A stretch of DNA of 64,000 bases from an uncultured bacterium (GCA_903824675.1 CAIJXV010000083.1:1-64000), one strand, 5' to 3'; counted from the first letter of the stretch, positions 1 through 64,000 are shown. Made by a program: numbers and translations. Notes: generated by a model from the sequence alone, not told the origin.

Positions 1-468
1 AGGCAATTCATCTGTACAATACTCGACGGCCTCATCGCTCCCTGCAGTTTCGCACGCCGGACCAGGTGCATCAAGCCGCCGCGTGAATTTTTCGCCCCTC
101 CTCCGGAGGAGGGGCGAAAGGGGGCTGCGGCCCCCTTCAGAGAAGGATCTAAAGGAACGGAAATAGTAGCGTCAAAGTGACAACTTTAAACCAGGACTTG
201 ACCTCCCATTTAAAGCCGTGGGATGTGCCGTCCGTTGCTTGTTTTAGAGTCAGCAAACCCTCGTCTGAGGCGGGATCGCACGGCCCTGCTTTTACTCTGG
301 GTTAACTCGATCTGAACCTGGCGCAACTCTGCGTCGACTTCCCGTGGTTTTGATTACTTCGAAATCGCCCAAAATCCAGTACCCTACATTTTGACCGAAG
401 GTATTCCGTCATTGACTTTCATTTCCGGGGGGCGTTCAATTTTGCCTTTCATCACGGAGGGATCTGTT
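1..468. other. Upstream non-coding stretch, no convincing gene
   Basis: No recognisable gene was found here. A minus-strand reading frame starts at an ATG near 71 and runs off the left edge (24 codons, unrecognised). It may be the start of a neighbouring gene but cannot be supported alone. The stretch contains two adjacent hairpins (91-137) and the leader of the esterase gene, with a GGAGG ribosome site at 456-460. Confidence 0.4.
91..137. repeat. Two back-to-back perfect hairpins
   Basis: Positions 91-118 form a perfect 28-base palindrome centred on CTCC/GGAG. Positions 118-137 form an 8-bp GC-rich stem (AAGGGGGC/GCCCCCTT) with a TGCG loop. They could be a REP-type intergenic element or a bidirectional terminator. 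There is no T-tract, so the repeat reading is favoured. Confidence 0.55.
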
Positions 469-2412
469 ATGCAATTGGCATCGGTTTTTCAGGATCACAT
501 GGTGTTGCAACGCGAACGGCCGGTGCCGGTGTGGGGTACGGCTGCCGCGGGGGAGCGTATTGAAGTCCGGTGTGCCCGCAAAAAGGCGGAAGCCTTGACC
601 GGACCCGATGGTCGCTGGCGGGTCTGTCTGCCCCCCATCAAAGCCGGGGGGCCCTTTGAGTTCCAGGTCCGTGCCGGAAAGCAAAAGATCCGCTTGCAGG
701 ATGTCTGGGTGGGTGAGGTATGGCTGGCCTCCGGTCAGTCTAACATGGGCATGACCGTCTCCGGCGTACTCCATGCCGGTGCGGAAATTGCGGACGCCGA
801 TCATCCGGGGATCCGCATATTGACTTCGGCGCGCGTGGCGCTGACCCAGCGACAGGAGAGTTTGGGCGCCGGCAGTCAGTGGCGCGTGTGCCGTTCCTCC
901 ACCGTGGGTAATTTCACCGCTGCAGGTTACTTTTTCGCCCGCGAATTGCACCAGAAACTCGGTGTGGCGGTGGGCATCATTGATAGCTCCTGGGGCGGAA
1001 CCGTGGCCGAGGCGTGGACCAGTCGCCAGGGATTGCAGGGGCATCCGGGGTTGAAGCACTACATCGACCAACTGGACCGCTTCCTCGGTCCAGACGGGAA
1101 TGTTGAACGCGAAGCGGTTAGGAAAGCACAGGCGGCCTGGGCGGATTCCATTCCCAAGGATCCGGGGAACGCCGGACTGGCCGACGGCTGGGCGGCTCCC
1201 GACACAACGGATGCCGACTGGAAGACCATGGTCCTGCCTTCGGGCTGGCAGGCGGCCGGCCACGATTACAGCGGCGTGTTCTGGTTTCGCCGCGAGGTGA
1301 CGGTACCGGCGGCCTGGGCGGGACGGGATCTGGTCCTGCACATCGGCGCCTGCGATAAGCGCGATTTTACCTACTTCAACGGCGAGTTCATGGGCTCGTT
1401 GGGCATGGAGGATCGCCCGGACGCCTGGGAGACGCCCCGCGTTTACACGGTTCCTGGCCGCCGGGTGAAGACGGGGCGCAATGTGATCGCCGTGCGCGTG
1501 TTCAGTGAGATGTACCAGGGGGGCATGATCGGCCCCAAGGATGAGATGTGGGCCGCTCCCGCGGGGGCGCCCTTCGCGGAGCGCCTATCGTTGGCCGGTG
1601 ACTGGAAATACCGCGTCGAGCGAAACTTTGGCCAGATCAACACGGTCCCCCCCGTGCAGACTTACGGGGATGGCAATCCGAACACGCCCAGTGTGCTGTT
1701 TAATGCGATGATCGCGCCGGTCGTGCCGTATGCCCTGCGCGGGTTCATCTGGTATCAGGGCGAGTCCAATGCGGCGAGGTCCGTGGAATACCGGACGCTG
1801 ATGCCGACGCTGATCCGCGACTGGCGCCGCGAATTCGGCCGGGAAGATTTGTCGTTCTATCAGGTTCAACTGGCCAATTTCATGGCCGTGAGCGAGCGGC
1901 CGCAGGAGAGCGATTGGGCGCAGTTGCGCGAGGCGCAGCGGTTGACGCTGGGCCAGGTGCCGCGCACGGGCCTGGCGGTGGCCATCGATATCGGTGATGC
2001 GGCCGACATTCATCCGAAGAACAAGCAGGATGTGGGGCGGCGGCTGGCCGATTGTGCCCTGGCGCTGGATTACGGAAAAAATGAGTATGCGGGCTCCAGT
2101 CCGATGCCGCAGGTCGTCCTGCGCACGGGGGCGGATGTGACCGTACGGTTCTCCTGTGCAGCGTCCGGACTGACGGTGAGAGAGGGGAATCTGAAGGGCT
2201 TTGAACTGGCCGGTCCGGATCGAGTGTTTTTTTCGGTGAAGGCGGCGGTGACCTCGTCTGATACGGTGTTACTGGATTGCGCGGAAGTGTCGGATCCCCA
2301 GTGGGTGCGGTATGCATGGGCCAATAATCCGGTCTGCAATCTCTACGGTGGAACCGGTTTGCCAGCCTCTCCGTTCGAGTCCGCGATTCCCGCCGGCGAA
2401 TGGCTGCGGTAA
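469..2412 (+). CDS. Sialate O-acetylesterase family protein (SASA/SGNH hydrolase)
   Basis: Carbohydrate esterase of the sialate 9-O-acetylesterase type, expected to remove acetyl groups from sugars. The catalytic serine lies in GQSNM (Ser91), the oxyanion/second block is WYQGESN near residue 428, and the catalytic Asp/His lie in DIHPKNKQ (about 513-515). A jelly-roll-like insert (about residues 265-400) interrupts the hydrolase fold, as in many family members. The start at 469 is chosen over an upstream in-frame TTG at 391 because GGAGG (456-460) sits 8 bases ahead. No clear signal peptide is visible from this start, which is unusual for the family and suggests action on imported oligosaccharides. 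The 647-residue length is normal. The next gene, a URO-D-family protein, is co-oriented about 210 bp downstream. Confidence 0.9.
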   Translation: MQLASVFQDHMVLQRERPVPVWGTAAAGERIEVRCARKKAEALTGPDGRWRVCLPPIKAGGPFEFQVRAGKQKIRLQDVWVGEVWLASGQSNMGMTVSGVLHAGAEIADADHPGIRILTSARVALTQRQESLGAGSQWRVCRSSTVGNFTAAGYFFARELHQKLGVAVGIIDSSWGGTVAEAWTSRQGLQGHPGLKHYIDQLDRFLGPDGNVEREAVRKAQAAWADSIPKDPGNAGLADGWAAPDTTDADWKTMVLPSGWQAAGHDYSGVFWFRREVTVPAAWAGRDLVLHIGACDKRDFTYFNGEFMGSLGMEDRPDAWETPRVYTVPGRRVKTGRNVIAVRVFSEMYQGGMIGPKDEMWAAPAGAPFAERLSLAGDWKYRVERNFGQINTVPPVQTYGDGNPNTPSVLFNAMIAPVVPYALRGFIWYQGESNAARSVEYRTLMPTLIRDWRREFGREDLSFYQVQLANFMAVSERPQESDWAQLREAQRLTLGQVPRTGLAVAIDIGDAADIHPKNKQDVGRRLADCALALDYGKNEYAGSSPMPQVVLRTGADVTVRFSCAASGLTVREGNLKGFELAGPDRVFFSVKAAVTSSDTVLLDCAEVSDPQWVRYAWANNPVCNLYGGTGLPASPFESAIPAGEWLR

Positions 2413-2622
2413 TCGGGGAGATGCGTTCCATACCCTTCCCTGATCCGGAACGATTCAGGGGGTGTACGTTTACGAGGTGGCCCGGCGCGCCGGTCCCGCC
2501 AGAGTGCGTGGACGAAGGTGGATCCCTGCGGCGGGCATGGGCCTCTGTTTTGTGGCGAAAATTTTTCTCCGTTATGTTATGTTGCGATGTTTTTGCGGAC
2601 AGCCCTAAACAGGAGTTTTGAA

Positions 2623-3633
2623 ATGCCCTCAAGCGCGATGACGACGCGGGAACGATTTCAAGCGGTCATGAATTTTCAGCCATTTGATCGATTGCCCCTG
2701 GTCGAGTGGGCCGGGTGGTGGACGGCGACGATTGATCGGTGGGTCAATGAAGGTCTCCCGGCCCATCTCCGGGACGACGGATCGGCCATTCGCCGTTGGT
2801 GGGGGCTGGATATTTATTATCAGGATTGGATTCGCGCCAAGGGCCCGGATTGTCCCAAGCCCACCCATCATGGGGCCGGGCTCATTGCCGATGAAACGGA
2901 TTATGAGCGGATCAAGCCCCACCTGTTTCCCTGGCCGTGTGTCAATCGGCCGATGTGGCAGGCCTGGGCCGAAGAACAGAAGCGGGGGGATGTGGTGCTG
3001 TGGTTTACCCTGGAAGGGTTCTTCTGGTATGCCCGGACGCTCCTCGGCATTGAGCCGCATCTCTATGCGTTCTATGACCAGCCGGCCTTGATGCATCGGA
3101 TCAATCAGGACCTGACCGATTGGAGCATCCGGGTGGTCGATGAAATCTTCAGTATTTGCGTTCCGGATTTCATGACCTTTGCCGAGGATATGAGCTATAA
3201 TAATGGCCCGATGTTGTCCGAAGGTTTGTTCGATGAATTCATGCTGCCCTATTACCATAAACTCCTGCCGCGCATCCACGAGCGCGGAACGATCTCGATC
3301 ATCGATTCCGATGGCGACATTTCCGTCCCGGCGTATTGGTTTGAACGCGCGGGCTTGCAGGGCATCCTGCCGTTGGAACGGCAGGCCGGGGTGGACATCG
3401 CCCGCCTGCGCCGCGATCATCCGCGAATGCGGTTTATCGGGCATTACGATAAAATGGTCATGAACAAGGGCGAGGCGGCGATCCGCGGGGAATTTGAGCG
3501 TTTATTGCCGACGGCGCGGCAAGGGGGATTTTTGATCAGTTGCGATCACCAGACTCCGCCGGGCGTATCGCTAAAAGATTACGAAATCTATGTCCGCCTG
3601 TTTCGGGAGTATGCGGTTCGGGCGGCGGAGTAA
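2623..3633 (+). CDS. Uroporphyrinogen-decarboxylase-superfamily protein (methyltransferase-like)
   Basis: A 336-residue TIM-barrel protein of the URO-D superfamily, which includes heme-pathway HemE and the MtaA/CmuA corrinoid methyltransferases. Family signatures include the N-terminal TTRERFQAVMNF..DRLP, the central DSDGD block, PLERQAGVD, and the C-terminal SCDHQTPPGVS. Divergence from true HemE and the polysaccharide-related neighbours argue against heme synthesis. The substrate is unknown, and methyl transfer is inferred only from relatives. The start at 2623 is set by AGGAG at 2611-2615; an upstream in-frame start at 2518 has no such site. Two other members of the superfamily occur in this window (25160, 42325). 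They are too divergent to be recent duplicates. Confidence 0.85.
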   Translation: MPSSAMTTRERFQAVMNFQPFDRLPLVEWAGWWTATIDRWVNEGLPAHLRDDGSAIRRWWGLDIYYQDWIRAKGPDCPKPTHHGAGLIADETDYERIKPHLFPWPCVNRPMWQAWAEEQKRGDVVLWFTLEGFFWYARTLLGIEPHLYAFYDQPALMHRINQDLTDWSIRVVDEIFSICVPDFMTFAEDMSYNNGPMLSEGLFDEFMLPYYHKLLPRIHERGTISIIDSDGDISVPAYWFERAGLQGILPLERQAGVDIARLRRDHPRMRFIGHYDKMVMNKGEAAIRGEFERLLPTARQGGFLISCDHQTPPGVSLKDYEIYVRLFREYAVRAAE

Positions 3634-3760
3634 ATGGGATCGTAGTCCGGTAACGACGATTGGGGACTGCGGCCGTTCACTGCGCTGGGGGAACCCGACG
3701 GGACGGAATAGCCGACCAAGGCGGCCTTCGCCCCCCTTGAAACGCTCCCTGAACCGCCCC

Positions 3761-3788
3761 TTTACGGTCCGGCATTTTGTGATATAGT
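3761..3788 (+). promoter_or_regulatory. Candidate sigma-70 promoter for azoreductase gene
   Basis: TTTACG (3761-3766) and TATAGT (3783-3788) are separated by 16 bases and end 44 bases before the start codon at 3833. The -10 box matches 5 of 6 consensus bases. This is a visual match only. Confidence 0.45.
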
Positions 3789-3832
3789 CTACATCAAATC
3801 CGGTGGACACCGGTTCCATCAAGGAGAGGCCC

Positions 3833-4465
3833 ATGAGCACGTTATTGTATATTTTGGCATCCCCCCGCGGACAGCGGTCGTATTCTACGCAGGCGGCGGA
3901 TGCTTTCGTTGAATCCTACCGGTTGGCCCATCCGGCCGACCAGGTCAAAACCTTGAATGTTTTTACCGAAAATCTGCCGACCTTTGATGGCTTCACATTG
4001 GAGGCCAAGTATTCCATTATGCACGGGCAGAAACATAATCCCCAGGAAGTCGCCGCCTGGGGAGCGGTGGAGGCCGTGATTGCAGAGTTCAAGTCGGCCG
4101 ATAAATACCTGTTTGCCGTGCCCATGTGGAATTTCGGCATTCCCTACAAGCTCAAGCACTATCTCGATGTGATTCTCCAACCCGGCTACACCTTCAGCTT
4201 TAACCCCAAGACCGGGTACTCGGGGCTGGTGACCGGCAAGCCGGTTGTGGGCATTTATGCCCGGGGCGGCGCTTATCCGGCGGGAACCCCCGCGGAGGCG
4301 TATGATTATCAGCGGCGCTACCTGGAACTGGCCCTGGGTTTCATCGGGTTCACCGATATCAAGTCATTTGCCGTCGAACCGACCTTGCACGAGGGACCCG
4401 AGGGGGCGAAAAAGTATTTGGAAGAAATGCTGCCCCAACTGCGTGAAGCCGCAAAGGTGTTTTAA
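3833..4465 (+). CDS. azoR: FMN-dependent NADH:quinone oxidoreductase / azoreductase
   Basis: Flavodoxin-fold reductase of the AzoR family, reducing quinones or azo compounds with NADH in the cytoplasm. The FMN-phosphate-binding [10 protein letters not shown] lies near residues 9-18. The family block [16 protein letters not shown] is near 93-108, and the GxFYGFLG-like C-terminal region is represented by [10 protein letters not shown]. At 210 residues the length is typical. AAGGAG at 3821-3826 selects this ATG over an in-frame ATG at 3803. A sigma-70-like promoter lies just upstream. It stands alone before the exported cyclophilin and probably has a stress or redox housekeeping role. Confidence 0.88.
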
Positions 4466-4514
4466 TTTCGCAACCCTGAGGGATTGCGTTGCATCACTGA
4501 AATGGAGGATGGCC

Positions 4515-5153
4515 ATGACTATCGGAAAAACAATGGGACGCATTCTTTTGCTATTGGGAATGATGGGAATACTGCGCGTGCAGGCCGAAGAAGCGACAAC
4601 CAATACAGCCGGGCCGGCCTTGCCGCCGGAACCGGCGCAGTCAAAGAACGAGGCGATTATGATTCTGATCAAGACCAGCATGGGTGACATCAAGGCTGAA
4701 CTCGACGCCGAAAAGGCGCCGTTGACGGTTAAGAATTTCCTGCAATACGTGGATGACCATTATTATGACGGCACGATTTTTCACCGGGTCATTGCCGGTT
4801 TTATGATCCAAGGCGGCGGATTTGATGCTCAATTCAACAAAAAGCCGACCCGCGCTCCCATCAAGAACGAGGCCGCCAATGGATTGAAAAACGTCCGGGG
4901 GACCTTGGCGATGGCACGGACCAGTGAAGTGAATAGCGGGACCAGCCAGTTCTTTATCAACACGGTCGATAATTCCTTTTTAGACCATACCGCGCCCACT
5001 CCGCAGGAATTCGGATATTGCGTTTTCGGTAAAGTCGTTGAAGGGTTGGATGTCATGGATCGCATTCGCAACGTCAAGACCGGCGGCAAGGGGCCCTTCC
5101 CGACTGATGTTCCGCTGGAAACCGTGACCATTCTTTCGATCACCCGGCTCTGA
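4515..5153 (+). CDS. Exported cyclophilin-type peptidyl-prolyl cis-trans isomerase
   Basis: Catalyses proline cis-trans isomerisation, probably in the periplasm. The N-terminus carries a hydrophobic signal segment (residues about 8-20) with a plausible cleavage after VQA. The cyclophilin domain spans about residue 48 to 212, with [13 protein letters not shown] (catalytic Arg) and [13 protein letters not shown]. Length is normal for PpiA/PpiB-type proteins plus a short linker. GGAGG at 4504-4508 supports ATG 4515. An ATG at 4509 also fits the frame but abuts the ribosome site. It lies close behind the azoreductase gene in the same direction, without evident terminator between them. Confidence 0.92.
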
Positions 5154-5189
5154 GTCGTTGTGGAACGGAGCGCCATTTGCAAGCCAACC

Positions 5190-5216
5190 ACGGATGAAAC
5201 GGATGGCACGGATGGC
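5190..5216 (+). repeat. Three tandem 9-bp units (ACGGATGGC)
   Basis: ACGGATGAA, ACGGATGGC and ACGGATGGC are consecutive in the intergenic space between the cyclophilin and the methyltransferase, just before a larger palindromic repeat. Too short and simple to assign a role. Confidence 0.6.
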
Positions 5217-5232
5217 GAGGCGAATGAGTCCT

Positions 5233-5299
5233 AAGAACGCGCCTCTTGCGGCGCTACTACCAACTTCAACGAAAACGTGTTTGTAGTAGGCTCGCCCGA
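5233..5299. repeat. Palindromic intergenic repeat, copy A
   Basis: The left arm AACGCGCCTCTTGCGGCGC is followed by CTACTAC, a short spacer, then GTTTGTAGTAGGCTCG. The same arrangement recurs at 53842-53919, where both arms are better preserved. A half copy of the left arm lies at 5367-5396. REP/MITE-like dispersed element. Confidence 0.65.
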
Positions 5300-5339
5300 C
5301 TCCTCCAATTCGAATTCTCAGGGCCGAAAGGCATAAGGC

Positions 5340-6104
5340 ATGACTGATCCCGCCACCGGTGTGATAGAAGAACGCGCCTCATGCGGCGCCTCTTCTGTGT
5401 CGGAAACCGCCGATATTGAAACGGCTTCCGCGGGATATGCCTCGCGGTTTAAGGGGTCGGTGGGGGCCTGGATGCTGGCGCGCCAGTCCCGGCTTATTTT
5501 GGATCAGCTCCCTCCGGCGCCAGCGACCGTGTTGGATGTGGGGGGAGGGCATGGACAATTGACCGCTCCCCTGGTTGACGCCGGGTACCGGGTGACGGTA
5601 CAAGGCAGTGCCCCGGTTTGTCGCGAACGGATCGCGCCTCTAATCCAGGCGGGACGAATTGAGTTTGTCGAGAGTTCCATTCTGGCCCTGCCCTTTCCCG
5701 ACCGGAGTTTCGATGCCGTGGTGTCGGTGCGTTTGTTGCCGCATTGTCTGCGGTGGCCAGAACTCATTGCCGAATTATGCCGCGTGGCCCGGCAGATCGT
5801 GGTGGTCGATTATCCCCGGCAAAGCGGACTTCAAAGGCGGGCGCCTTTTTTGTTCCGCTTGAAAAAAGGGTTGGAGGGAAACACCCGGACCTGGCTCAGT
5901 TTCCGAGACGAGCAGGTGGCGGAGGCATTCGCGGCCCGGGGCTGGCGCCGGACGGCGTGTGTGGGCCAATTTTTGTTCCCGATGGTTTTACATCGGGCCT
6001 TGCGGTGTCGAGCCCTGTCGGCGGCACTTGAAAAACCGGGATGCCTGATGGGGCTGACCGGTCGGAGCGGGTCGCCGGTGATTGCGGTTTTCGAGCGGGC
6101 ATAA
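5340..6104 (+). CDS. Class I SAM-dependent methyltransferase
   Basis: Small-molecule methyltransferase with a Rossmann fold. The SAM-binding glycine motif VLDVGGGHG is near residues 61-69, and the post-II/III blocks LALPFPDRSFDAVVSVRL and AELCRVARQIVVVDYP follow, as in UbiE/COQ5-like enzymes. The substrate is unknown. At 254 residues the length is ordinary. The ribosome site is weak (AAGG only). The first about 35 codons contain a half copy of the palindromic repeat found at 5233, so the true start may be further downstream or the N-terminus may have been extended by repeat insertion. It is followed by the ECF sigma block and has no obvious functional tie to it. Confidence 0.8.
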   Translation: MTDPATGVIEERASCGASSVSETADIETASAGYASRFKGSVGAWMLARQSRLILDQLPPAPATVLDVGGGHGQLTAPLVDAGYRVTVQGSAPVCRERIAPLIQAGRIEFVESSILALPFPDRSFDAVVSVRLLPHCLRWPELIAELCRVARQIVVVDYPRQSGLQRRAPFLFRLKKGLEGNTRTWLSFRDEQVAEAFAARGWRRTACVGQFLFPMVLHRALRCRALSAALEKPGCLMGLTGRSGSPVIAVFERA

Positions 6105-6157
6105 AGTGCGGTAGCTGCCACAACGGTCCTGATACCAATAAGATACAACTCTTCGCT

Positions 6158-6182
6158 GAACTGTAGCCTGTCCTTTTCGTCT
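6158..6182 (+). promoter_or_regulatory. Candidate ECF-type promoter before sigma gene
   Basis: GAACTG (6158-6163), 15 bases, then GTCT (6179-6182), 66 bases before the sigma-factor ATG. It resembles the GAACTT...GTCTAA boxes at 9680-9708 and would fit autoregulation. The -10 half is weaker than at the other site. Confidence 0.35.
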
Positions 6183-6248
6183 TTTGCCAATAAATTCATC
6201 AAAGAAAACGGGCTTTCGGGTGTCTAACTTGATGGAGAGCATGAGACC

Positions 6249-6815
6249 ATGACTATTTTGGCCGATGAACAACTCGTAAAGCAATATGTCGAATCGGGCG
6301 AAATGCGCCATTTTGATGAGCTGGTGAATCGGTACGTAAGAAAGGTGCGGGCGATGATTTATCCGATTGTGCTTCACGATGCCGATGCGGATGACCTGAC
6401 TCAGGAGGTGTTTTTGCGCGTCTCCAACGGCTTGTCTCGTTTCCGAGGTGAAGCCCAGTTTTCGACTTGGCTGTATCGTATTGCAATGAATACAACCCAC
6501 GGTTTTCTGCGCCGCAAATCCCGCAATCCGGTAGCGACTTACGAGGACCCGCCAGAGGTGGAGGACGCCATGGCACCGGACTGTCTGGCGATGGCGGGTG
6601 AGTCCGCGGTGTTGGTCGACCGGGCCCTGGCGCGACTCTCGCCAGGCTTGCGGGCTGCGATCACTTTGGTGGTTTTGAACGGCATGAGTGTTTCGGAGGC
6701 CGCGCACGCGGAGGGTTGCCTGACGGCGACGATGTACTGGCGAATTCACGAAGCGCGACGGATTCTAAAAAAAGAATTAGAGAGGAATGAAACCCATGAA
6801 AACAAATCTCGATGA
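6249..6815 (+). CDS. ECF-family RNA polymerase sigma factor
   Basis: Sigma-70-family extracytoplasmic-function factor, 188 residues. Region 2 spans about residues 20-90, with the -10-binding DADDLTQEVFLRV and STWLYRIAMN blocks. Region 4 spans about 125-180, with a helix-turn-helix around MSVSEAAHAEGCLTATMYWRIHEAR binding the -35 box. It heads a run of co-directional genes, most encoding exported proteins. The following gene overlaps its 3' end and encodes a one-membrane-span protein, the classic sigma/anti-sigma arrangement. GGAGAGC lies before the ATG. A candidate ECF promoter 66 bases upstream suggests autoregulation. The signal sensed is not evident. Confidence 0.93.
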   Translation: MTILADEQLVKQYVESGEMRHFDELVNRYVRKVRAMIYPIVLHDADADDLTQEVFLRVSNGLSRFRGEAQFSTWLYRIAMNTTHGFLRRKSRNPVATYEDPPEVEDAMAPDCLAMAGESAVLVDRALARLSPGLRAAITLVVLNGMSVSEAAHAEGCLTATMYWRIHEARRILKKELERNETHENKSR

Positions 6816-7566
6816 TCGACTGATGCAATGGGCATCTTTCAAAGCCCCTTCCAGAAAACATGTGGCGGAGTTGACGCGGAGGATTACACGGGAAGCACGG
6901 TACGCCCGCCACGAGGTGCAAGCGGTGGTAGAAAAACCGGGTTCGGTTCCCGGCTGGAGCAAGTTGGCCTATGCGGGACTTGGCGCCGGGGTGACCTGCT
7001 TGGTCTTGGTGCTGGCGGGTCTGGTGTTCCTGCCGCGCAGAAATCCCGAGGAGAACGGGTTCACCGCCTTAGTGGGGATTTCGGCCGAGCAACGTGCGTC
7101 CCAAGGCAGACTCTTCAGCGAGATGAACCGGATGTTTACGGAGGGATTGCGTTGGGTGGTCCAGTCGGGCGGTGAGGTGGGAATAGGGTTGGATACCGTG
7201 CCGGTGGCCCGCGAGCGCGACACGCCCCCCCTGTTGGTGCGGGTCACGGTTCTGGCCCGGTCTGAAGGGGAGACGACCTGGCGGCAGGCTTGGAGTGCGG
7301 ATATGATGGTGCATGATCAGGATATTGTGGAGGTGGCTCCGGATCCTCGATCGAACAATACGCTGGCCGTGTGGGTCTATGCGCTTGAGGACGGCAAGCT
7401 GGCTGTTGATACCCAAGTGGCTCTAACCCTGCCGGTGGCATTGACGTCCCGGCTCAACACGGTGGTAACACGGGGTCTGCCGACCGAAATCGCTGCGACA
7501 CGAACCCGCGGCGTGGAGTACCGTATCTTTCAGACGGTGGATACGGTCAATGCGTCCCGGAGCTAA
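6796..7566 (+). CDS. Single-span membrane protein, putative anti-sigma factor
   Basis: The 256-residue product has a charged cytoplasmic N-terminus (about 1-55), one membrane helix (about 58-78, LAYAGLGAGVTCLVLVLAGLVF) and a larger outer domain. Its position directly after, and overlapping, the ECF sigma gene is the main reason for calling it an anti-sigma factor. No zinc HxxxCxxC anti-sigma motif is visible in the N-terminal part, so any sigma-binding domain would be of another type. The start at 6796 is preferred because GAGAGG lies about 10 bases ahead; ATG 6787 is too close to it. The outer domain, about 180 residues, is unrecognised. Confidence 0.6.
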   Translation: MKTNLDDRLMQWASFKAPSRKHVAELTRRITREARYARHEVQAVVEKPGSVPGWSKLAYAGLGAGVTCLVLVLAGLVFLPRRNPEENGFTALVGISAEQRASQGRLFSEMNRMFTEGLRWVVQSGGEVGIGLDTVPVARERDTPPLLVRVTVLARSEGETTWRQAWSADMMVHDQDIVEVAPDPRSNNTLAVWVYALEDGKLAVDTQVALTLPVALTSRLNTVVTRGLPTEIAATRTRGVEYRIFQTVDTVNASRS

Positions 7567-7569
7567 GCC

Positions 7570-8619
7570 ATGAACAAGATTAATTACTTCCATTGTTTAA
7601 TGTCCATCGGGTACGGGACGGCGCTTCTCCTGGTGCCGGTCCTTGCCGTTGGGCGGGGGATGGAGGGAGTGAGTTTGACACCCGAGGAGCATTGGTCGAA
7701 TTTGACTGGGGGTAAGGAGGCCATTTTTCACTATAGAGTCCAGGCGGAATCCGCTTATGAATGCCGTTTGGGATGGCTTTTATCGGCGGCCAGTCGTCCG
7801 CTGGCTCGGGGTGAAAAAACCGTGAATGTTTCTCCTGGAAACCCCCAGGTTGTGGAAATTCGAGTTCCAGTTCCGCCGGTTCGTGAAGGGGTTGTGTTGG
7901 CGACCGACCTATCCGTGACGTTGTGTCAGGATCGTTCGGCGGGCGTGGAGACGAACGTGACCCGGCGCCTTTGGGTGTTTTCGGAAAATCCTCTGGCCGA
8001 TCGTCTCGCGTGGTTGAAGACCCTCGATCTGCGGCTCTTCGATCCCGCGAAAAAGACGGCGGAAGCGTTTACCCGGGCGGGGATCCCATTCAAAACCGTG
8101 CCGACGTTGGACGTTGTGCCGTCGTTCCCTTCAAGCGTTGTGGTGATCGGGGAAGGTGTCTCGGCTCGGAACTATCGCGGCCTGGGGGACGTCATGGCCC
8201 GTGCGATGGCGGCGGGTGTCCCCATTCTCTGCCTGTCCGTAACCGAGGGAACGGTCAAACTCCCGGGGTTGGGCGAGACTGCTGAAAAGCCCGACGAGAT
8301 TTACTTTCGGCGCAATGCGGTGATCCGGGAGATGGACCCGCGGCTGGACGATGTAGTCTGGCCGCCGGACGGACGGATCGTGATCGGAGGTTTTCAGATT
8401 AAGGGTGAACGCGGACCCATTGTTGCCGAGGCCGTGCCGGCCGGACAAGGCTGGCCCTGGCTCGAGATCCGCCAAGGAGAGCGGGGCCGGATAGTTTTAT
8501 GCGGTTTCGGGATCGTGTCGAAGTGGGATGCCGGTCCGACAGCGAAGTGTCTGTTGGCGGCGATTTTAGAACGTTTGGCCGGCTTACCGGCTGACACAAC
8601 AAACAAAGCGAAGGAGTAG
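7570..8619 (+). CDS. Exported protein of unknown function
   Basis: A 349-residue protein with a signal peptide (hydrophobic residues about 10-26) ending near LAVG. The N-terminal half looks beta-rich. The C-terminal half contains alternating beta/alpha stretches such as SSVVVIGEG, GVPILCLSVTEG and GRIVLCGFG, resembling a Rossmann-like or amidotransferase-like fold without recognisable catalytic residues. Not assigned to a family by eye. It starts 3 bases after the putative anti-sigma gene and ends 4 bases before the CsgG-like gene, so it belongs to the same transcript. Confidence 0.7.
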   Translation: MNKINYFHCLMSIGYGTALLLVPVLAVGRGMEGVSLTPEEHWSNLTGGKEAIFHYRVQAESAYECRLGWLLSAASRPLARGEKTVNVSPGNPQVVEIRVPVPPVREGVVLATDLSVTLCQDRSAGVETNVTRRLWVFSENPLADRLAWLKTLDLRLFDPAKKTAEAFTRAGIPFKTVPTLDVVPSFPSSVVVIGEGVSARNYRGLGDVMARAMAAGVPILCLSVTEGTVKLPGLGETAEKPDEIYFRRNAVIREMDPRLDDVVWPPDGRIVIGGFQIKGERGPIVAEAVPAGQGWPWLEIRQGERGRIVLCGFGIVSKWDAGPTAKCLLAAILERLAGLPADTTNKAKE

Positions 8620-8623
8620 TGTC

Positions 8624-9583
8624 ATGAAAAGTCGACTATTAATGACGGTGTTGGCGCTGGGTTTGATCGGACAGGCGGGGCTACAGGCGGCGAACGATGT
8701 GCCTGCTGCCGGACGGAAAGTGGTTCCGGCCGCGATATTTGCGTTCGAGGAACGAGGTGCGGGTGTCAAGGATTACGGGCAGAAGGTCAGCGATATCCTG
8801 TTTGCGTCGCTGGTCGTCGATCCGAATCTGGTGTTGGTGGATCGCGCCGAGATGTCGAGGATTCTGGATGAGTTGTCGCTCAACCTGAGTGGAGCCGTTA
8901 CCCCGAGCCAGGCGGTGAAAGTGGGTCAACTTACGGGCGCGCGGGTCCTGGTGGCGGGCTCCGTCATTGAAGCGGACCAGGCGATCTACCTGGTGGCAAA
9001 GATTATTGGAACGGAAACCGGTCGGGTATTGGGTCAGTCCGTAAAAGGCAAGATGGGCGATGAAATAGGACCGCTGGCAGAAGAGTTGGCCAAGAAGATT
9101 GCTGCGACTTTGGAGGAGCAGAGTGGCGTCCTGGTGGCGGCGGAGGTGAAACCGGAAGCCCGCCTCGCCACGTTGAAAACGGAATTAGGCGACGCCAAGC
9201 GCCCGGTGGTTATGATTCGGGTCGTCGAGCGGCATGTCGGGGGGGCGGCGATTGATCCGGCGGCACAGACGGAACTGGCCCTGATTTGCCGGGAAGCGGG
9301 GTTTGAGGTTTTGGATGCGCAAACAAAGAACTCCCAGAAGGCAGACGTGATCCTCGAAGGGGAAGGTTTCAGTGAACTGGCCTTGCAGCGGGGGAATTTG
9401 GTGAGTGTGAAGGCGCGGTTGGAAATCAAGGCCGTGGATCGTGCGACGGATAAGGTTCTTGCGGTGGATCGGCAGACCGTGGTCATGGTCGACCTGAGCG
9501 AGCAGATTGCCGGCAAGGCGGCGTTACAGGAAGCGGCGGCGGCCATTGCGATGAGACTGTTGCCCAAGATTGTTGTAAAGTAA
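8624..9583 (+). CDS. Exported CsgG-like protein
   Basis: A 319-residue protein with a signal peptide cleaved near LQA. Residues about 35-165 match the CsgG/TolB-N type fold: a strand 'AIFAFEERG', a pair 'DILFASLVVDPNLVLVDR', the helix with 'RILDEL' and then 'GARVLVAGSVIE'. This fold is shared by curli secretion channel CsgG, PBP activator LpoB and FlgO. The second half (about 190-315) looks like a repeat of a similar alpha/beta unit. There is no lipobox, so it is not a CsgG-type lipoprotein channel in the strict sense. It probably acts in the periplasm as an assembly or scaffolding factor. A strong hairpin terminator follows directly. Confidence 0.68.
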   Translation: MKSRLLMTVLALGLIGQAGLQAANDVPAAGRKVVPAAIFAFEERGAGVKDYGQKVSDILFASLVVDPNLVLVDRAEMSRILDELSLNLSGAVTPSQAVKVGQLTGARVLVAGSVIEADQAIYLVAKIIGTETGRVLGQSVKGKMGDEIGPLAEELAKKIAATLEEQSGVLVAAEVKPEARLATLKTELGDAKRPVVMIRVVERHVGGAAIDPAAQTELALICREAGFEVLDAQTKNSQKADVILEGEGFSELALQRGNLVSVKARLEIKAVDRATDKVLAVDRQTVVMVDLSEQIAGKAALQEAAAAIAMRLLPKIVVK

Positions 9584-9600
9584 GATTAGAATGGGGAATT

Positions 9601-9625
9601 GGCGGCGGGGCTTCCCGCCGCCTTT
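9601..9625 (+). terminator. Intrinsic terminator after CsgG-like gene
   Basis: A 9-bp perfect GC stem (GGCGGCGGG / CCCGCCGCC) with a GCTT loop and a short T run, 17 bases after the stop codon at 9583. It divides the block into two transcription units, consistent with the new promoter at 9680. Confidence 0.65.
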
Positions 9626-9679
9626 CCGCTGGAAAAGCTGGAACCATCCTGAAATTCGCCTGTATTTGAGAAATCGAAT

Positions 9680-9708
9680 GGAACTTTTTCGGTTCGACAA
9701 GGGTCTAA
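9680..9708 (+). promoter_or_regulatory. ECF/sigma-E-type promoter before CsgG/TPR gene
   Basis: GGAACTT (9680-9686), a 16-base spacer, then GTCTAA (9703-9708), which matches the classical sigma-E consensus boxes in full. A GACGAC-AGC-GTCGTC dyad (9712-9726) lies just after the -10 box. The gene starts 73 bases downstream at 9782. Recognition by the sigma factor encoded at 6249 is inferred. Confidence 0.6.
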
Positions 9709-9781
9709 CCCGACGACAGCGTCGTCCTCGTCAGAAGAATCGTTAGGGCACCCGCCCGTGACCGATAATGGGAGGTATGAA

Positions 9782-12700
9782 TTGAAAAACAACGCAGGAT
9801 GGGGTGCAATATGGCGGCGTTTTGCCTGTTGGGGCATGGCCGGTCTGGTTGTCGTATCCGTCGCGATGCCCATTTCCAGCGCCGAGACCGCCCGCCCGTC
9901 GGTTGCAATTCTTCAATTTTCATGTTCAGCGACGGATTTGGCTTGGGCCGGGAAAGCACTGCCAGACCTGATCACGACTCGGTTGAGTGGCGAAGCCATC
10001 CTGCAGGTTCTCGATCGGGATTTTATCCAGAGCGTTCTGACGGAACAAGGGTTGGGCGCGAACGGATTTATGGCGCCGGGTTCTCTGGTAGTGGGCAAAC
10101 TGCGCCTGGCAGATTTCCTGGTCTTTGGGGAAGTGGCCACGGGCGCCGAAGAAGACATTCTGACCCTGCGTATTATCCGGTCGGCCACCGGCACGATCGA
10201 AAAGACGGTGACGATAAAAGGGAAACTGCCCAAGGCGATGGATGCCATGGTGGAATCGGCGGCCGTTGCGATAGCTGAAATCACTGGCGGGGTTAAACCT
10301 GCGGCGGTGAGGAATGATTTTCGCCTGGAACGAGTTCCCGAGTCCCTTGAATCCTTTTATCGGGGGATGGAATGGTGTGCCCTGCGTCGTCCCTTGCGGG
10401 CCGCGCCCCATTTTCTGGAGGCCGCCAAACGCGATCCCCAGTTTGTTCTCGCTCGGATCCGTGAGCGGCAGTGTTATGTGCGGATGGGATTGCCGCGCTT
10501 GGCGGAGGAAGCGGAACGGGCCTTGCCGGGCAAGACTATCGAATTGGCCGGGCTACCCAACTCCTCCAACCAGACCCCGGCGGTCATTCTGGTCCGAGTC
10601 TCTGCCGGTGCTGGCGTGGATCCGGCCATGGTAGCGGAAGTACGCAATGCCGTGGAACAGGCGGTGACGGCCAGTGGAATACGCCTGGCCGGACGGGACG
10701 CCGTCGTCTCTCGCACGGACGAATTGGATTTGACGTTGGGCGGCAAGTTCGAGCCGAAACAGGTACCAGCTTATCGAGCGCTGGTGGTCGCGACCCATGC
10801 GCTGGCCGTCACATTGACCCCCCGTGCCGACGGAGAGATCATGATCACGGGCGTTTTATCCGACATGTTTACCGGTCAGGCCCGGGAAACCGGGAGTGAG
10901 CAGGTGTCTGTGCCGCGACTTGTTGACGCGGCTACGAGTCAGACCAGACGTTTATGCCAGGCGACGGTTGCCACAACCGCCGCTTCGGTGCTGACCCCGG
11001 AGGAGGCCATTGGGACCAGTTGGAAAACACCCGATGACGTATTCCGGGATCAACAAGCTGTTTCTGAAGTGGATAAGGCCGGACTCTTGCTGGAGATGCT
11101 GATGCAGCGGCCATGGGACCGGGAGGTGTTTGGCCGCCTGGTTGGCGATTTGCCCTATGGTGCCCAGTGGTGGGTAGAGGCCCTGTCACAGACCGTGCTG
11201 GATCGTTTACAACCGGAGAGTTTGGAGAAGGCGCAAATGATGGTGCTCCTCTGCAGTCCCGGGTTTCGCATCCAGGCCGGAAACAAGGATATGAACAGAA
11301 GCCGCACCGGTTTCCGGGCTGACGATCGGACCATGAAACTCTTCGAGGAGATAGCCCAGCGTTATCCCGGCACCTCTGTGGCGGCCGACTGCCAATTTCG
11401 AATCGGGTGCTGGCAGCGGGATCGAGGCGAGTTCGAGGCTGCGGCGATCAGTTTTGGAAAGGCCGAAGCCGAGTATCGCCAGTTGATGGCCGACACGGAT
11501 TCCTTATGTCCAGTTCAGTTCAAGTCCAGGTTTTCGACAGAGGAACGACTCCGGTATGAGCAGTCGATACTGAAGGGCTATGTGCTCTCCTGCGCCAGTA
11601 TGCTGTATCATCAGGGGCTCACCTGGCAGGAATCCGGTAAGACGGAGGAAGCCAGTCGGGCTTTCGCGGAGGCGTGGATGCTGGCCGACGCCTACTCCAT
11701 TTCCCGAGCGGAGGTCATGCGATCTGCCGGGGTAACGAAGGCAGGGAAAACCGGGAAAACGGTTCCCGCTTCTGTTTATTTGGAATTCGATTTGCGAACG
11801 GCCATGGCCGGAGCGCAAGCGAAATTCTCAGATAGGTTTGTGGCGGGTGCGGAGGCCTATGTGCACTCGGACTTTGAAACCGCTTTCGATGCCTGGAGCG
11901 AGGTTGCTACCCAAGCGGAGCACCCGGTCCTCGTGGTTATGGCAGGCCGGAATATCCTTCTCGGAATGTCGTTTTTTTCGATGGAACGCAGACAACCGGT
12001 CGCAGAACCGTTCCTGTGCGCCCTTCCGGCCGCGCTTGAACAAGGCCGATGTTTGAGCTTGCGCGATTTCGAAAAAGCGGTGTCAGCTGCCGTGTATTTA
12101 CTCGGGGAAGACCCGAAACAGGCTGCGGGTATGAGTCAGACCTTGGCTAAGCTCGAAGGGGTCTATGCCAAGCACAGTCCTGATGACCGTCGGGGGCCGG
12201 TCACACTGGCCCGGCTCTATTTGGATTGCCGGCTATACGAGGACTGCATCCGGCTTTGTGATGAAGTCACGCGCCCGGGGCCAGCGGCTTGCCCTAATCC
12301 AAAATATTTCTGGGAAGTGATATCCCTATGCGCCAAGGCCATCCGCGCCTCGAAAGGTGTTGATGCACAATTGGCCTACCAGAAGAAATGGGCGGGAATC
12401 AAGGAGCCGGCCGATGCGCAACTCCTGGGTGATATCTTTTTTGTGGAGGCGGTAAAAGGGATTGCGGATGCCTTCAAGGCGGAGGGTCGAATCGCGGAAG
12501 CTGCTGCGCTTTATGAGAAATTGACACACGCCTACGAAAATAGCCCGGTGCCGGATAACTGGAAGGGGATCGATCCAAACTGGACCTTACCCGTGGCCAC
12601 GATGCGCTTCGGCTGCATGATGCACTGGGCGGAGTGTCTGGAAGCCATGAAGGACATCGATGGTGCTGTATTTCTCTATAAACGCGTGGCCCGCGAATGC

Positions 12701-12820
12701 GATGGGCGCGACATCCAGAGGCCGGATAGTCAAGGCCCGCTGGACAAGGTTGCCGGGAAGCGGTTGGAAGCTCTCCGTGCCCGGCAGGAACAGACGCGGA
12801 CGAGTGGGGAAAGCAAATGA
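9782..12820 (+). CDS. Large exported CsgG-like/TPR-repeat protein
   Basis: A 1012-residue protein. A signal peptide (residues about 12-35, cleaved near SSA) is followed by a CsgG/TolB-like domain (about 38-170: VAILQFSCS, DLITTRLSG, VLDRDFIQSVL, DFLVFGEVATG). A second, related domain at about 270-400 starts with VILVRVSAGAG. The remainder is helical with TPR-like spacing (for example LFEEIAQRYPGTSVAADCQF and AAALYEKLTHAYENSP), suggesting protein-protein scaffolding in the periplasm. The start is TTG 9782 because GGGAGG at 9770-9775 lies 6 bases ahead; the in-frame GTG 9758 lacks one and would extend the N-terminus. The lipoprotein gene overlaps its stop by 4 bases. Confidence 0.72.
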   Translation: MKNNAGWGAIWRRFACWGMAGLVVVSVAMPISSAETARPSVAILQFSCSATDLAWAGKALPDLITTRLSGEAILQVLDRDFIQSVLTEQGLGANGFMAPGSLVVGKLRLADFLVFGEVATGAEEDILTLRIIRSATGTIEKTVTIKGKLPKAMDAMVESAAVAIAEITGGVKPAAVRNDFRLERVPESLESFYRGMEWCALRRPLRAAPHFLEAAKRDPQFVLARIRERQCYVRMGLPRLAEEAERALPGKTIELAGLPNSSNQTPAVILVRVSAGAGVDPAMVAEVRNAVEQAVTASGIRLAGRDAVVSRTDELDLTLGGKFEPKQVPAYRALVVATHALAVTLTPRADGEIMITGVLSDMFTGQARETGSEQVSVPRLVDAATSQTRRLCQATVATTAASVLTPEEAIGTSWKTPDDVFRDQQAVSEVDKAGLLLEMLMQRPWDREVFGRLVGDLPYGAQWWVEALSQTVLDRLQPESLEKAQMMVLLCSPGFRIQAGNKDMNRSRTGFRADDRTMKLFEEIAQRYPGTSVAADCQFRIGCWQRDRGEFEAAAISFGKAEAEYRQLMADTDSLCPVQFKSRFSTEERLRYEQSILKGYVLSCASMLYHQGLTWQESGKTEEASRAFAEAWMLADAYSISRAEVMRSAGVTKAGKTGKTVPASVYLEFDLRTAMAGAQAKFSDRFVAGAEAYVHSDFETAFDAWSEVATQAEHPVLVVMAGRNILLGMSFFSMERRQPVAEPFLCALPAALEQGRCLSLRDFEKAVSAAVYLLGEDPKQAAGMSQTLAKLEGVYAKHSPDDRRGPVTLARLYLDCRLYEDCIRLCDEVTRPGPAACPNPKYFWEVISLCAKAIRASKGVDAQLAYQKKWAGIKEPADAQLLGDIFFVEAVKGIADAFKAEGRIAEAAALYEKLTHAYENSPVPDNWKGIDPNWTLPVATMRFGCMMHWAECLEAMKDIDGAVFLYKRVARECDGRDIQRPDSQGPLDKVAGKRLEALRARQEQTRTSGESK

Positions 12821-13119
12821 AAAAGGCGCGAAGTCTAAAAGATATGCCAATAGTAGTCATCTTCGTCACTCTGATATGGATCGGGCTGGGGTGCCAGCCC
12901 AAACAGGTGGATCGGCACCTCGAGCTGGTGAATCTGCAACAACTGGATTCTGGATCCTTCACCTTTGAGGAGAAGAAGGGGACGATCTGGGTAACGGTGA
13001 TAGACAAGTTCAACGATGCCCACATTCATAATTTGAACTACGCAGGGTACACCCGAGAACAAGTAACAGACATTTTGAAAAAGAAGCAGAAAGATCTTCA
13101 AGAGAAGGGATTGAAATAA
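12817..13119 (+). CDS. Small lipoprotein of unknown function
   Basis: A 100-residue protein with a basic N-terminus, a hydrophobic segment (about 11-24) and a lipobox IGLGC, placing the lipidated cysteine near residue 26. The mature part is small and hydrophilic (ends in a lysine-rich helix) and is not recognised. The start overlaps the previous stop (ATGA) and the stop shares one base with the next start (TAATG), so translation is probably coupled on both sides. It may anchor or accompany the large CsgG/TPR protein, but this rests only on gene order. Confidence 0.7.
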   Translation: MKKARSLKDMPIVVIFVTLIWIGLGCQPKQVDRHLELVNLQQLDSGSFTFEEKKGTIWVTVIDKFNDAHIHNLNYAGYTREQVTDILKKKQKDLQEKGLK

Positions 13120-13769
13120 TGAAAGTCCGTCTCACTTTAGTCGGGTGCTTGCTGATTGTACTGGCGACCTGTTTTGTGCAAGCCGGCGAAATCAACAAGG
13201 AAATCCGGACCCAGGCGGCGACGCTTTATGGAGAACAGGCGAAACGCTTGAAATCCGAGATCAGCGTGATTTACGCCTATGAAGTGTCGGAACGGGTGAA
13301 AAGATTTTGTAAGCCCTGGCAATTTTATCGCGTGGGGATTCCGGTTCCTGATGAAGGCCGAAGCTCGATGACGCCGGGCGTCCTCTACTACAAAATGGCC
13401 GCGGCGGAACAGGCTCTGCCGCTCAATACCTCACACGAAATCGCGGCCTTTTTGTCGGGAATCAAAGCCCCCCTGGCTACCGAAGAAGATGTTCGGGTGA
13501 GAATCGGCGTGTTTGTTGATCTTTTGGGAGGCGAGATTGCCACGAACATGCCGACGCGAGAAAGCCTCTTTGAACAATATAAGAATCTGAAACCGGAGGA
13601 TTGGACGCTGGTGATAAAAGAAACCGATACAGGCTGGCAGATTTATGTGCCCGTGCTAGTCGAAAAGTTTATCGAGCACTATACGGGTTATACACTCGCG
13701 CTCTCACGGGAAGGCAAAATGACTCTGATTCAACACAAAGACCTGTTTTATTACACCATGTATGAATAG
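13119..13769 (+). CDS. Exported protein of unknown function
   Basis: A 216-residue protein with a signal peptide ending near VQA^GE (residue about 22). The mature part is mixed alpha/beta with no recognised motif. It holds one cysteine (RFCKPW). The C-terminal section, with WTLVIKETDTGWQIYVPVLVE-like strands, resembles small exported beta-sandwich proteins, but this is too weak for a family call. Tight coupling to the lipoprotein gene on one side, and only 8 bases to the GTG of the next gene, show membership of the same operon. Confidence 0.65.
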   Translation: MKVRLTLVGCLLIVLATCFVQAGEINKEIRTQAATLYGEQAKRLKSEISVIYAYEVSERVKRFCKPWQFYRVGIPVPDEGRSSMTPGVLYYKMAAAEQALPLNTSHEIAAFLSGIKAPLATEEDVRVRIGVFVDLLGGEIATNMPTRESLFEQYKNLKPEDWTLVIKETDTGWQIYVPVLVEKFIEHYTGYTLALSREGKMTLIQHKDLFYYTMYE

Positions 13770-13777
13770 GAGGCCCT

Positions 13778-14752
13778 GTGAAAAAGATTATATTATTCTT
13801 GATGATGGGGGCGCTGGTTGCCGGTGCTGCGGGATCGAAAGTGATTCCCCCGCGCATGACCGTCCGGCTGTTGATCGAGGATATGCAAAAAGAGCCGATT
13901 CCGACTGAATTATGGCAGTATGCGTTCGATCCGAAAGCCCATTCAGCTCTCACCCCGCTCTCCCGCGATGAACAACTGCAGGCCTTGAAAGGGCTTCGGC
14001 GCGCGGACCTTCAGTTTGATAAAGATGAATATGCCGATGATGATAAAGGACCCCGTTTTGTGATCAAACTGGTGGCGCCCCGGACACTTGAATTTGAGAT
14101 GCAACACGTTGAACTCTCCGGTGAAATTGGTCCGCCGTGGAAATATGTGGTCATCGCCGTTCGCAAAACGGGCACCGCGGTGCCCTTGGCCAAGCCTGAC
14201 AAGAGCAGAACCGTCGGGAAGAAACCGTCAATGGCCGACTGGGTTGGGGAGTACCCTTTGGATCTCGAGCGGTCCAAGGGATTGGTGGATCACCCCAATA
14301 TCCTTAAGGACGTTCGCCTGATTATTCGACCGGACCTGAACATCGAGTGGGGTGGGGGCAAACGGAATGACCTCACGCTGGTTAAGGATTTGGACGCGAA
14401 CGGAATAGCCTTTTACTCCCGCAGTGAGGGGCTGCCGGGAAATCAGCAGTTGGTGATACTGGATCCTGCTGGTTATATTGAAATCAATGATTATTTTTTT
14501 AAAGTCAAGCCCCCCTTCACGCCGCCTGAGCCGGTGACGGGTGATGAAGCCGCCGTGGCGTTGGCCCGCGTCTGGCTGAAGGCCCAGTCGCAGGCGGATC
14601 AGTACATCCTCAATGATCCGAAAGCTAGCCAGACGACGAACGAGTGGCGCGTGTATTTTCGGCATGTGAATTGGCAGAACCAAAAACCGAGTACCGGCTT
14701 GGTTATCGTGGATAAGATTTCCGGCAAAGCTCGGTGGGGTGTCCAGGAGTGA
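13778..14752 (+). CDS. Exported protein of unknown function
   Basis: A 324-residue protein that begins with GTG, preceded by AGGAGG at 13768-13773. A short signal peptide (residues about 3-18) ends near AGA. The mature protein is hydrophilic with a predicted beta-rich centre (about 170-230). Its C-terminal part (about 255-324) contains 'VALARVWLKAQSQ' and a closing 'STGLVIVDKISGKARWG', reminiscent of exported repeat or PepSY-like modules. No catalytic motif was seen. It is part of the same operon as the preceding genes, with the beta-helix protein starting 44 bases later. Confidence 0.65.
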   Translation: MKKIILFLMMGALVAGAAGSKVIPPRMTVRLLIEDMQKEPIPTELWQYAFDPKAHSALTPLSRDEQLQALKGLRRADLQFDKDEYADDDKGPRFVIKLVAPRTLEFEMQHVELSGEIGPPWKYVVIAVRKTGTAVPLAKPDKSRTVGKKPSMADWVGEYPLDLERSKGLVDHPNILKDVRLIIRPDLNIEWGGGKRNDLTLVKDLDANGIAFYSRSEGLPGNQQLVILDPAGYIEINDYFFKVKPPFTPPEPVTGDEAAVALARVWLKAQSQADQYILNDPKASQTTNEWRVYFRHVNWQNQKPSTGLVIVDKISGKARWGVQE

Positions 14753-14796
14753 TCTAGGGGCGGGACTGTGGCGGAAACAAATGGAGCAAACGAAAC

Positions 14797-16011
14797 ATGA
14801 ATACGAGGTGCCGGACCACATGTCTGGTGGCTTGCCTGGGGGTGAGCCTGATTGCGAACTGCGCCCGGGCGGCGGAAGGATTTGAGGCCTATGTGGACCC
14901 GATTCGGGGCAATGACAACAATTCGGGAACCAAGTCATCCCCGCTGAAAACGGTCAGCGCGGCAATCGAAAAAGTGCCTGAATTGGTCGCGGCCGCGATC
15001 TCTGTTCACCTCGCACCGGGGGTCTATAAGACCACTGGCGCCAAGGGCATGCCCGCCAGTCTGTTGATCCTGGATCGTAAAATGCGGAGGGAAGGGGATA
15101 ATCGAATCGATATTTCAGTCCATATCATTGGCGAAGGCAGGAATTTCGAGGGGGCAGCCAAACCGGGCGAGGTCATTCTGGACTGGGGAACCGGCTTGCA
15201 AATTCAGGTTGATAACGGGATTTGGAACCTTGAGAACGTTCAGATCGGAAACCGTTCCTACAAGGGAACCCAGCAGGGAATCATCGTTTCGGGCTCCAGC
15301 AGTCTGGTCCATTTGCGAAATGTTCGAATCCGGACGACGAGTCTGTCCGGGTGTGGCATAGGCGCCATACGGGGGGGCGAGGTGCAGTTGCACGGCCGCA
15401 TTGAGTTGAATGAGGATTTGCATGACCAAGCACCGGAGAATTCTTTCTGTGGGATCAGCGCTTCTTATAATGGCACTGTCCGATGGAACGATTCATCCGG
15501 AGTACTGTCCATGGGGAATGGGTCCCTGAGCGCGGGCTATTTTGGAGTGATCGAATTGGGCTGCAAAACGGCACGGATCACCTCCTGGGGTCGGCAGTCG
15601 AACAATCTGGCCATCAATGATTCCGGACGGATTGATTTGCACGGGACCGAGACGACCCTCTGTTCGAAGCACAAGGAGAATACGCTCATTGGATTGGAGG
15701 ACGACGGGCATATTCTGGCGGAAGGCGCGAAGATCATTCTCGAGACGGAGCCGGACTTTCCCGGCTATATTGTTCTTCAGAAAGCCAGTACACTCTATGT
15801 TGGAACCTTTATCATCCATGGGAATAGCGGCGTGAACTTTTCGGCTTCGAGTGGATCCAGTTTGATGGGCGCCGTTGAGGGGAAGGTGGGGCAGGTGGGG
15901 GCCGAGACGGGATCGTATATCGCCTTGTGGTGTTCACAAAAACCAGAGAGCATCAATGAGTCAAAGCATGGGATGGTTGATATTCAGGTTGCGCCTGCGG
16001 TGGGTCGATAA
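14797..16011 (+). CDS. Exported right-handed beta-helix protein
   Basis: A 404-residue protein with a signal peptide cleaved near ARA. The start of the mature part, AYVDPIRGNDNNSGTKSSP with LKTVSAAIE behind it, is the classic N-cap of pectin-lyase-fold exported proteins (DUF1565-type). The following 320 residues show repeating short strands rich in G, N and S, as in parallel beta-helices. No lyase active-site pattern can be identified, so it could be an adhesin or structural protein as easily as an enzyme. Placed last among the intact genes of the ECF-headed block. Confidence 0.75.
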   Translation: MNTRCRTTCLVACLGVSLIANCARAAEGFEAYVDPIRGNDNNSGTKSSPLKTVSAAIEKVPELVAAAISVHLAPGVYKTTGAKGMPASLLILDRKMRREGDNRIDISVHIIGEGRNFEGAAKPGEVILDWGTGLQIQVDNGIWNLENVQIGNRSYKGTQQGIIVSGSSSLVHLRNVRIRTTSLSGCGIGAIRGGEVQLHGRIELNEDLHDQAPENSFCGISASYNGTVRWNDSSGVLSMGNGSLSAGYFGVIELGCKTARITSWGRQSNNLAINDSGRIDLHGTETTLCSKHKENTLIGLEDDGHILAEGAKIILETEPDFPGYIVLQKASTLYVGTFIIHGNSGVNFSASSGSSLMGAVEGKVGQVGAETGSYIALWCSQKPESINESKHGMVDIQVAPAVGR

Positions 16012-16089
16012 CCCGTGAAGATACCTTCTTCGGGTATTCAAAGCGCCCAAAGACGCTGGAAATGGGGATAGACAAAAAAAGAGAGTAAC

Positions 16090-16617
16090 GTGAGCGAGTG
16101 CATGAGTTGGGGCGGATTAGCCATCGGGTCTCTGGTCGTTGCGGTTTCGTGTGCCCTGTCGGTCCAGGCCAGAGAGGGTCAACGCCAGGAGCGTCAGCGT
16201 CCGGCTTGCCAAATCGAACAGTTTCGGTTCGTTGGGAACCATGCGGATTGCGTTGGTCCGGGGAGACAGGAATCGCCGAACGGGGTTCCCGATGGGCACC
16301 TCCAACTCACGTTATCTGCGCCAACGGGTGTGGCAATCTAGTCGATCATGATCACATTGGCCAGTGGCGGGCGCTGGTCCTGGCCCGACCCGAGCAGTTG
16401 GGCAATCGGGTTTTACACCGAAGGGCAGAAAATCGCCTCTGATGCAGAGGGGATGATCGTGTAGTTCGAGGGAGAAAAACTACTCAACTTGTATATTGAG
16501 CCGATTCCCAGCCGTTTCTTCGGCACCGGCGATGAGTTCTAGATCGTCGTCCGGTTGGCAGACGATTCTATGTTGGTGTCGCACTGCCAAGTGCTCTGGA
16601 AAAACCTTGCCCCATGA
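16090..16617 (+). pseudogene. Decayed exported protein gene with three in-frame TAG codons
   Basis: Frame 1 from the GTG at 16090 stays coherent to a TGA at 16615-16617 except for TAG at 16339, 16462 and 16540. The reading begins with a signal peptide (ending SVQA). It continues with NGVPDGHLQLTLSAP, WAIGFYTEG, LLNLYIEP and FFGTGDEF, which reads like one continuous beta-domain. No frameshift is needed. TAG is used as a normal stop elsewhere in the window (for example at 8617, 29541 and 48534), so decay is more likely than recoding. The undamaged length would be about 175 residues. The function is unknown. Confidence 0.55.
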
Positions 16618-16833
16618 CGGGTGAGGGCGCGCATGCTCCGCGCCACGGACGGCAACATTTCGTCCCTCCCGCCGATACACGCAACAGAAAAATGAAGCCA
16701 AAGAACGGGTCGTCTTTTGGAGGGGAAAAAGGGCACAATGCTGTTTCCCCGAATTCTTGTTGTAACCGCATTCTGTGAACGTCTTTGATCCGGATGAAGC
16801 GCCGCCCGTCCCGCCCGTTGGATTTCCCTCAAG
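16618..16833. other. Non-coding stretch after decayed gene
   Basis: No gene or clear signal was recognised between the decayed exported gene and the convergent nucleotidyltransferase gene. Confidence 0.4.
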
Positions 16834-17805
16834 CTAGGGGGTGACATTTTTTAAAATTCGTTGAATGACGGCGGTGCTGCTGTAGCCTTCCATCAAAGGA
16901 CACAAGGCGATCTTCCCGCCCCAGCGACTGACGAGTTCTTCTTCTTCCCGGACCCGGTCCGGCTCGAATGATCCGCCTTTGACATGCAGGGCCGGTTGCA
17001 GGGCGGCGATGAGTTCAAGGGGTTTGTCGGTATCGAAAATGTGAACATCCCGGATTCCGGAGATGGCTAGGAGCGCTGCCCGGCGGCAGGCTTGATGAAA
17101 GACCGGACGGGTCGGCCCTTTGTAGTGGCGGACCGAAGCGTCTGAATTAATCAATACGCAGAGTTCGTCCCCCATCGCGGCGGCCTGTCGGAGCAGATGG
17201 AGATGCCCGATGTGCAGGATATCGAAACAGCCATTTACCGTCACCCGTCGGGCGGGGGGAATGGCAGGGATGGGTGAGGGCGGTGGGGGGAGGTTGGCGA
17301 AAAAGGGCGGAAGGGGAATCGGGGTGGCGCCGGATTTCAGGGCCTGGTGAATCTCTCCGGTGAAACAGCCGGGCAGATCGGGCTCGGGGATCACTTGTTT
17401 TGCCGTGCGCAGAAGGAGGTTTCCTCCGGGTTCCGTTTCGACCTGGGAGGTGGCGGTGATCCAGGAGAAGGGCCGCAGGGCCTGCAGGAGATCAGCGGTA
17501 TGGGGAGTCGGCCAGACGGAGAGGCCATCGATCAAACGGAGATGGGCGAGAAATTCGGCGCGTTCGGCGACGGAGTGGTGCGTGAGGTTCCGGCTGGAAC
17601 CCGGGCGGTCGGGTTGCAACAAGACAAACGTGTTCTGGGCCCGGCGCCGGGCGTTGAGCAGGAGCGCCAGATTTCCAGGTTGGAGCAGATCAAAGGTGCC
17701 CACGACGACCGCCAGATCGGGCCCCATCGTGGCGCGCCATTCCGCCACTGCGGCGGCGGGCAGAATTTTTTGCGAAAAGGTTTCCGGCAATTCGAGGTTC
17801 GGCAT
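16834..17805 (-). CDS. Double nucleotidyltransferase protein, HldE/RfaE-type C-terminal domain
   Basis: A 323-residue protein. The C-terminal half (about 185-320) is a cytidylyltransferase-like domain: VNGCFDILHIGHLHLL (HxGH nucleotide site), INSDASVRHYKG and, near the end, GYSSTAVIQRI. This is closest to the heptose-1-phosphate adenylyltransferase part of HldE. The N-terminal half (about 25-150) looks like a second copy of the same fold (VVVGTFDLLQPGNLALLL), but the HxGH histidines are replaced by QxGN, so it is probably inactive. A proline-rich linker joins the two. The HldE sugar kinase domain is absent. It is divergently arranged with the DUF167 gene. Confidence 0.75.
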   Translation of the reverse strand: MPNLELPETFSQKILPAAAVAEWRATMGPDLAVVVGTFDLLQPGNLALLLNARRRAQNTFVLLQPDRPGSSRNLTHHSVAERAEFLAHLRLIDGLSVWPTPHTADLLQALRPFSWITATSQVETEPGGNLLLRTAKQVIPEPDLPGCFTGEIHQALKSGATPIPLPPFFANLPPPPSPIPAIPPARRVTVNGCFDILHIGHLHLLRQAAAMGDELCVLINSDASVRHYKGPTRPVFHQACRRAALLAISGIRDVHIFDTDKPLELIAALQPALHVKGGSFEPDRVREEEELVSRWGGKIALCPLMEGYSSTAVIQRILKNVTP

Positions 17806-17869
17806 TGTTTTTCTCTCCCAGCCGGACTATGCTAACGAATCGGGGCACCGAAAACAACGGATTATCGAC

Positions 17870-18181
17870 ATGGGTGGATTGCCGGTTCAAGAGTGGATAC
17901 AGGACGGCCCGACCGGGGCGCTGGTGCGGATTCGCGTCACCCCCAACGGGCGTCGGAATGAGATCCAGGGGGTGGTGGATCACCTGTTGAAAATCCGGCT
18001 GAACGCTCCACCGGTGGAAGGCAAGGCGAATCAGGCCTTGCGTGAATACCTGTCGGACGCGTTGGATTTATCCTTGAGCGCGGTGACCCTGATGCGCGGG
18101 GATAAAAGCCGCGTCAAAACCGTCCATGTGCGTGGACGGTGTGCGGATGATATTCGAAAGAGACTGGAATTATGCAATTGA
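17870..18181 (+). CDS. DUF167 / YggU family protein
   Basis: A 103-residue protein matching the conserved small DUF167 family of unknown function: VRIRVTPNGRRNEI, LKIRLNAPPVEGKANQAL and VTLMRGDKSRVKTVHV. The length is typical. The start at 17870 is the first in-frame ATG matching the family N-terminus; no strong ribosome site is seen. The downstream thiC-like gene overlaps its 3' end by 10 bases, and MazG follows, so three housekeeping genes form one transcript. Confidence 0.88.
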   Translation: MGGLPVQEWIQDGPTGALVRIRVTPNGRRNEIQGVVDHLLKIRLNAPPVEGKANQALREYLSDALDLSLSAVTLMRGDKSRVKTVHVRGRCADDIRKRLELCN

Positions 18182-19473
18182 CGCAATATGAATCGGCTTG
18201 CCGGGGCCTGATCACGCCGGCGATGGAGCAGGCGGCGGTGGAGGAAGGGGTGCCGGGGGAACTCGTCCGGACTGAAATCGCCGCCGGTCGGGCGGTCTTA
18301 ACGTTTAATCCGCGCCATACCGGTCTGCGTGCATCGGTCGCCGGCCGGGCGTTTAGGACGAAGGTCAACGCCAACATTGGATGTTCAGCCGGGTGTTCGG
18401 ATGTCACCCAGGAAACCCGCAAGCTCGAGGTGGCGCTGAAAGCGGGCGCCGATTTCGTGATGGATTTAAGCGTGGGGTCTGATGTCACGCGCATCCGCCG
18501 GAAACTGCTGGCGGCCTGTCCGGTGCCGTTGGGAACCGTGCCGATTTATGAAGCGCTGTATCGGGTGGACGGACGGTCGGTGGATCTGACGTCGGAGTTA
18601 TTGATCGATGTCATTCGTCGCCAGGCGGAGGAAGGGGTGGATTTCATGACACTCCACGCCGGGTTGTTGCGGGGCCATTTGCCGGCCGCTCTCCGACGCA
18701 AACTGGGGATTGTCAGCCGGGGCGGTGCGATCTTAGGGGAATGGATGACCGTTCACGGGAAGGAAAACCCGCTCTATACGGCTTGGGATGAGGTTCTGAC
18801 CATTTGCCGTGAGGCCGATGTGACCGTATCGCTGGGGGACGGGTTGCGGCCCGGTTGCCTGGCGGATGCGAGTGATGAGGCGCAATTCAGCGAACTTGAG
18901 GTGTTGGGCGAGCTGGTTAAACGGACCCGCGCGGCAGGCGTGCAGGTCATGGTGGAAGGGCCGGGCCATGTGCCCCTGGATCAGATCGCGATGAACATCG
19001 AACGCCAGCAACGGGTTTGCGACGGCGCCCCCTTTTATGTTTTGGGACCCCTGGTGACGGATATCGCCGCCGGCTACGACCACATCGCTTCGAGCATCGG
19101 GGGGGCCTGGGCCGCGTTTCACGGAGCGTGCCTGCTGTGTTATGTGACGCCCGCGGAGCACCTGGGCCTGCCCACCGAAAAGGATGTCCACGAGGGCGTG
19201 GTTGCCCACCGGATCGCGGCGCATGCGGCAGATGCCGCCCGGGGGCTGACCCGGGAACGGAACCGGGATGACCGCATGGCCGAGGCGCGGGCGGAAATGA
19301 ATTGGGAACGGCAGTTCGAACTGGCGCTCGATGGCGATACGGCCCGTCGTCGGTTTGCCGAACTGCAACCTGAAGTGGCCAGCGGGAAAGACCATTGTTC
19401 GATGTGCGGCAAGGATTTTTGCGCCATTCGAACGACACGGAGAATCCATGAGCGAAACAGCGCAGGCGGTTGA
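18172..19473 (+). CDS. thiC: Phosphomethylpyrimidine synthase (ThiC-type radical SAM)
   Basis: Converts aminoimidazole ribotide to HMP-phosphate in thiamine synthesis, using a [4Fe-4S] cluster and SAM. Family blocks are KVNANIGCSAGCSD (about 63-76), ADFVMDLSVGSDV, GTVPIYEALYR, EGVDFMTLHAG, VEGPGHVPLDQI and the C-terminal cluster motif CSMCGKDFC (about 413-421). At 433 residues it is the short form without the plant/enterobacterial N-terminal extension. The related anaerobic B12-ligand enzyme BzaF (5-hydroxybenzimidazole synthase) has the same fold and cannot be fully excluded by eye. No TPP riboswitch was seen upstream. It is translationally coupled to the genes on both sides. Confidence 0.85.
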   Translation: MQLTQYESACRGLITPAMEQAAVEEGVPGELVRTEIAAGRAVLTFNPRHTGLRASVAGRAFRTKVNANIGCSAGCSDVTQETRKLEVALKAGADFVMDLSVGSDVTRIRRKLLAACPVPLGTVPIYEALYRVDGRSVDLTSELLIDVIRRQAEEGVDFMTLHAGLLRGHLPAALRRKLGIVSRGGAILGEWMTVHGKENPLYTAWDEVLTICREADVTVSLGDGLRPGCLADASDEAQFSELEVLGELVKRTRAAGVQVMVEGPGHVPLDQIAMNIERQQRVCDGAPFYVLGPLVTDIAAGYDHIASSIGGAWAAFHGACLLCYVTPAEHLGLPTEKDVHEGVVAHRIAAHAADAARGLTRERNRDDRMAEARAEMNWERQFELALDGDTARRRFAELQPEVASGKDHCSMCGKDFCAIRTTRRIHERNSAGG

Positions 19474-20278
19474 GACCCTGTTGGGTTTGATGGAACGATT
19501 GCGGGGGCCGGATGGCTGTCCCTGGGACCGTGAACAAACGCTTTTAACCCTCCGCCAATACCTGATCGAAGAGGCCTATGAGGTCATTGATGCGATCGAG
19601 GCGGAGGACCCGGCCCGGCACGTGGAGGAACTCGGAGACCTGCTCCTGCAGGTGGTCTTCCAGGCCCAATTGGCGAAAGAGAAAAACCAATTTGAATTCA
19701 AAGATGTGGCGGAAGCCATTTCCGCAAAATTGATCCGGCGTCACCCCCATGTATTTGCCGATGTCCAGGTCGCCGATTCCAATGAGGTTTTGAAAAACTG
19801 GGAACAAATCAAGGCGGGTGAGAAGAAGAGCGGCCCTCGTTCCGTAGTTGAAGGCGTGCCCCGTCATTTGCCGGCGCTGCAAAAAGCGCACCAAGTCCAG
19901 AGCCGGGTTGCCCGTGTCGGGTTTGACTGGAATGCGGCCGAGGACGTGGTGGATAAAATCGCGGAGGAGCTGGATGAAGTCCGCGAGGCGTTGGCGGAGG
20001 GCGATCCGGACAAGATCCGAGAAGAAATCGGGGATTTATTGTTTGCCGTGGTGAACCTCAGCCGCTTCCAGAAAATGAATGCGGAAGAGCTTTTGGGCGA
20101 AACGATCAAGAAATTCACCCGCCGTTTCCAAGTGGTGGAGGCGCGGGTCCATGCCTCCGGAAAAAAACTTCAGGAGTGTTCCCTTGCAGAGTTGGAAGCA
20201 CATTGGACCGAGGCGAAGCGGGAAGAGCAATCGAGACAGATTTCAAAGCCGGGGTTCAAGGCGAGTTCAACAAGATGA
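19448..20278 (+). CDS. mazG: Nucleoside triphosphate pyrophosphohydrolase MazG
   Basis: Hydrolyses (d)NTPs to NMP and pyrophosphate, as a house-cleaning enzyme. Two MazG domains are visible. The first (about 12-110) contains GCPWDREQT, LIEEAYEVIDAI (EExxE metal site) and EELGDLLLQVVF. The second (about 165-250) contains FDWNAAEDVVDKI and KIREEIGDLLFAVVNLSRF. At 276 residues it matches the two-domain E. coli form. The start at ATG 19448 lies inside the thiC 3' end (26-base overlap). An in-frame start at 19331 would only add an unrelated shadow of thiC. Confidence 0.93.
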   Translation: MSETAQAVETLLGLMERLRGPDGCPWDREQTLLTLRQYLIEEAYEVIDAIEAEDPARHVEELGDLLLQVVFQAQLAKEKNQFEFKDVAEAISAKLIRRHPHVFADVQVADSNEVLKNWEQIKAGEKKSGPRSVVEGVPRHLPALQKAHQVQSRVARVGFDWNAAEDVVDKIAEELDEVREALAEGDPDKIREEIGDLLFAVVNLSRFQKMNAEELLGETIKKFTRRFQVVEARVHASGKKLQECSLAELEAHWTEAKREEQSRQISKPGFKASSTR

Positions 20279-20312
20279 TTGCGCCATTTTTGGGCATGAA
20301 AGAAGGGCATGC

Positions 20313-21866
20313 ATGAGATCGATCCGTTTAAGCGTCTTCATCAGCAGCGTTCAGAAGGAACTTGTGGCCGAACGACGCGCCGTAAGGGAGTTTATCCAGA
20401 ACGATCCTTTACTGGGCCGATTTATTGGGGATGTCTTTCTTTTTGAAAGCATCCCCGCCAGTGATCGCAAGCCGGATGATATCTATCTGGCTGAGGTCGA
20501 AAAGTGTGATGTCTACCTGGCGATTCTAGGCAACCAGTACGGAGGTAAGAACACGAAGGGTAAATCGCCAACTGAACTAGAATTCGACCATGCCACCCGA
20601 ACGCATCGCGAGCGTTTAGTTTTCATTAAGGGCGAGGACGACAAACGGCGCGACCCAGATATGGCGAAACTGGTTAACAAGGCGGGCCGCCAGGTCACCC
20701 GCCGCCGGTTTACAGACATTCCCGGCTTGATCGGCGAGGTCTATGCCAGTCTGGTGGAATCCCTGGATAATCGTGGTCTACTCATGACCAAGCCATTCGA
20801 TGGCAGCGTTTGCGACGGTGCGACACTGCGGGACATTGACAACCAACAAGTGACGTCTTTCGTTGAGACCGCCGAGGCCAAAGGGCGATTGGAGCTCAAA
20901 GGTTCCCGTTCTCCGAAAGCGGTGATGCAAAACTTTAATTTGCTTCGGAATAACAAACCCACAAACGCCGCCATGTTGCTTTTTGGAAAAACCCCCCGCC
21001 GATTTTTCAACAATACCCAGGTCCATTGTTTTCATTTCTTTGGGACGGAGAAGCACAAACCTATCGCCTCCCAGCAACCTTATGAGGGGCGGCTGTTCGA
21101 GGTGATTGATCAATCCGTGGAGTTCGTCCTCGGTAAACTTGACCGCACTGTTGGCACACGATCACACAGCACGCAGGCCCCCGGGGACTTTGAAATTCCT
21201 CGGTCGGTCATCACAGAAGCGATCGTTAACGGGGTTGCACACCGCAATTACCGCCATAACGGTTTTGTGCAGGTCATCGTCTATGCTGATCGTGTTGAAG
21301 TCTGGAATCCTGGTGAACTGCCGCCTGGTCTAACCCCCGAACTGTTGAGAGCGCCCCATGGTCCTATCCCTCGCAATCCCTTGATTGCCGAACCCCTTTT
21401 CCGTGTGAAGTATGTCGAGAAGGCTGGAACCGGCATCACCGACATGATCGCCGAATGCCGGACGGCTGGTCTGCCCGAACCCGACTTCAGGCAATGCGGC
21501 CCGCATTTTGTCGCAACTCTATGGCGGCCAAAGGCAAAAGTCAGTGGGTCAGAGTCGGGGACAGAGTTGAGGTCAGAGTCGAGGACAGAGTTGTGGCGTG
21601 TAAGGCCGGAGTGGAGGCCGGAGTGGGGGGCGGAGTCGGTCCATGATCGAGTCATGCAGGCCGTTTTTAAAGGGGCGCTGTCCCGTTCGCGCATGGCCGT
21701 GGCGATAGGGCATAAGTCCGTGAGCCGCGCGCTTCGGAAGGCTTTGGCCGATTTAATGAAAGCGAGGCTTGTGGCCTACACCATTCCTGATAAGCCGAAC
21801 AGCCGACTCCAGAGATATCGAATACATCTGGGGGATGAGGTAATGAAGGTAGCCTCGCCCGCCTGA
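20313..21866 (+). CDS. DUF4062 / HATPase_c_4 fusion protein with C-terminal winged helix
   Basis: A 517-residue protein. The N-terminal about 130 residues match DUF4062 (IRLSVFISSVQKEL, CDVYLAILGNQYG, TELEFDHA), a domain otherwise found in NTPase or TIR-like signalling and defence proteins. Residues about 190-410 match the RecG-C-terminal-like ATPase module of Schlafen/AlbA_2 regulators (AVMQNFNLLRNNKPTNAAMLL, then ITEAIVNGVAHRNY, and EKAGTGITDMI near the end). The usual AlbA_2 N-terminal domain is replaced by DUF4062. A low-complexity linker (about 411-442) encoded by tandem repeats is followed by a winged-helix-like C-terminus. Probably a nucleotide-sensing regulator or a defence-related protein. 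The start at 20313 matches the DUF4062 N-terminus. Confidence 0.72.
   Translation: MRSIRLSVFISSVQKELVAERRAVREFIQNDPLLGRFIGDVFLFESIPASDRKPDDIYLAEVEKCDVYLAILGNQYGGKNTKGKSPTELEFDHATRTHRERLVFIKGEDDKRRDPDMAKLVNKAGRQVTRRRFTDIPGLIGEVYASLVESLDNRGLLMTKPFDGSVCDGATLRDIDNQQVTSFVETAEAKGRLELKGSRSPKAVMQNFNLLRNNKPTNAAMLLFGKTPRRFFNNTQVHCFHFFGTEKHKPIASQQPYEGRLFEVIDQSVEFVLGKLDRTVGTRSHSTQAPGDFEIPRSVITEAIVNGVAHRNYRHNGFVQVIVYADRVEVWNPGELPPGLTPELLRAPHGPIPRNPLIAEPLFRVKYVEKAGTGITDMIAECRTAGLPEPDFRQCGPHFVATLWRPKAKVSGSESGTELRSESRTELWRVRPEWRPEWGAESVHDRVMQAVFKGALSRSRMAVAIGHKSVSRALRKALADLMKARLVAYTIPDKPNSRLQRYRIHLGDEVMKVASPA
21547..21635 (+). repeat. Coding tandem repeats in DUF4062-fusion linker
   Basis: Two 24-bp units (21547-21570 and 21571-21594, differing at two positions) encode SESGTEL / SESRTEL. 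They are followed by about two and a half 12-bp units (GGCCGGAGTGGA, from 21604) encoding RPEW. All repeats are multiples of three and keep the frame. Confidence 0.75.
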
Positions 21867-21939
21867 GTGGCGAGGCGCAGGAAGCCGCCATGACGACCTT
21901 GTTTGATCGTTCTGGGCGCTTTATTTAAGGAATAAGTCT

Positions 21940-22416
21940 ATGGCCACTTTAACGGTCCGACTTTTTGATTATGAAACCCTTCGGGCGCAGTTGACGCCGG
22001 GGAGCCGGATTGCGGTTCTCAGTTGCGGCTGTTGTGCCCGGCTCAGCGATGGGTTGGGGGGCGAGCAGGGATTGGCCAGTTTGACGGAGAAACTGGTCGC
22101 GGACGGATTCCAGGTGATTTGCCGCGAGGTGTTGCCGATCGCCTGCGCCGGGGATTCGCTAAAAAAGAATATCGGGGAAGACGGGATCCGCCGTCTGTTG
22201 GATGAGGCGGATGTGATCATTCCGCTCGCCTGTGCGGCGGGCGTGAAGCGGGCGCAGGAGAGTTTGCCCGGCGCGCGGATTTGTGTCGTGACCCGGACGG
22301 TGGGCAAGGGCACCTACACACCTGAAGCCGGGGCACGCTTGACCGAGTCGCCCGTAGAAACGGGATTGACAATCGATTCGACCGAGGGCCTGACCCTGGC
22401 CGAAGCGGCGGCCTGA
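21940..22416 (+). CDS. MetV-like cysteine-rich protein
   Basis: A 158-residue cytoplasmic protein. The order of blocks SCGCCARLSDGLGGEQGL (about 28-45), a helix 'LTEKLVADGFQV', then a conserved Cys (PIACAGD), ADVIIPLACAAGVKRAQE and a final TRTVGKGTY resembles MetV, the Fe-S/zinc partner of the anaerobic methylene-tetrahydrofolate reductase MetF. The usual terminal CxxC pair is not seen and MetF is not adjacent. AAGGA precedes the ATG. It may help pass electrons to or from C1 carriers. This is a pattern-based guess and an unrelated Cys-rich protein remains possible. Confidence 0.5.
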   Translation: MATLTVRLFDYETLRAQLTPGSRIAVLSCGCCARLSDGLGGEQGLASLTEKLVADGFQVICREVLPIACAGDSLKKNIGEDGIRRLLDEADVIIPLACAAGVKRAQESLPGARICVVTRTVGKGTYTPEAGARLTESPVETGLTIDSTEGLTLAEAAA

Positions 22417-22447
22417 CTGGGCTTGCAGGCGGGTCATTTTTAATTTA

Positions 22448-23743
22448 TTAATCCGCGAAACCGCGGTAGGGATCGGCGGTTCGTTCGCAGGCGGCGCGCA
22501 GGCGTTTGCGGGCGGTTACGACCTGGGATTGGAATGCCGGGTCGAATGCGAGATTGCGCATCTCGCCCGGATCTTCGGCCAGGTTGAACAATTGCTCGCG
22601 ATTCCGGCCTTTATCGTAGACCACGTATTTCCAATCCTTTTCAACCCAGGCCCGCCCGGTTGTCCCATATCCGCGTCCGCCATCGAAGAAACATTCAATG
22701 GCCAGTCCGGGTCGCGGGGGAGCCAGGGTTTCAGCGCGCAGGTTCAGGCCGGTCAGGTCGGGTGGCGGTTCGCAGCCGGCATAGGCGCAGAGGGTCGGGA
22801 ACAGGTCCAGCCCATTGGACACCAGCCGCGAATCGGTCCGGCCCCCGGGCCGGCCCGGCTCCCGAATCATCAGGGGAACGCGGATGACTTCCTCGTAGAG
22901 CAGGGATTTCTGGTTCCATTGATGGGCCCCCTGTCCATCGCCATGATCGCTGGTAAAGACCACCACCGTATCGTCCGCAAGACCGGTTTCAGCCAGGCCC
23001 TTGAGCAGCATCTGGATCCGGGCATCAACCCACTCGATCAACCGGAAATACGCCCAGCGAAAGCGGCGCCAATCGGCTTCGGTCCAGTCCCGGGTGGGAT
23101 GGATTGAGAAATTACAGGATTGTTCAATGCGGATGATTTCCGGTTCCGGTTGGGAGGGGAGAAAATTGGGAGGGAGCGGGGGGCAGTCTTCGGGGGGTGG
23201 GGGTGCCGGCAATTGAAGCCAGGGGAGCGTCATGTTGCGGGCATATTCGCAGATGTTGTGCGGGTTATCGAAATTGGCCGAGAGGAAAAAGGGTTTACGG
23301 GCTCCCGCCGGACGGCGGGTCCATTCCCGGAAGAAATTCGTACAGGCGGGAGGTAGGCGGTTATCATCGAATCCGGCGAGGACCGTGAAGCCATGTTCGT
23401 TTTGAGACGGCATGGCAACGGGGGCGACATGCCATTTGCCGCCATAGACGCATTCATACCCGGCTTGACGGAGCCAGTTTCCCAAGCCGAGGGGACGGAT
23501 CGCGGCGCAGATTTCCCGGTTATTGGCGGTGGCCTCACATTGATGGGGCATCCGGCCGGTGAAGAGACTGGCGCGGGAGGGAGTGCAGAGAGGCTGGGTG
23601 CAATAGGCGCGATCGAAGCGGACACCCTGGGCGGCGAGGCTGTCCATGGCCGGGGTTTGCAGGTGGGGATTTCCAGCACAACCCAGGGCGCAGGCCGATT
23701 GTTGATCCGTCGTGATCAGCAGGATATTGGGCTGGTGTTTCAT
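22448..23743 (-). CDS. Sulfatase (arylsulfatase family)
   Basis: A 431-residue type I sulfatase, hydrolysing sulfate esters. The formylglycine motif CTPSR (LCTPSRASLFTGR, about 52-64) is intact and needs a formylglycine-generating enzyme or anaerobic maturase, neither of which is in the window. Metal-binding sites are ITTDQQ at the N-terminus and VVFTSDHGDGQG (about 266). No signal peptide is present (it begins MKHQPNILLITTD), so it should be cytoplasmic, acting on imported sulfated oligosaccharides. It is co-oriented with the upstream epimerase-like gene at 23842. A heparan-like or algal sulfate substrate is possible but not shown. Confidence 0.92.
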   Translation of the reverse strand: MKHQPNILLITTDQQSACALGCAGNPHLQTPAMDSLAAQGVRFDRAYCTQPLCTPSRASLFTGRMPHQCEATANNREICAAIRPLGLGNWLRQAGYECVYGGKWHVAPVAMPSQNEHGFTVLAGFDDNRLPPACTNFFREWTRRPAGARKPFFLSANFDNPHNICEYARNMTLPWLQLPAPPPPEDCPPLPPNFLPSQPEPEIIRIEQSCNFSIHPTRDWTEADWRRFRWAYFRLIEWVDARIQMLLKGLAETGLADDTVVVFTSDHGDGQGAHQWNQKSLLYEEVIRVPLMIREPGRPGGRTDSRLVSNGLDLFPTLCAYAGCEPPPDLTGLNLRAETLAPPRPGLAIECFFDGGRGYGTTGRAWVEKDWKYVVYDKGRNREQLFNLAEDPGEMRNLAFDPAFQSQVVTARKRLRAACERTADPYRGFAD

Positions 23744-23841
23744 GAAAAATTGGCAGGTTATTTAGACTTTAGGAGTTTAGCCTATAGGTTTAGGCAAAAG
23801 CACACAAGACGGATTTTGGAAACGGCGCCTTTCAAACGCGG

Positions 23842-24765
23842 CTATTCATTTCGTTTTGCAAGCAGGCCGGCCAAATGCTGGCGGAGCCCCGTGATGATGG
23901 GAGTTGAGGGGACGCTGAGACCACACGCTCGCAGTTGGCTGAGATCATAAATGCGATGGCAGATGAACGGCAACTGGTCGGGCTGTTCGGCCAGATAGTC
24001 GGCAATGGACACCTCTTGAACCTTCAACTCCACACCCAGGGTTTCCGCCACAATCCGATAATACTCGCGGGATTCCAGGATGTCCGGGCCCGCGAGGTTG
24101 AAGATGCGACCCTTGGATTTCGGGTTGCCGACCACACTGAGTACGGTTTGGGCGAGATCGGACGCCAGGATGGGTTGCTGCAGGAAACGGCCGCCACCGA
24201 CCAGACGAAGCGTTTCGCCCGCCCGCAATCGATCGATGAGTTTCGGATCCCGTCCGTGAAGCGGGAGACAGCCGAGTTCGGAGGTCGGTCCGTAGATATG
24301 GCAGGGCCGAAAAACAGTCCACCCCATAGCGCCGGTGTCACCATCGATCAAGGCCAGTTCGCAAAGCCGTTTGCATCGGCCGTAATTCAGGCTGCCCGAG
24401 TGACCCGAAGCCCAGTGATCCGCCGTTTCGGGCTGGGGAAAACGGCGATGGATGGGATCATAGACGAAATCGGTTGAGATGAAGACCAGGTGCCGGGCAC
24501 AGGCGCGGAAGACCTCGATATCCTGGCGCACATCGGGCTCATCATATCCGATGCAATCGACGACCAGATCCCAGGTTTGATTTTGATCGGCAACGATTTT
24601 AGCCAGGGCCCCCGGGGCTTTGCGGTCGGCGATCAATGAAGTGACCCCGGACGAAAGGGGGCGGTTTCCCCGGGTTACCGTCCAAACTGCGTGATGCGCC
24701 GCAACGGCTGCTGAAGCGATGGCACCGCTGACATGTCCACTGCCTCCGATGATGAGAAGATTCAT
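23842..24765 (-). CDS. NAD-dependent epimerase/dehydratase (extended SDR)
   Basis: A 307-residue Rossmann-fold sugar or nucleotide-sugar modifying enzyme. IIGGSGHVSG (GxxGxxG) is at residues about 4-13, DLVVDCIGY near 66 and VFISTDFVYD near 92. The catalytic YxxxK appears as YGRCK (about 132-136), and PCHIYGPTSELG follows. The start at 24765 places the glycine motif at the N-terminus; an upstream in-frame ATG at 24843 would add 26 unrelated residues. It is probably co-transcribed with the sulfatase on the minus strand. Confidence 0.82.
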   Translation of the reverse strand: MNLLIIGGSGHVSGAIASAAVAAHHAVWTVTRGNRPLSSGVTSLIADRKAPGALAKIVADQNQTWDLVVDCIGYDEPDVRQDIEVFRACARHLVFISTDFVYDPIHRRFPQPETADHWASGHSGSLNYGRCKRLCELALIDGDTGAMGWTVFRPCHIYGPTSELGCLPLHGRDPKLIDRLRAGETLRLVGGGRFLQQPILASDLAQTVLSVVGNPKSKGRIFNLAGPDILESREYYRIVAETLGVELKVQEVSIADYLAEQPDQLPFICHRIYDLSQLRACGLSVPSTPIITGLRQHLAGLLAKRNE

Positions 24766-25159
24766 GATGTGGGTTCCGATGTTGAGAGTGGCGCTTTCTT
24801 GCTGATGCGGCACATCATAGGACTTCGGTCCCATCAAGGTCAAGGGCCGGGCGGTGACAGGCCCGAGCGGCTCGCCAGAGTCTCGCCAGGAGAATCCTCT
24901 CGATTGTCACGATGTCGTCTTTTGGAGAGCGAGCGTTCCAGCCTTCGTAGTCACGCCGTGGCGTGACGGAGTAGGTCCCCGCGAGCCGTCTGCCCGCGGC
25001 CCGAACCTGTCAGGGACCGCCGCTATGCGGAGCTTATGCCATGATCGGACGGTGACATGGAATAGCGCCCCACTTGAAACTCGACACCGAAAGCATTCTT
25101 CGCAATCATACCCGACGGAGTTTGACTTTCAGGAAGTTTTGCACATTTAGGACCAACCT
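24766..25159. other. Divergent intergenic region with palindrome
   Basis: No gene here. The region separates the minus-strand epimerase from the plus-strand URO-D gene and should hold both promoters. It contains GTCACGCC-GT-GGCGTGAC (24950-24967), a possible operator or the centre of a REP-like repeat, whose flanks (CCTTCGTA.../...GGAGTAGG) extend the symmetry imperfectly. Confidence 0.5.
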
Positions 25160-26260
25160 ATGCAAGAATTAAGTCCGCGCGAACGATTTCTAAAGACCAT
25201 GAATTTCGAGCCCGCCGATCGCCTGCCCATCATGATGAACTGGCTGACGGCGAATTATGTGCAACATCTCACCGGCCTTTTGGCGGAGGAGTATTGGGCC
25301 GATCAAATTGCGGCGCATGTGAGGGCCTTTAAAATCCTGGGCGTTGATTTCTGCGAACAGTTGGCCTTTCCTCCGCGGGAAGAAGAGCAGCGAAGCTGGT
25401 CGCTCGGCGAGCAGAAAGACTGGAGCAACCCGGATGTGGTGGCCGAAGACCTGGAGTTAACCAGCGTCGGTGCCGAACAATACCTGAAGGATCTTCGAGC
25501 GAAAAGAGAAGATGAAATCCGCGAAATCTGCGATTACCAGATTACGCTTCAACGCAAGCTGGGAGACGACTGCGTCTGGTTTTTCGGGATGGACGCTCAC
25601 GGACCGCATAGTATCGGGTTCCCCTACGGCAAATACGGCTACGAAGGATTCTTCATGGCCGTTGCCGCCTATCCGGACGTAATGGAGCGGTATTGGCGTA
25701 CCCAGGCGGGGTGTGCTCGATTTCATAACGAGTGCGTGGTTGAAGCCGCCCAACGGTTGAATTGGATCCGCATCGGATATCTGGGTGAAGACGTGACGAC
25801 CCAAACCGGAAACATGATATCGCCTGCGATTATGACGCAGCGCTTTTTTCCGCATCTGGACCATGCGCTGGCCCCGTTGGTCAATGCCGGTTTCAAGCTG
25901 GTCTGGCACAGCGACGGCAACATGAACGACATGATTCAGCCGTTGATCGACATCGGCATCGCCGGATTTCAGGGCTTTCAGGAGGAATGCGGCACGCGCA
26001 TCACCGAAGTGGCCAAACTGCATGCCCGAAACGGTGACCCTTTGATCCTGTGGGGCTCGGTCTCCTCCATCGAGGTGGTGCGCAATGGGACATTCGCCGA
26101 TATTCAGCGCGAAGTTCAACGGGTGTTAACCGAATGGCCTCATCCCGGTTTATGCCTGGCCACCGCCAGCGCGATGATGGACGATGTTCCCAAGGATAAC
26201 ATTACTGAAATGTACCGGTTGTTCAGGACGCTTGGCGCAGTTCAGCGCGGTAAATCTTGA
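25160..26260 (+). CDS. Uroporphyrinogen-decarboxylase-superfamily protein
   Basis: A 366-residue TIM-barrel protein of the URO-D superfamily. It has the N-terminal block LSPRERFLKTMNFEPADRLP and the metal-region HSDGNMNDMI (about 253). C-terminal markers are WGSVSSIEVV and the MMDDVPKDN block, which replaces the 'DH.TPP' of the other members. It is followed after 23 bases by an acetylesterase-type gene on the same strand, so a role in sugar-ester or methyl-sugar turnover is plausible, though the reaction is unknown. The start codon is the first ATG matching the family N-terminus. Confidence 0.83.
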   Translation: MQELSPRERFLKTMNFEPADRLPIMMNWLTANYVQHLTGLLAEEYWADQIAAHVRAFKILGVDFCEQLAFPPREEEQRSWSLGEQKDWSNPDVVAEDLELTSVGAEQYLKDLRAKREDEIREICDYQITLQRKLGDDCVWFFGMDAHGPHSIGFPYGKYGYEGFFMAVAAYPDVMERYWRTQAGCARFHNECVVEAAQRLNWIRIGYLGEDVTTQTGNMISPAIMTQRFFPHLDHALAPLVNAGFKLVWHSDGNMNDMIQPLIDIGIAGFQGFQEECGTRITEVAKLHARNGDPLILWGSVSSIEVVRNGTFADIQREVQRVLTEWPHPGLCLATASAMMDDVPKDNITEMYRLFRTLGAVQRGKS

Positions 26261-26283
26261 AGATTTCATAGGAATAAAAAACG

Positions 26284-28149
26284 ATGAATATTAAAAATGG
26301 GTTAATAAGCGGACAGGTTCTCCAACGGAATGCGAAAAATCTGGGCACGGTGCGGATTGCCGGCGAGGGGATGGGGGAAGGACCGGTTGAAGCGCGGATT
26401 TTGAAAGGGGTTCAACCGCTGAAAGGTTGGAACTGGCGTCCGGTTGGGAAAGCGGCCGGCGGGCATTTCCAGGCCGTTTTGGACCGGATCCCCGTGGGCG
26501 GACCTTATACCGTTGAATTTCGTCTGGCGGGGCAGGGGCGGTCGTTTGACAAAATGGCGGTTCGGGAAATTTATGTCGGGGATGTCTGGTTTATGGCGGG
26601 GCAGAGTAACATGCAGGGGATTGGGAACATGAACCGGGCTCCGAAACCCCACCCGCTGGTCCGTTGCTTTTACATGCGCGATGAATGGGGATTGGCTCGC
26701 GATCCTTTGCATCAATTAAACGAAGCCGTGGATCCTGTGCATAATGCCGGACAACGATTGTCTGCGGCATTGGCCGAGCGCGAACGCCGGACTTCTGTCA
26801 AAGGGGTGGGGCTCGGCATTTTCTTTGGAACCGAAATGGTCCGGCGAACGGGAGTTCCCCAGGGTTTGGTGTCTTGTGGGCATGGCGGCACCTCGATGGC
26901 ACAGTGGTCGCCCGAATTGAAGGATCTGGGGGGGAAATCCCTTTACGGGGCGCTATTGCGCCGGTTTAATAAATTGGGGCAGCCGGTTCGGGGAATCCTC
27001 TGGTATCAGGGTGAATCCGATGCCAATGCCGAGGCCGTTCGGGTTTATACCGAAAAAATGAAGCAGTTGGTGGCGGCGACCCGCACCGATTTCAAGCAAC
27101 CCAACCTGCCGTGGATCACCGTCCAAATCGGGCGGGTGATCAGCGAGGGGTGGTCGCCGGTGTGTTGGAATGCGATCCAGGATCAACAGCGAAAATTAGT
27201 CGATCATATCAAGAATCTGGAAGTGGTGCCGTCGATCGATCTCGAATTGGACGACATGATCCATATCGGTTCCAACGGATTGCGGATTTTAGGCGAGCGA
27301 ATGGCCCGGATGGCGGATCGACTGGCGCTGGGCAATTTGAAGGAAGCCGGAAGCCTCCGTTTGGGATCGATCCGGACGTGCCTGCGTAAATCCCCGGCGG
27401 ATCCTCGGGTCCAGTGGTTCGAAGTTCGCTTTAAGAATGTCGTGGGAGGATTGCGCAGTCAGGGATTGCCGCGGGGGTTTGCGGTTTTGGATTCCACCGG
27501 CAAGCCGATGGGGATGGTTTACAAAATTCAGGTCGAAGAGGATCGGGTGATCTTGGAGGCGAGCCAGTCGCCGACCCTGGCGTTTGGCTTTTCCTACGGA
27601 TATGGGCTGGATCCGGATTGTACCATTACCGACGGGCGGGGAATGGGGTTGCCGGTATTGGGGCCCATCCCGGCGGGGGGACAGACCGGATCGGGGTTTT
27701 TGGTCCAATGGAAGATCACCGGACCCCTGGCCGACCGGGAGGTGGCGAATGCCGCATTTCCCGAGGATGGATTGGCCTGGCGTGCGCCCTATTCGGCGGC
27801 AACGACCCTGGTGATGCCGCAGGATGTAGCCGCTCCCCAACCGGGCCTGTTTTATTTACGGACAGCGGTTGAGGTGGCGGCGGCGGGGACGTACAAACTA
27901 TCCATGGGGGCGGATAGTCCCTATCGGATTTGGGTTAATAGCCGGGCCGTGGCCGCTAATTTGAAGGCGACGAATCCGTGCCAGCCCGACGAATATCCCC
28001 ATGCGGTTGAATTCAGGGCCGGTCGCAATGAAATCATGGTGGCCTTCGATGGGCGAATGGGTCGGGGATGGGGCATGAATATGCGATTTTTCTCAATGGT
28101 CAAGGGCGAGAATCTGTCGCTGGAAACGATTGTAGAAGCTGCGCCCTGA
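26284..28149 (+). CDS. Sialate O-acetylesterase family protein (second copy)
   Basis: A 621-residue SASA-type carbohydrate esterase. The catalytic Ser is in GQSNMQG (about 107), GHGGTSMAQW lies near 200, WYQGESDA near 240, and the Asp/His pair appears in DDMIHIGSNG (about 321-325). The C-terminal about 150 residues form a separate beta-rich domain, possibly carbohydrate-binding. No signal peptide is evident, as for the esterase at 469. The two are only distantly related. It is co-oriented with and immediately follows the URO-D gene, so the pair may act on the same modified sugar. Confidence 0.85.
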   Translation: MNIKNGLISGQVLQRNAKNLGTVRIAGEGMGEGPVEARILKGVQPLKGWNWRPVGKAAGGHFQAVLDRIPVGGPYTVEFRLAGQGRSFDKMAVREIYVGDVWFMAGQSNMQGIGNMNRAPKPHPLVRCFYMRDEWGLARDPLHQLNEAVDPVHNAGQRLSAALAERERRTSVKGVGLGIFFGTEMVRRTGVPQGLVSCGHGGTSMAQWSPELKDLGGKSLYGALLRRFNKLGQPVRGILWYQGESDANAEAVRVYTEKMKQLVAATRTDFKQPNLPWITVQIGRVISEGWSPVCWNAIQDQQRKLVDHIKNLEVVPSIDLELDDMIHIGSNGLRILGERMARMADRLALGNLKEAGSLRLGSIRTCLRKSPADPRVQWFEVRFKNVVGGLRSQGLPRGFAVLDSTGKPMGMVYKIQVEEDRVILEASQSPTLAFGFSYGYGLDPDCTITDGRGMGLPVLGPIPAGGQTGSGFLVQWKITGPLADREVANAAFPEDGLAWRAPYSAATTLVMPQDVAAPQPGLFYLRTAVEVAAAGTYKLSMGADSPYRIWVNSRAVAANLKATNPCQPDEYPHAVEFRAGRNEIMVAFDGRMGRGWGMNMRFFSMVKGENLSLETIVEAAP

Positions 28150-28243
28150 CGTACGATAAGAGCCTCTGGGCCCCGTTTTCAATCGATGTTGGCCCGTCCT
28201 CTGGGGCGGGCGTCTGGAGAGGGAGGGGGCTGGATCCGCGGAC

Positions 28244-28263
28244 GCCGGGCGCAGAGGCCCGGC
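28244..28263. repeat. GC-rich hairpin in intergenic spacer
   Basis: GCCGGGC-GCAGAG-GCCCGGC, a perfect 7-bp stem with a 6-base loop, in the 296-bp spacer before the KDG-kinase gene. No T-tract follows, so it is more likely a REP-type unit than a terminator. Confidence 0.45.
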
Positions 28264-28335
28264 CCACAACAACGGGGAATCGGGTTGTGGGCGAAGCCCC
28301 ACCCGGGGCGGTTTATCAAGGAAATAGGCGAATTG

Positions 28336-28354
28336 GCACCGAATCGCAGATGCG
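28336..28354. promoter_or_regulatory. 19-nt intergenic motif, copy 1
   Basis: GCACCGAATCGCAGATGCG is identical to positions 35021-35039. It lies 92 bases before the KDG-kinase start. Possibly an operator, or a scrap of a dispersed repeat. Confidence 0.35.
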
Positions 28355-28445
28355 CCCGAGCCGCTGGGCGTGTAAATCTCTCGATTGACTTTTGCGGCAC
28401 AAACAAGGAGACTTTAACCAACAGAGTCACCCTTTGGAGAACATC

Positions 28446-29543
28446 ATGGCCCTTAAAGTAAAAGCTAAAGCAGAGTGTAAATGGGATGCGATTGCCCTGG
28501 GTGAAGTGATGTTGCGTTTGGACCCCGGGGATATGCGAATCCGGACGGCCCGTGAATTCAAGGTTTGGGAAGGGGGCGGAGAATACAATGTGGTCCGGGG
28601 CCTCCGGAAATGTTTCGGGTTGAAAACCGCCATGGTGACCGCGATTGTCGATAATGATCTGGGCCATTTATTGGAAGATTTCATGTTGCAGGGCGGAGTG
28701 GATTTGTCGCCCGTGAAGTGGGTGCCGTTCGACGGCATTGGCAAGGACGCCCGGGTGGGTCTTAATTTTACCGAGCGGGGTTTTGGCGTTCGCCCCGCTT
28801 TGGGTTGTTCGGATCGGGGGCATACCGCCGCCTCGCAAATGAAGCCCGGCGACATCGATTGGAACCGGATTTTCAAGGAAGAGGGCGTGCGCTGGTTCCA
28901 TTGTGGCGGGATTTTTGCCGCCTTGTCGGCCACCACTTCGGCGTTGGTCATCGAAGCCATGGAAGCCGCGCACGCGGCCGGGACCATCGTTTCCTATGAT
29001 CTCAATTTCCGGGCTTCGCTCTGGAAATCCCAGGGGGGGACGGCGAAGGCGGTTGAAATCAATCGACGGATCGCACCCCTGGTCGATGTCATGATCGGGA
29101 ACGAGGAGGATTTCACGGCGGCCCTGGGATTCACGGTGCCGGGGATGGATGAGCACATTTCGTCGATCGATCCCGCCAATTTCAAGAAAATGATCACGGA
29201 AGTCTTCAAGATGTTCCCGAATTTCAAAGTTGTGGCGACGACCCTGCGCAATGCCAAGACGGCGTCGGTCAACGATTGGAGCGCGATCATTTACGCCGAC
29301 GGCGAATTTTACCAGGCGCCCTTGCGGAACGATCTGGAAATTTATGACCGGGTGGGGGGCGGCGACAGTTTTGCCTCCGGCGTGGCCTATGCCTTTCTGG
29401 CCGGCAAGACGCCCCAGGATGCCGTTAATTATGGAGCCGCACATGGGGCGCTGGCCATGACCACTCCAGGGGATACCAGCATGGTGACGCTTAAAGAAGT
29501 GGAGGCCTGCTTGAAGACCAAGGGTGCCCGTGTGATTCGGTAG
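28446..29543 (+). CDS. PfkB-family carbohydrate kinase (2-keto-3-deoxygluconate kinase-like)
   Basis: A 365-residue ribokinase-family sugar kinase. IALGEVMLRLDPGD is at the N-terminus, EGGGEYNVVRGL (family GGAxxNVA) near 42-53, and VSYDLNFRASLW (KDG-kinase-type DLNxR) near 183-194. The catalytic anion-hole motif is RVGGGDSFASG (about 301-311), with Asp as general base. Most similar in style to KdgK, which would phosphorylate 2-keto-3-deoxygluconate in uronic-acid degradation. GGAG at 28436-28439 supports the start at 28446 over an upstream ATG at 28392. No aldolase (KdgA) is adjacent. Confidence 0.83.
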   Translation: MALKVKAKAECKWDAIALGEVMLRLDPGDMRIRTAREFKVWEGGGEYNVVRGLRKCFGLKTAMVTAIVDNDLGHLLEDFMLQGGVDLSPVKWVPFDGIGKDARVGLNFTERGFGVRPALGCSDRGHTAASQMKPGDIDWNRIFKEEGVRWFHCGGIFAALSATTSALVIEAMEAAHAAGTIVSYDLNFRASLWKSQGGTAKAVEINRRIAPLVDVMIGNEEDFTAALGFTVPGMDEHISSIDPANFKKMITEVFKMFPNFKVVATTLRNAKTASVNDWSAIIYADGEFYQAPLRNDLEIYDRVGGGDSFASGVAYAFLAGKTPQDAVNYGAAHGALAMTTPGDTSMVTLKEVEACLKTKGARVIR

Positions 29544-29579
29544 TTGGCTTAACCCCGTGTAGCCCCAAAGGCCGCATTT

Positions 29580-32500
29580 ATGCCGCAAACTTCGGTGCCG
29601 ACCTTGATATTGGCGGTTATCGCCTTTTGTGCTTCGGCCTACCATTTCTTGATTTATGCCCGACGTCCCACCCGTCGGGTCGATCTGACATTTGCCCTGG
29701 TCTGCCTGATGATCGGGGTTTACGATCTGTTTTGTGTGGGCCTTTACGGGGCCTCGTCGCCAGAGGTCGGGGTGATCTGGCAGGAACGTCAGGTTTTGGC
29801 GTTGGGGTTGGTGGCGATCGCTTTTATCTGGTTCATTTCAGATTATACCGGGCGGGCGATCCGACCGGTCGTCTATGGCCTGACCCTGCTTTACAGCCTG
29901 TTGATCCTCTTTAATATCGTCACCCAGTATCACTGGGCCTGGACGCATGAGCCGCTGATCAAGACCGTGAAATTACCCTGGGGGGGGAGCCTGGACTATC
30001 AGGAAATGACCGCGGGGCCGAGTACCGGGGTGATGTCCTTGAGTGGGGCGCTCATTTTTATTTATTGCGTCGTGCTGATTCGCCGTCTGTGGATCCGGGG
30101 GGATCGCCGGCGGGTGGGACCCCTGATTTTCGGAACCTTCGCTTTTTTCCTGGGAGTGGTGAATGATGCGGTAGTGTCCCTGGGACTCTATCCCGGTCCG
30201 TATCTGATCGAATATTCATTTCTCGCCCTGATCCTGGTCATGGAATGGGGTGTGATCGGCTCCGTGATTCGAACGGCGGCCTTGGAGGATTCGATCCGGC
30301 GGAGCGAAATGATGTTTCGCAACTATTTCCGGTTGGGGGTGAGTGGGATGGCGATCATCGGGCCGGACAAGCGGTGGATGGAGGTGAATCGCCGGTTTTG
30401 TGAATTGCTGGGTTACTCCGCCGAGGAGCTGAAGAAAAAAACCTGGGCGGAAGTGACCCATCCGGAGGACCTGGTGGTTGAGCGCCGTAAATTCGACGGA
30501 CTGCTGGACGGCCGGTTGGATGAGTACGCTCTGGAAAAGCGGTTTGTCCGGCGCAACGGGGAGATGTTGCAAGCGTATGTCAATGCGACCTGTGTGCGCG
30601 GAGATAATGGCCGGCTGGAAATGGTTCTGGCCGTCATCCAGGATATTTCCTATCGGAAGCAGGCCGAACTCGCCCTGCAGGAGAGCGAACAACGGTTGCG
30701 CAAGGTGATGGAAAGTCTGCCGCTGGGGATTCATCTGTACCGGCTGGATCCGGACAACCGCCTGGTCTTCATTGGCGCCAATCCCGGGTCCGACCGCCTG
30801 TTAAAGACTCACCATCAACAATTTTTAGGAAAGACGATTGAGGAGGCCTTTCCGTCCCTGGTGGGGACCGGGATTCCCCAACACTATCGGGACGTGGCGG
30901 CGACCGGGGTCGGATGGGACACTGAACAAATTCAATATCGGGACGCGCAGATCACGGGGGCCTATGAAGTGCATGCGTTCCAGATTTTGCCCGGGCACAT
31001 GGCGGCGGTTTTTGCCGACATCACCGAGCGAAAACGGGCGGAGCGTTCCCTGCGATTCATGCAATTCGCGCTGGAACACGGAGCCGAGGCGGCTCTGTGG
31101 TTCCGGCCCAATGCCACCCTCTTCTATGTTAACGAATCCGCCGAGGGATTGTTGGGATATTCACGGAGCGAGTTGCTGGGGTTACGGATATTCGATTTCG
31201 ATCGGGAATCCACGCCGGAAAAATGGGCGGAAGAGATTTGCTCCCTGCGGACCTCCCGCGTCATGACGCGTCTGGCCCGGTTCCTTCGGAAAGATGGGGG
31301 ACAGGTTCCGGTGGAAATCAAAGCCTGCCATTTGGAGTACGAACAAGAGGAATTTATCATCGCCTTTGTCCGCGATTTATCTGAACGGACCCAGGCGGAA
31401 AATGAACGCCGCACCTTGGAAAGCCAGATGTTGCATGTTCAGAAACTGGAAAGTCTCGGGGTCCTGGCCGGTGGGATTGCGCATGATTTCAACAACCTGT
31501 TGATGGCGATCATGGGCTATGCGGATTTGGCCCTGCTGCCGGAGATCACGAATGACGAATTGCGCAGTGATCTCGAAGGCATCCAGAAAAACGGACGGCG
31601 GGCATCGGAACTTTGCCAGCAACTGCTGGCGTATTCCGGACGCGGCCGCCTGAACCGGGAGACGATGGATCTGAACGCGGCGATTCGGGAAATGCCCCAT
31701 CTGCTCTCGGTCTCCATTTCGAAGAAGGCGGTCCTCCGTTACTTTTTCGATGATTCCCTGCCGCGGATTCAGGCCGATCCCACGCAGATCCGCCAGATCG
31801 TCATGAATCTGATCACGAACGCTTCCGATGCCTTGGAAGATCGGGAGGGTTTCATCACGTTACGGACCGAGGTGATGGAGTGTTCCCGCGAGTTTCTCCG
31901 GCACACGTTGTTTGGGGAAAACCTGCCCGGCGGGAGCTATGTCTTCATCGAGGTGGCCGATACCGGGTGCGGGATGGAGGCCGATGTTTTGAGCCGCATT
32001 TTCGACCCCTTCTTCACCACCAAGACATCGGGGCGAGGGCTGGGCCTGGCGGCTGTTTTAGGCATTATCCGCGGTCACCAAGGGACCCTGCAGGTGACCA
32101 GCCGCAAAGGCAGTGGTTCACTCTTCAAAGTCTTCTTTCCCGCCCTTCCGGCCGAACCGGAGGCCCCGGCGATCGCGGTTACCCCGGCTTCTGCTCCCGA
32201 GGTCGTCGAATGGCGGGGGAGCGGTACGGTGTTGTTGGCGGATGATGAAGAATCGATCCGGGTGGTGTCCCGGCGGATGTTGGAGCGGATGGGATTCCAG
32301 GTGGTCACGGCGGCTGACGGACCGGAAGTGATTGCTCTGCTTCAGGCTGAGCCGAATCGGTTCACAGCGGCCCTGATCGACATGAGCATGCCCGGCTTGG
32401 ACGGGGTGGAGACCTTCCATCGTATCCGATATCTGCAACCCCGCTTACCGGTTTTGATCTGTACCGGATTCGACGAGGAAGAGACCGCGCGGCATTTTGT

Positions 32501-32582
32501 CAACTGCAAGCGGGTGTCGTTTATTCAAAAGCCGTTTAATCTGGACAAATTGACCGGGCGGCTTCGTCAATTGCTGGCCTAG
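29580..32582 (+). CDS. Hybrid sensor histidine kinase (7TM-PAS3-HisKA-HATPase-REC)
   Basis: A 1000-residue membrane sensor. An N-terminal bundle of seven predicted helices (about 5-225) is followed by three PAS domains (about 245-365, 370-485, 490-605). Then come a HisKA domain with the phosphorylated His in GGIAHDFNNLL (about 638) and an HATPase with GRGLGLAA (about 820). A C-terminal receiver (about 880-998) has DDEES, phospho-acceptor Asp in LIDMSMPGLDG and FIQKPF. It starts 36 bases after the kinase gene and may share its transcript. There is no DNA-binding response regulator next to it, so phosphate may pass to a distant partner. The ligand is unknown. Confidence 0.9.
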   Translation: MPQTSVPTLILAVIAFCASAYHFLIYARRPTRRVDLTFALVCLMIGVYDLFCVGLYGASSPEVGVIWQERQVLALGLVAIAFIWFISDYTGRAIRPVVYGLTLLYSLLILFNIVTQYHWAWTHEPLIKTVKLPWGGSLDYQEMTAGPSTGVMSLSGALIFIYCVVLIRRLWIRGDRRRVGPLIFGTFAFFLGVVNDAVVSLGLYPGPYLIEYSFLALILVMEWGVIGSVIRTAALEDSIRRSEMMFRNYFRLGVSGMAIIGPDKRWMEVNRRFCELLGYSAEELKKKTWAEVTHPEDLVVERRKFDGLLDGRLDEYALEKRFVRRNGEMLQAYVNATCVRGDNGRLEMVLAVIQDISYRKQAELALQESEQRLRKVMESLPLGIHLYRLDPDNRLVFIGANPGSDRLLKTHHQQFLGKTIEEAFPSLVGTGIPQHYRDVAATGVGWDTEQIQYRDAQITGAYEVHAFQILPGHMAAVFADITERKRAERSLRFMQFALEHGAEAALWFRPNATLFYVNESAEGLLGYSRSELLGLRIFDFDRESTPEKWAEEICSLRTSRVMTRLARFLRKDGGQVPVEIKACHLEYEQEEFIIAFVRDLSERTQAENERRTLESQMLHVQKLESLGVLAGGIAHDFNNLLMAIMGYADLALLPEITNDELRSDLEGIQKNGRRASELCQQLLAYSGRGRLNRETMDLNAAIREMPHLLSVSISKKAVLRYFFDDSLPRIQADPTQIRQIVMNLITNASDALEDREGFITLRTEVMECSREFLRHTLFGENLPGGSYVFIEVADTGCGMEADVLSRIFDPFFTTKTSGRGLGLAAVLGIIRGHQGTLQVTSRKGSGSLFKVFFPALPAEPEAPAIAVTPASAPEVVEWRGSGTVLLADDEESIRVVSRRMLERMGFQVVTAADGPEVIALLQAEPNRFTAALIDMSMPGLDGVETFHRIRYLQPRLPVLICTGFDEEETARHFVNCKRVSFIQKPFNLDKLTGRLRQLLA

Positions 32583-32588
32583 ATCAGC

Positions 32589-32608
32589 CTGAGCCGGCAA
32601 GGGCTCAG
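32589..32608. terminator. Candidate bidirectional terminator between convergent genes
   Basis: CTGAGCC-GGCAAG-GGCTCAG forms a 7-bp stem followed by CTTTCTT. It lies just after the histidine-kinase stop and overlaps the stop of the minus-strand membrane-protein gene. Confidence 0.5.
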
Positions 32609-32982
32609 CTTTCTTCCGGGTCATATATCCCCGGAAAAATCCGAATGAAAAACCCGAACATTTTGATCGCGGCGGTCAGGATGGAAACGATAAATCCCGG
32701 ACCGAGGGCGTCGGCTTCGGGAGGGATTTTGAATCCCCAATAGTGGACTACAACCAGGGTTGCGAATGTTTTGATCGAGGCTTCCACGGCTTCCCGGCCG
32801 TCAAGGGTGGGCAGGGTGATCAGGCAGAAAAGAATATCCGTCAGGATATCGGCGATCAGGAATCCGGCGAGGCATCCGCGAATTACAGGTGAGGTCGATT
32901 TTTCGCCCAGGATCAAGAGGGCCATCAAGACCAGATACAATAGAACGCGAATGCATCTCCACATCCATCGCCAAGAATACAT
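32605..32982 (-). CDS. Small polytopic membrane protein, unknown function
   Basis: A 125-residue protein with about four hydrophobic segments (about 10-26, 35-58, 68-85, 95-115) and few charged residues. No family is recognised. The ATG at 32982 follows a good ribosome site (AGGAAGG on the minus strand, 6 bases ahead). It converges with the hybrid histidine kinase and diverges from the repeat-protein gene. Conservation would be needed to show what it does. Confidence 0.7.
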   Translation of the reverse strand: MYSWRWMWRCIRVLLYLVLMALLILGEKSTSPVIRGCLAGFLIADILTDILFCLITLPTLDGREAVEASIKTFATLVVVHYWGFKIPPEADALGPGFIVSILTAAIKMFGFFIRIFPGIYDPEES

Positions 32983-33262
32983 GAATCCCTTCCTGCTGGC
33001 AGCCTCCGCTCAGCCGCCAAGCGTTTGCCGATGGGGCTTGCCTTGGGGTCTGCTCCAAGGTCCCGTTAACGGACAGAGTCGCGCTCTTTTTAAGCTAACC
33101 CATCTCCTCGGGGGATGCAATTGATTTCCTGTTTCCCGAGAGTATCTCTTTATATATACTTACCAGCAAAAATAAGGGAAATTGATTTTTCCTGAATTTT
33201 GACCTTCGCCCCATAGGGCGAATCGACTTGTTTCGGGGTTTCTCATTGGGTAGGTTTATTTC
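32983..33262. other. AT-rich divergent intergenic region
   Basis: No gene. It separates the minus-strand membrane protein from the plus-strand repeat protein. It includes an AT-rich stretch (33121-33200) with TATATA-like elements, the likely promoter area for the right-hand gene, but no box pair with good spacing can be fixed. Confidence 0.45.
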
Positions 33263-34888
33263 ATGAAGATATCGATCTCATTTGTCTGGATGCTGTTGAG
33301 TCAGATCCTTCTCGGCGTTCTTCAGAGTGTGGCGGTGGAGCCGGCCTGGGTCTGGGCCCAGAAGGCGAATGCGGACGCCCGGGCCGTGGCGGTCGATTCC
33401 AATGGGAATGCTTACATTGCCGGTTGGTTTAGTGAGACCAACGTTTTTGGAACAAACGTCTTGTCCCCCTATGACGGCTTTTCCGATATCTTTTTGGTTA
33501 AAGTCAATCCCCAAGGGAACTACCTCTGGGCTAATTGCGCAACCGGTGCAATGTTTGACCGGGTCCGGGATATCGACGTGGACCCGCAGGGTAATGTCCT
33601 GCTCACGGGCGAATTCTCGAAAAATCTGGCCTTCGGTTCTCACGTCGTCCAGGTTGCGCAGAATGACTACGACGTTTTCATTGCCAAGGCGGGTTTGGAT
33701 GGCGCCTTCCTCTGGGCGGTGAGAGGCGGTGGGGGGAGCGATGATGTTGCGTACGGAGTGGCCTCCGATCCCGCCGGCAACGTGATCGTGGTCGGCCAGT
33801 GTTCCGGGAACGCCGTGTTTGGGTCTTTCACGAACACCCTGAACGACTGGAGTTACTTCGTCGCCAAACTCGATCCCGCCGGGCAGTATCTGTGGGTGAA
33901 CTATGGTCGGCCCACTCAGACGGGAGGTAGCGTGTGGTTACGCGATGTCGATGTGGATGCCGCTAGTAACATTTACGTTATCGGTACCTTCACCGGCTCG
34001 AATCTGGTGGTGGGTGCCAGCACCCTGGTCACGGCTTCGTCACAAACCGAGAACATGTTCGTGATGAAGCTTGCGCCGAACGGCAACGGCCTCTGGGCCG
34101 TACAGGGAGGGCAAACCAATTTCACCCTGTTGGATGACGGCGGTGATGCCATTGTGATGGACTCGAAGGGCAATGCATTGATCACCGGCACGTTCGGACT
34201 TCGGGGACGCTTTGGCCCGTTTCTGCTCACCAGCAAGCAGGCGCGCGATATGTTCGTTGCGAAACTTGATCCGGATGGCGCCTTCCTTTGGGCCACCAAC
34301 GCCACCGGCACCAATGCCGCCCTGGCCGGCGATGCCATCGCCTGTGGTGTGTATGACACCGTCATCATTTGCGGCGCGTTCGAAGGCACCGCTGAATTCG
34401 GTTCGCACCAAGTGGTCGCCCGAGGCAATTCAGCCGATGTTTTTGTGACCAAGCTGAGCAGCCAGGGCGAGTTTTTGTGGGCCGCGCGGGCGGGGGGAGA
34501 CGACACGGATTACGCTTACGGAATCGGTGTGCTGAGTGACGGGGATGCGATGGTGGTGGGGACTCTCAAAGGGGCCAGTGATTTCGGGGTGCATAAAGTG
34601 CCCGGCGTGTGGTTCATGGGGAGTTGGCGCAATCAGATGTATGCGGCTCGGATGTGCGCTTTTTCGCCCCCCTGGATTTCGGAAATGACCGTCGGCGCCG
34701 ATAGCGTGTTGTTGGATTGCAACGATATGGCACGGTCGGAAACTATTGCGCTGGAGAGCTCAACCAATTTGATGACTGGCGACTGGGATCCGGTGACCAA
34801 TTGGATTCCCAACCTCACGACCGGACGGGTCGATGTTCCCATAGCGCCGGACGAGAGAGCCCTATTCTTCCGTCTGCGACATCGATAA
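33263..34888 (+). CDS. Exported SBBP-type beta-propeller protein
   Basis: A 541-residue protein with a signal peptide (to about residue 25). Then come repeated about 50-60-residue units of the SBBP type, each with DSNGNAYIAG-, DPQGNVLLTG- or DPAGNVIVVG-like strands and a following LDPAGQYLW or LAPNGNGLWAV. They should fold as blades of a propeller (about eight units between 35 and 460). The C-terminal about 75 residues (with ESSTNL and the ending ALFFRLR) match a terminal domain frequent in exported proteins of Verrucomicrobia-type bacteria. It probably acts at the surface or in secretion, and enzymatic activity is not evident. It stands alone. Confidence 0.8.
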   Translation: MKISISFVWMLLSQILLGVLQSVAVEPAWVWAQKANADARAVAVDSNGNAYIAGWFSETNVFGTNVLSPYDGFSDIFLVKVNPQGNYLWANCATGAMFDRVRDIDVDPQGNVLLTGEFSKNLAFGSHVVQVAQNDYDVFIAKAGLDGAFLWAVRGGGGSDDVAYGVASDPAGNVIVVGQCSGNAVFGSFTNTLNDWSYFVAKLDPAGQYLWVNYGRPTQTGGSVWLRDVDVDAASNIYVIGTFTGSNLVVGASTLVTASSQTENMFVMKLAPNGNGLWAVQGGQTNFTLLDDGGDAIVMDSKGNALITGTFGLRGRFGPFLLTSKQARDMFVAKLDPDGAFLWATNATGTNAALAGDAIACGVYDTVIICGAFEGTAEFGSHQVVARGNSADVFVTKLSSQGEFLWAARAGGDDTDYAYGIGVLSDGDAMVVGTLKGASDFGVHKVPGVWFMGSWRNQMYAARMCAFSPPWISEMTVGADSVLLDCNDMARSETIALESSTNLMTGDWDPVTNWIPNLTTGRVDVPIAPDERALFFRLRHR

Positions 34889-34939
34889 TATGTCCCGCCG
34901 CGTGTCTGCGATTGGGTGCACTCCACAACCGGCTCCCCT

Positions 34940-34997
34940 GTAGGCATTCTTGCCTGATATTCCCCTTCCTCCCCGGAGTCGGGCAGGAATGCCCAAC
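34940..34997. repeat. Imperfect inverted repeat
   Basis: GTAGGCATTCTTGCCTGA (34940-34957) and TCGGGCAGGAATGCCCAAC (34979-34997) pair with a few mismatches across a 21-base spacer. A REP/MITE-like intergenic element. Confidence 0.55.
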
Positions 34998-35020
34998 TTA
35001 CTTGGATTCAAGCGATCATT

Positions 35021-35039
35021 GCACCGAATCGCAGATGCG
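35021..35039. promoter_or_regulatory. 19-nt intergenic motif, copy 2
   Basis: GCACCGAATCGCAGATGCG, identical to 28336-28354. It lies 103 bases before the first DegT-type gene, a distance close to that seen at the KDG-kinase gene. Shared operator or repeat scrap. Confidence 0.35.
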
Positions 35040-35142
35040 TCCCAGTGTCGCCTCCCCCAAAATAATTGATGACGCCGGGCTAGATTTATCTTACTTTTGA
35101 CGGAATCATCCTATGGCATCTTTCATCTACACAAGGACTCGA

Positions 35143-36462
35143 ATGAAAAAAACAAATCCGAAACTCGCTTTAAAGGGGGGCCCCAAAAGCGTGACCCTCC
35201 CGGATGGCGACATTTTCCGCTGGCCGATGGTGACCGCCGAGGATGAGATGGCCGTGCTGGATGTGGTCCGGGCCGGCGCCATGAGCGGCACGCCCATCAC
35301 CAAGGAGTTCGAACGTGAATTCCGCGCCTGGCTGGGGACGAAATATTCGCTGGGCTATTGCAACGGCACGGCGGCGCTGCACGCGGCGATGTGGGCTTGC
35401 GGAGTCGGGGCGGGGGATGAACTGATCGCGCCGAGCATGACCTATTGGGCGAGTTGCACGGCGGCCCTGTCGTTGGGCGCGGCGGTGAACTTTGCCGACA
35501 TTGATCCCGACACCCTGTGTATCGATCCCGACGATATCGAACACCGGATCGGCCCGAAAACCCGGGCGATCGTCGTGGTGCATTATTGCGGATATCCCTG
35601 CGACATGGATAAAATCATGCGGATCGCCCGCAAGCACAGGGTGAAGGTGATCGAGGATGTGTCGCATGCCCAGGGCGGATTGTACAAAGGGCGCAAGGTG
35701 GGGACGATCGGCGACATCGGCGCGATGAGCCTGATGTCCGGGAAAAGCTTTGCCATTGGCGAAGCGGGGATAATGGTCACCCATAACCGCGATTTGTATG
35801 AGCGGTGCGTGGCCTATGGCCATTACGAACGCACGGGGCTCGCTTCCACCTACAACAAGGCCGACCAGCAGATCACGAGCAAGGAACTTCAGCAATTCTC
35901 CGGAGTGCCGTTGGGCGGCGCCAAGCATCGGATGAACCAGACCTGCTCGGCGATGGGCCGGGTCCAATTGAAATATTACCCCCGGCGGATGAAGGAAATT
36001 CAGGCCGCCATGAATCGTTTTTGGGATCTCCTGGAAGGTGTGCCGGGCCTCAAGGCGCATCGCCCTTCGAAAAAATCGGGCAGTACCATGGGCGGTTGGT
36101 ATTATGCGCGGGGCCTCTACCGGGCCCAGGAACTGGGAGGCCTGTCGGCGGCCAAATTCTGCGAGGCCGTTCGGGCGGAAGGGGTGCCGATGGCGCATCC
36201 GGGCTCTAATTTCCCGCTTCATCTGCATAACGTGTTTCACACGGCCGATCTCTTCCACATGGGCCGGCCGACGATGATCTCCTTTGGCCAGCGCGATGTC
36301 CGCCAGGGTCCGGGCTCATTGCCGGTTTCGGAAGCGGTCGATGCCACGGTCATCGGGGTGCCGTGGTTCAAGAAAGACAAGCCTGCTCTCATTAAACAAT
36401 ATGCGGCCGCCTATCGCAAGGTGGCGGAGCAAGCCGCGCAGTTAAAGGACTCCGTCGAATGA
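35143..36462 (+). CDS. DegT/DnrJ/EryC1/StrS-family PLP aminotransferase, copy 1
   Basis: A 439-residue PLP-dependent enzyme of the sugar aminotransferase family (sugar amination or dehydration in sugar-nucleotide pathways). GAMSGTPITKEFE is near 44-56 and YCNGTAALHAAMWACGVGAGDE near 74-95. VIEDVSHAQGGLYKG (PLP-contact Asp) is near 170-184. The cofactor-binding Lys lies in SLMSGKSFAIGEAG (about 201). The start at 35143 follows AAGGA and matches the second copy's N-terminus; an upstream in-frame ATG at 35113 adds ten residues absent from that copy. The stop overlaps the second copy's start (ATGA), so both are translated together. Confidence 0.87.
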   Translation: MKKTNPKLALKGGPKSVTLPDGDIFRWPMVTAEDEMAVLDVVRAGAMSGTPITKEFEREFRAWLGTKYSLGYCNGTAALHAAMWACGVGAGDELIAPSMTYWASCTAALSLGAAVNFADIDPDTLCIDPDDIEHRIGPKTRAIVVVHYCGYPCDMDKIMRIARKHRVKVIEDVSHAQGGLYKGRKVGTIGDIGAMSLMSGKSFAIGEAGIMVTHNRDLYERCVAYGHYERTGLASTYNKADQQITSKELQQFSGVPLGGAKHRMNQTCSAMGRVQLKYYPRRMKEIQAAMNRFWDLLEGVPGLKAHRPSKKSGSTMGGWYYARGLYRAQELGGLSAAKFCEAVRAEGVPMAHPGSNFPLHLHNVFHTADLFHMGRPTMISFGQRDVRQGPGSLPVSEAVDATVIGVPWFKKDKPALIKQYAAAYRKVAEQAAQLKDSVE

Positions 36463-37766
36463 AAAAGATCCGATCGAAATTAGCTTTGTTGGGCGGCCCG
36501 AAAAGTGTGACGTTACCCGAAGGGGATATGTTTCGTTGGCCGATTGTGACGGCCGAGGACGAGAAAGCGGTACTGGACGTGTTGCGGGCCGGCGCCATGA
36601 GCGGCACCCCGATCACCAAGGAATTCGAGCGCGAGTTCCGCACCTGGATGGGGATGAAATATTCCCTGGGTTATTGCAACGGGACCTCGGCGCTGCATGC
36701 CGCGATGTGGGCCTGCGGAGTGGGGGCCGGCGATGAAGTGATTTGTCCGAGCATGACCTACTGGGCCAGTTGCACGTCGGCGTTGTCATTGGGCGCGGCG
36801 GTGAACTTTGCCGATATCGATCCGGACACCCTCTGCATTGATCCGGCCGACATCGAGCATCGGATCGGCCCCAAAACCCGGGCCATCATGGTGGTCCACT
36901 ATGCCGGGTATCCGTGTGACATGGATAAAATCATGCGCATCGCCCGCAAGCATAAGGTGAAGGTGATCGAGGATGTCTCGCACGCGCAGGGCGGTTTGTA
37001 CAAGGGGCGGATGGTGGGAACCTTCGGCGACATTGCCGCGATGAGCCTGATGGCCGGGAAAAGTTTTGCGATCGGCGAAGCGGGGATGATGGTTACCAAT
37101 AACCGTGATTTATACGAACGATGCGTGGCCTACGGTCATTACGAACGCACGGGGCTTGCATCCACCTACAACAAGGCCGACCAGCAGATCACGAGCAAGG
37201 AACTCCAGCAATTTTCCGGAGTGCCGCTGGGCGGCGCCAAACATCGCATGAACCAGACGTGTTCGGCGATGGGGCGGGTCCAATTGAAATACTATCCGAA
37301 GCGGATCAAGGAAATTCAAAAGGCGATGAATTATTTCTGGGATTTATTGGAAGGCGTGCCGGGCCTCAAGGCGCATCGCCCCCCGAAAAAATCCGGGAGT
37401 ACGATGGCCGGCTGGTATGCGGCCAGAGGTTTGTATCGGGCTGAAGAACTGGGCGGGCTGCCGGCGGCTAAATTCTGCGAAGCGCTGCGGGCCGAGGGCG
37501 TCTGGACTCACCCCGGGACCAATTCAGCCCTGCATTTACATAATGTGTTTCACACGGCCGACCTGTTCCACATGGGCAAGCCGACGATGATCGCCTTTGG
37601 CCAGCGCGATGTGCGCCAAGGGAAGGGCGCCTTGCCGGTGAGCGAGGGGACTTCCAGCACCGTCATCGGGATCCCCTGGTTTAAAAAATACCGACCAGCC
37701 CTCATCAAGCAATATGCGGCCGCCTATCGCAAGGTGGCGGAGCAGGCGGCTGCGTTGATGGGGTAG
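36459..37766 (+). CDS. DegT/DnrJ/EryC1/StrS-family PLP aminotransferase, copy 2
   Basis: A 435-residue paralogue of the preceding gene, about 85-90 % identical by eye, with the same PLP sites (SLMAGKSFAIGEAG with the Schiff-base Lys). The pair arose by tandem duplication. Many synonymous differences and few gaps suggest both copies have been under selection for some time. Differences cluster in the C-terminal third (RPPKKSGSTMAGWYAARG; 'WTHPGTNSALH' in place of 'PMAHPGSNFPLH'), a region that contacts substrate in relatives, so substrate preference may have diverged. It is coupled to copy 1 by a 4-base overlap. An integrase remnant follows. Confidence 0.87.
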   Translation: MKKIRSKLALLGGPKSVTLPEGDMFRWPIVTAEDEKAVLDVLRAGAMSGTPITKEFEREFRTWMGMKYSLGYCNGTSALHAAMWACGVGAGDEVICPSMTYWASCTSALSLGAAVNFADIDPDTLCIDPADIEHRIGPKTRAIMVVHYAGYPCDMDKIMRIARKHKVKVIEDVSHAQGGLYKGRMVGTFGDIAAMSLMAGKSFAIGEAGMMVTNNRDLYERCVAYGHYERTGLASTYNKADQQITSKELQQFSGVPLGGAKHRMNQTCSAMGRVQLKYYPKRIKEIQKAMNYFWDLLEGVPGLKAHRPPKKSGSTMAGWYAARGLYRAEELGGLPAAKFCEALRAEGVWTHPGTNSALHLHNVFHTADLFHMGKPTMIAFGQRDVRQGKGALPVSEGTSSTVIGIPWFKKYRPALIKQYAAAYRKVAEQAAALMG

Positions 37767-37797
37767 AAGCCCGTCTTTCGTCTTCCCCGCTTCGTTT

Positions 37798-37884
37798 CTG
37801 ATGCCGGAGATATTCCTGGATTTGGCGGATATCGACGTCATTGAGCAATAAATGCCTGGCGAACGAATGCCGCAGCGGGAACGA
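37798..37884 (-). pseudogene. Remnant of tyrosine recombinase (integrase)
   Basis: Minus-strand reading SFPLRHSFARHLLLNDVDIR followed by QIQEYLRHQ is the conserved core around the catalytic Arg-His (HxLRHSFAxHLL...IQxxLGH) of phage or XerD-type recombinases. The usual GH after L is RH, and no recombinase sequence continues on either side. It is about 29 codons of a lost gene. Confidence 0.65.
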
Positions 37885-38300
37885 TTCAGTTTCGATGCTG
37901 AAACTGTAAACAACAATACGACAAATTTCGGGGGTGGGCCGGGCGGTCCCTCGCACGGCATTAGATCAAGAACGAAGAGAATATCCCGCCGCAGGGACGC
38001 GTCGGGCCACCTCGGAAACGTACACTAACTGAATTGTTCCGATTTAGAGAATGGACTGAGGAATGCTTGGGAAAACCGGGCAATTGTAAAGTATTTTTAG
38101 TGCTTTTAGATCCTTCTCCTCGTAAAAATGTCCGGGACATGTAGTCGGCAACATATCCTGGCAAAATGCCAGCAATTGTAATCGAAAAACAAAGAAATCA
38201 TTTAAATGCCTCAATGTTTTTTCATATAACGATTAAATTGCATCTTTTTACTGTTGTTGGTTGTCTTGAAAACCAGTAAATGTAATCAGCAACAGATAAA
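37885..38300. other. AT-rich non-coding stretch next to integrase scrap
   Basis: No gene recognised. Base composition falls compared with the flanking sugar genes and stays low through the gene at 38301. This is consistent with acquired DNA. Confidence 0.4.
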
Positions 38301-38978
38301 ATGTTCGCCAACAAGATGACTAAAGAAAAGAAACAGACTCAACCAGGTATCGGCAAGACCGTGCTATTGCCCGGCTGTTCGGGGTGCGGACTTGGGTGCC
38401 TGGGAACGTTACTGCTTTGTCTTGCAGCAATGACTCTTGGCTTTGCAATTGTTCCCTTTAATACAGCATTCCTCGGTGGAGTTGCTGGATTTGTTGTAGT
38501 CCTTGCAACGGCCATAGTGGCAAGAATCAAAGGCAGATCTCCCCCGTGGCGCGTGTTCTTTGGCGAAATCGTGATAATTGCTGCGTTGTTGCTCGGCTTC
38601 TTTCTCTGGGACACGCCATGGTATGTATACCGTTGCGTGTTAGGAGATCCAATTCCATCAAGCGTTAAGATAATACGTGCAGAATATGAAGAACACCCCA
38701 TGGATCCATCAGCATGGATGCACATCAAGATATCCCCCTCGGATCTACCTTCGGTGATAGCGAAGAACAATCTCACACCCGACCATCACCCTCCAAAAGA
38801 TAGATATGCCCTCAACACACAACCTGCTTGGTGGAAACCACTAGAGTTTGGCGCGAACGCTCGACTCTTTAAAAAAGACGGCTATCGAACAGATTACACG
38901 GGATCTATAAGCTATGTGGTCGGCATATGGGTTAACGAGGAAACAAATGAAGTTTATGGCTACTACATAAACTTCTAG
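38301..38978 (+). CDS. Membrane protein of unknown function, AT-rich
   Basis: A 225-residue protein with three hydrophobic helices in the first half (about 35-55, 57-75, 85-103), after a Cys/Gly-rich stretch GCSGCGLGCLG. A soluble C-terminal domain (about 115-225) ends in strands such as SISYVVGIWVNEETN. No family is recognised. Codon and base use are more AT-rich than in neighbours, and it sits just beyond an integrase remnant, suggesting recent acquisition. An ATG at 38301 lacks a clear ribosome site; ATG 38316 (MTKEKK) is an alternative. Confidence 0.62.
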   Translation: MFANKMTKEKKQTQPGIGKTVLLPGCSGCGLGCLGTLLLCLAAMTLGFAIVPFNTAFLGGVAGFVVVLATAIVARIKGRSPPWRVFFGEIVIIAALLLGFFLWDTPWYVYRCVLGDPIPSSVKIIRAEYEEHPMDPSAWMHIKISPSDLPSVIAKNNLTPDHHPPKDRYALNTQPAWWKPLEFGANARLFKKDGYRTDYTGSISYVVGIWVNEETNEVYGYYINF

Positions 38979-39010
38979 GAAAGGCGAACAAAGCTCAGAA
39001 CCGTACCAAC

Positions 39011-39025
39011 AATCCGCCGCGGATT
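39011..39025. repeat. Short perfect hairpin
   Basis: AATCCGC-C-GCGGATT, 7-bp arms, in the space after the AT-rich gene. No T-tract; significance unclear. Confidence 0.4.
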
Positions 39026-39183
39026 ATTGTCCGGTTAGAGCGGACGTTCACCCACGCTCTCCCCCGCGCCCGGGCGAGGGAGGAGCGAGAGGCGAGTGTT
39101 TGGGCGTTTGTGGACCGGCAGTTGGATCTATTTGCGCAGCACCCGCCCATTACTCGCCGAGTGTCAGGTTGTTCATGACCACG

Positions 39184-40008
39184 TCAGCTCCGCGCGATCC
39201 ATTTCTCGAGATCGCGCAGAGTGGCGGTGATGTCTTTCCGTTGTTGTTCTCCGGAAATCTCGCGTTCGATAATGTAAGCGCCCTTATATTTCAGCGCGGC
39301 CAGAGCCTTGACGAATTCGGGGAATCGCACCCGACCTTTTCCGACTTTGACTTCATGGCCGAGGTTCATGCCTTCGGTCGGGTACATCCCGTCCTTCGCA
39401 TGGATCCCCTTGACGTAGCGGCCGAACACCTCCAGCGAATCAATCGGGTTTCCCTTGCCGTAAAGGATCAGATTGGCGGGGTCCAGATTGATTCCCAAGT
39501 TGCCGGTGCCGACGGTTTCGATCAGACGGAGCAGGGTGACCGGGGTTTCCTGCCCGGTTTCAAACCAGAATTCCAATTTCCGCCGTTTGCAATAGAGGCC
39601 CAATTCCCGAACCGTGTCCACCACCTCGCCGAAGAGCGGGTCGGATGGATTTTCCGGGATGAATCCCAAGTGGGTGACGATCGCCGGAAGCCCGGTTCGC
39701 GCGGCAAAATCAGCGGCCTGTTTAAGGGCGGTGACTCGAATGGCCCGGTATTTCCGTGGAACGATCCCGAGGGTTGTGGGTCCTTCGGTGAAATTCCATG
39801 TGGAGGGACCCGGCCACCCGGCCCAGAGGGAGGTCACGTTCATCCGGGTTTCGCGCAATTCCCGGATGAGCGTGTTGGCGCGTTCGCGGGTGTAAAGCGC
39901 CGTATTCCAGCAACACAACTGGCAAGCTTTCAGGCCGAAATCCGAGACATAGTGGAGAATGGGCCCTTTCTCCGAAAGGGGGGTGATGACGCCGACCTGA
40001 TTTTTCAT
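39184..40008 (-). CDS. Sugar phosphate isomerase/epimerase (xylose-isomerase-like TIM barrel)
   Basis: A 274-residue protein of the AP-endonuclease-2 / xylose-isomerase-like TIM-barrel superfamily that includes IolE, IolI and many sugar isomerases. It has the typical metal-ligand blocks LEFWFETGQET (Glu near 147), LGINLDPANLILYG (Asp near 174), VKGIHAKDG (His near 199) and AYIIEREISG (Glu near 246). The specific substrate is not predictable. Length is typical. It is co-oriented with the AEC transporter and the larger isomerase upstream, forming one minus-strand operon. Confidence 0.85.
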   Translation of the reverse strand: MKNQVGVITPLSEKGPILHYVSDFGLKACQLCCWNTALYTRERANTLIRELRETRMNVTSLWAGWPGPSTWNFTEGPTTLGIVPRKYRAIRVTALKQAADFAARTGLPAIVTHLGFIPENPSDPLFGEVVDTVRELGLYCKRRKLEFWFETGQETPVTLLRLIETVGTGNLGINLDPANLILYGKGNPIDSLEVFGRYVKGIHAKDGMYPTEGMNLGHEVKVGKGRVRFPEFVKALAALKYKGAYIIEREISGEQQRKDITATLRDLEKWIARS

Positions 40009-40042
40009 GACGAACTCCTGGTTAGGCCTATGCCTTCGTTTG

Positions 40043-40984
40043 TTACCTGCTTAAAATCCAATGATGAAGCGCGAGGAAGAGGGGGACCGTGATCAACGCG
40101 GTTATAAAACTGGAGAGCATGATTTGGTTTGTAAAGGCCCGGTTCCCACCTTCCCGCTCCACCAGGGCGGTCAATGCGGTAATGGGGGGCATCGAGGCTT
40201 GGAGAACCAGCAATAAACCCAGTTCCCGGGAAAGATGCAAACCCAGGACAATCAGTAAAACCACGCCCGGCAGTAACAGATTCCGAATCACCACAAAGCC
40301 GACGACCGGGCCCGGCAAAACCTGCCGGGCATCGGCGCGATCCTGATAGATGGAGCCGCCGAGGTACATCAATAATCCCGGCACGGCGATGGCCCCGACC
40401 ATTTCGATGCCGCGGAGACAGAAGCCAGGCACCCAGCTATGCAGATTCCCCATATGAAGCAAGAGGGCGGTACCGGTGGCGATCAGGGAGGGGGTCAGCA
40501 TCCGGTTCCAATGGAAATTCCGCCCCGCCTGCTGAAAAAGAAGGGGCGCGGTATTGAAAAAGAAAACCGAAAAAAAGAGAGTGAACAGAAAGAGGCTGAC
40601 CACGATGCCAGAGGTGGCGCCGAACATATCGGAGAGCATGACCAACGGGATGAATATGGCGTTTTGGTAGATAAACCCCAGCCGGGCTTCACGGCGGAGG
40701 TCCGGGGGGAACCATCGGCCGGTGATCCATGCGACCAGGACCTGCAGGCTGGTCAACCCGACCCACCAAAGCGGCAGGAGCCACCAGTGCGGCTGTGCTT
40801 GGGGGTTGAATCCACGCAGGATGGCCGCAAAGATCTGGCAGGGCAGGGCGATTTCCAGAGAGATGGCGGACAGAACCTTCAGGGCATTCCGGTTGAGCAT
40901 ACCCCGGGCTGATGCGAGATACCCCACCCCTCCCACGGCGGCGGAGATCGCCAGACTCTCGAGTGTTGTAATGAAAAAGCTCAA
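40043..40984 (-). CDS. AEC-family transporter (auxin efflux carrier type)
   Basis: A 313-residue inner-membrane protein with about ten hydrophobic segments in the AEC arrangement (two halves of five). It has ALPCQIFAAIL in the first half, a conserved Pro-containing IYQNAIFIPLVM near 105 and ALTALVEREGGN near the C-terminus, in the ten-helix core. Bacterial members export or import small organic anions such as malate. Here a sugar acid is a reasonable guess from the neighbours. It overlaps the start of the larger isomerase gene's stop by 4 bases, so the two are co-translated. Confidence 0.85.
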   Translation of the reverse strand: MSFFITTLESLAISAAVGGVGYLASARGMLNRNALKVLSAISLEIALPCQIFAAILRGFNPQAQPHWWLLPLWWVGLTSLQVLVAWITGRWFPPDLRREARLGFIYQNAIFIPLVMLSDMFGATSGIVVSLFLFTLFFSVFFFNTAPLLFQQAGRNFHWNRMLTPSLIATGTALLLHMGNLHSWVPGFCLRGIEMVGAIAVPGLLMYLGGSIYQDRADARQVLPGPVVGFVVIRNLLLPGVVLLIVLGLHLSRELGLLLVLQASMPPITALTALVEREGGNRAFTNQIMLSSFITALITVPLFLALHHWILSR

Positions 40985-42129
40985 CGTTTACAGGTCAGCG
41001 CGTCGATTTTTCGTGAATCCAAGCCGCACATCGCCTGGATTGAGCGATGGTCTGCTTCGGTTTCGCTCAAGCCCCGGATCGAGATTTTTTCCAGACGTTC
41101 GGAAAGGACCAGGACCATGGACACCGCGCGACTGCAGTTGCGGATGAAATCCTTACGGCAGGTGATGCCATCGAGGGGATCTCCTTCGGTGCGCAGCATG
41201 TGGCAGTCAAATTCCACCACACCTTTCCAGCCGGTCTGGCGCAAGAGCCAGAACATCTGGGCGGTTTCCTTCAATCCTTCCGGACCGACCAGGGGCGGGA
41301 AGTCATTATCGAATTGCGCCTTGATCTGACTGCCGAAATGGAGGAAGGAAAGTTTGTTGATGCTGATGAGGTAGCCCAAGGTGTGGACCGCGTTCAACAG
41401 GGCCATGCTTTCATGCTGCAACAGTTCCGGGTTGACGCCCCAGAAATCCGGATGCTTGAGGCGTCCGCAAATGAAGCCGGCCGCATGTCCGCTGGTGGGC
41501 AAATACATGTGGCCCCGGGGTTCGTTCGGCTTGGGCTCGATGGTGGCCCCTTTGTAATTCGTCAGTTTATGGGCCTTGATATAATCAACGGCATGGTCCA
41601 GCGCGCCGGCCAGCCAACCGAATGTCCGGTTCCAATCCACGGTGACCGGCACTTCAAAACCATCCCGGGCCACCCAGTAGGTGAAATAGCGGGCGCCGAA
41701 AAAGTGACCGATGCGCAGGGTTCGTTCGACTTTAAGGCGCGCCAATTCGCGGATTTTAGGGTCGGGATTGGTCAGGCCGCCGTTCCGGAAGATTTTGCTT
41801 CCGTGCAGGCTGCAGGTGGCGGTGTTAATCGCGAGTCCGGCCGACCGGAGAATTTTCCGGATTTGGGTGAGCTTTTTGAAGGTGGTGCTGGAGGGGTCGA
41901 GGTCGTCGTTCGGCTGGGCGGGATTCCAGGGGACCAAGTCGTCATCATGGAAGCTGGTGGCTTCGATCAAGCGTTCTCCTGCGGCCCAAGCCAGCATTTC
42001 GGCAACCTGAAGGGAGTCGATGGGCGGCAGGATTTTCTCACCGAAAGGATCGCTCAGCGGATTGCCGACACACCAGAAGGGCATGGAGCGGAGCGTAACG
42101 GGACCCACATTGAACGGTTTGAGTTTCAT
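40981..42129 (-). CDS. Xylose-isomerase-family protein
   Basis: A 382-residue TIM-barrel sugar isomerase. Matching blocks include VARDGFEVPVTVDWNRTFGWL near 155, IEPKPNEPRGHMYLPT (metal-binding Glu near 197), GVNPELLQHESMALLN and a final VVEFDCHMLRTEGDP near 312. It is nearer to true xylose/rhamnose-type isomerases than the 274-residue neighbour. The exact sugar is uncertain. It is first gene of the minus-strand operon with the AEC transporter and the second isomerase, and its start is 16 bases inside a perfect inverted repeat, which would lie in its mRNA leader. Confidence 0.85.
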   Translation of the reverse strand: MKLKPFNVGPVTLRSMPFWCVGNPLSDPFGEKILPPIDSLQVAEMLAWAAGERLIEATSFHDDDLVPWNPAQPNDDLDPSSTTFKKLTQIRKILRSAGLAINTATCSLHGSKIFRNGGLTNPDPKIRELARLKVERTLRIGHFFGARYFTYWVARDGFEVPVTVDWNRTFGWLAGALDHAVDYIKAHKLTNYKGATIEPKPNEPRGHMYLPTSGHAAGFICGRLKHPDFWGVNPELLQHESMALLNAVHTLGYLISINKLSFLHFGSQIKAQFDNDFPPLVGPEGLKETAQMFWLLRQTGWKGVVEFDCHMLRTEGDPLDGITCRKDFIRNCSRAVSMVLVLSERLEKISIRGLSETEADHRSIQAMCGLDSRKIDALTCKR

Positions 42130-42144
42130 GACGTTCCTTCTTTG

Positions 42145-42173
42145 AAAGAGAGTGGTTGAAAAACACTCTCTTT
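42145..42173. promoter_or_regulatory. Perfect 10-bp inverted repeat between divergent genes
   Basis: AAAGAGAGTG (42145-42154) and CACTCTCTTT (42164-42173) with a 9-base spacer. It is 16 bases upstream of the xylose-isomerase-type start (minus strand) and 152 bases before the plus-strand URO-D gene. Operator for a dimeric regulator, or leader hairpin. Confidence 0.5.
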
Positions 42174-42324
42174 TATGATTTTGGGACGGGTTTGGCGAGG
42201 GAAAATCGAGAAAAAAATTGGATAAGAGAAAAAGACCGAACTCCGCGAAGGGACTTTAACGCGGCGGCCTGCAAATTTAACATTGGGCTTGTGTTTGAGA
42301 TTTTGTTGGGGCACATTTTGGGCT

Positions 42325-43572
42325 ATGAAACGAGCTGTTCCATCTAACAAAGACAGGGACGTGATCCGGCGTCTGGCCTCCGCGGTAGCGGACATCGCCG
42401 CCCTTCCGGTACAGGAAGAGAAACGCACTTTGTGGCGACGGCTCAACGCCCGAAAACCGGTACGCCCCATGGTGATGATCGATCAGGTGTGCTGGAACGA
42501 AATGAACATCGACGATGAGCTGACCCTTGCCTGTAAAGATGAAGAATGCCGGCAGTATGAGGATCAACTGCGCAAAACCCTCTTCCAATGGAAACACTTT
42601 CCGGTGGACCGTGTGGTGGAACCCTTTATCCGCGTGCACCGGGCCGTTTCTAATACCGGTTTTCAGGTTGACGTGAAGGAGCACGTCGCCATTGGAGACC
42701 CCACCAATAGTGTTGTTGGACATGCCTACATCAATCAATTTGAGACAGATGCCGATCTGGACAAGATCAAGACGCCGGTCATTACCCACGATGCGGACGA
42801 AACCACCCGCCGGTTGGAAGTGGCGCACCAATTATTTGATGGAACGCTGGAAATTTTCGAGCAGGGGGTCGATCCCTATCTGTCGGTGTGGGACCCGATC
42901 AGCAGTTGGATGAGCGTGGAAGCGGTACTCTACACGATGGTGGATCGTCCGGCCTATCTGAAGGAACTGGCCCAACGAATGGTCAATGGGTACCTGCGGA
43001 TGCTCGATCAACTGGAAGACCAGGGGCTTCTCTGCCATCACCAATCCGTGATCCATTGCACCGGCGCCTATGCCGATGAAGTGCCTGCGCCCGGGTTTGA
43101 TCCGAAGCGACCCCGGACCCGGGATCTCTGGATGTTCGGCCTGTCGCAGATGTTCTCCACCGTTTCGCCGGCCCTATTCCAGGAATTTGAGATCGACTTG
43201 TGCATGCCTCTTTTTAAACGGTTCGCCCTCGTTTACTACGGTTGCTGCGATCCGCTCGATCGGAAGATGAAGGAGGTTCGCCGGATTCCGAACGTCCGGA
43301 AGATTTCCATGAGCCCCTGGGCGGACGAAGAGCGCGGCGCCGCGGAAATCAAGAGCGACTATGTTTATTCGCGCAAACCCAATCCCGCCCTGCTGGCGTG
43401 GCCGACATTCAGTGAGCGCGAAGTTCGCGAACATCTCCAGAAAACCGTGACGATTTGCGCACGCCAGGGCTGTCCGCTGGAACTGATTCTGAAAGATATC
43501 AGCACGGTTAACTACGAACCGCAGCGGCTGTTTCGTTGGGCGGATATTGCCATGGAAACCGTGGGTGCGTAA
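42325..43572 (+). CDS. Uroporphyrinogen-decarboxylase-superfamily protein (third member)
   Basis: A 415-residue member of the URO-D superfamily, longer than the other two and from a different branch. Blocks are WDPISSWMSVEAVLY near 190, YYGCCDPLDRKMKEVRRIPN near 306 and ISMSPWADEERGA. The branch-typical KDISTV lies near 390, with a closing WADIAMETV. It is divergent from the xylose-isomerase operon across a shared 195-bp intergenic region. Two sugar dehydrogenase-like genes follow. A methyl- or carboxy-transfer role is inferred from the superfamily; no corrinoid protein gene is nearby. The start at 42325 has no strong ribosome site. Confidence 0.8.
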   Translation: MKRAVPSNKDRDVIRRLASAVADIAALPVQEEKRTLWRRLNARKPVRPMVMIDQVCWNEMNIDDELTLACKDEECRQYEDQLRKTLFQWKHFPVDRVVEPFIRVHRAVSNTGFQVDVKEHVAIGDPTNSVVGHAYINQFETDADLDKIKTPVITHDADETTRRLEVAHQLFDGTLEIFEQGVDPYLSVWDPISSWMSVEAVLYTMVDRPAYLKELAQRMVNGYLRMLDQLEDQGLLCHHQSVIHCTGAYADEVPAPGFDPKRPRTRDLWMFGLSQMFSTVSPALFQEFEIDLCMPLFKRFALVYYGCCDPLDRKMKEVRRIPNVRKISMSPWADEERGAAEIKSDYVYSRKPNPALLAWPTFSEREVREHLQKTVTICARQGCPLELILKDISTVNYEPQRLFRWADIAMETVGA

Positions 43573-43680
43573 CGCCCGGAGATGTTTGAAATCCGATGGG
43601 CGACCTTTTTAAGCAGTCGTGTTTTTGATGGGAAACGAATACATTAGGGTGAAAGACGGAATGGTTATCAAGGAGATTGA

Positions 43681-44691
43681 ATGAAAGCCAGTCAATTGAT
43701 GTTTGTTGCGCAACGGAAAGCTGAATTACGGGATGTGGACTTGTCGGATGCTCCGGGGTGGGGCGAGTGCCGGCTGAGAATTACCCACTCGTTGATCAGT
43801 CCGGGGACGGAATTGTCCATGTACCGGGAAGTCCGGTCGGCGGCTTTTGCTCCAGGATACACGGCTGCGGGTATCATCGAGAAGGGGGGCCCCGGGTTTG
43901 ATCCGGCCCTGGTCGGGCAGTCGGTTTTTTGTTTTCCCATGTTGGCGGACTCGGTGGCCTGCCACGCCAGTCATAAGATCGTGGCCGCTGGCGCACTGCT
44001 TCCGTTGATTCCGGCGGGCATGGATGCGGGCAAGGCCTGTTTTGCCCGAATGATCAATGTGGCGATGACCCCCTTCTGTCATCTGGATCCCAAGATCACC
44101 GGCAGCGCACTGGTCGTGGGGCTGGGCCTGGTCGGTAATCTCGCCGCCCAAATCGCAGCCTTGCGCGGATTTCGCGTCATCGGTCTGGATCCGGACGCCG
44201 CCCGCCGGCGTCGCGCCCAGGATGTCGGCATCGCGGAGGTCATCGATCCTTCCGCCGGGAATCCGGTCGAACAAGTCAAGGCCTTGACGGGCGGAGTTGG
44301 CGCCATGTTGACCATCAACGCCACCGGCTTGACGTCGACTTTTCCGTCGGCCCTGGAGGCAACGGCTTCCGGCGGTGAACTCTCCACTTTGGGGGGGGCA
44401 CGGGGCACTTGCGACGTGGACCTGTCGGTCATTCTGCGCCAGGTCCAGTTCCGGCATGTGACCCTGCGCGGAGGCTGGGAGATGGTTTTGCCGCGCAATT
44501 CCTCGCCCGCCGACCGCACGCCTTCAACGGAGAGCAATTTGCGTCAGGCCCTCGAATGGCTGCGCACCGACAAAATCCGGTTGGGATCGCTTTGGACGCA
44601 CACGATTCGGCCGACCGAGTTACCGGCCGCCTATTCAGCGCTTGATAGCGCGGATGCGGCTTATTTGGGGGTTGTGGCGGATTGGCGCTAA
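43681..44691 (+). CDS. MDR-family dehydrogenase (zinc-type alcohol dehydrogenase-like)
   Basis: A 336-residue medium-chain dehydrogenase. The N-terminal catalytic domain contains THSLISPGTELSMY (about 35-48), typical of MDR members without the catalytic zinc cysteine. The NAD-binding domain contains ALVVGLGLVGNLAAQIAAL (about 142-160) and a GLDPD acidic strand end. It resembles the BchC-like or 'bi-domain oxidoreductase' proteins that pair with Gfo/Idh/MocA enzymes, and such a gene follows 12 bases downstream. Substrate probably a sugar or polyol derivative. An AAGGAGATTG site precedes the ATG. Confidence 0.82.
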   Translation: MKASQLMFVAQRKAELRDVDLSDAPGWGECRLRITHSLISPGTELSMYREVRSAAFAPGYTAAGIIEKGGPGFDPALVGQSVFCFPMLADSVACHASHKIVAAGALLPLIPAGMDAGKACFARMINVAMTPFCHLDPKITGSALVVGLGLVGNLAAQIAALRGFRVIGLDPDAARRRRAQDVGIAEVIDPSAGNPVEQVKALTGGVGAMLTINATGLTSTFPSALEATASGGELSTLGGARGTCDVDLSVILRQVQFRHVTLRGGWEMVLPRNSSPADRTPSTESNLRQALEWLRTDKIRLGSLWTHTIRPTELPAAYSALDSADAAYLGVVADWR

Positions 44692-44703
44692 GGGGATCAA
44701 CCG

Positions 44704-45744
44704 ATGTACAAATGCGTAATCGTGGGCGTCGGGGGAGGGCGGGCTGATGGCCATGCGCAAGCCTATCCTCTCATCCGTCGCGGGAAGCTGGTGGCGGTCA
44801 GCACCCGGACGCCTGAGAAATTGGAAGCGTTTGCCCGGAAGTACGAGATCCCGGGGCGGTATACCGATTATCGGGAGATGTTTCACCGGGAAAAGCCGGA
44901 TTTGGTGCAGGTGAATACGCCCCCGAGCGTGCGTGCTGAAATTCTGGCGGCGGCGGACGAGGCGGGGGTTCCAGCCGTGATTTTCGAGAAGCCGATTGCC
45001 ATCGAAGGCGAGGACTACCGAATCCTGTGTCAACTGGCCGGACGCGTGAAAACGAAGGTTGCGGTCAACCATCAGTTGCACTTTCACCCGAATCGGTTTC
45101 AGCTTCAACAGCGGGTGGCCGACGGGGGGATCGGCGAGGTTCGATTCATCGATGCCAGCGCCCGGCTGAATCTGGTGGCACAGGGGACGCATATGCTTCA
45201 GGGCATCAGCGCTTTCAATCCCGCCGGCCGGCCGACGTCCGTCATGGCCCAGGCGGAAGGAGCCCAAGGGTTGCAGCCTTCGCAGCGCTGCCATTACGCC
45301 CCCGACGAGACCCTGGCGGCCGTTTCCTATGATAACAACGTCCGTGCCCTGTTGCGGTGTGGGGCGGGAGCGACCGTGGTCACCGAAGCGCGCCCGGTCG
45401 ATAAGCTGTCGCTGCATAAACGAATCAGCGTTTATGGAACGGTTGGAAGTGCGCATTGGACGATGTGGTCGTGGCAGTACACGGGACGGAACGGCGTGAT
45501 GGAGCAGGGGGCGCATGACTATTTTGAGCAGGACGTTCGTGCCCAGGCCGCATTGACCGAGGCCATGTTTGATTGGCTTGAGGATGATCGCAAGGTTCAT
45601 CCGCTCAACCTCGCGTCAGCCCTCGTGGACTTCAATATCATCCTGGGTGCATTTCATAGCATATTGAAGCACCAAGTGGTTTCGCTCCCGGTAGAACCCG
45701 AGGATGGCCTGATCAGAAAACTATCGGCGGTGCTGGGTTCCTAA
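44704..45744 (+). CDS. Gfo/Idh/MocA-family oxidoreductase
   Basis: A 346-residue NAD(P)-dependent sugar oxidoreductase. The dinucleotide-binding N-terminus carries VGVGGGRADGHAQAYP. The characteristic catalytic EKPIAIEGED is near residues 98-107, followed by VNHQLHFHP (substrate histidines) near 121-129. The C-terminal beta-sheet domain completes the fold. It is the second gene of a two-gene unit with the MDR dehydrogenase. Together they could perform a paired oxidation and reduction of a sugar, as in sugar epimerisation or glycoside 3-keto chemistry, but this is inference. Confidence 0.87.
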   Translation: MYKCVIVGVGGGRADGHAQAYPLIRRGKLVAVSTRTPEKLEAFARKYEIPGRYTDYREMFHREKPDLVQVNTPPSVRAEILAAADEAGVPAVIFEKPIAIEGEDYRILCQLAGRVKTKVAVNHQLHFHPNRFQLQQRVADGGIGEVRFIDASARLNLVAQGTHMLQGISAFNPAGRPTSVMAQAEGAQGLQPSQRCHYAPDETLAAVSYDNNVRALLRCGAGATVVTEARPVDKLSLHKRISVYGTVGSAHWTMWSWQYTGRNGVMEQGAHDYFEQDVRAQAALTEAMFDWLEDDRKVHPLNLASALVDFNIILGAFHSILKHQVVSLPVEPEDGLIRKLSAVLGS

Positions 45745-45892
45745 CCTTGTTGTCGCCCCCCCGGTGGATTTTAATTCGGCTTGTGTTAAAGGTTCGGGTC
45801 AGGCATATTTTTCAGTGAACTTGAGTTTGCCTGAGGTTCTCACGGGGAAGTGTCCGGCTTCTGCAGAAACGTTTGTTAAATTAAGACGGTTC

Positions 45893-46966
45893 ATGAACGA
45901 AACCATTAATCTAAAAGAAATACTGGCTCTAGGAAAATCAGAAAAAGCATCGGACATTCATTTCAAAGTAGGTATTCCGCCCTTCTTCCGGATAAAAGGG
46001 AAATTGGCCTCGTTGGAGACTCCCTCATTTACGGAACATGATGTCAACGAAGTTCTTAATTCCCTATTAGATGACAGTCGAAAATACGATTTCAACAAAA
46101 CAGGGGATGTGGATTCCTCATTCAAACTCCCCGAAGAACATGTGCGGTATCGAGTTCATGCCTGTCGCGATGAAAATGGGACGGCCATCGATCTTCGCGT
46201 CATTCCGGATGAAATTCTGCCAGTTGAAGAGGTGGGGTTTCCTTATGAAGCTTTAGTCTGGGGCGATATCGTCAATCGACTCCAAACCGGACTCGTTTTA
46301 GTGACGGGGCCGACCAATTCCGGCAAGACCACAACCATTGCGTCTTTAATCCAACGAATCAATGAAACCCGCGCCGAACACATCATCACGTTGGAAGATC
46401 CGATCGAGTATAAATTTCACCCTGTAAAAAGCATCATTTCTCAAAGAGAGATCAATTATCATCTCAACTCTTTTGAAAAGGGGCTAGAAGCCGCCCTCCG
46501 GCAGGATCCCAATATTATTTTAGTCGGCGAAATCAAGAACAGTGAAACCGCCCACATCGCCCTCCGGGCTGCGATGACCGGGCATTTGGTTTTTTCAACC
46601 CGGCATAGTGGAACGACCGTTGAAGCCATTACGCAATTTGCCTCTTTATTTCAGCCTCAAGAGGAAAACTATGTCCGGAATTCACTGGCATCCTGCTTGA
46701 CGTATGTGATCTCGCAAAGACTCATTCCCTATAATCCCCATACGGGTCGAAAACTCGTGATGGAAGTCATGAATGTCGGGGAGTCTTCGGCCATCCGAAG
46801 CAATATCCGAGACAATAAGGATCACTTGATCCAAAGTTCACTCCAAACCGGTCAAAAATATGGAATGATCACCATGGATCAGCGACTAAAACAAATGTAC
46901 GGCGCGGGTCAAATCCAACTCGATGATGCGCTAGCCTTCACGACCCATCCGGAAGAATTTAAATAA
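45893..46966 (+). CDS. PilT-like retraction ATPase (type IV pilus/T2SS family)
   Basis: A 357-residue secretion ATPase of the PilT group. Residues about 15-45 carry the N-terminal KASDIHFKVG motif. The Walker A motif reads GPTNSGKTTT (about 143-152), the Asp box holds LEDPIEYKF, Walker B reads IILVGEIKN and the His box HLVFSTRHSGTTVEA. Typical PilT has GPTGSGKSTT, GEMRD and LHTNSA, so several consensus positions differ. It is a single gene without pilus genes nearby, and is AT-richer than its surroundings. It may be an acquired or specialised paralogue. The start at 45893 is the first ATG that fits the family; the weak ribosome site leaves some doubt. Confidence 0.83.
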   Translation: MNETINLKEILALGKSEKASDIHFKVGIPPFFRIKGKLASLETPSFTEHDVNEVLNSLLDDSRKYDFNKTGDVDSSFKLPEEHVRYRVHACRDENGTAIDLRVIPDEILPVEEVGFPYEALVWGDIVNRLQTGLVLVTGPTNSGKTTTIASLIQRINETRAEHIITLEDPIEYKFHPVKSIISQREINYHLNSFEKGLEAALRQDPNIILVGEIKNSETAHIALRAAMTGHLVFSTRHSGTTVEAITQFASLFQPQEENYVRNSLASCLTYVISQRLIPYNPHTGRKLVMEVMNVGESSAIRSNIRDNKDHLIQSSLQTGQKYGMITMDQRLKQMYGAGQIQLDDALAFTTHPEEFK

Positions 46967-46967
46967 C

Positions 46968-46992
46968 GCCCTTTACGCAGGGCTGCATTTTT
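46968..46992 (+). terminator. Weak candidate terminator after PilT-like gene
   Basis: GCCCT/AGGGC forms a 5-bp stem with a 6-base loop, then TGCATTTTT. Short stem; marginal. Confidence 0.3.
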
Positions 46993-47264
46993 ACGAGCAA
47001 TCCCGAAAAAGTCTGACGATGGTCGTGCCCCCGGATTTGGAGTGCTATGGGATGTGGGCCTACGATTCGATTTGAGGGAATCGGGCGTGGAGGCCGGGCC
47101 GTCGATCCCCCTACGGGTCTGATCGTCCACTGCCGGGGTAGTGAGGTGACGAGTGACTCGAATGATCCGCGCAATCCCCTGAGATGGATATGGCGAAGGG
47201 GCGTTTAAAGGATGACGCGGCGAAAAAACTTGCGGTTTGACGCGCGGGATGATATTCGGGCGGG

Positions 47265-48536
47265 ATGAAAACAACAGCCCTTCGGATTTACGGCAAAAGC
47301 GATTTGCGTTTGGAAACCTTCGACCTGCCCGCGATGGCGGACGATGAGATCTTGGCGGAGGTGATCACCAATTCCGTTTGTATGTCCTGCCACAAGGCGG
47401 CCCTGCAGGGATCGGACCACAAGCGGGTGCCGAAAGATGTGGCAACCCATCCGACGATCATCGGGCATGAATTTTCCGGACGCCTGTTGGACGTGGGCAA
47501 GAAGTGGGCCGGCCAGTTCAAGGCCGGCCAGAAATTCAGCATCCAGCCGGCCTTGGGCTACAAGGGGAGTCTGGATGCGCCCGGGTATTCCTTCCGTACC
47601 ATCGGGGGCATGGCCACCCGGGTTTTGATTCCCTCCTGCGTCATGGAGATGAACTGTCTGCTGCCGTTCGAAGGCGAAGGATTTTTCAAGGCCTCCCTGA
47701 GCGAGCCGATGTCCTGCATCGTCGGATCCGCGCACGCGCAGTATCACACCCGAATGGGGAATTACACCCATTTGATGGGGATCGTGGAGAATGGCGATTG
47801 CGCCATCCTGGCGGGTGCAGGGCCGATGGGGTTGGGGTGCATCGATTATCTGTGCCATGGACCGCGCAAGCCCCGCCGACTGGTGGTGACGGACATCGAC
47901 GACCGGCGGATCACGCGCGCGGCCCAGTTATTTTCGCCTGAAACCGCCCGGCAGAGCGGAGTGGAACTGGTCTACTTGAATACGACCGGGGTCGCGAATC
48001 CGGTGGAAGCACTGCGAGCCTTGACCGGTGGAAAAGGCTATGACGACGTGTTCGTATTCGCGCCGGTGGCCCCGGTGGTGGAACAAGGGGATGCGATTCT
48101 CGCGCGCAATGGGTGTTTGAATTTCTTTGCCGGTCCGACCAAGACCGATTTTTCGGCGAAGTTCAATTTTTACAATGTTCATTATGCGGAAACCCATCTG
48201 GTTGGTACCTCGGGCGGGAATACGGATGATATGCGCGAATCGCTGGATTTGATGAGCCGGAACCTGATCAATCCGGCGGCGATGATCACCCATATCGGCG
48301 GCATCACCTGTGCGGCGGAGACGATTTTGAAGCTGCCGGAGATCCCGGGCGCCAAGAAATTGGTCTACACCCATTGCGATTTCCCATTGATGGCATTGGA
48401 TCGACTGGATGAGTTTGTGTCCCGGTATCCTTTCGCCGGCGAACTGGCTAAAATCTGTGCTCGACACAATGGGCTTTGGAATCTAGAGGCCGAAAATTAC
48501 CTGATCAAACAGGCCCCGGTCTACACCGGGAAATAG
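47265..48536 (+). CDS. Zinc-type sugar(-phosphate) dehydrogenase, sorbose-1-P reductase-like
   Basis: A 423-residue medium-chain dehydrogenase with an intact catalytic zinc region (SVCMSCHKAALQG near 37-49, and GHEFSG near 69-74). The NAD(P) domain has ILAGAGPMGLGCIDYL near 185-200, followed by VVTDIDDRR. Extra C-terminal length (about 60 residues) and overall layout resemble L-sorbose-1-phosphate reductase (SorE). It stands between the PilT-like gene and the dnaK promoter region, with its own start (ATG 47265) after a stretch without genes. The true substrate is unknown. Confidence 0.8.
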   Translation: MKTTALRIYGKSDLRLETFDLPAMADDEILAEVITNSVCMSCHKAALQGSDHKRVPKDVATHPTIIGHEFSGRLLDVGKKWAGQFKAGQKFSIQPALGYKGSLDAPGYSFRTIGGMATRVLIPSCVMEMNCLLPFEGEGFFKASLSEPMSCIVGSAHAQYHTRMGNYTHLMGIVENGDCAILAGAGPMGLGCIDYLCHGPRKPRRLVVTDIDDRRITRAAQLFSPETARQSGVELVYLNTTGVANPVEALRALTGGKGYDDVFVFAPVAPVVEQGDAILARNGCLNFFAGPTKTDFSAKFNFYNVHYAETHLVGTSGGNTDDMRESLDLMSRNLINPAAMITHIGGITCAAETILKLPEIPGAKKLVYTHCDFPLMALDRLDEFVSRYPFAGELAKICARHNGLWNLEAENYLIKQAPVYTGK

Positions 48537-48544
48537 GGACATTT

Positions 48545-48583
48545 TGTCGCACTGCGACATGCTTTGCGCTGCCATGCGCGACA
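48545..48583. promoter_or_regulatory. Candidate enhancer sites upstream of dnaK
   Basis: TGTCGCA-C-TGCGACA (48545-48559) is a perfect 15-base inverted repeat. A degenerate second site TGCCATGCGCGACA follows at 48570-48583. They lie 109-147 bases ahead of a sigma-54 promoter, the usual place for bEBP (NtrC-type) activator binding. Confidence 0.55.
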
Positions 48584-48691
48584 TTACGGCCCTTTTAGAT
48601 TTTGTTAAAGAGGGATGTGCTATTTTATATTAATACGTAAGTTACTGTTGTTATTTGACTTAAAAATAAATTGCTAGTCATTTTGTTTTCT

Positions 48692-48707
48692 TGGCACGCT
48701 CGTTGCT
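48692..48707 (+). promoter_or_regulatory. Sigma-54 (-24/-12) promoter of dnaK
   Basis: TGGCAC-GCTCG-TTGCT matches the RpoN consensus TGGCAC-N5-TTGCW exactly, 71 bases before the dnaK ATG. The AT-rich stretch before it (48595-48685) and the upstream inverted repeats fit an enhancer-dependent promoter. Confidence 0.7.
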
Positions 48708-48777
48708 TATATCCGGCTGAAACGATGGTGTTTGCAAAAAATAAGGCTTCCGTGCGCGTCGCGCGAAGGAGAATGCC

Positions 48778-50718
48778 ATGTCAAAGGTTATTGGAATTGA
48801 TTTGGGGACCACGAACTCCTGTGTGGCCGTGATGGAAGGCGGGGAGCCGGTGGTGATACCCAATGCGGAAGGGGCGCGAACGACCCCGTCCATTGTGGCG
48901 TTTACGAAAACGGGCGAGCGACTGGTCGGCCAGGCGGCAAAACGCCAGGCGGTGACAAACCCCAAGAACACGGTTTATTCGATCAAGCGGTTCATGGGGC
49001 GGAAATATGATGAAGTGGCCCACGAAATTGCCTTGGTTCCCTATGAAGTGATTCGGGCCAAGAACGGCGATGCCCAGGTTAAAATCGGCAACGACGTTTA
49101 CTCCCCGCCGGAAATTTCTTCGATGATTCTGGCCAAGCTCAAGGCCGATGCCGAGGCTTTTTTGGGGACGACCATCACCCAGGCGGTCATTACGGTTCCG
49201 GCCTATTTCAACGATAGTCAGCGGCAGGCAACCAAGGATGCCGGCAAGATTGCCGGGCTTGAGGTGCTGCGCATCATCAACGAGCCCACGGCGGCTTCGC
49301 TGGCTTATGGGTTGGACAAGAAAAAGGACGAAAAAATCGCCGTCTACGATCTCGGTGGCGGTACGTTCGATATTTCTGTGCTCGATATCGGCGACGGGGT
49401 GTTTGAGGTCAAGGCGACCAACGGGGATACGCATCTCGGTGGCGACGATTTCGACCAGAAGGTGATCGAATGGCTGGTATCCGAATTCAAAAAGGAATCC
49501 GGGATCGATCTGGCCAAGGACACGATGGCCCTTCAGCGCCTGAAAGAGGCGGCGGAGAAGGCCAAATGCGAATTATCCAGCGCCCAGCAGACCGAAATCA
49601 ACCTGCCCTTTATCACGGCCGACGCCTCGGGGCCGAAGCATCTGAACCTGTCGCTCACCCGGGCGAAACTCGAACAATTGGTTGAGGATTTAATCCGCCG
49701 GACTGTGGGACCTGTGCAGGCCTGCCTGAAGGATTCGGGTTTGAACGGCGTGGACGAAGGGATTCTGGTCGGGGGGATGACCCGGATGCCGAAGGTGCAG
49801 GATATGGCCCGGACCTTGTTCTCCCGTGAGCCCCACAAGGGGGTTAACCCGGATGAAGTGGTGGCCGTAGGCGCGGCGATTCAGGGCGGCATTCTGAAGG
49901 GCGAAGTCAAGGATGTGTTGCTGCTCGATGTGTCTCCGCTTTCCCTGGGCATCGAAACGCTGGGTGGGGTTTTCACGACCCTGATCGAGCGGAATACCAC
50001 GATCCCGACCAAGAAGACGGAAATTTTCAGCACGGCGTCCGACAACCAGCCGAGTGTGGAAATCCACATTCTGCAGGGTGAACGCAAGATGGCGGCCCAC
50101 AACAAGACCATCGGCAAGTTCCATCTCGATGGGATTCCGCCGGCGCCCCGCGGCGTGCCGCAGATCGAGGTGACCTTCGACGTCGACGCGAACGGCATTT
50201 TGCATGTGTCGGCGAAGGATCTGGGCACCAATCGCGAGCAGAAGATCACGATCACGGCCTCCAGTGGTCTTTCGGATACTGACATCAAGGAAATGGTCCG
50301 CGATGCCGAGGCCCATGCCGAGGAAGATCGGAAACAGCGCGAATCGGCGGAAGTCCGCAACCAGGCTGAAAACCTGGTGTACCAGACCGAGAAACTGCTC
50401 AAGGAGCAGGGCGACAAGGTGGCGGCGGATAAGAAGAGCGCGGTGGAGAAGGAAATTGAGAAGGTTCGCGAGGCGATCAAGACCAACGAATCGGACGCGA
50501 TGAAGGCGGCGATCGAGAGTCTGACTCAGACGGTTCAGACGGTTTCGGCCGATCTTTACTCTCAAGCCCGGAAACAGCCCGGGGCTGAAGGGGCCGAAGG
50601 ATCCGCCGGACCGGCGGGTGAACCGGCTGCCGGTGGGGCCGAAGGGACGGGGAAATCGGCCGAGGGTGATGTGGTTGATGCCGACTATGAAATGGTCGAC
50701 GACAAGAAGAAAAAATAA
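48778..50718 (+). CDS. dnaK: Molecular chaperone DnaK (Hsp70)
   Basis: A 646-residue Hsp70. The N-terminal nucleotide-binding domain contains [13 protein letters not shown] (about 5-17) and the phosphate-binding [12 protein letters not shown] (about 194-205). The peptide-binding domain starts with [17 protein letters not shown] near 383, and a helical lid and a Gly/Ala-rich tail ending near [15 protein letters not shown] complete it. It acts with DnaJ/GrpE (not in this window) in cytoplasmic protein folding. The AAGGAG ribosome site precedes the ATG. groES and groEL follow. The near-consensus sigma-54 promoter upstream, with no CIRCE or sigma-32-like box seen, suggests an unusual regulation. 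Confidence 0.98.
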
Positions 50719-50786
50719 GAGGGATGTCCCGTGTGGGAGCATCCGGCTTTGACGGACAAACAAAAGGAAAGGCAAGGTAGCGCAAG

Positions 50787-51074
50787 ATGAAGATCAGACC
50801 ATTGGGAGATCGGGTTTTAGTGGAGCCCAAAAAGGAAGGCGAAGTGTCCAAGGGAGGGATCATCATTCCTGATTCCGCCAAGGAAAAACCCCAGGAGGGG
50901 AAAGTGATCGCGATTGGCACTGGCAAGCGCGATGAAAAAGGCAACATGATTCCGTTCAATGTCAAAATTGGCGATACCGTTCTGATGCCCAAGTACGGCG
51001 GAACCGAAGTCAAGTTGAACGACAAGGAATACCAGATTGTCCGTGAAGAGGACATTCTGGGCGTGATCGATTAA
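50787..51074 (+). CDS. groES: Co-chaperonin GroES (Hsp10)
   Basis: A 95-residue lid protein of the GroEL chamber. It has [20 protein letters not shown] near the N-terminus, the mobile loop 'GGIIIPDSA', and [19 protein letters not shown]-type C-terminal blocks. Length is standard. AGGAAAGG-type sequence lies upstream. It begins 68 bases after dnaK and ends 40 bases before groEL, so all three probably share the sigma-54 promoter, though a second promoter in the dnaK-groES gap cannot be excluded. Confidence 0.97.
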
Positions 51075-51114
51075 TCCGGTTTCCCAACAGCAACATATCA
51101 AGGAGTAAATGACC

Positions 51115-52779
<1,665 letters not shown>

Positions 52780-52810
52780 TCCACCAGTCTGTTTCTGTTA
52801 TTGACTAATG

Positions 52811-52844
52811 AACGCGGGGCGCGTATATTGCGCCCCGCGTTTTT
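52811..52844 (+). terminator. Strong intrinsic terminator after groEL
   Basis: A 12-bp stem (AACGCGGGGCGC / GCGCCCCGCGTT) with a 7-base loop, followed by TTTTTAT. It closes the dnaK-groES-groEL unit ahead of rpoZ. Confidence 0.85.
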
Positions 52845-52857
52845 ATATGAGGGAACC

Positions 52858-53094
52858 ATGAATACTGAACTGATTGAGAAAGCCAAACTGAAGATTCCGA
52901 TGGTTCCGATGTTGATCAATGCGGTGTCCCGTCGGGTCCGCCAGCTCAACGCCGGTATGCGCCCGTATGTTAAGCCGATTGATGCCAATGAGCCCAATGT
53001 GGATATCGCCCTGCGGGAAATCGGCGAAGGCAAGCTGACGGTGGAAATCGGTTTCTTTAATCCTCCGCGTGCCCAGTCCGCCAACCGGGCCTGA
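52858..53094 (+). CDS. rpoZ: RNA polymerase omega subunit
   Basis: A 78-residue small subunit that stabilises the beta' assembly of RNA polymerase. NAVSRRVRQLNAGMRPYV near 26-43 matches the family motif, and the C-terminal part (DIALREIGEGKLT) also fits. AGGGAACC precedes the ATG at 52858. smpB follows 26 bases downstream, so the two form a short housekeeping unit that begins right after the groEL terminator. Confidence 0.9.
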   Translation: MNTELIEKAKLKIPMVPMLINAVSRRVRQLNAGMRPYVKPIDANEPNVDIALREIGEGKLTVEIGFFNPPRAQSANRA

Positions 53095-53120
53095 GCCCCC
53101 TGGGCGGAAGGCGGGTCCGT

Positions 53121-53582
53121 ATGTCGGCCCAACCCGAGACGCATAAGACGTCCACCAATCGCAAGGCGTTACGCGATTTTTTCATTACCGACCGGATCGA
53201 GGCTGGGATCGCCCTGTGCGGGACCGAAGTCAAATCGATTCGGGATGGCCAGATTAATTTAACCGGCTCTTACGCTCAGATTGATGGAAATAATGTCACG
53301 CTGACCGGAGCCGAAATTGCCCCGTACAAATGCGGGAACCAATTCAATCACATCTCCAACAGGCCCCGGCGCCTGTTGTTGAACCGTCGTGAAATCATCA
53401 AGCTGACGGCCCAAATTCAGCAAAAAGGAATGACGCTCGTTCCTTTGAGCTGTTATTTCAAACACGGCCGAGTGAAAATAGAACTGGGGGTCGGCCGCGG
53501 TCGGCAGGATCCCGACAAGCGCGACCTGATCCGCACCCGCGATGCCGATCGCGATGCCCGCCGCGAGATGTCCCGGCGTTGA
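53121..53582 (+). CDS. smpB: SsrA-binding protein SmpB
   Basis: A 153-residue tmRNA-binding protein needed for trans-translation rescue of stalled ribosomes. The OB-fold includes RIEAGIALCGTEVKSIRDGQ (about 28-47) and the conserved NHISNRPRRLLLNRREI (about 75-91). A basic C-terminal tail (DKRDLIRTRDADRDARREM) completes it. The length fits. It is co-oriented with rpoZ. The tmRNA gene was not found in the window. Confidence 0.95.
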   Translation: MSAQPETHKTSTNRKALRDFFITDRIEAGIALCGTEVKSIRDGQINLTGSYAQIDGNNVTLTGAEIAPYKCGNQFNHISNRPRRLLLNRREIIKLTAQIQQKGMTLVPLSCYFKHGRVKIELGVGRGRQDPDKRDLIRTRDADRDARREMSRR

Positions 53583-53784
53583 GGTTATCCCCTCAGTCGA
53601 TAGGCCCGTGTCCGCAAGATGGCATCAAGCACTTCATCGAGTTTCCTACCCACATCTTCGCCGGAAATCTCAAGATTAACTAACTATTCTCTTGCCGAAG
53701 AAAATCAACCGGATGAAGAATGGCGGTTAAGCACTTCGTGCTGATTTTACGACAAATGATGGGCCTCTAATTTCGACGTATCCG
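53583..53784. other. Intergenic, possible gene scrap on minus strand
   Basis: No intact gene. The minus strand holds about 31 codons (53583-53678) ending with KLDEVLDAILRTRAYRLRG and a stop, without a start: perhaps the tail of a lost gene. It is too short to name. Confidence 0.25.
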
Positions 53785-53834
53785 TCATCTCGAGCGCAGG
53801 CGAGAGATTCCTCGACTGCGCTCGGGATGACAGC
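53785..53834. repeat. Large near-palindromic repeat unit
   Basis: GTCATCTCGAGCGCAGGCGAG (53787 on) pairs with the following CTCGACTGCGCTCGGGATGAC across AGATTC, with three mismatched positions. It is the kind of long GC stem typical of dispersed intergenic repeats. It adjoins the palindromic repeat copy B. Confidence 0.6.
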
Positions 53835-53841
53835 CATACGG

Positions 53842-53919
53842 AATAACGCGCCTCACACGGCGCTACTACGAACGGGATCGAAACGGCGTTTGTAGTAGGC
53901 GCGTGTGAGCGCCGTTCTT
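53842..53919. repeat. Palindromic intergenic repeat, copy B
   Basis: AACGCGCCTCACACGGCGC-TACTACGAAC ... GTTTGTAGTAGGCGCGTGTGAGCGCC: two arms of about 30 bases pairing with few mismatches. Related to copy A at 5233-5299. Confidence 0.7.
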
Positions 53920-54030
53920 TTGCCGATCGGCGGTCTCTTTTTTCGGCGAAGTCTGGGGGAAAGCCTATTCACAACCGTGGATATTATCGAGCAGGAACTT
54001 AAGGACACCGAATTCGCCGAAAATGGAGCG

Positions 54031-55647
54031 TTAATCGACCCCAATTGCCGATTCGAATTCCAGCCAGAGCATGTTTTTGCTGCCCATCGTGAACGTTTGG
54101 GTTCTGATGGGCTTTTGAATCAGCGGTGCGAGGTCCGGCCATTGACGTTGGGTAACGACCGCCATTGCCCGGGGTTGACTTTGAATGAAGGCCCGCACTT
54201 CTTCCACGGTGTCCACTCGCAGACCGCGCCGTTCAGCATAGAGCGCCATAATTTCCCCGTCTATTCGATAGAGCAGCAGTCGCTGATCTTTGGCCAGAAA
54301 CGTTTTAGCCCGCTCACCCAGTTGGGCGGGGGTTTTAATGGGATTCAAGGCGGGAAAGACCACGGAACCTACCGCGATAAAAAGAACGAGAAAAATGACG
54401 CATAACCGGGTTAGCCATGCTGAGGGATCCGTCTGCAAGTCGCCTCGCCGGATCCAGAGCCAGACGGCGGCGGCCAGTAAACCGACGCCGAGGGGCAACA
54501 GGATGAGGGGGGAGAAGGGCAGCGAGGGATAAAGCCATGCGAGGCATCCGGTCAGGCCGAGGAGCAGGAACAAGCCCATCAAGACCCAAGCCGGGATCGT
54601 GATCCAAAGTCGATTGATTTTACCCCAATCCTTCCAGGAGGAAGCGATCCACAGGGCCGTGGCAGGATACGCCAGCAGGATATAGAGATTGCGCTTGCTC
54701 GGGCTGAGGGAGAAAAACACGATGACGACGGCGATCCAGGCCAGGAGACGGCGGTCCTGGACGCGGACCGAATTCCGGTGTTTCCAGGTGGCGAAAGCGG
54801 CCGGAAGAAAGAGCGCCCAAGGCAGAAAATCGACTGGGAAACAGGTCAGAAAATAAAAGAAGGGTTGTCGATGACCGAGTTCGCCGGCAGCTCTGCCAAT
54901 ATTTTGATCAAAAATCAGGTATTTGAAGTATCCGTCCGGTGCGCCGGTGACGGCGATCGCCAGAAGCCATGCGGCCGGGAAGATCGCGGCCAAAAGAAGA
55001 CCCCACAGCCAATGCCAGCGTTTGAGGGCGGCGGCTTCGCCGGCGGCCCAACTGGAGAAGGCGTAGACAAGGAGAGGGACCAGGAGGGCAACCGGTCCTT
55101 TGGCCAGAATACCTACACCCATGCAGACATAGGCGCCGGCGAATCGGAAATTGGAGCGCCATCCGGCCGGGCCCGCGGTGAAGAGAAGATACAAGGCGAG
55201 CATTTCAAAGCCACAGAGCAATGAGTCGATTTGTCCCATGCCAACCTGGTGCCAAAACAGATAGGTGGTCATCAGGACCAGGACCGCGATGGAGGCCACC
55301 TCATTCCCATACCAGCGGCGGGCCAGTCGAATCAAGCACCATAATGTAACCAGACCCCCTAACAGGCTGGGAAGCCGTGCGGCCAGCCCGTTGATTTTTC
55401 CGCCGGTGAAAACGGAAGAAGCCTGAATTAACCAGAACATCAAAGGGGGTTTATGGCCGTAGACCTCGCCATTTCGGTAAGGAATGAGCTGATGGCCCGT
55501 ATCATGCATTTCCGCAGCGACATAGGCATATCGGGCTTCGTCGGGTTCCCAGAGATCCCGACGAAGATACTCGCCGCCCCAGACAAGGGCGGCCAATAAG
55601 ATGAGAACCGGGAGCCGGGTGAGGCTTGATTTGATGTTAAATAACAT
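54031..55647 (-). CDS. GT39/ArnT-type polytopic glycosyltransferase
   Basis: A 538-residue inner-membrane protein of the dolichyl/undecaprenyl-phosphate-sugar transferase family (PMT/ArnT). Around 10-12 hydrophobic helices are visible. An acidic, conserved first periplasmic loop reads LWEPDEARYAYVAAEM (about 32-47; the D/E pair near 35-37 is the catalytic DE/DD in ArnT). GHKPPLMFWLIQ is near 64, and a conserved LSPSKRNLYILLAYPA block near 312. The soluble C-terminal domain (about 440-538) completes the typical length. It transfers a lipid-linked sugar to an envelope acceptor, probably lipid A or a protein. A decayed relative lies directly upstream (55870). Confidence 0.85.
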   Translation of the reverse strand: MLFNIKSSLTRLPVLILLAALVWGGEYLRRDLWEPDEARYAYVAAEMHDTGHQLIPYRNGEVYGHKPPLMFWLIQASSVFTGGKINGLAARLPSLLGGLVTLWCLIRLARRWYGNEVASIAVLVLMTTYLFWHQVGMGQIDSLLCGFEMLALYLLFTAGPAGWRSNFRFAGAYVCMGVGILAKGPVALLVPLLVYAFSSWAAGEAAALKRWHWLWGLLLAAIFPAAWLLAIAVTGAPDGYFKYLIFDQNIGRAAGELGHRQPFFYFLTCFPVDFLPWALFLPAAFATWKHRNSVRVQDRRLLAWIAVVIVFFSLSPSKRNLYILLAYPATALWIASSWKDWGKINRLWITIPAWVLMGLFLLLGLTGCLAWLYPSLPFSPLILLPLGVGLLAAAVWLWIRRGDLQTDPSAWLTRLCVIFLVLFIAVGSVVFPALNPIKTPAQLGERAKTFLAKDQRLLLYRIDGEIMALYAERRGLRVDTVEEVRAFIQSQPRAMAVVTQRQWPDLAPLIQKPIRTQTFTMGSKNMLWLEFESAIGVD

Positions 55648-55726
55648 GGTCGCCCTTTCCAGATACCAATGTGAGCGTTAACCATAACCGGGTTAACCTG
55701 CAGATTGCCGAAGCTGCAATTTTCTC

Positions 55727-55757
55727 CCTCCCCCCGGCGAGGGGGAGAGAGGAGTGA
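55727..55757. repeat. Intergenic inverted repeat (CCCTCCCCCC...GGGGGAGAGAG)
   Basis: CTCCCTCCCCC and GGGGGAGAGAG pair imperfectly across CGGCGA, in the gap between the GT39 gene and the broken copy. It resembles the CTCTCCCCCGCG...GGGCGAGGGAG stretch near 39058-39085. Dispersed-repeat candidate. Confidence 0.45.
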
Positions 55758-55869
55758 AAAGCCTCCGGCGATAAACTCGATAAGAAGCACGAGCCCTCAC
55801 TCCGCAAGAAGAGCGGACAGAGGGCAGACCGCCTCCAGCAGAGGAATAGCCATCCGACCAACCGGCATC

Positions 55870-56766
55870 CTACAAATTTCCCGTTTTCTTGTCGCGCATT
55901 AATTGAGCGGTTGTTTTTGAAGTTTTGAGGGTGATTTCGGTGATCCCGGCCGTGGGTGTGATTTTTATCAGATAATGATTTCCAATCACGTCCAGACGTT
56001 CAAGCTGTTTGACGCTGTTTTTTAAAACGATGCCATACGTGACGGGTTGCCGGCGAAGAAAGTCAAGGAGCGGTGCCGCTTGAGTGAAGAACATAACCGG
56101 ATGGGGCTGAAAAAGGGCGATCCGTTCACGCCCACAATGGCCACTTTCTGGTCGGTAAAGGAATGAATGGCGCGGGCATTGCCTTTGGAGCACAAAATAG
56201 TGCCTTGAATGGGATATTGGGCCATCCAGGTTTTACACGCCCGGGCTGATGAGACAAACGGATCCAGCAAGGCGGATTGAGTTCCCGCGAGACCGAGAAT
56301 GACGGGGATTACAAACAACAAAGGGACGGCCGGATTTTTTCGGAGAACCCAGTTGATCGCCATCCCTAATGCGATGAGGATCAAGGCCCCATAGGCCATT
56401 TTCAGGGATAACTCCATCGAAGGAGTGAGCAGGGACTGTACGATCGATTTGTGTTGAAAAGGAAGATAACCCAGAGGGGCCAGTACCAGAAAGAGCAAGG
56501 TGCCGAAAGTTGCCCCCAACAGAAGCCGGCGATTCCGGTCCGAGTCGAGTGCGTCGACCAGAAAATCGGCCGTAAGGAGAGCCAGCGCGGGAAACAGGGG
56601 GAAAATATAACTGGCCAGTTTGGAATGACCGACTTGAAACGAACCCCAGACGATCAACACTCAAACCCCAAGGAAGAGCCGCATCGGTGTCCGATTATGT
56701 TTCATTGCCCATCCCCAGGACAAAAGGGCTGCAATCAGGAACAAGCTCCAGGGGAAAATGCCCCCT
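55870..56766 (-). pseudogene. Broken GT39/ArnT-type glycosyltransferase, N-terminal half missing
   Basis: The reading starts abruptly with GIFPWSLFLIAALLSWGW (a mid-protein helix of the family). It continues through an in-frame TGA (56661-56663, between FLGV and VLIVWGS), then GHSKLASYIFPLFPALALL, and changes frame near 56110. The C-terminal domain (FLRRQPVTYGIVLKN) follows in the new frame to 55870. Thus at least two disabling changes are present besides loss of the first about 250 residues. It was a second member of the family at 54031. The upstream end joins a broken deacetylase gene. Confidence 0.75.
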
Positions 56767-57362
56767 GTCGCCCGGTTTTATCTTACGCATGAGGTAGGCG
56801 ACCATGTATTGATCATCGAATGTCATCCAGTCTTTTGAGTTCAGCGACCATAAGACCGCGATATATCCCATCGCACCGATTTGTTTCTTTTCGTGATTGG
56901 TCAGCCACCCCTTGGGAGGGCGGAAATATTTCGTCTTTTGCCCGGTTACACCCCGAATTGTTGTTTCATCCTGCCGGGCCGGATTTCACTTTCCAATTCT
57001 GACTCGGTATACCAGAAAATCCCATGATGATCATCGGTATGATTGCCGATTTCGTGGCCTTCTTGGGCAACCTGTTTCGCGATATCCGGGAATTTCGCAA
57101 CATGATTGCCGAGCATGAAAAAAGTGGCCTTGACCTTGTATTGATTCAGGACCTTTAAGATTTGTGGAGTCCATTCAGGGGCGGGGCCATCATTGAAAGT
57201 CAAGGCGACAACCTTATGCGTGTAGGTTCCCCGATAGATCGTTCCTTTTCTGACAAAAAGAGCTTCATCAAAAAACAAGGAGGCGAGAGACAAAAGAACA
57301 ATAGCCCCAAAGAGGATCGCCACGCTCCCTGCCATAAGCCGGTTTGGTTGGAGACGATTCAA
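56767..57362 (-). pseudogene. Broken polysaccharide deacetylase (NodB/ArnD-type)
   Basis: The 5' part encodes a membrane anchor and the NodB fold: VVALTFNDGPAPEWT (the catalytic TFDDGP with the first Asp replaced by Asn), ATFFMLGNHVAKFP and EIGNHTDDHHG (metal HxxxH). A frameshift near 56977 separates it from YFRPPKGWLTNHEKKQIG, GYIAVLWSL and LMRKIKPGD in another frame. The last about 15-20 residues (usual LLHD block) are missing, and the reading runs into GT39 sequence. The start is a TTG at 57362. Such enzymes de-N-acetylate or deformylate sugars. Confidence 0.75.
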
Positions 57363-57379
57363 AGGCCGACCCTGGAGAG

Positions 57380-58261
57380 TTAATTTGGTGGAAGCTTGAT
57401 TCCTGGTCCTGACCGGTGAGTTTTTAGATAATCGGCAAATCGCAAGGTGCCGCGATGCGGGGTAGGAAGGTCATGGGTTGACATGAACAGGATCAACTTG
57501 CCCATGGCGTGATAGGCCGGGGAAAATGGTTTGATCAAGGTCAGGATGGCTCGGCAAAGTCCGACGGGTACATGGATGAGCCGGGGAGGGCGTCCATAAT
57601 GTTCAAAGCAGGTGCGGCAGATGTCATTCCAGGAAAGATCTTCAGGGCCGCCGAGTTCGATCACCTCGTTTTTTCGGACCAGTACTTCCTCCGCCATCAG
57701 GGTGGCCAGTTCGCCGACATCGATCGGGGTCGAAAAATAGGTTCCGGGTCCAACGATCACCAGGGGGTTCTTCTCCGCCATCCGCCCCATTTCGGCCAGA
57801 TCCGAGTAAAACCCGCCGGACCGAAAGATCACCCATTCCAACTTGGATTTGCGCAATTCATTTTTGAAGAGATATTTCGCTTCCAGTAACGGCACCTTCT
57901 TTAGCGCTCCGGCCTCGGCCCCGATGGGCGTGATGATGGCAAACTTTTTGACTCCGGCTTTCTCGGCCTCCCGAAGCAGATTCACGTTGCCCTGATAATC
58001 CACATCCATGTGCGTCATGGCGTTGCGCATCCGGGTGATTCCCAGGCAGGAAATGACCACATCCACTCCCGCGCAAAGACCGGTGAGTTGTGCGGGTTGC
58101 GTGACATTACAGGCGGTAATGGTCAGGCGGGGATGTATCCAGCCGGTGAATTCCTTGAGGCTATACCCCAGCGCGGTGACATGACAATCCTGTCGGATGA
58201 AACGATCGATCAGTTGTTGCCCCAAGAGGCCGCCAGCGCCGGCAATTAAAACATGCATCAT
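57380..58261 (-). CDS. NmrA-like / atypical SDR protein
   Basis: A 293-residue NAD(P)-binding protein. LIAGAGGLLGQQLIDRF (GxxGxxG) lies at the N-terminus. It continues with DVVISCLG near 69, DYQGNVNLLREAEKAGVKKF near 88 and IFRSGGFYSDLAEMGRMA near 144. A Tyr-Lys pair in the usual YxxxK spacing is not evident, so it belongs to the atypical SDR (NmrA/complex-I-like) group and may bind cofactor without being a classical dehydrogenase. The start ATG-ATG (58261/58258) overlaps the previous gene's ribosome site AGGAG. It shares a minus-strand operon with the methyltransferase and isoprenoid genes upstream. Confidence 0.82.
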   Translation of the reverse strand: MMHVLIAGAGGLLGQQLIDRFIRQDCHVTALGYSLKEFTGWIHPRLTITACNVTQPAQLTGLCAGVDVVISCLGITRMRNAMTHMDVDYQGNVNLLREAEKAGVKKFAIITPIGAEAGALKKVPLLEAKYLFKNELRKSKLEWVIFRSGGFYSDLAEMGRMAEKNPLVIVGPGTYFSTPIDVGELATLMAEEVLVRKNEVIELGGPEDLSWNDICRTCFEHYGRPPRLIHVPVGLCRAILTLIKPFSPAYHAMGKLILFMSTHDLPTPHRGTLRFADYLKTHRSGPGIKLPPN

Positions 58262-58262
58262 T

Positions 58263-58895
58263 CTACTCCTGATATTGAATAACCCATTCAGTGGACGGCA
58301 AAACCAGCCGGATTTCCGTGGGCTGGGGGGGGAGATGGCCCTTGGTTTCAGCCACTTTCCCCTGGCAGGTGATCGCGAAGGCCGGGCATTGATCCAATCC
58401 CGCTGCTTTCAGAAAACTCTCGGTGTGAATCATCGCTGAAACAATGCCTTTGAACTGACCGTCGATAAGGATGGGGTACCGAACAGCGATCAGGCGGGGT
58501 TGAATCAAATTACCGTGTCCGGGCTCGCTGAGTTGGGGGGCGGGTTTCTCCCGCATTTGTGCCCAGAAAGCGCTGAGTTCTGAGACTTTTTTAAGGTCAA
58601 ACCCAACCGCGAGAAAATCGCGTTTAAAATAGACCTGGCGGATGACGAAATTCGTGTCAATCCAGGTGGCTCCGAAGATGCCGTCGGTTTTTTCCACAAA
58701 AGGTTTGGCCAGGGCTCGAAAGGTGGCCGGAGAGGGATCCTGCCGGGCCACGTTACCCAAATCCACGAAGACGGTTTCAAAATAATTACTAATGGCCGCA
58801 GCTTTTTCAGCCGGGCCGGCCTGCACGACCGGGGTACTGGCGGTAGCCAGTAGAACGGCGGCCAAGGGAACGATGAGGTGTCGAATGCGGATCAT
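58263..58895 (-). CDS. Exported Cache/PDC-like protein
   Basis: A 210-residue protein with a signal peptide ending near VQA^GP. The mature part has alternating strands and helices (GIFGATWIDTNFVIRQVYF, LIAVRYPILIDGQFKGIVSAMI) characteristic of PDC/Cache extracellular sensor domains, but no transmembrane or kinase module follows. It would be a stand-alone periplasmic binding-type domain. AGGAG with 8-base spacing supports the start. It lies between the NmrA-like and the methyltransferase genes in the same operon, so it may sense or bind a product of that pathway. Confidence 0.6.
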   Translation of the reverse strand: MIRIRHLIVPLAAVLLATASTPVVQAGPAEKAAAISNYFETVFVDLGNVARQDPSPATFRALAKPFVEKTDGIFGATWIDTNFVIRQVYFKRDFLAVGFDLKKVSELSAFWAQMREKPAPQLSEPGHGNLIQPRLIAVRYPILIDGQFKGIVSAMIHTESFLKAAGLDQCPAFAITCQGKVAETKGHLPPQPTEIRLVLPSTEWVIQYQE

Positions 58896-58915
58896 GGTGG
58901 GACTCCTGGGTTGGG

Positions 58916-59629
58916 TTATTTGGTTAATTCAAACAGACCGATATAGCCGGCATATTGGTCGACTTGGCGCCAGCGGTGAAAGGGTGAGGCTCGTAGCGCG
59001 GCTTCGAGTTGGCCTTCGATATTTTCGCGTATTTCGGGTTGATTGAAGAGCCAATAGCCCGACCAAGCGCAGAGCGAGCCGAAAGCATGGGTGGGGGGAA
59101 CAATGTCGACAATCACGGCGCGGCCGCCGTCCGCCAGTGTGCGCCAGATTTCCGCCAGCGTCTTCCGTTTGAGATCGAAATTGATGTGGTGAAAAAACAT
59201 CGTCGACACCGCCCGGTCAAAAGATTCATTCGGGAAGGGGAGGTCTTCCGCCAATACGGTTTCAAAAGCGATATTGGGAATATGTTTCGCTTTGCGCCGG
59301 GCGACGGCAATCATTGCCGATGCGGCGTCGATTCCGAGCACGATGGAGTGGGATTTGTCCGTGAGCGCATCCGCCATCAGCCGGGTCAAGGTGCCGGTCC
59401 CGCATCCCACATCCAGGATGCGCTCGGTTCCCGACAATTCGAGGCTGCGAAGAATCTGGCGTTGGTAGCGACGATCCATGCCCAGAGTCATCAAGGGCGC
59501 CAAATAATCATACAGCTTGGCAACATGGCCCAAGGTTCGTCCTTCAGTTTTAGGGTCTTCCCGGACGGCGGCCAAATGTTGAAGGAAAGGCAGTCGATGA
59601 TCGTATGGACGTGTTGGATTACAGGGCAT
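58916..59629 (-). CDS. UbiE/MenG-like SAM-dependent methyltransferase
   Basis: A 237-residue class I methyltransferase. ILDVGCGTGTLTRLM (SAM motif I) is near 70-84, FPNESFDRAVSTMFFHH near 131 and AVIVDIVPPTHAF near 165, resembling quinone or sterol-type C-methyltransferases. The start overlaps the 3' end of the isoprenyl-synthase-like gene by 11 bases, showing coupled expression. Together they suggest the methylation of an isoprenoid product. Confidence 0.83.
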   Translation of the reverse strand: MPCNPTRPYDHRLPFLQHLAAVREDPKTEGRTLGHVAKLYDYLAPLMTLGMDRRYQRQILRSLELSGTERILDVGCGTGTLTRLMADALTDKSHSIVLGIDAASAMIAVARRKAKHIPNIAFETVLAEDLPFPNESFDRAVSTMFFHHINFDLKRKTLAEIWRTLADGGRAVIVDIVPPTHAFGSLCAWSGYWLFNQPEIRENIEGQLEAALRASPFHRWRQVDQYAGYIGLFELTK

Positions 59630-60641
59630 ATTGCAGATCCCCCAGGTCGAGAATGTTCACAAATGTTTCCGCGAGTTTGACGGAATTGGTTGGGGGGATG
59701 GCCAGTCCGGCGGCGCTGAGGACGCCAAAGGAGTGGGCGATGTCTTGAATGGCCTTCCGTGTGGCGGGGATGGTCACCTCGGGGATTTCCAGATGTAACC
59801 GGTCGTTGAGATCCGGTTGCCGTTCCTGGAGTTGCTGTAGGTAGGGGTGACAGTTCCAGGAGAGGATGGACAAAATGTAATTATGGCGGCGTTCCCGAAA
59901 ATCGCGTGCGAGGTCCCGAATATCGTCCAGCACCTGGCAGGCGACTCCGAAATTTAACAAGGCCTGCTTGAGCGATTCCTTGCGCTGGGGATCGATTCCC
60001 TGTTCCAATAAGTCCGGCCCCAGAAATGGCAAATTGAACAGCAGTCCGGTTTTCAAGCGATGAATGGTGTTTAGAACATATTCCGGGCGGGGCCGCTTGG
60101 TGATGCCGCCCTCCTCGGAGGCCTCCTGGGCAGCGCTGGGGAGGAGAACTTGAAGCGATCCGGCCGACAGCCGGTCCGCTTCGTCCGATGTCAGGGTTGA
60201 TGCGGCAACCGCTTCTTTGAGAAGCTGCGAGAGGAGCCGGTCGGCGGCCATGATAGAAACGACTTGGCGCATGACGCGAGAGGATCCCGGCATGTGGATG
60301 GGGAGCGTGAACTTGTCTTCATTGTCCAACAGGTTATCGGCGCTGGTGACCCACAGTCGGAAGAGATAATTGATCTGTCCGTAGAGGCGGCGCCGGGGAG
60401 GGCTGATATCGAGGAGATGGTACACCGATTGGAACAGGGTTGAAAACAGATTGCGGGACAAGTCGGTCAGGTGTTCCGGCGTTTGACCCAGTCGGACTTC
60501 GAATTCAGCGGGGGTTCCGGGAGGTGTGCAAACGAGCGACTCTGCCATGCGCAACACATCAGCGATGATCGTTTGTTGGTCCCGGAAGGCGGACCGGAAG
60601 ATTCGGACTGAATTCCAAACAGCTGTAATGTTGCCGGCCAT
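59619..60641 (-). CDS. Isoprenyl diphosphate synthase-like (class I) protein
   Basis: A 340-residue all-helical protein. Two acid-rich motifs face the active site in class I prenyl synthases: SADNLLDNEDK near 106-116 (in place of DDxxD) and VLDDIRDLARD near 246-256 (second DDxxD). A Lys/Arg-rich segment (RERRHNY) follows. Sequence similarity to known FPP/GGPP synthases is low, and the first motif is atypical, so it may be a terpene cyclase or squalene/phytoene-type relative. The start at 60641 (MAGNITAV) is preferred since the upstream 53 codons to 60800 look random, but no strong ribosome site decides it. First gene of the minus-strand operon. Confidence 0.66.
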   Translation of the reverse strand: MAGNITAVWNSVRIFRSAFRDQQTIIADVLRMAESLVCTPPGTPAEFEVRLGQTPEHLTDLSRNLFSTLFQSVYHLLDISPPRRRLYGQINYLFRLWVTSADNLLDNEDKFTLPIHMPGSSRVMRQVVSIMAADRLLSQLLKEAVAASTLTSDEADRLSAGSLQVLLPSAAQEASEEGGITKRPRPEYVLNTIHRLKTGLLFNLPFLGPDLLEQGIDPQRKESLKQALLNFGVACQVLDDIRDLARDFRERRHNYILSILSWNCHPYLQQLQERQPDLNDRLHLEIPEVTIPATRKAIQDIAHSFGVLSAAGLAIPPTNSVKLAETFVNILDLGDLQYAL

Positions 60642-60823
60642 AATGTTTCGAACTTTATTTTTCCGTGTTGAGACTGATTCCGTTCTTACGCAACTTATTT
60701 TATCAGGGCTTGGCGAAAAAGGTAGTGGAGTATCCTGAAGATTTCTTAAGACAACCGTAAGGGGGGCGGGGGGAGTGGGGTTGGGCCGGTTGCCCGCCAT
60801 GAGCCGCTCGCGTTGTTAGCGAA

Positions 60824-61258
60824 TCACCGCTTGAATGCAAGCATCAGGACACCCCCTGCGACCAGGGCGATTCCACTCCAGTCTCTCAGCGACGGCCGTT
60901 CGCCTAGAAACGCGAACGCGAATATGGCAACGAGGACGAGACTCAATTTGTCAACGGGCGCAACTTTTGATGCTTCGCCGATTTGAAGGGCGCGAAAATA
61001 ACAGACCCAGGAAACCCCGGTCGCCAAGCCGGACAGGCCAAGAAATATCCAAGTCTTTCGGGGAAGGGTAAAGGGGTTGCTCTATTTTCCGGTAAACCAG
61101 ACAAATGCAGATAATACCACAATAATGACGGCCGTTCGAACTAACGTGGCGAGGTCAGAATCGATTCCCTGTATCCCCACTTTGGCAAAGATAGCCGTCA
61201 GGGCCGCGAAGACCGCTGATAAAACCGCCCAATAGAACCAGGATGAAGGGATACTCAT
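60824..61258 (-). pseudogene. EamA/DMT-type transporter interrupted by one TAG
   Basis: A small drug/metabolite-transporter of about 144 codons with four to five helices. It reads MSIPSSWFYWAVLSAVF, then LVRTAVIIVVLSAFVWFTGK, then TAG (61082-61084), then (in the same frame) TWIFLGLSGLATGVSWVCYF and a closing 'GIALVAGGVLMLAFKR'. Only this one stop interrupts it; both halves keep family motifs (ASKVAPVDKLS, LGERPS). Recent decay, readthrough or a sequencing error would all fit. Confidence 0.65.
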
Positions 61259-61395
61259 GATGTGCCTTTTGATGGCGCGAATTATGACATCCCTGTTGCC
61301 GCTGTCAAACACGGATCCGAATTCGTTTAATGGGAAATGAATCCCATTGGACGGGCGGTCGAAATTTGATAAGTTTTCCGTGGAAGAAGGTGACT

Positions 61396-62076
61396 ATGCT
61401 GGTGTTGGTTATTGAGGACGATGATCGATTGGCCAAGACCCTGGTCAAGGGTCTGGAAGAGGCCCGCTATTCGGCGGTGACGTGTCGCTCGGTTGCGGAG
61501 GCCCGGCGTCGACTTGCGGCCGAGCCGGTTGATTTGATTCTGCTGGATTTGGGGCTGGCCGATGGGGATGGGCTCGATTTACTTCGCGCGATCCGTCGGG
61601 AGGGCCTGCGGATTCCGGTTCTCATTATCACCGCCCGCGATGCGATTTCGGATCGGGTCCAGGGATTGGATGCCGGGGCCGATGATTATCTGGTGAAACC
61701 GTTTGCGTTTGCCGAATTATTAGCCCGAATCCGGGCCCGACTCAATCGGGCAGAACCGCAGGTTTCAACCCGGCTCGAGGTGGGGGATTTGGTTATCGAT
61801 GTCGTCACCCGGCGGGTGACCCGCAGGGAGCGGGTGGTGGAATTGACCCCCCAGGAGTTTTCCGTTCTGCATTACCTGGCGTTACGGGCGGGGAAAATCG
61901 TTTCACGCGAAATGCTGGCACGCGATGTCTGGCAGGTCCGTTCACGGGCGACCCCGCTGGATAATGTAATCGATGTGCATATCTCTCATTTGCGGGAAAA
62001 AATAGACCGGGGATTCGATGGCCCCCTGATTCAAACCGTTCGTGGAGTGGGATTTCGATTGGGGGGTGAATCTTGA
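61396..62076 (+). CDS. OmpR/PhoB-family response regulator
   Basis: A 226-residue regulator. The receiver domain (1-115) has EDDDR, phospho-acceptor Asp in LLDLGLADGDG (about 51), Thr/Ala in IITARD and K in LVKPFAF. The winged-helix DNA-binding domain (about 125-222) includes LTPQEFSVLHYLALRAG and VIDVHISHLREKID. The start at 61396 fits the family; upstream in-frame ATG 61330 would add 22 residues. The partner histidine kinase gene follows with overlapping TTGA. Confidence 0.95.
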   Translation: MLVLVIEDDDRLAKTLVKGLEEARYSAVTCRSVAEARRRLAAEPVDLILLDLGLADGDGLDLLRAIRREGLRIPVLIITARDAISDRVQGLDAGADDYLVKPFAFAELLARIRARLNRAEPQVSTRLEVGDLVIDVVTRRVTRRERVVELTPQEFSVLHYLALRAGKIVSREMLARDVWQVRSRATPLDNVIDVHISHLREKIDRGFDGPLIQTVRGVGFRLGGES

Positions 62077-63131
62077 AAGCGCCGTTACGTCTAAAATTCT
62101 TTTATTGGTTATTAGCCCTATTGGGACTTTTCATTCTTTTGCAAACCATCGTTTACGGGTTGATCGAGACGTACGGCTGGTTCCAACGACCTGCGGAACG
62201 GCTGAGCGATCAATTGATGGAAGTGGTGGTGGGCGTCGGATGGAATCTGCTGATGTTGCCGGTCTTGATGGGCGTGGCGTGGTGGATTTCACGGCGGATG
62301 ATCGATCCCATTCAAACCATTGTTCAATCCGCGCGCGATATCCTCAAGGGTCGGTTTGAGGCCCGGATCCAGACCGATTCGATGCCGGACGACGAAATGC
62401 GCAATCTGGCCCTGACCCTGAATGGCGCCTTTGACAACTATCATGATGCGGTCGAACGGCTTCGGCGTTTCAGCGGCGATGCATCCCATCAATTGCGGAC
62501 GCCTCTGGCCACTGTTCGAAGTGTTGGAGAAGTCGCCTTGTCGAAGGACCGAAACCCTGAAGAATACCGTATCGCCATCGCCCAGATTCTCGACGAGACC
62601 TCGCGGTTGACCAAAGTGATCGAACAATTGTTGCGCTTGGCCCGTTTGGATCGACAGGATGTTCGCGCCCTCTTTCAGCCCGTGGAACTGGAGCCGATTG
62701 TTCGACGAGTGGCCGATACCTTTCTCCTGCTTTGCCAGGAAAAGGCGATATCTTTGCGGGTGGAGACCGAGGCCGGAGTATGGGTGGCCGGTAATCCGGA
62801 ACTCCTGATGGAGATCCTGGTTAATTTGATGGACAATGCAACCCGATGCACCCCGCCCGGAGGTGAGATCCTGATCCAGTTGTCAAAGGCTTCGGCGGAT
62901 CAAGCGCGGATGACGGTCGCGGATACCGGTCCCGGCATCGCGCCGGAACTGGCACACCGCATTTTTGAGCGATTTTCAAAGGTGCCCGGGGCCATTTTGC
63001 CGGGAACGGGATTGGGATTGGCCATTGTATTTGAAATTGCCCGGGCACATGGGGGCCATGCGGAGCTGTTGTCGAATCGGTTTCCGGGCGCTGTTTTTTG
63101 TGTCACGTTGCCGCTGTCGTCGGCGGGTTAA
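62073..63131 (+). CDS. EnvZ/QseC-type sensor histidine kinase
   Basis: A 352-residue membrane kinase. Two membrane spans (about 8-32 and 50-75) flank a short loop, followed by a HAMP-type linker (to about 125). The HisKA domain has the phosphorylated His in GDASHQLRTPLATVRS (about 141-156). The HATPase domain has NLMDNATRCTPPGG, DTGPGIAPE and GTGLGLAIV. Only about 20 residues of periplasmic sensor are visible, so the input may be intramembrane or cytoplasmic. It begins with TTG overlapping the regulator's stop codon. It pairs with the preceding response regulator. Confidence 0.93.
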   Translation: MKAPLRLKFFYWLLALLGLFILLQTIVYGLIETYGWFQRPAERLSDQLMEVVVGVGWNLLMLPVLMGVAWWISRRMIDPIQTIVQSARDILKGRFEARIQTDSMPDDEMRNLALTLNGAFDNYHDAVERLRRFSGDASHQLRTPLATVRSVGEVALSKDRNPEEYRIAIAQILDETSRLTKVIEQLLRLARLDRQDVRALFQPVELEPIVRRVADTFLLLCQEKAISLRVETEAGVWVAGNPELLMEILVNLMDNATRCTPPGGEILIQLSKASADQARMTVADTGPGIAPELAHRIFERFSKVPGAILPGTGLGLAIVFEIARAHGGHAELLSNRFPGAVFCVTLPLSSAG

Positions 63132-63781
63132 CGCAGGGCGGCATCGGCGTATTCGGCAAAAAAGATTTCCAATAAAGCCATCCGTTGGGATTTGGCGGGT
63201 TCGCGCTGCAACAGGGCGGCGAGGAACGGGCGCCACCCCGCGTCCGGGGGTTCACCGATCTCCCCTTCCTGGGTTTCACCGGAGACATCCCACTGCTTGA
63301 TGAAATGTGGCCAGTGGTCCTGAAAGTCCTCCAGTTCCCGTTGGTGCCGTTCATGAAAGGCATAATCCTCGGCGACAAAGGCACGATGGGTTTCAGGGTC
63401 GAGATCGGTTGGATCGCCCAAGACTTCATCGTCGGGATGGATCGGCAGAAGTTCAACCGGCTCGCCATTTAGATCGAAATTGTCGGGGTAGCGATAGAAG
63501 GGGCGGCTTTCACATTCAGCTGCGTCGTGTCCGGCATGCCCGCCGAGGAGCTTGAAAGCGGTTTCCGGAGCCAGTCGCCGGAGGGGATCGAGTACGGCTC
63601 GGATATTGTTATCTTCCACCCGGGGCGCCCCGACCAGATAATCGGCAAGCCAGGAGATATAATCAGCAAAATCGAGATGTGCCGGTTTGCCATTGGGCAA
63701 GGTGGGAAACCCGTTGAGCTGGTAATCTTTGGCCGTGTCCAGTGGCAACCAATCCGGGATGGGGTCATTTGCTTGTGTCAT
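63128..63781 (-). CDS. Acidic hypothetical protein
   Basis: A 217-residue cytoplasmic protein without membrane segments or signal peptide, rich in Asp, Glu, Pro and aromatic residues. No known motif was seen; the C-terminal part (WRPFLAALLQREPAKSQRMALLEIFFAEY) looks like a helical pair. The stop overlaps the kinase stop by 4 bases (convergent), which limits the 3' spacer. The ATG at 63781 follows a GGAG-like site (reverse-strand CAGGAG). Probably a real gene because the frame is long and coherent, though function is unknown. Confidence 0.65.
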   Translation of the reverse strand: MTQANDPIPDWLPLDTAKDYQLNGFPTLPNGKPAHLDFADYISWLADYLVGAPRVEDNNIRAVLDPLRRLAPETAFKLLGGHAGHDAAECESRPFYRYPDNFDLNGEPVELLPIHPDDEVLGDPTDLDPETHRAFVAEDYAFHERHQRELEDFQDHWPHFIKQWDVSGETQEGEIGEPPDAGWRPFLAALLQREPAKSQRMALLEIFFAEYADAALR

Positions 63782-63909
63782 TCTCGGTCTCCTGAGGGGG
63801 GGGGCATCATACGGGGTTTACAGGAAAATTCCAAGTGCGGATCCGGTACCGTTTCCGATCGATCAATTTCGATGTTGCCGCAACCCGAAAATAATGCGAT
63901 AGACCGGAT

Positions 63910-64000
63910 ATGGCAACAGTCGGCAATATCTTAACTGGGTTGCGGCGCTCGCTGGGGACGGTTTATGGAGTGCTGGGGTTGACTTTTCTTCTCGAGGGCG
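63910..64000 (+). CDS. Start of a gene cut by the window edge
   Basis: From ATG 63910 the frame runs open to the right edge (30 codons): MATVGNILTGLRRSLGTVYG and then VLGLTFLLEG, which reads like the start of a membrane protein or an amphipathic N-terminus. The ribosome site is weak and no family is assignable. Only a partial sequence can be seen. Confidence 0.4.
   Translation, partial: MATVGNILTGLRRSLGTVYGVLGLTFLLEG

Follow-up and report, generated by a model that had tools for sequence, protein, structure and literature searches.

Gene content of the block

We analysed a window of 64,000 nt from an uncultured bacterium (GCA_903824675.1, CAIJXV010000083.1:1-64000; all coordinates are counted from the window's start), in which a sequence-only reading had described a block at 6249-16617 of ten co-directional genes, one of them decayed. 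An ORF survey of the window re-found all ten on the + strand between 6249 and approximately 16617. The block opens with an ECF sigma factor of 188 aa that belongs to a cassette-specific subgroup (6249-6815), preceded by a putative autoregulatory promoter recognised with a learned two-block motif (6199-6229); its ORF shares 29 nt with that of a single-span anti-sigma factor of 259 aa (6787-7566). Downstream lie g349, which encodes an exported protein of 349 aa (7570-8619), a gene for a CsgG-like exported protein of 319 aa (8624-9583), and a gene for a large exported CsgG-domain/TPR protein of at most 1020 aa, whose start codon is uncertain (about 9758-12820). These are followed by a lipoprotein-like ORF of 100 aa with an imperfect lipobox, GLGC (12817-13119), two exported proteins of 216 aa (13119-13769) and 324 aa (13778-14752), an exported beta-helix-like surface protein (14797-16011), and a broken ORF (about 16090-16617) that has a signal-peptide-like start and 83 open codons before a stop, and is probably a decayed gene. 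Each protein encoded after the anti-sigma factor carries an N-terminal hydrophobic segment.

Pfam matches agree with the sequence-only reading on an ECF sigma factor at the head of the block (Sigma70_r2 at 4.7e-15 and r4_2 at 4.7e-7; the protein comprises the sigma2 and sigma4 domains and no others), on two CsgG-like proteins of which one bears a TPR array (CsgG at 7.5e-10, above the cut-off, in the 319-aa protein; CsgG at the N-terminus at 1.5e-4 and TPR_6 at 6.2e-8 in the 1020-aa protein), and on a beta-helix protein (DUF1565 at 1e-5; a match to the NCBIfam LIC10774/LIC10365 surface protein at 1.7e-8 lies below that model's cut-off). No significant Pfam match was obtained for the anti-sigma factor, g349 or the lipoprotein-like, 216-aa and 324-aa products when each was searched as a single sequence. 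An Rfam scan of the window returned zero matches, and scans for housekeeping promoters and terminators stayed at about the level of shuffled sequence.

The block is composite: genes one to five form a conserved cassette, and genes six to ten do not. Both the 216-aa and the 324-aa protein are orphans with zero relatives in 77 related genomes; absent from these genomes and from the related loci alike, they were ruled out as conserved partners. The lipoprotein-like and beta-helix proteins likewise have no match in any related locus. These four accessory genes are lineage-specific riders that probably share the transcript.

Conservation of the cassette

When 84,980 species genomes were scanned with an alignment of the CsgG-like protein, 98 matches resulted. 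The best 80 of these 98 loci, which were kept, come mostly from Kiritimatiellota, Lentisphaerota, Planctomycetota and Verrucomicrobiota, and a few fall outside those phyla (Desulfobacterium-type, Omnitrophota, Gilvimarinus and others); in a sample of the phylum, the CsgG-like family is present at E <1e-30 in 56 of 388 genomes. The five genes recur as sigma, anti-sigma, g349, CsgG-like and large CsgG-TPR in genomes of the four main phyla, and gene order is kept across several phyla at CsgG identities as low as 38%. Where the upstream sequence exceeds 1.5 kb, g349 adjoins the CsgG-like gene in 70 of 71 loci; where it exceeds 3.4 kb, the sigma gene is found within 3.5 kb upstream in 36, and the anti-sigma gene in 37, of 58 loci. 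Of 53 loci, at least 44 encode a protein of at least 700 aa just downstream, 32 of them with a detectable CsgG-like domain; some large downstream partners in other loci carry WD40 or FG-GAP propellers in place of TPRs. The joint neighbourhood that the sequence-only reading had anticipated thus stands for the sigma factor, anti-sigma factor, g349, CsgG-like and CsgG-TPR genes, and falls for the 216- and 324-residue proteins.

The pair of g349 and CsgG-like genes also occurs in Aeoliella straminimaris ICT_H6.2, Kiritimatiellaeota bacterium B1221 and Gilvimarinus sp. 2_MG-2023. At the Gilvimarinus locus (L086, a gammaproteobacterium), g349 and the CsgG-like gene are accompanied by a 1421-aa FG-GAP-repeat partner and no sigma gene, and this isolated occurrence outside the PVC bacteria suggests transfer. 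Copy number varies as well, with two tandem CsgG-like copies in L096 and L100 and six behind g349 in a Verrucomicrobia subdivision 3 genome (L109:3557-10852), where separate copies of the promoter precede the sigma gene and g349.

The sigma/anti-sigma pair is divergent in L095 and lies 4-8 kb off in L096, L109 and L115; in L059 the sigma gene is 4 kb distant and lacks the promoter motif. About one third of the loci have neither sigma gene nor promoter, and in the checked genomes with such a locus no cassette-type sigma was found anywhere else, so that sigma and cassette co-occur. On a tree of the CsgG-like proteins, phylum clustering is far above that of shuffled labels, yet does not strictly follow phylum, and the presence of the sigma requires 12 changes, from which we conclude that it was lost or gained repeatedly.

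A sigma-less set of g349, CsgG-like and CsgG-TPR genes is also present on another contig of this same genome (C9, 5625-17993), where a CsgG-TPR protein of 1265 aa, a g349-like protein of 354 aa and a CsgG-like protein of 326 aa are encoded together with a CsgG-TPR protein of 987 aa and a partner of 1044 aa. The window CsgG-TPR protein shares 45% identity with the 987-aa paralogue. Control of the C9 cassette by the window sigma was considered and rejected, as the regions upstream of its genes hold no convincing motif and the sole high-scoring site is inside a coding region. Together with the sigma-less loci, the C9 cassette indicates that function of the effectors does not require this sigma. 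In the window, a 174-nt gap (9584-9757) separates the CsgG-like gene from the CsgG-TPR gene, and its C9 counterpart measures 154 nt; the window gap could hold a promoter or regulatory element of its own.

Sigma and anti-sigma factors

Against a profile of the cassette subgroup, the window sigma scores 248 bits and the next-best sigma of the same genome 83 bits; cassette sigmas reach 195-256 bits to their own profile, compared with at most 167 for the remaining ECFs of 20 genomes. No account of such a system was found in the searchable literature, although the ECF group classification lay outside this search and the sigma may already be numbered there.

The anti-sigma assignment of the sequence-only reading held up, and the single membrane span is borne out by one hydrophobic segment at residues 64-82; exactly one such span is present in 36 of the 38 family members, with a median start near residue 60. 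The zf-HC2 anti-sigma zinc finger is without a match in the window protein and is kept, at 5.7e-10, in one divergent homologue from Candidatus Euphemobacter (L121:5764-6798), having been lost in nearly all others. As this homologue retains zf-HC2, sequence comparison supports a descent of the family from class I anti-sigma factors. The C-terminal part is a putative periplasmic domain of unassigned fold, and a profile search of the PDB with the anti-sigma factor gave nothing significant. Kinship between this putative sensor domain and g349 was ruled out (hhalign probability 0.6%).

Promoter motif and predicted targets

A two-block motif, tCAAAGATTT and cGTCTAAt with a spacer of 11-12 nt, was learned from the regions upstream of 47 cassette sigma genes; it precedes 46 of them, as a rule at 30-90 nt from the start codon. 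The window site, TCAAAGAAAAC - 11 nt - TGTCTAACT, ends approximately 20 nt before the sigma ATG, with its -35 core (CAAAGA) at 6200-6205 and its -10 core (GTCTAA) at 6222-6227. It scores 23.5 bits, or 22.5 when left out of training, matched by 0 of 100 shuffles; across the set, the leave-one-out median is 22 bits vs a shuffled-region maximum of 13.6, and 41 of the 47 sites remain above all 100 shuffles when left out. ECF promoters classically carry AAC at -35 and CGT at -10 (PMC8103513). The cassette -10 block, cGTCTAAt, fits the classical CGT, and the -35 block, CAAAGATTT, is without the AAC, a typical though not obligatory ECF feature.

In loci whose sigma pair stands apart from the effector genes or runs divergently to them, a copy of the motif is found 35-40 nt ahead of g349 (L116, L095, L098, L115 and also L109), and these sites provide an independent check, their positions not having been used in training. 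With a strict pattern, the window site is the sole match in its 4.24 Mb genome. Over 18 whole genomes the strict pattern gave 29 matches vs 28 for a reversed control, so that the number of matches means nothing and only their placement carries weight. In this respect, 18 of the 29 lie directly before cassette genes, namely 13 sigma genes, 2 g349 genes and 3 large CsgG/TPR genes, two of the last being on other contigs; most of the sigma matches are training-set sites and hence not independent, whereas those before g349 and CsgG/TPR genes are. Because the motif precedes the sigma gene, detached g349 genes and unlinked CsgG/TPR genes, it is well supported that the sigma would drive its own gene together with the g349 and CsgG/TPR effector set, implying a predicted autoregulation of the window promoter. 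In a further genome (G412:C78:34935, L181), a strict match lies approximately 200 nt before the gene of an exported protein that looks secretin-N-like by eye; this possible additional regulon member shares its contig with a CsgG-domain target (L179).

Structure models of the cassette proteins

Pfam CsgG is matched in 75 of 75 members of the CsgG-like family; in the window protein the match spans chain residues 63-133 and covers positions 35-102 of the 210 in the model. The AlphaFold2 model (pLDDT 90.9) consists of two tandem alpha/beta domains of the CsgG/LpoB/PelC type, and its best Foldseek matches are the pre-pore form of CsgG (4uv2, 2.5e-6), LpoB, PelC, LptE and HpaA. The CsgG-like fold of the sequence-only reading therefore held up under structure prediction; the model indicates a CsgG fold, and we do not claim membership of the channel family. 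No transmembrane hairpin insertions are present in this confident model, and the window protein has a signal peptide without lipobox, as is usual for the family (a lipobox-like motif occurs in 8 of 75 members). With the hairpins absent and the lipobox usually missing, a curli-type secretion pore is unlikely.

The model of g349 (pLDDT 90, pTM 0.86) contains an Ig-like beta-sandwich (34-137) and an alpha/beta domain (143-336), and its Foldseek matches are dominated by Ig-type domains. A profile search of the PDB with g349 found nothing significant, and Pfam matches among 44 g349 homologues were weak only (LacZ_4 at 4.5e-4 in two, DUF4350 at 0.012 in one), which leaves the second, alpha/beta domain unassigned.

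Discussion

The cassette seems to be a so far undescribed system of cell-envelope response, and we consider it fairly probable that the block works as a self-amplifying ECF regulon whose products, g349 among them, build a periplasmic CsgG/LpoB-TPR scaffold for envelope maintenance. In the resting state, the single-span anti-sigma factor would keep the sigma at the membrane, until an envelope signal acting on its periplasmic domain releases it. The freed sigma would then recognise promoters of the form tCAAAGATTT-N11/12-cGTCTAAt; its targets would be the operon to which it belongs and, in other genomes, also g349 and CsgG/TPR genes that stand apart. After export, g349 may pair with the two-domain CsgG/LpoB-like protein, and the two, with the large CsgG-TPR or CsgG-propeller proteins, may form a soluble periplasmic or outer-membrane-associated scaffold. 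By analogy with LpoB, PelC, or TolB together with CpoB, such a scaffold would maintain or remodel the envelope and not act as a secretion pore. It is fold resemblance that points to this physiological role: an exported, apparently soluble domain of an often-oligomerising type, with repeat-bearing partners, would fit an envelope scaffold better than a pore. Perhaps the cassette is even a machine dedicated to the PVC envelope, in which a Tol-Pal/Lpo-like scaffold of CsgG-type, g349 and TPR or propeller proteins has its own sigma and a non-classical -35 element, an extension that we put forward tentatively.

Other readings account for part of the same evidence. The Pfam CsgG match in every one of the 75 family members, and the CsgG pre-pore form at the top of the Foldseek matches, could speak for a curli-like or other secretion system, in which the CsgG-like proteins would form an outer-membrane pore whose cargo comprised the beta-helix protein and further exported products of the block; however, the confident model is compact and devoid of transmembrane hairpins, the CsgG match stops short of the pore-forming part, a lipobox-like motif is found in just 8 of 75 members and conservation is lacking for the candidate cargo genes, and we hold this reading to be very improbable. 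Among the roles suggested by the sequence-only reading, secretion is thus the one that fares badly, and envelope stress and assembly remain the most plausible. The large partners with WD40 or FG-GAP propellers, together with the window's beta-helix protein and its kinship to a family of surface proteins, fit a module for surface adhesion or matrix formation, in which the CsgG/TPR/propeller proteins and the beta-helix protein would be displayed for attachment and the sigma would serve as an environmental switch. PelC, a fold relative of the CsgG-like protein, serves Pel polysaccharide export, in line with such a module. Yet the core CsgG-like and g349 proteins resemble soluble exported proteins without an anchor, the surface-type genes are not among the conserved parts, and no polysaccharide-export gene was recognised adjoining the cassette in an unsystematic look, which leaves adhesion unlikely, if the less remote of these two alternatives. 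Lastly, the absence of the sigma from about one third of loci would be expected if the sigma/anti-sigma pair merely neighboured unrelated exported genes and the co-occurrence reflected shared ancestry of a few genomes. That explanation is hardly credible, since several phyla share the gene order even where CsgG identity drops to 38%, and the motif follows effector genes that have moved away from the sigma, which contradicts it.

PVC bacteria have unusual cell envelopes, and to our knowledge few of their envelope-stress pathways are understood. The clear promoter signature and compact conserved effector set of this regulon would offer a direct handle, as the motif predicts regulon targets and named strains carry the g349/CsgG-like pair as a unit. 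Furthermore, the cassette extends the CsgG/LpoB/PelC fold family, known from secretion, wall synthesis and polysaccharide export, by a further branch.

Comparison with known systems

Several characterised systems share individual features with the cassette. The longest listed Foldseek match over both domains of the CsgG-like protein is an LPHT-ring chain (8z5n, 284 columns), which recalls FlgT and the flagellar H-ring; however, the two domains are arranged differently from those of 8z5n (rmsd 14), Pfam FlgT_M matches weakly in 3 of 75 members, and no flagellar genes were seen beside the cassette. From Tol-Pal, the cassette echoes TolB through a TolB-N-like domain (TolB_N at best 0.007, in 3 of 75 CsgG-like members), TolB with CpoB/YbgF through the propeller of some large partners, and CpoB/YbgF through a TPR stretch weakly matching tol_pal_ybgF (1.5e-5; 25.5 vs a cut-off of 90.1 bits); it differs in that scores lie under the family cut-offs and no Tol-Pal neighbours were seen at the cassette. 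The CsgG curli channel shares its fold and Pfam match with the first domain of the CsgG-like protein, but has two transmembrane beta-hairpins per subunit, of which the model has none, and a lipoprotein anchor, for which the window protein has no lipobox; moreover, the CsgG-like protein has a second domain of similar layout, its partners are g349 and the TPR proteins, and none of CsgA/B/E/F was recognised among the window's genes, as judged without a family-model search.

One domain of the CsgG-like protein has LpoB among its closest folds (TM-score 0.69 to 4q6l), and the occurrence of such a domain alongside TPR-like repeats in the cassette resembles LpoB/LpoA. In contrast to these, the CsgG-like protein is not a lipoprotein, has two domains, scores below the LpoB family cut-offs (TIGR02722, 19.4 vs 110.55 bits; Pfam LpoB, 13.3 vs 22.3) and has no identified penicillin-binding partner. 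For regulation, the nearest counterpart is RpoE-RseA (ECF group IV with a class I anti-sigma factor), from which the cassette differs in its -35 element (CAAAGATTT), in the anti-sigma zinc finger, which is mostly lost, and in an effector set for which no description was found. As in RpoE-RseA, the cassette sigma has sigma2 and sigma4 only, the two domains to which the ECF definition was later narrowed (PMC8103513), is neighboured by a single-span anti-sigma factor, and has the cassette promoter before its own gene, implying a predicted positive autoregulation.
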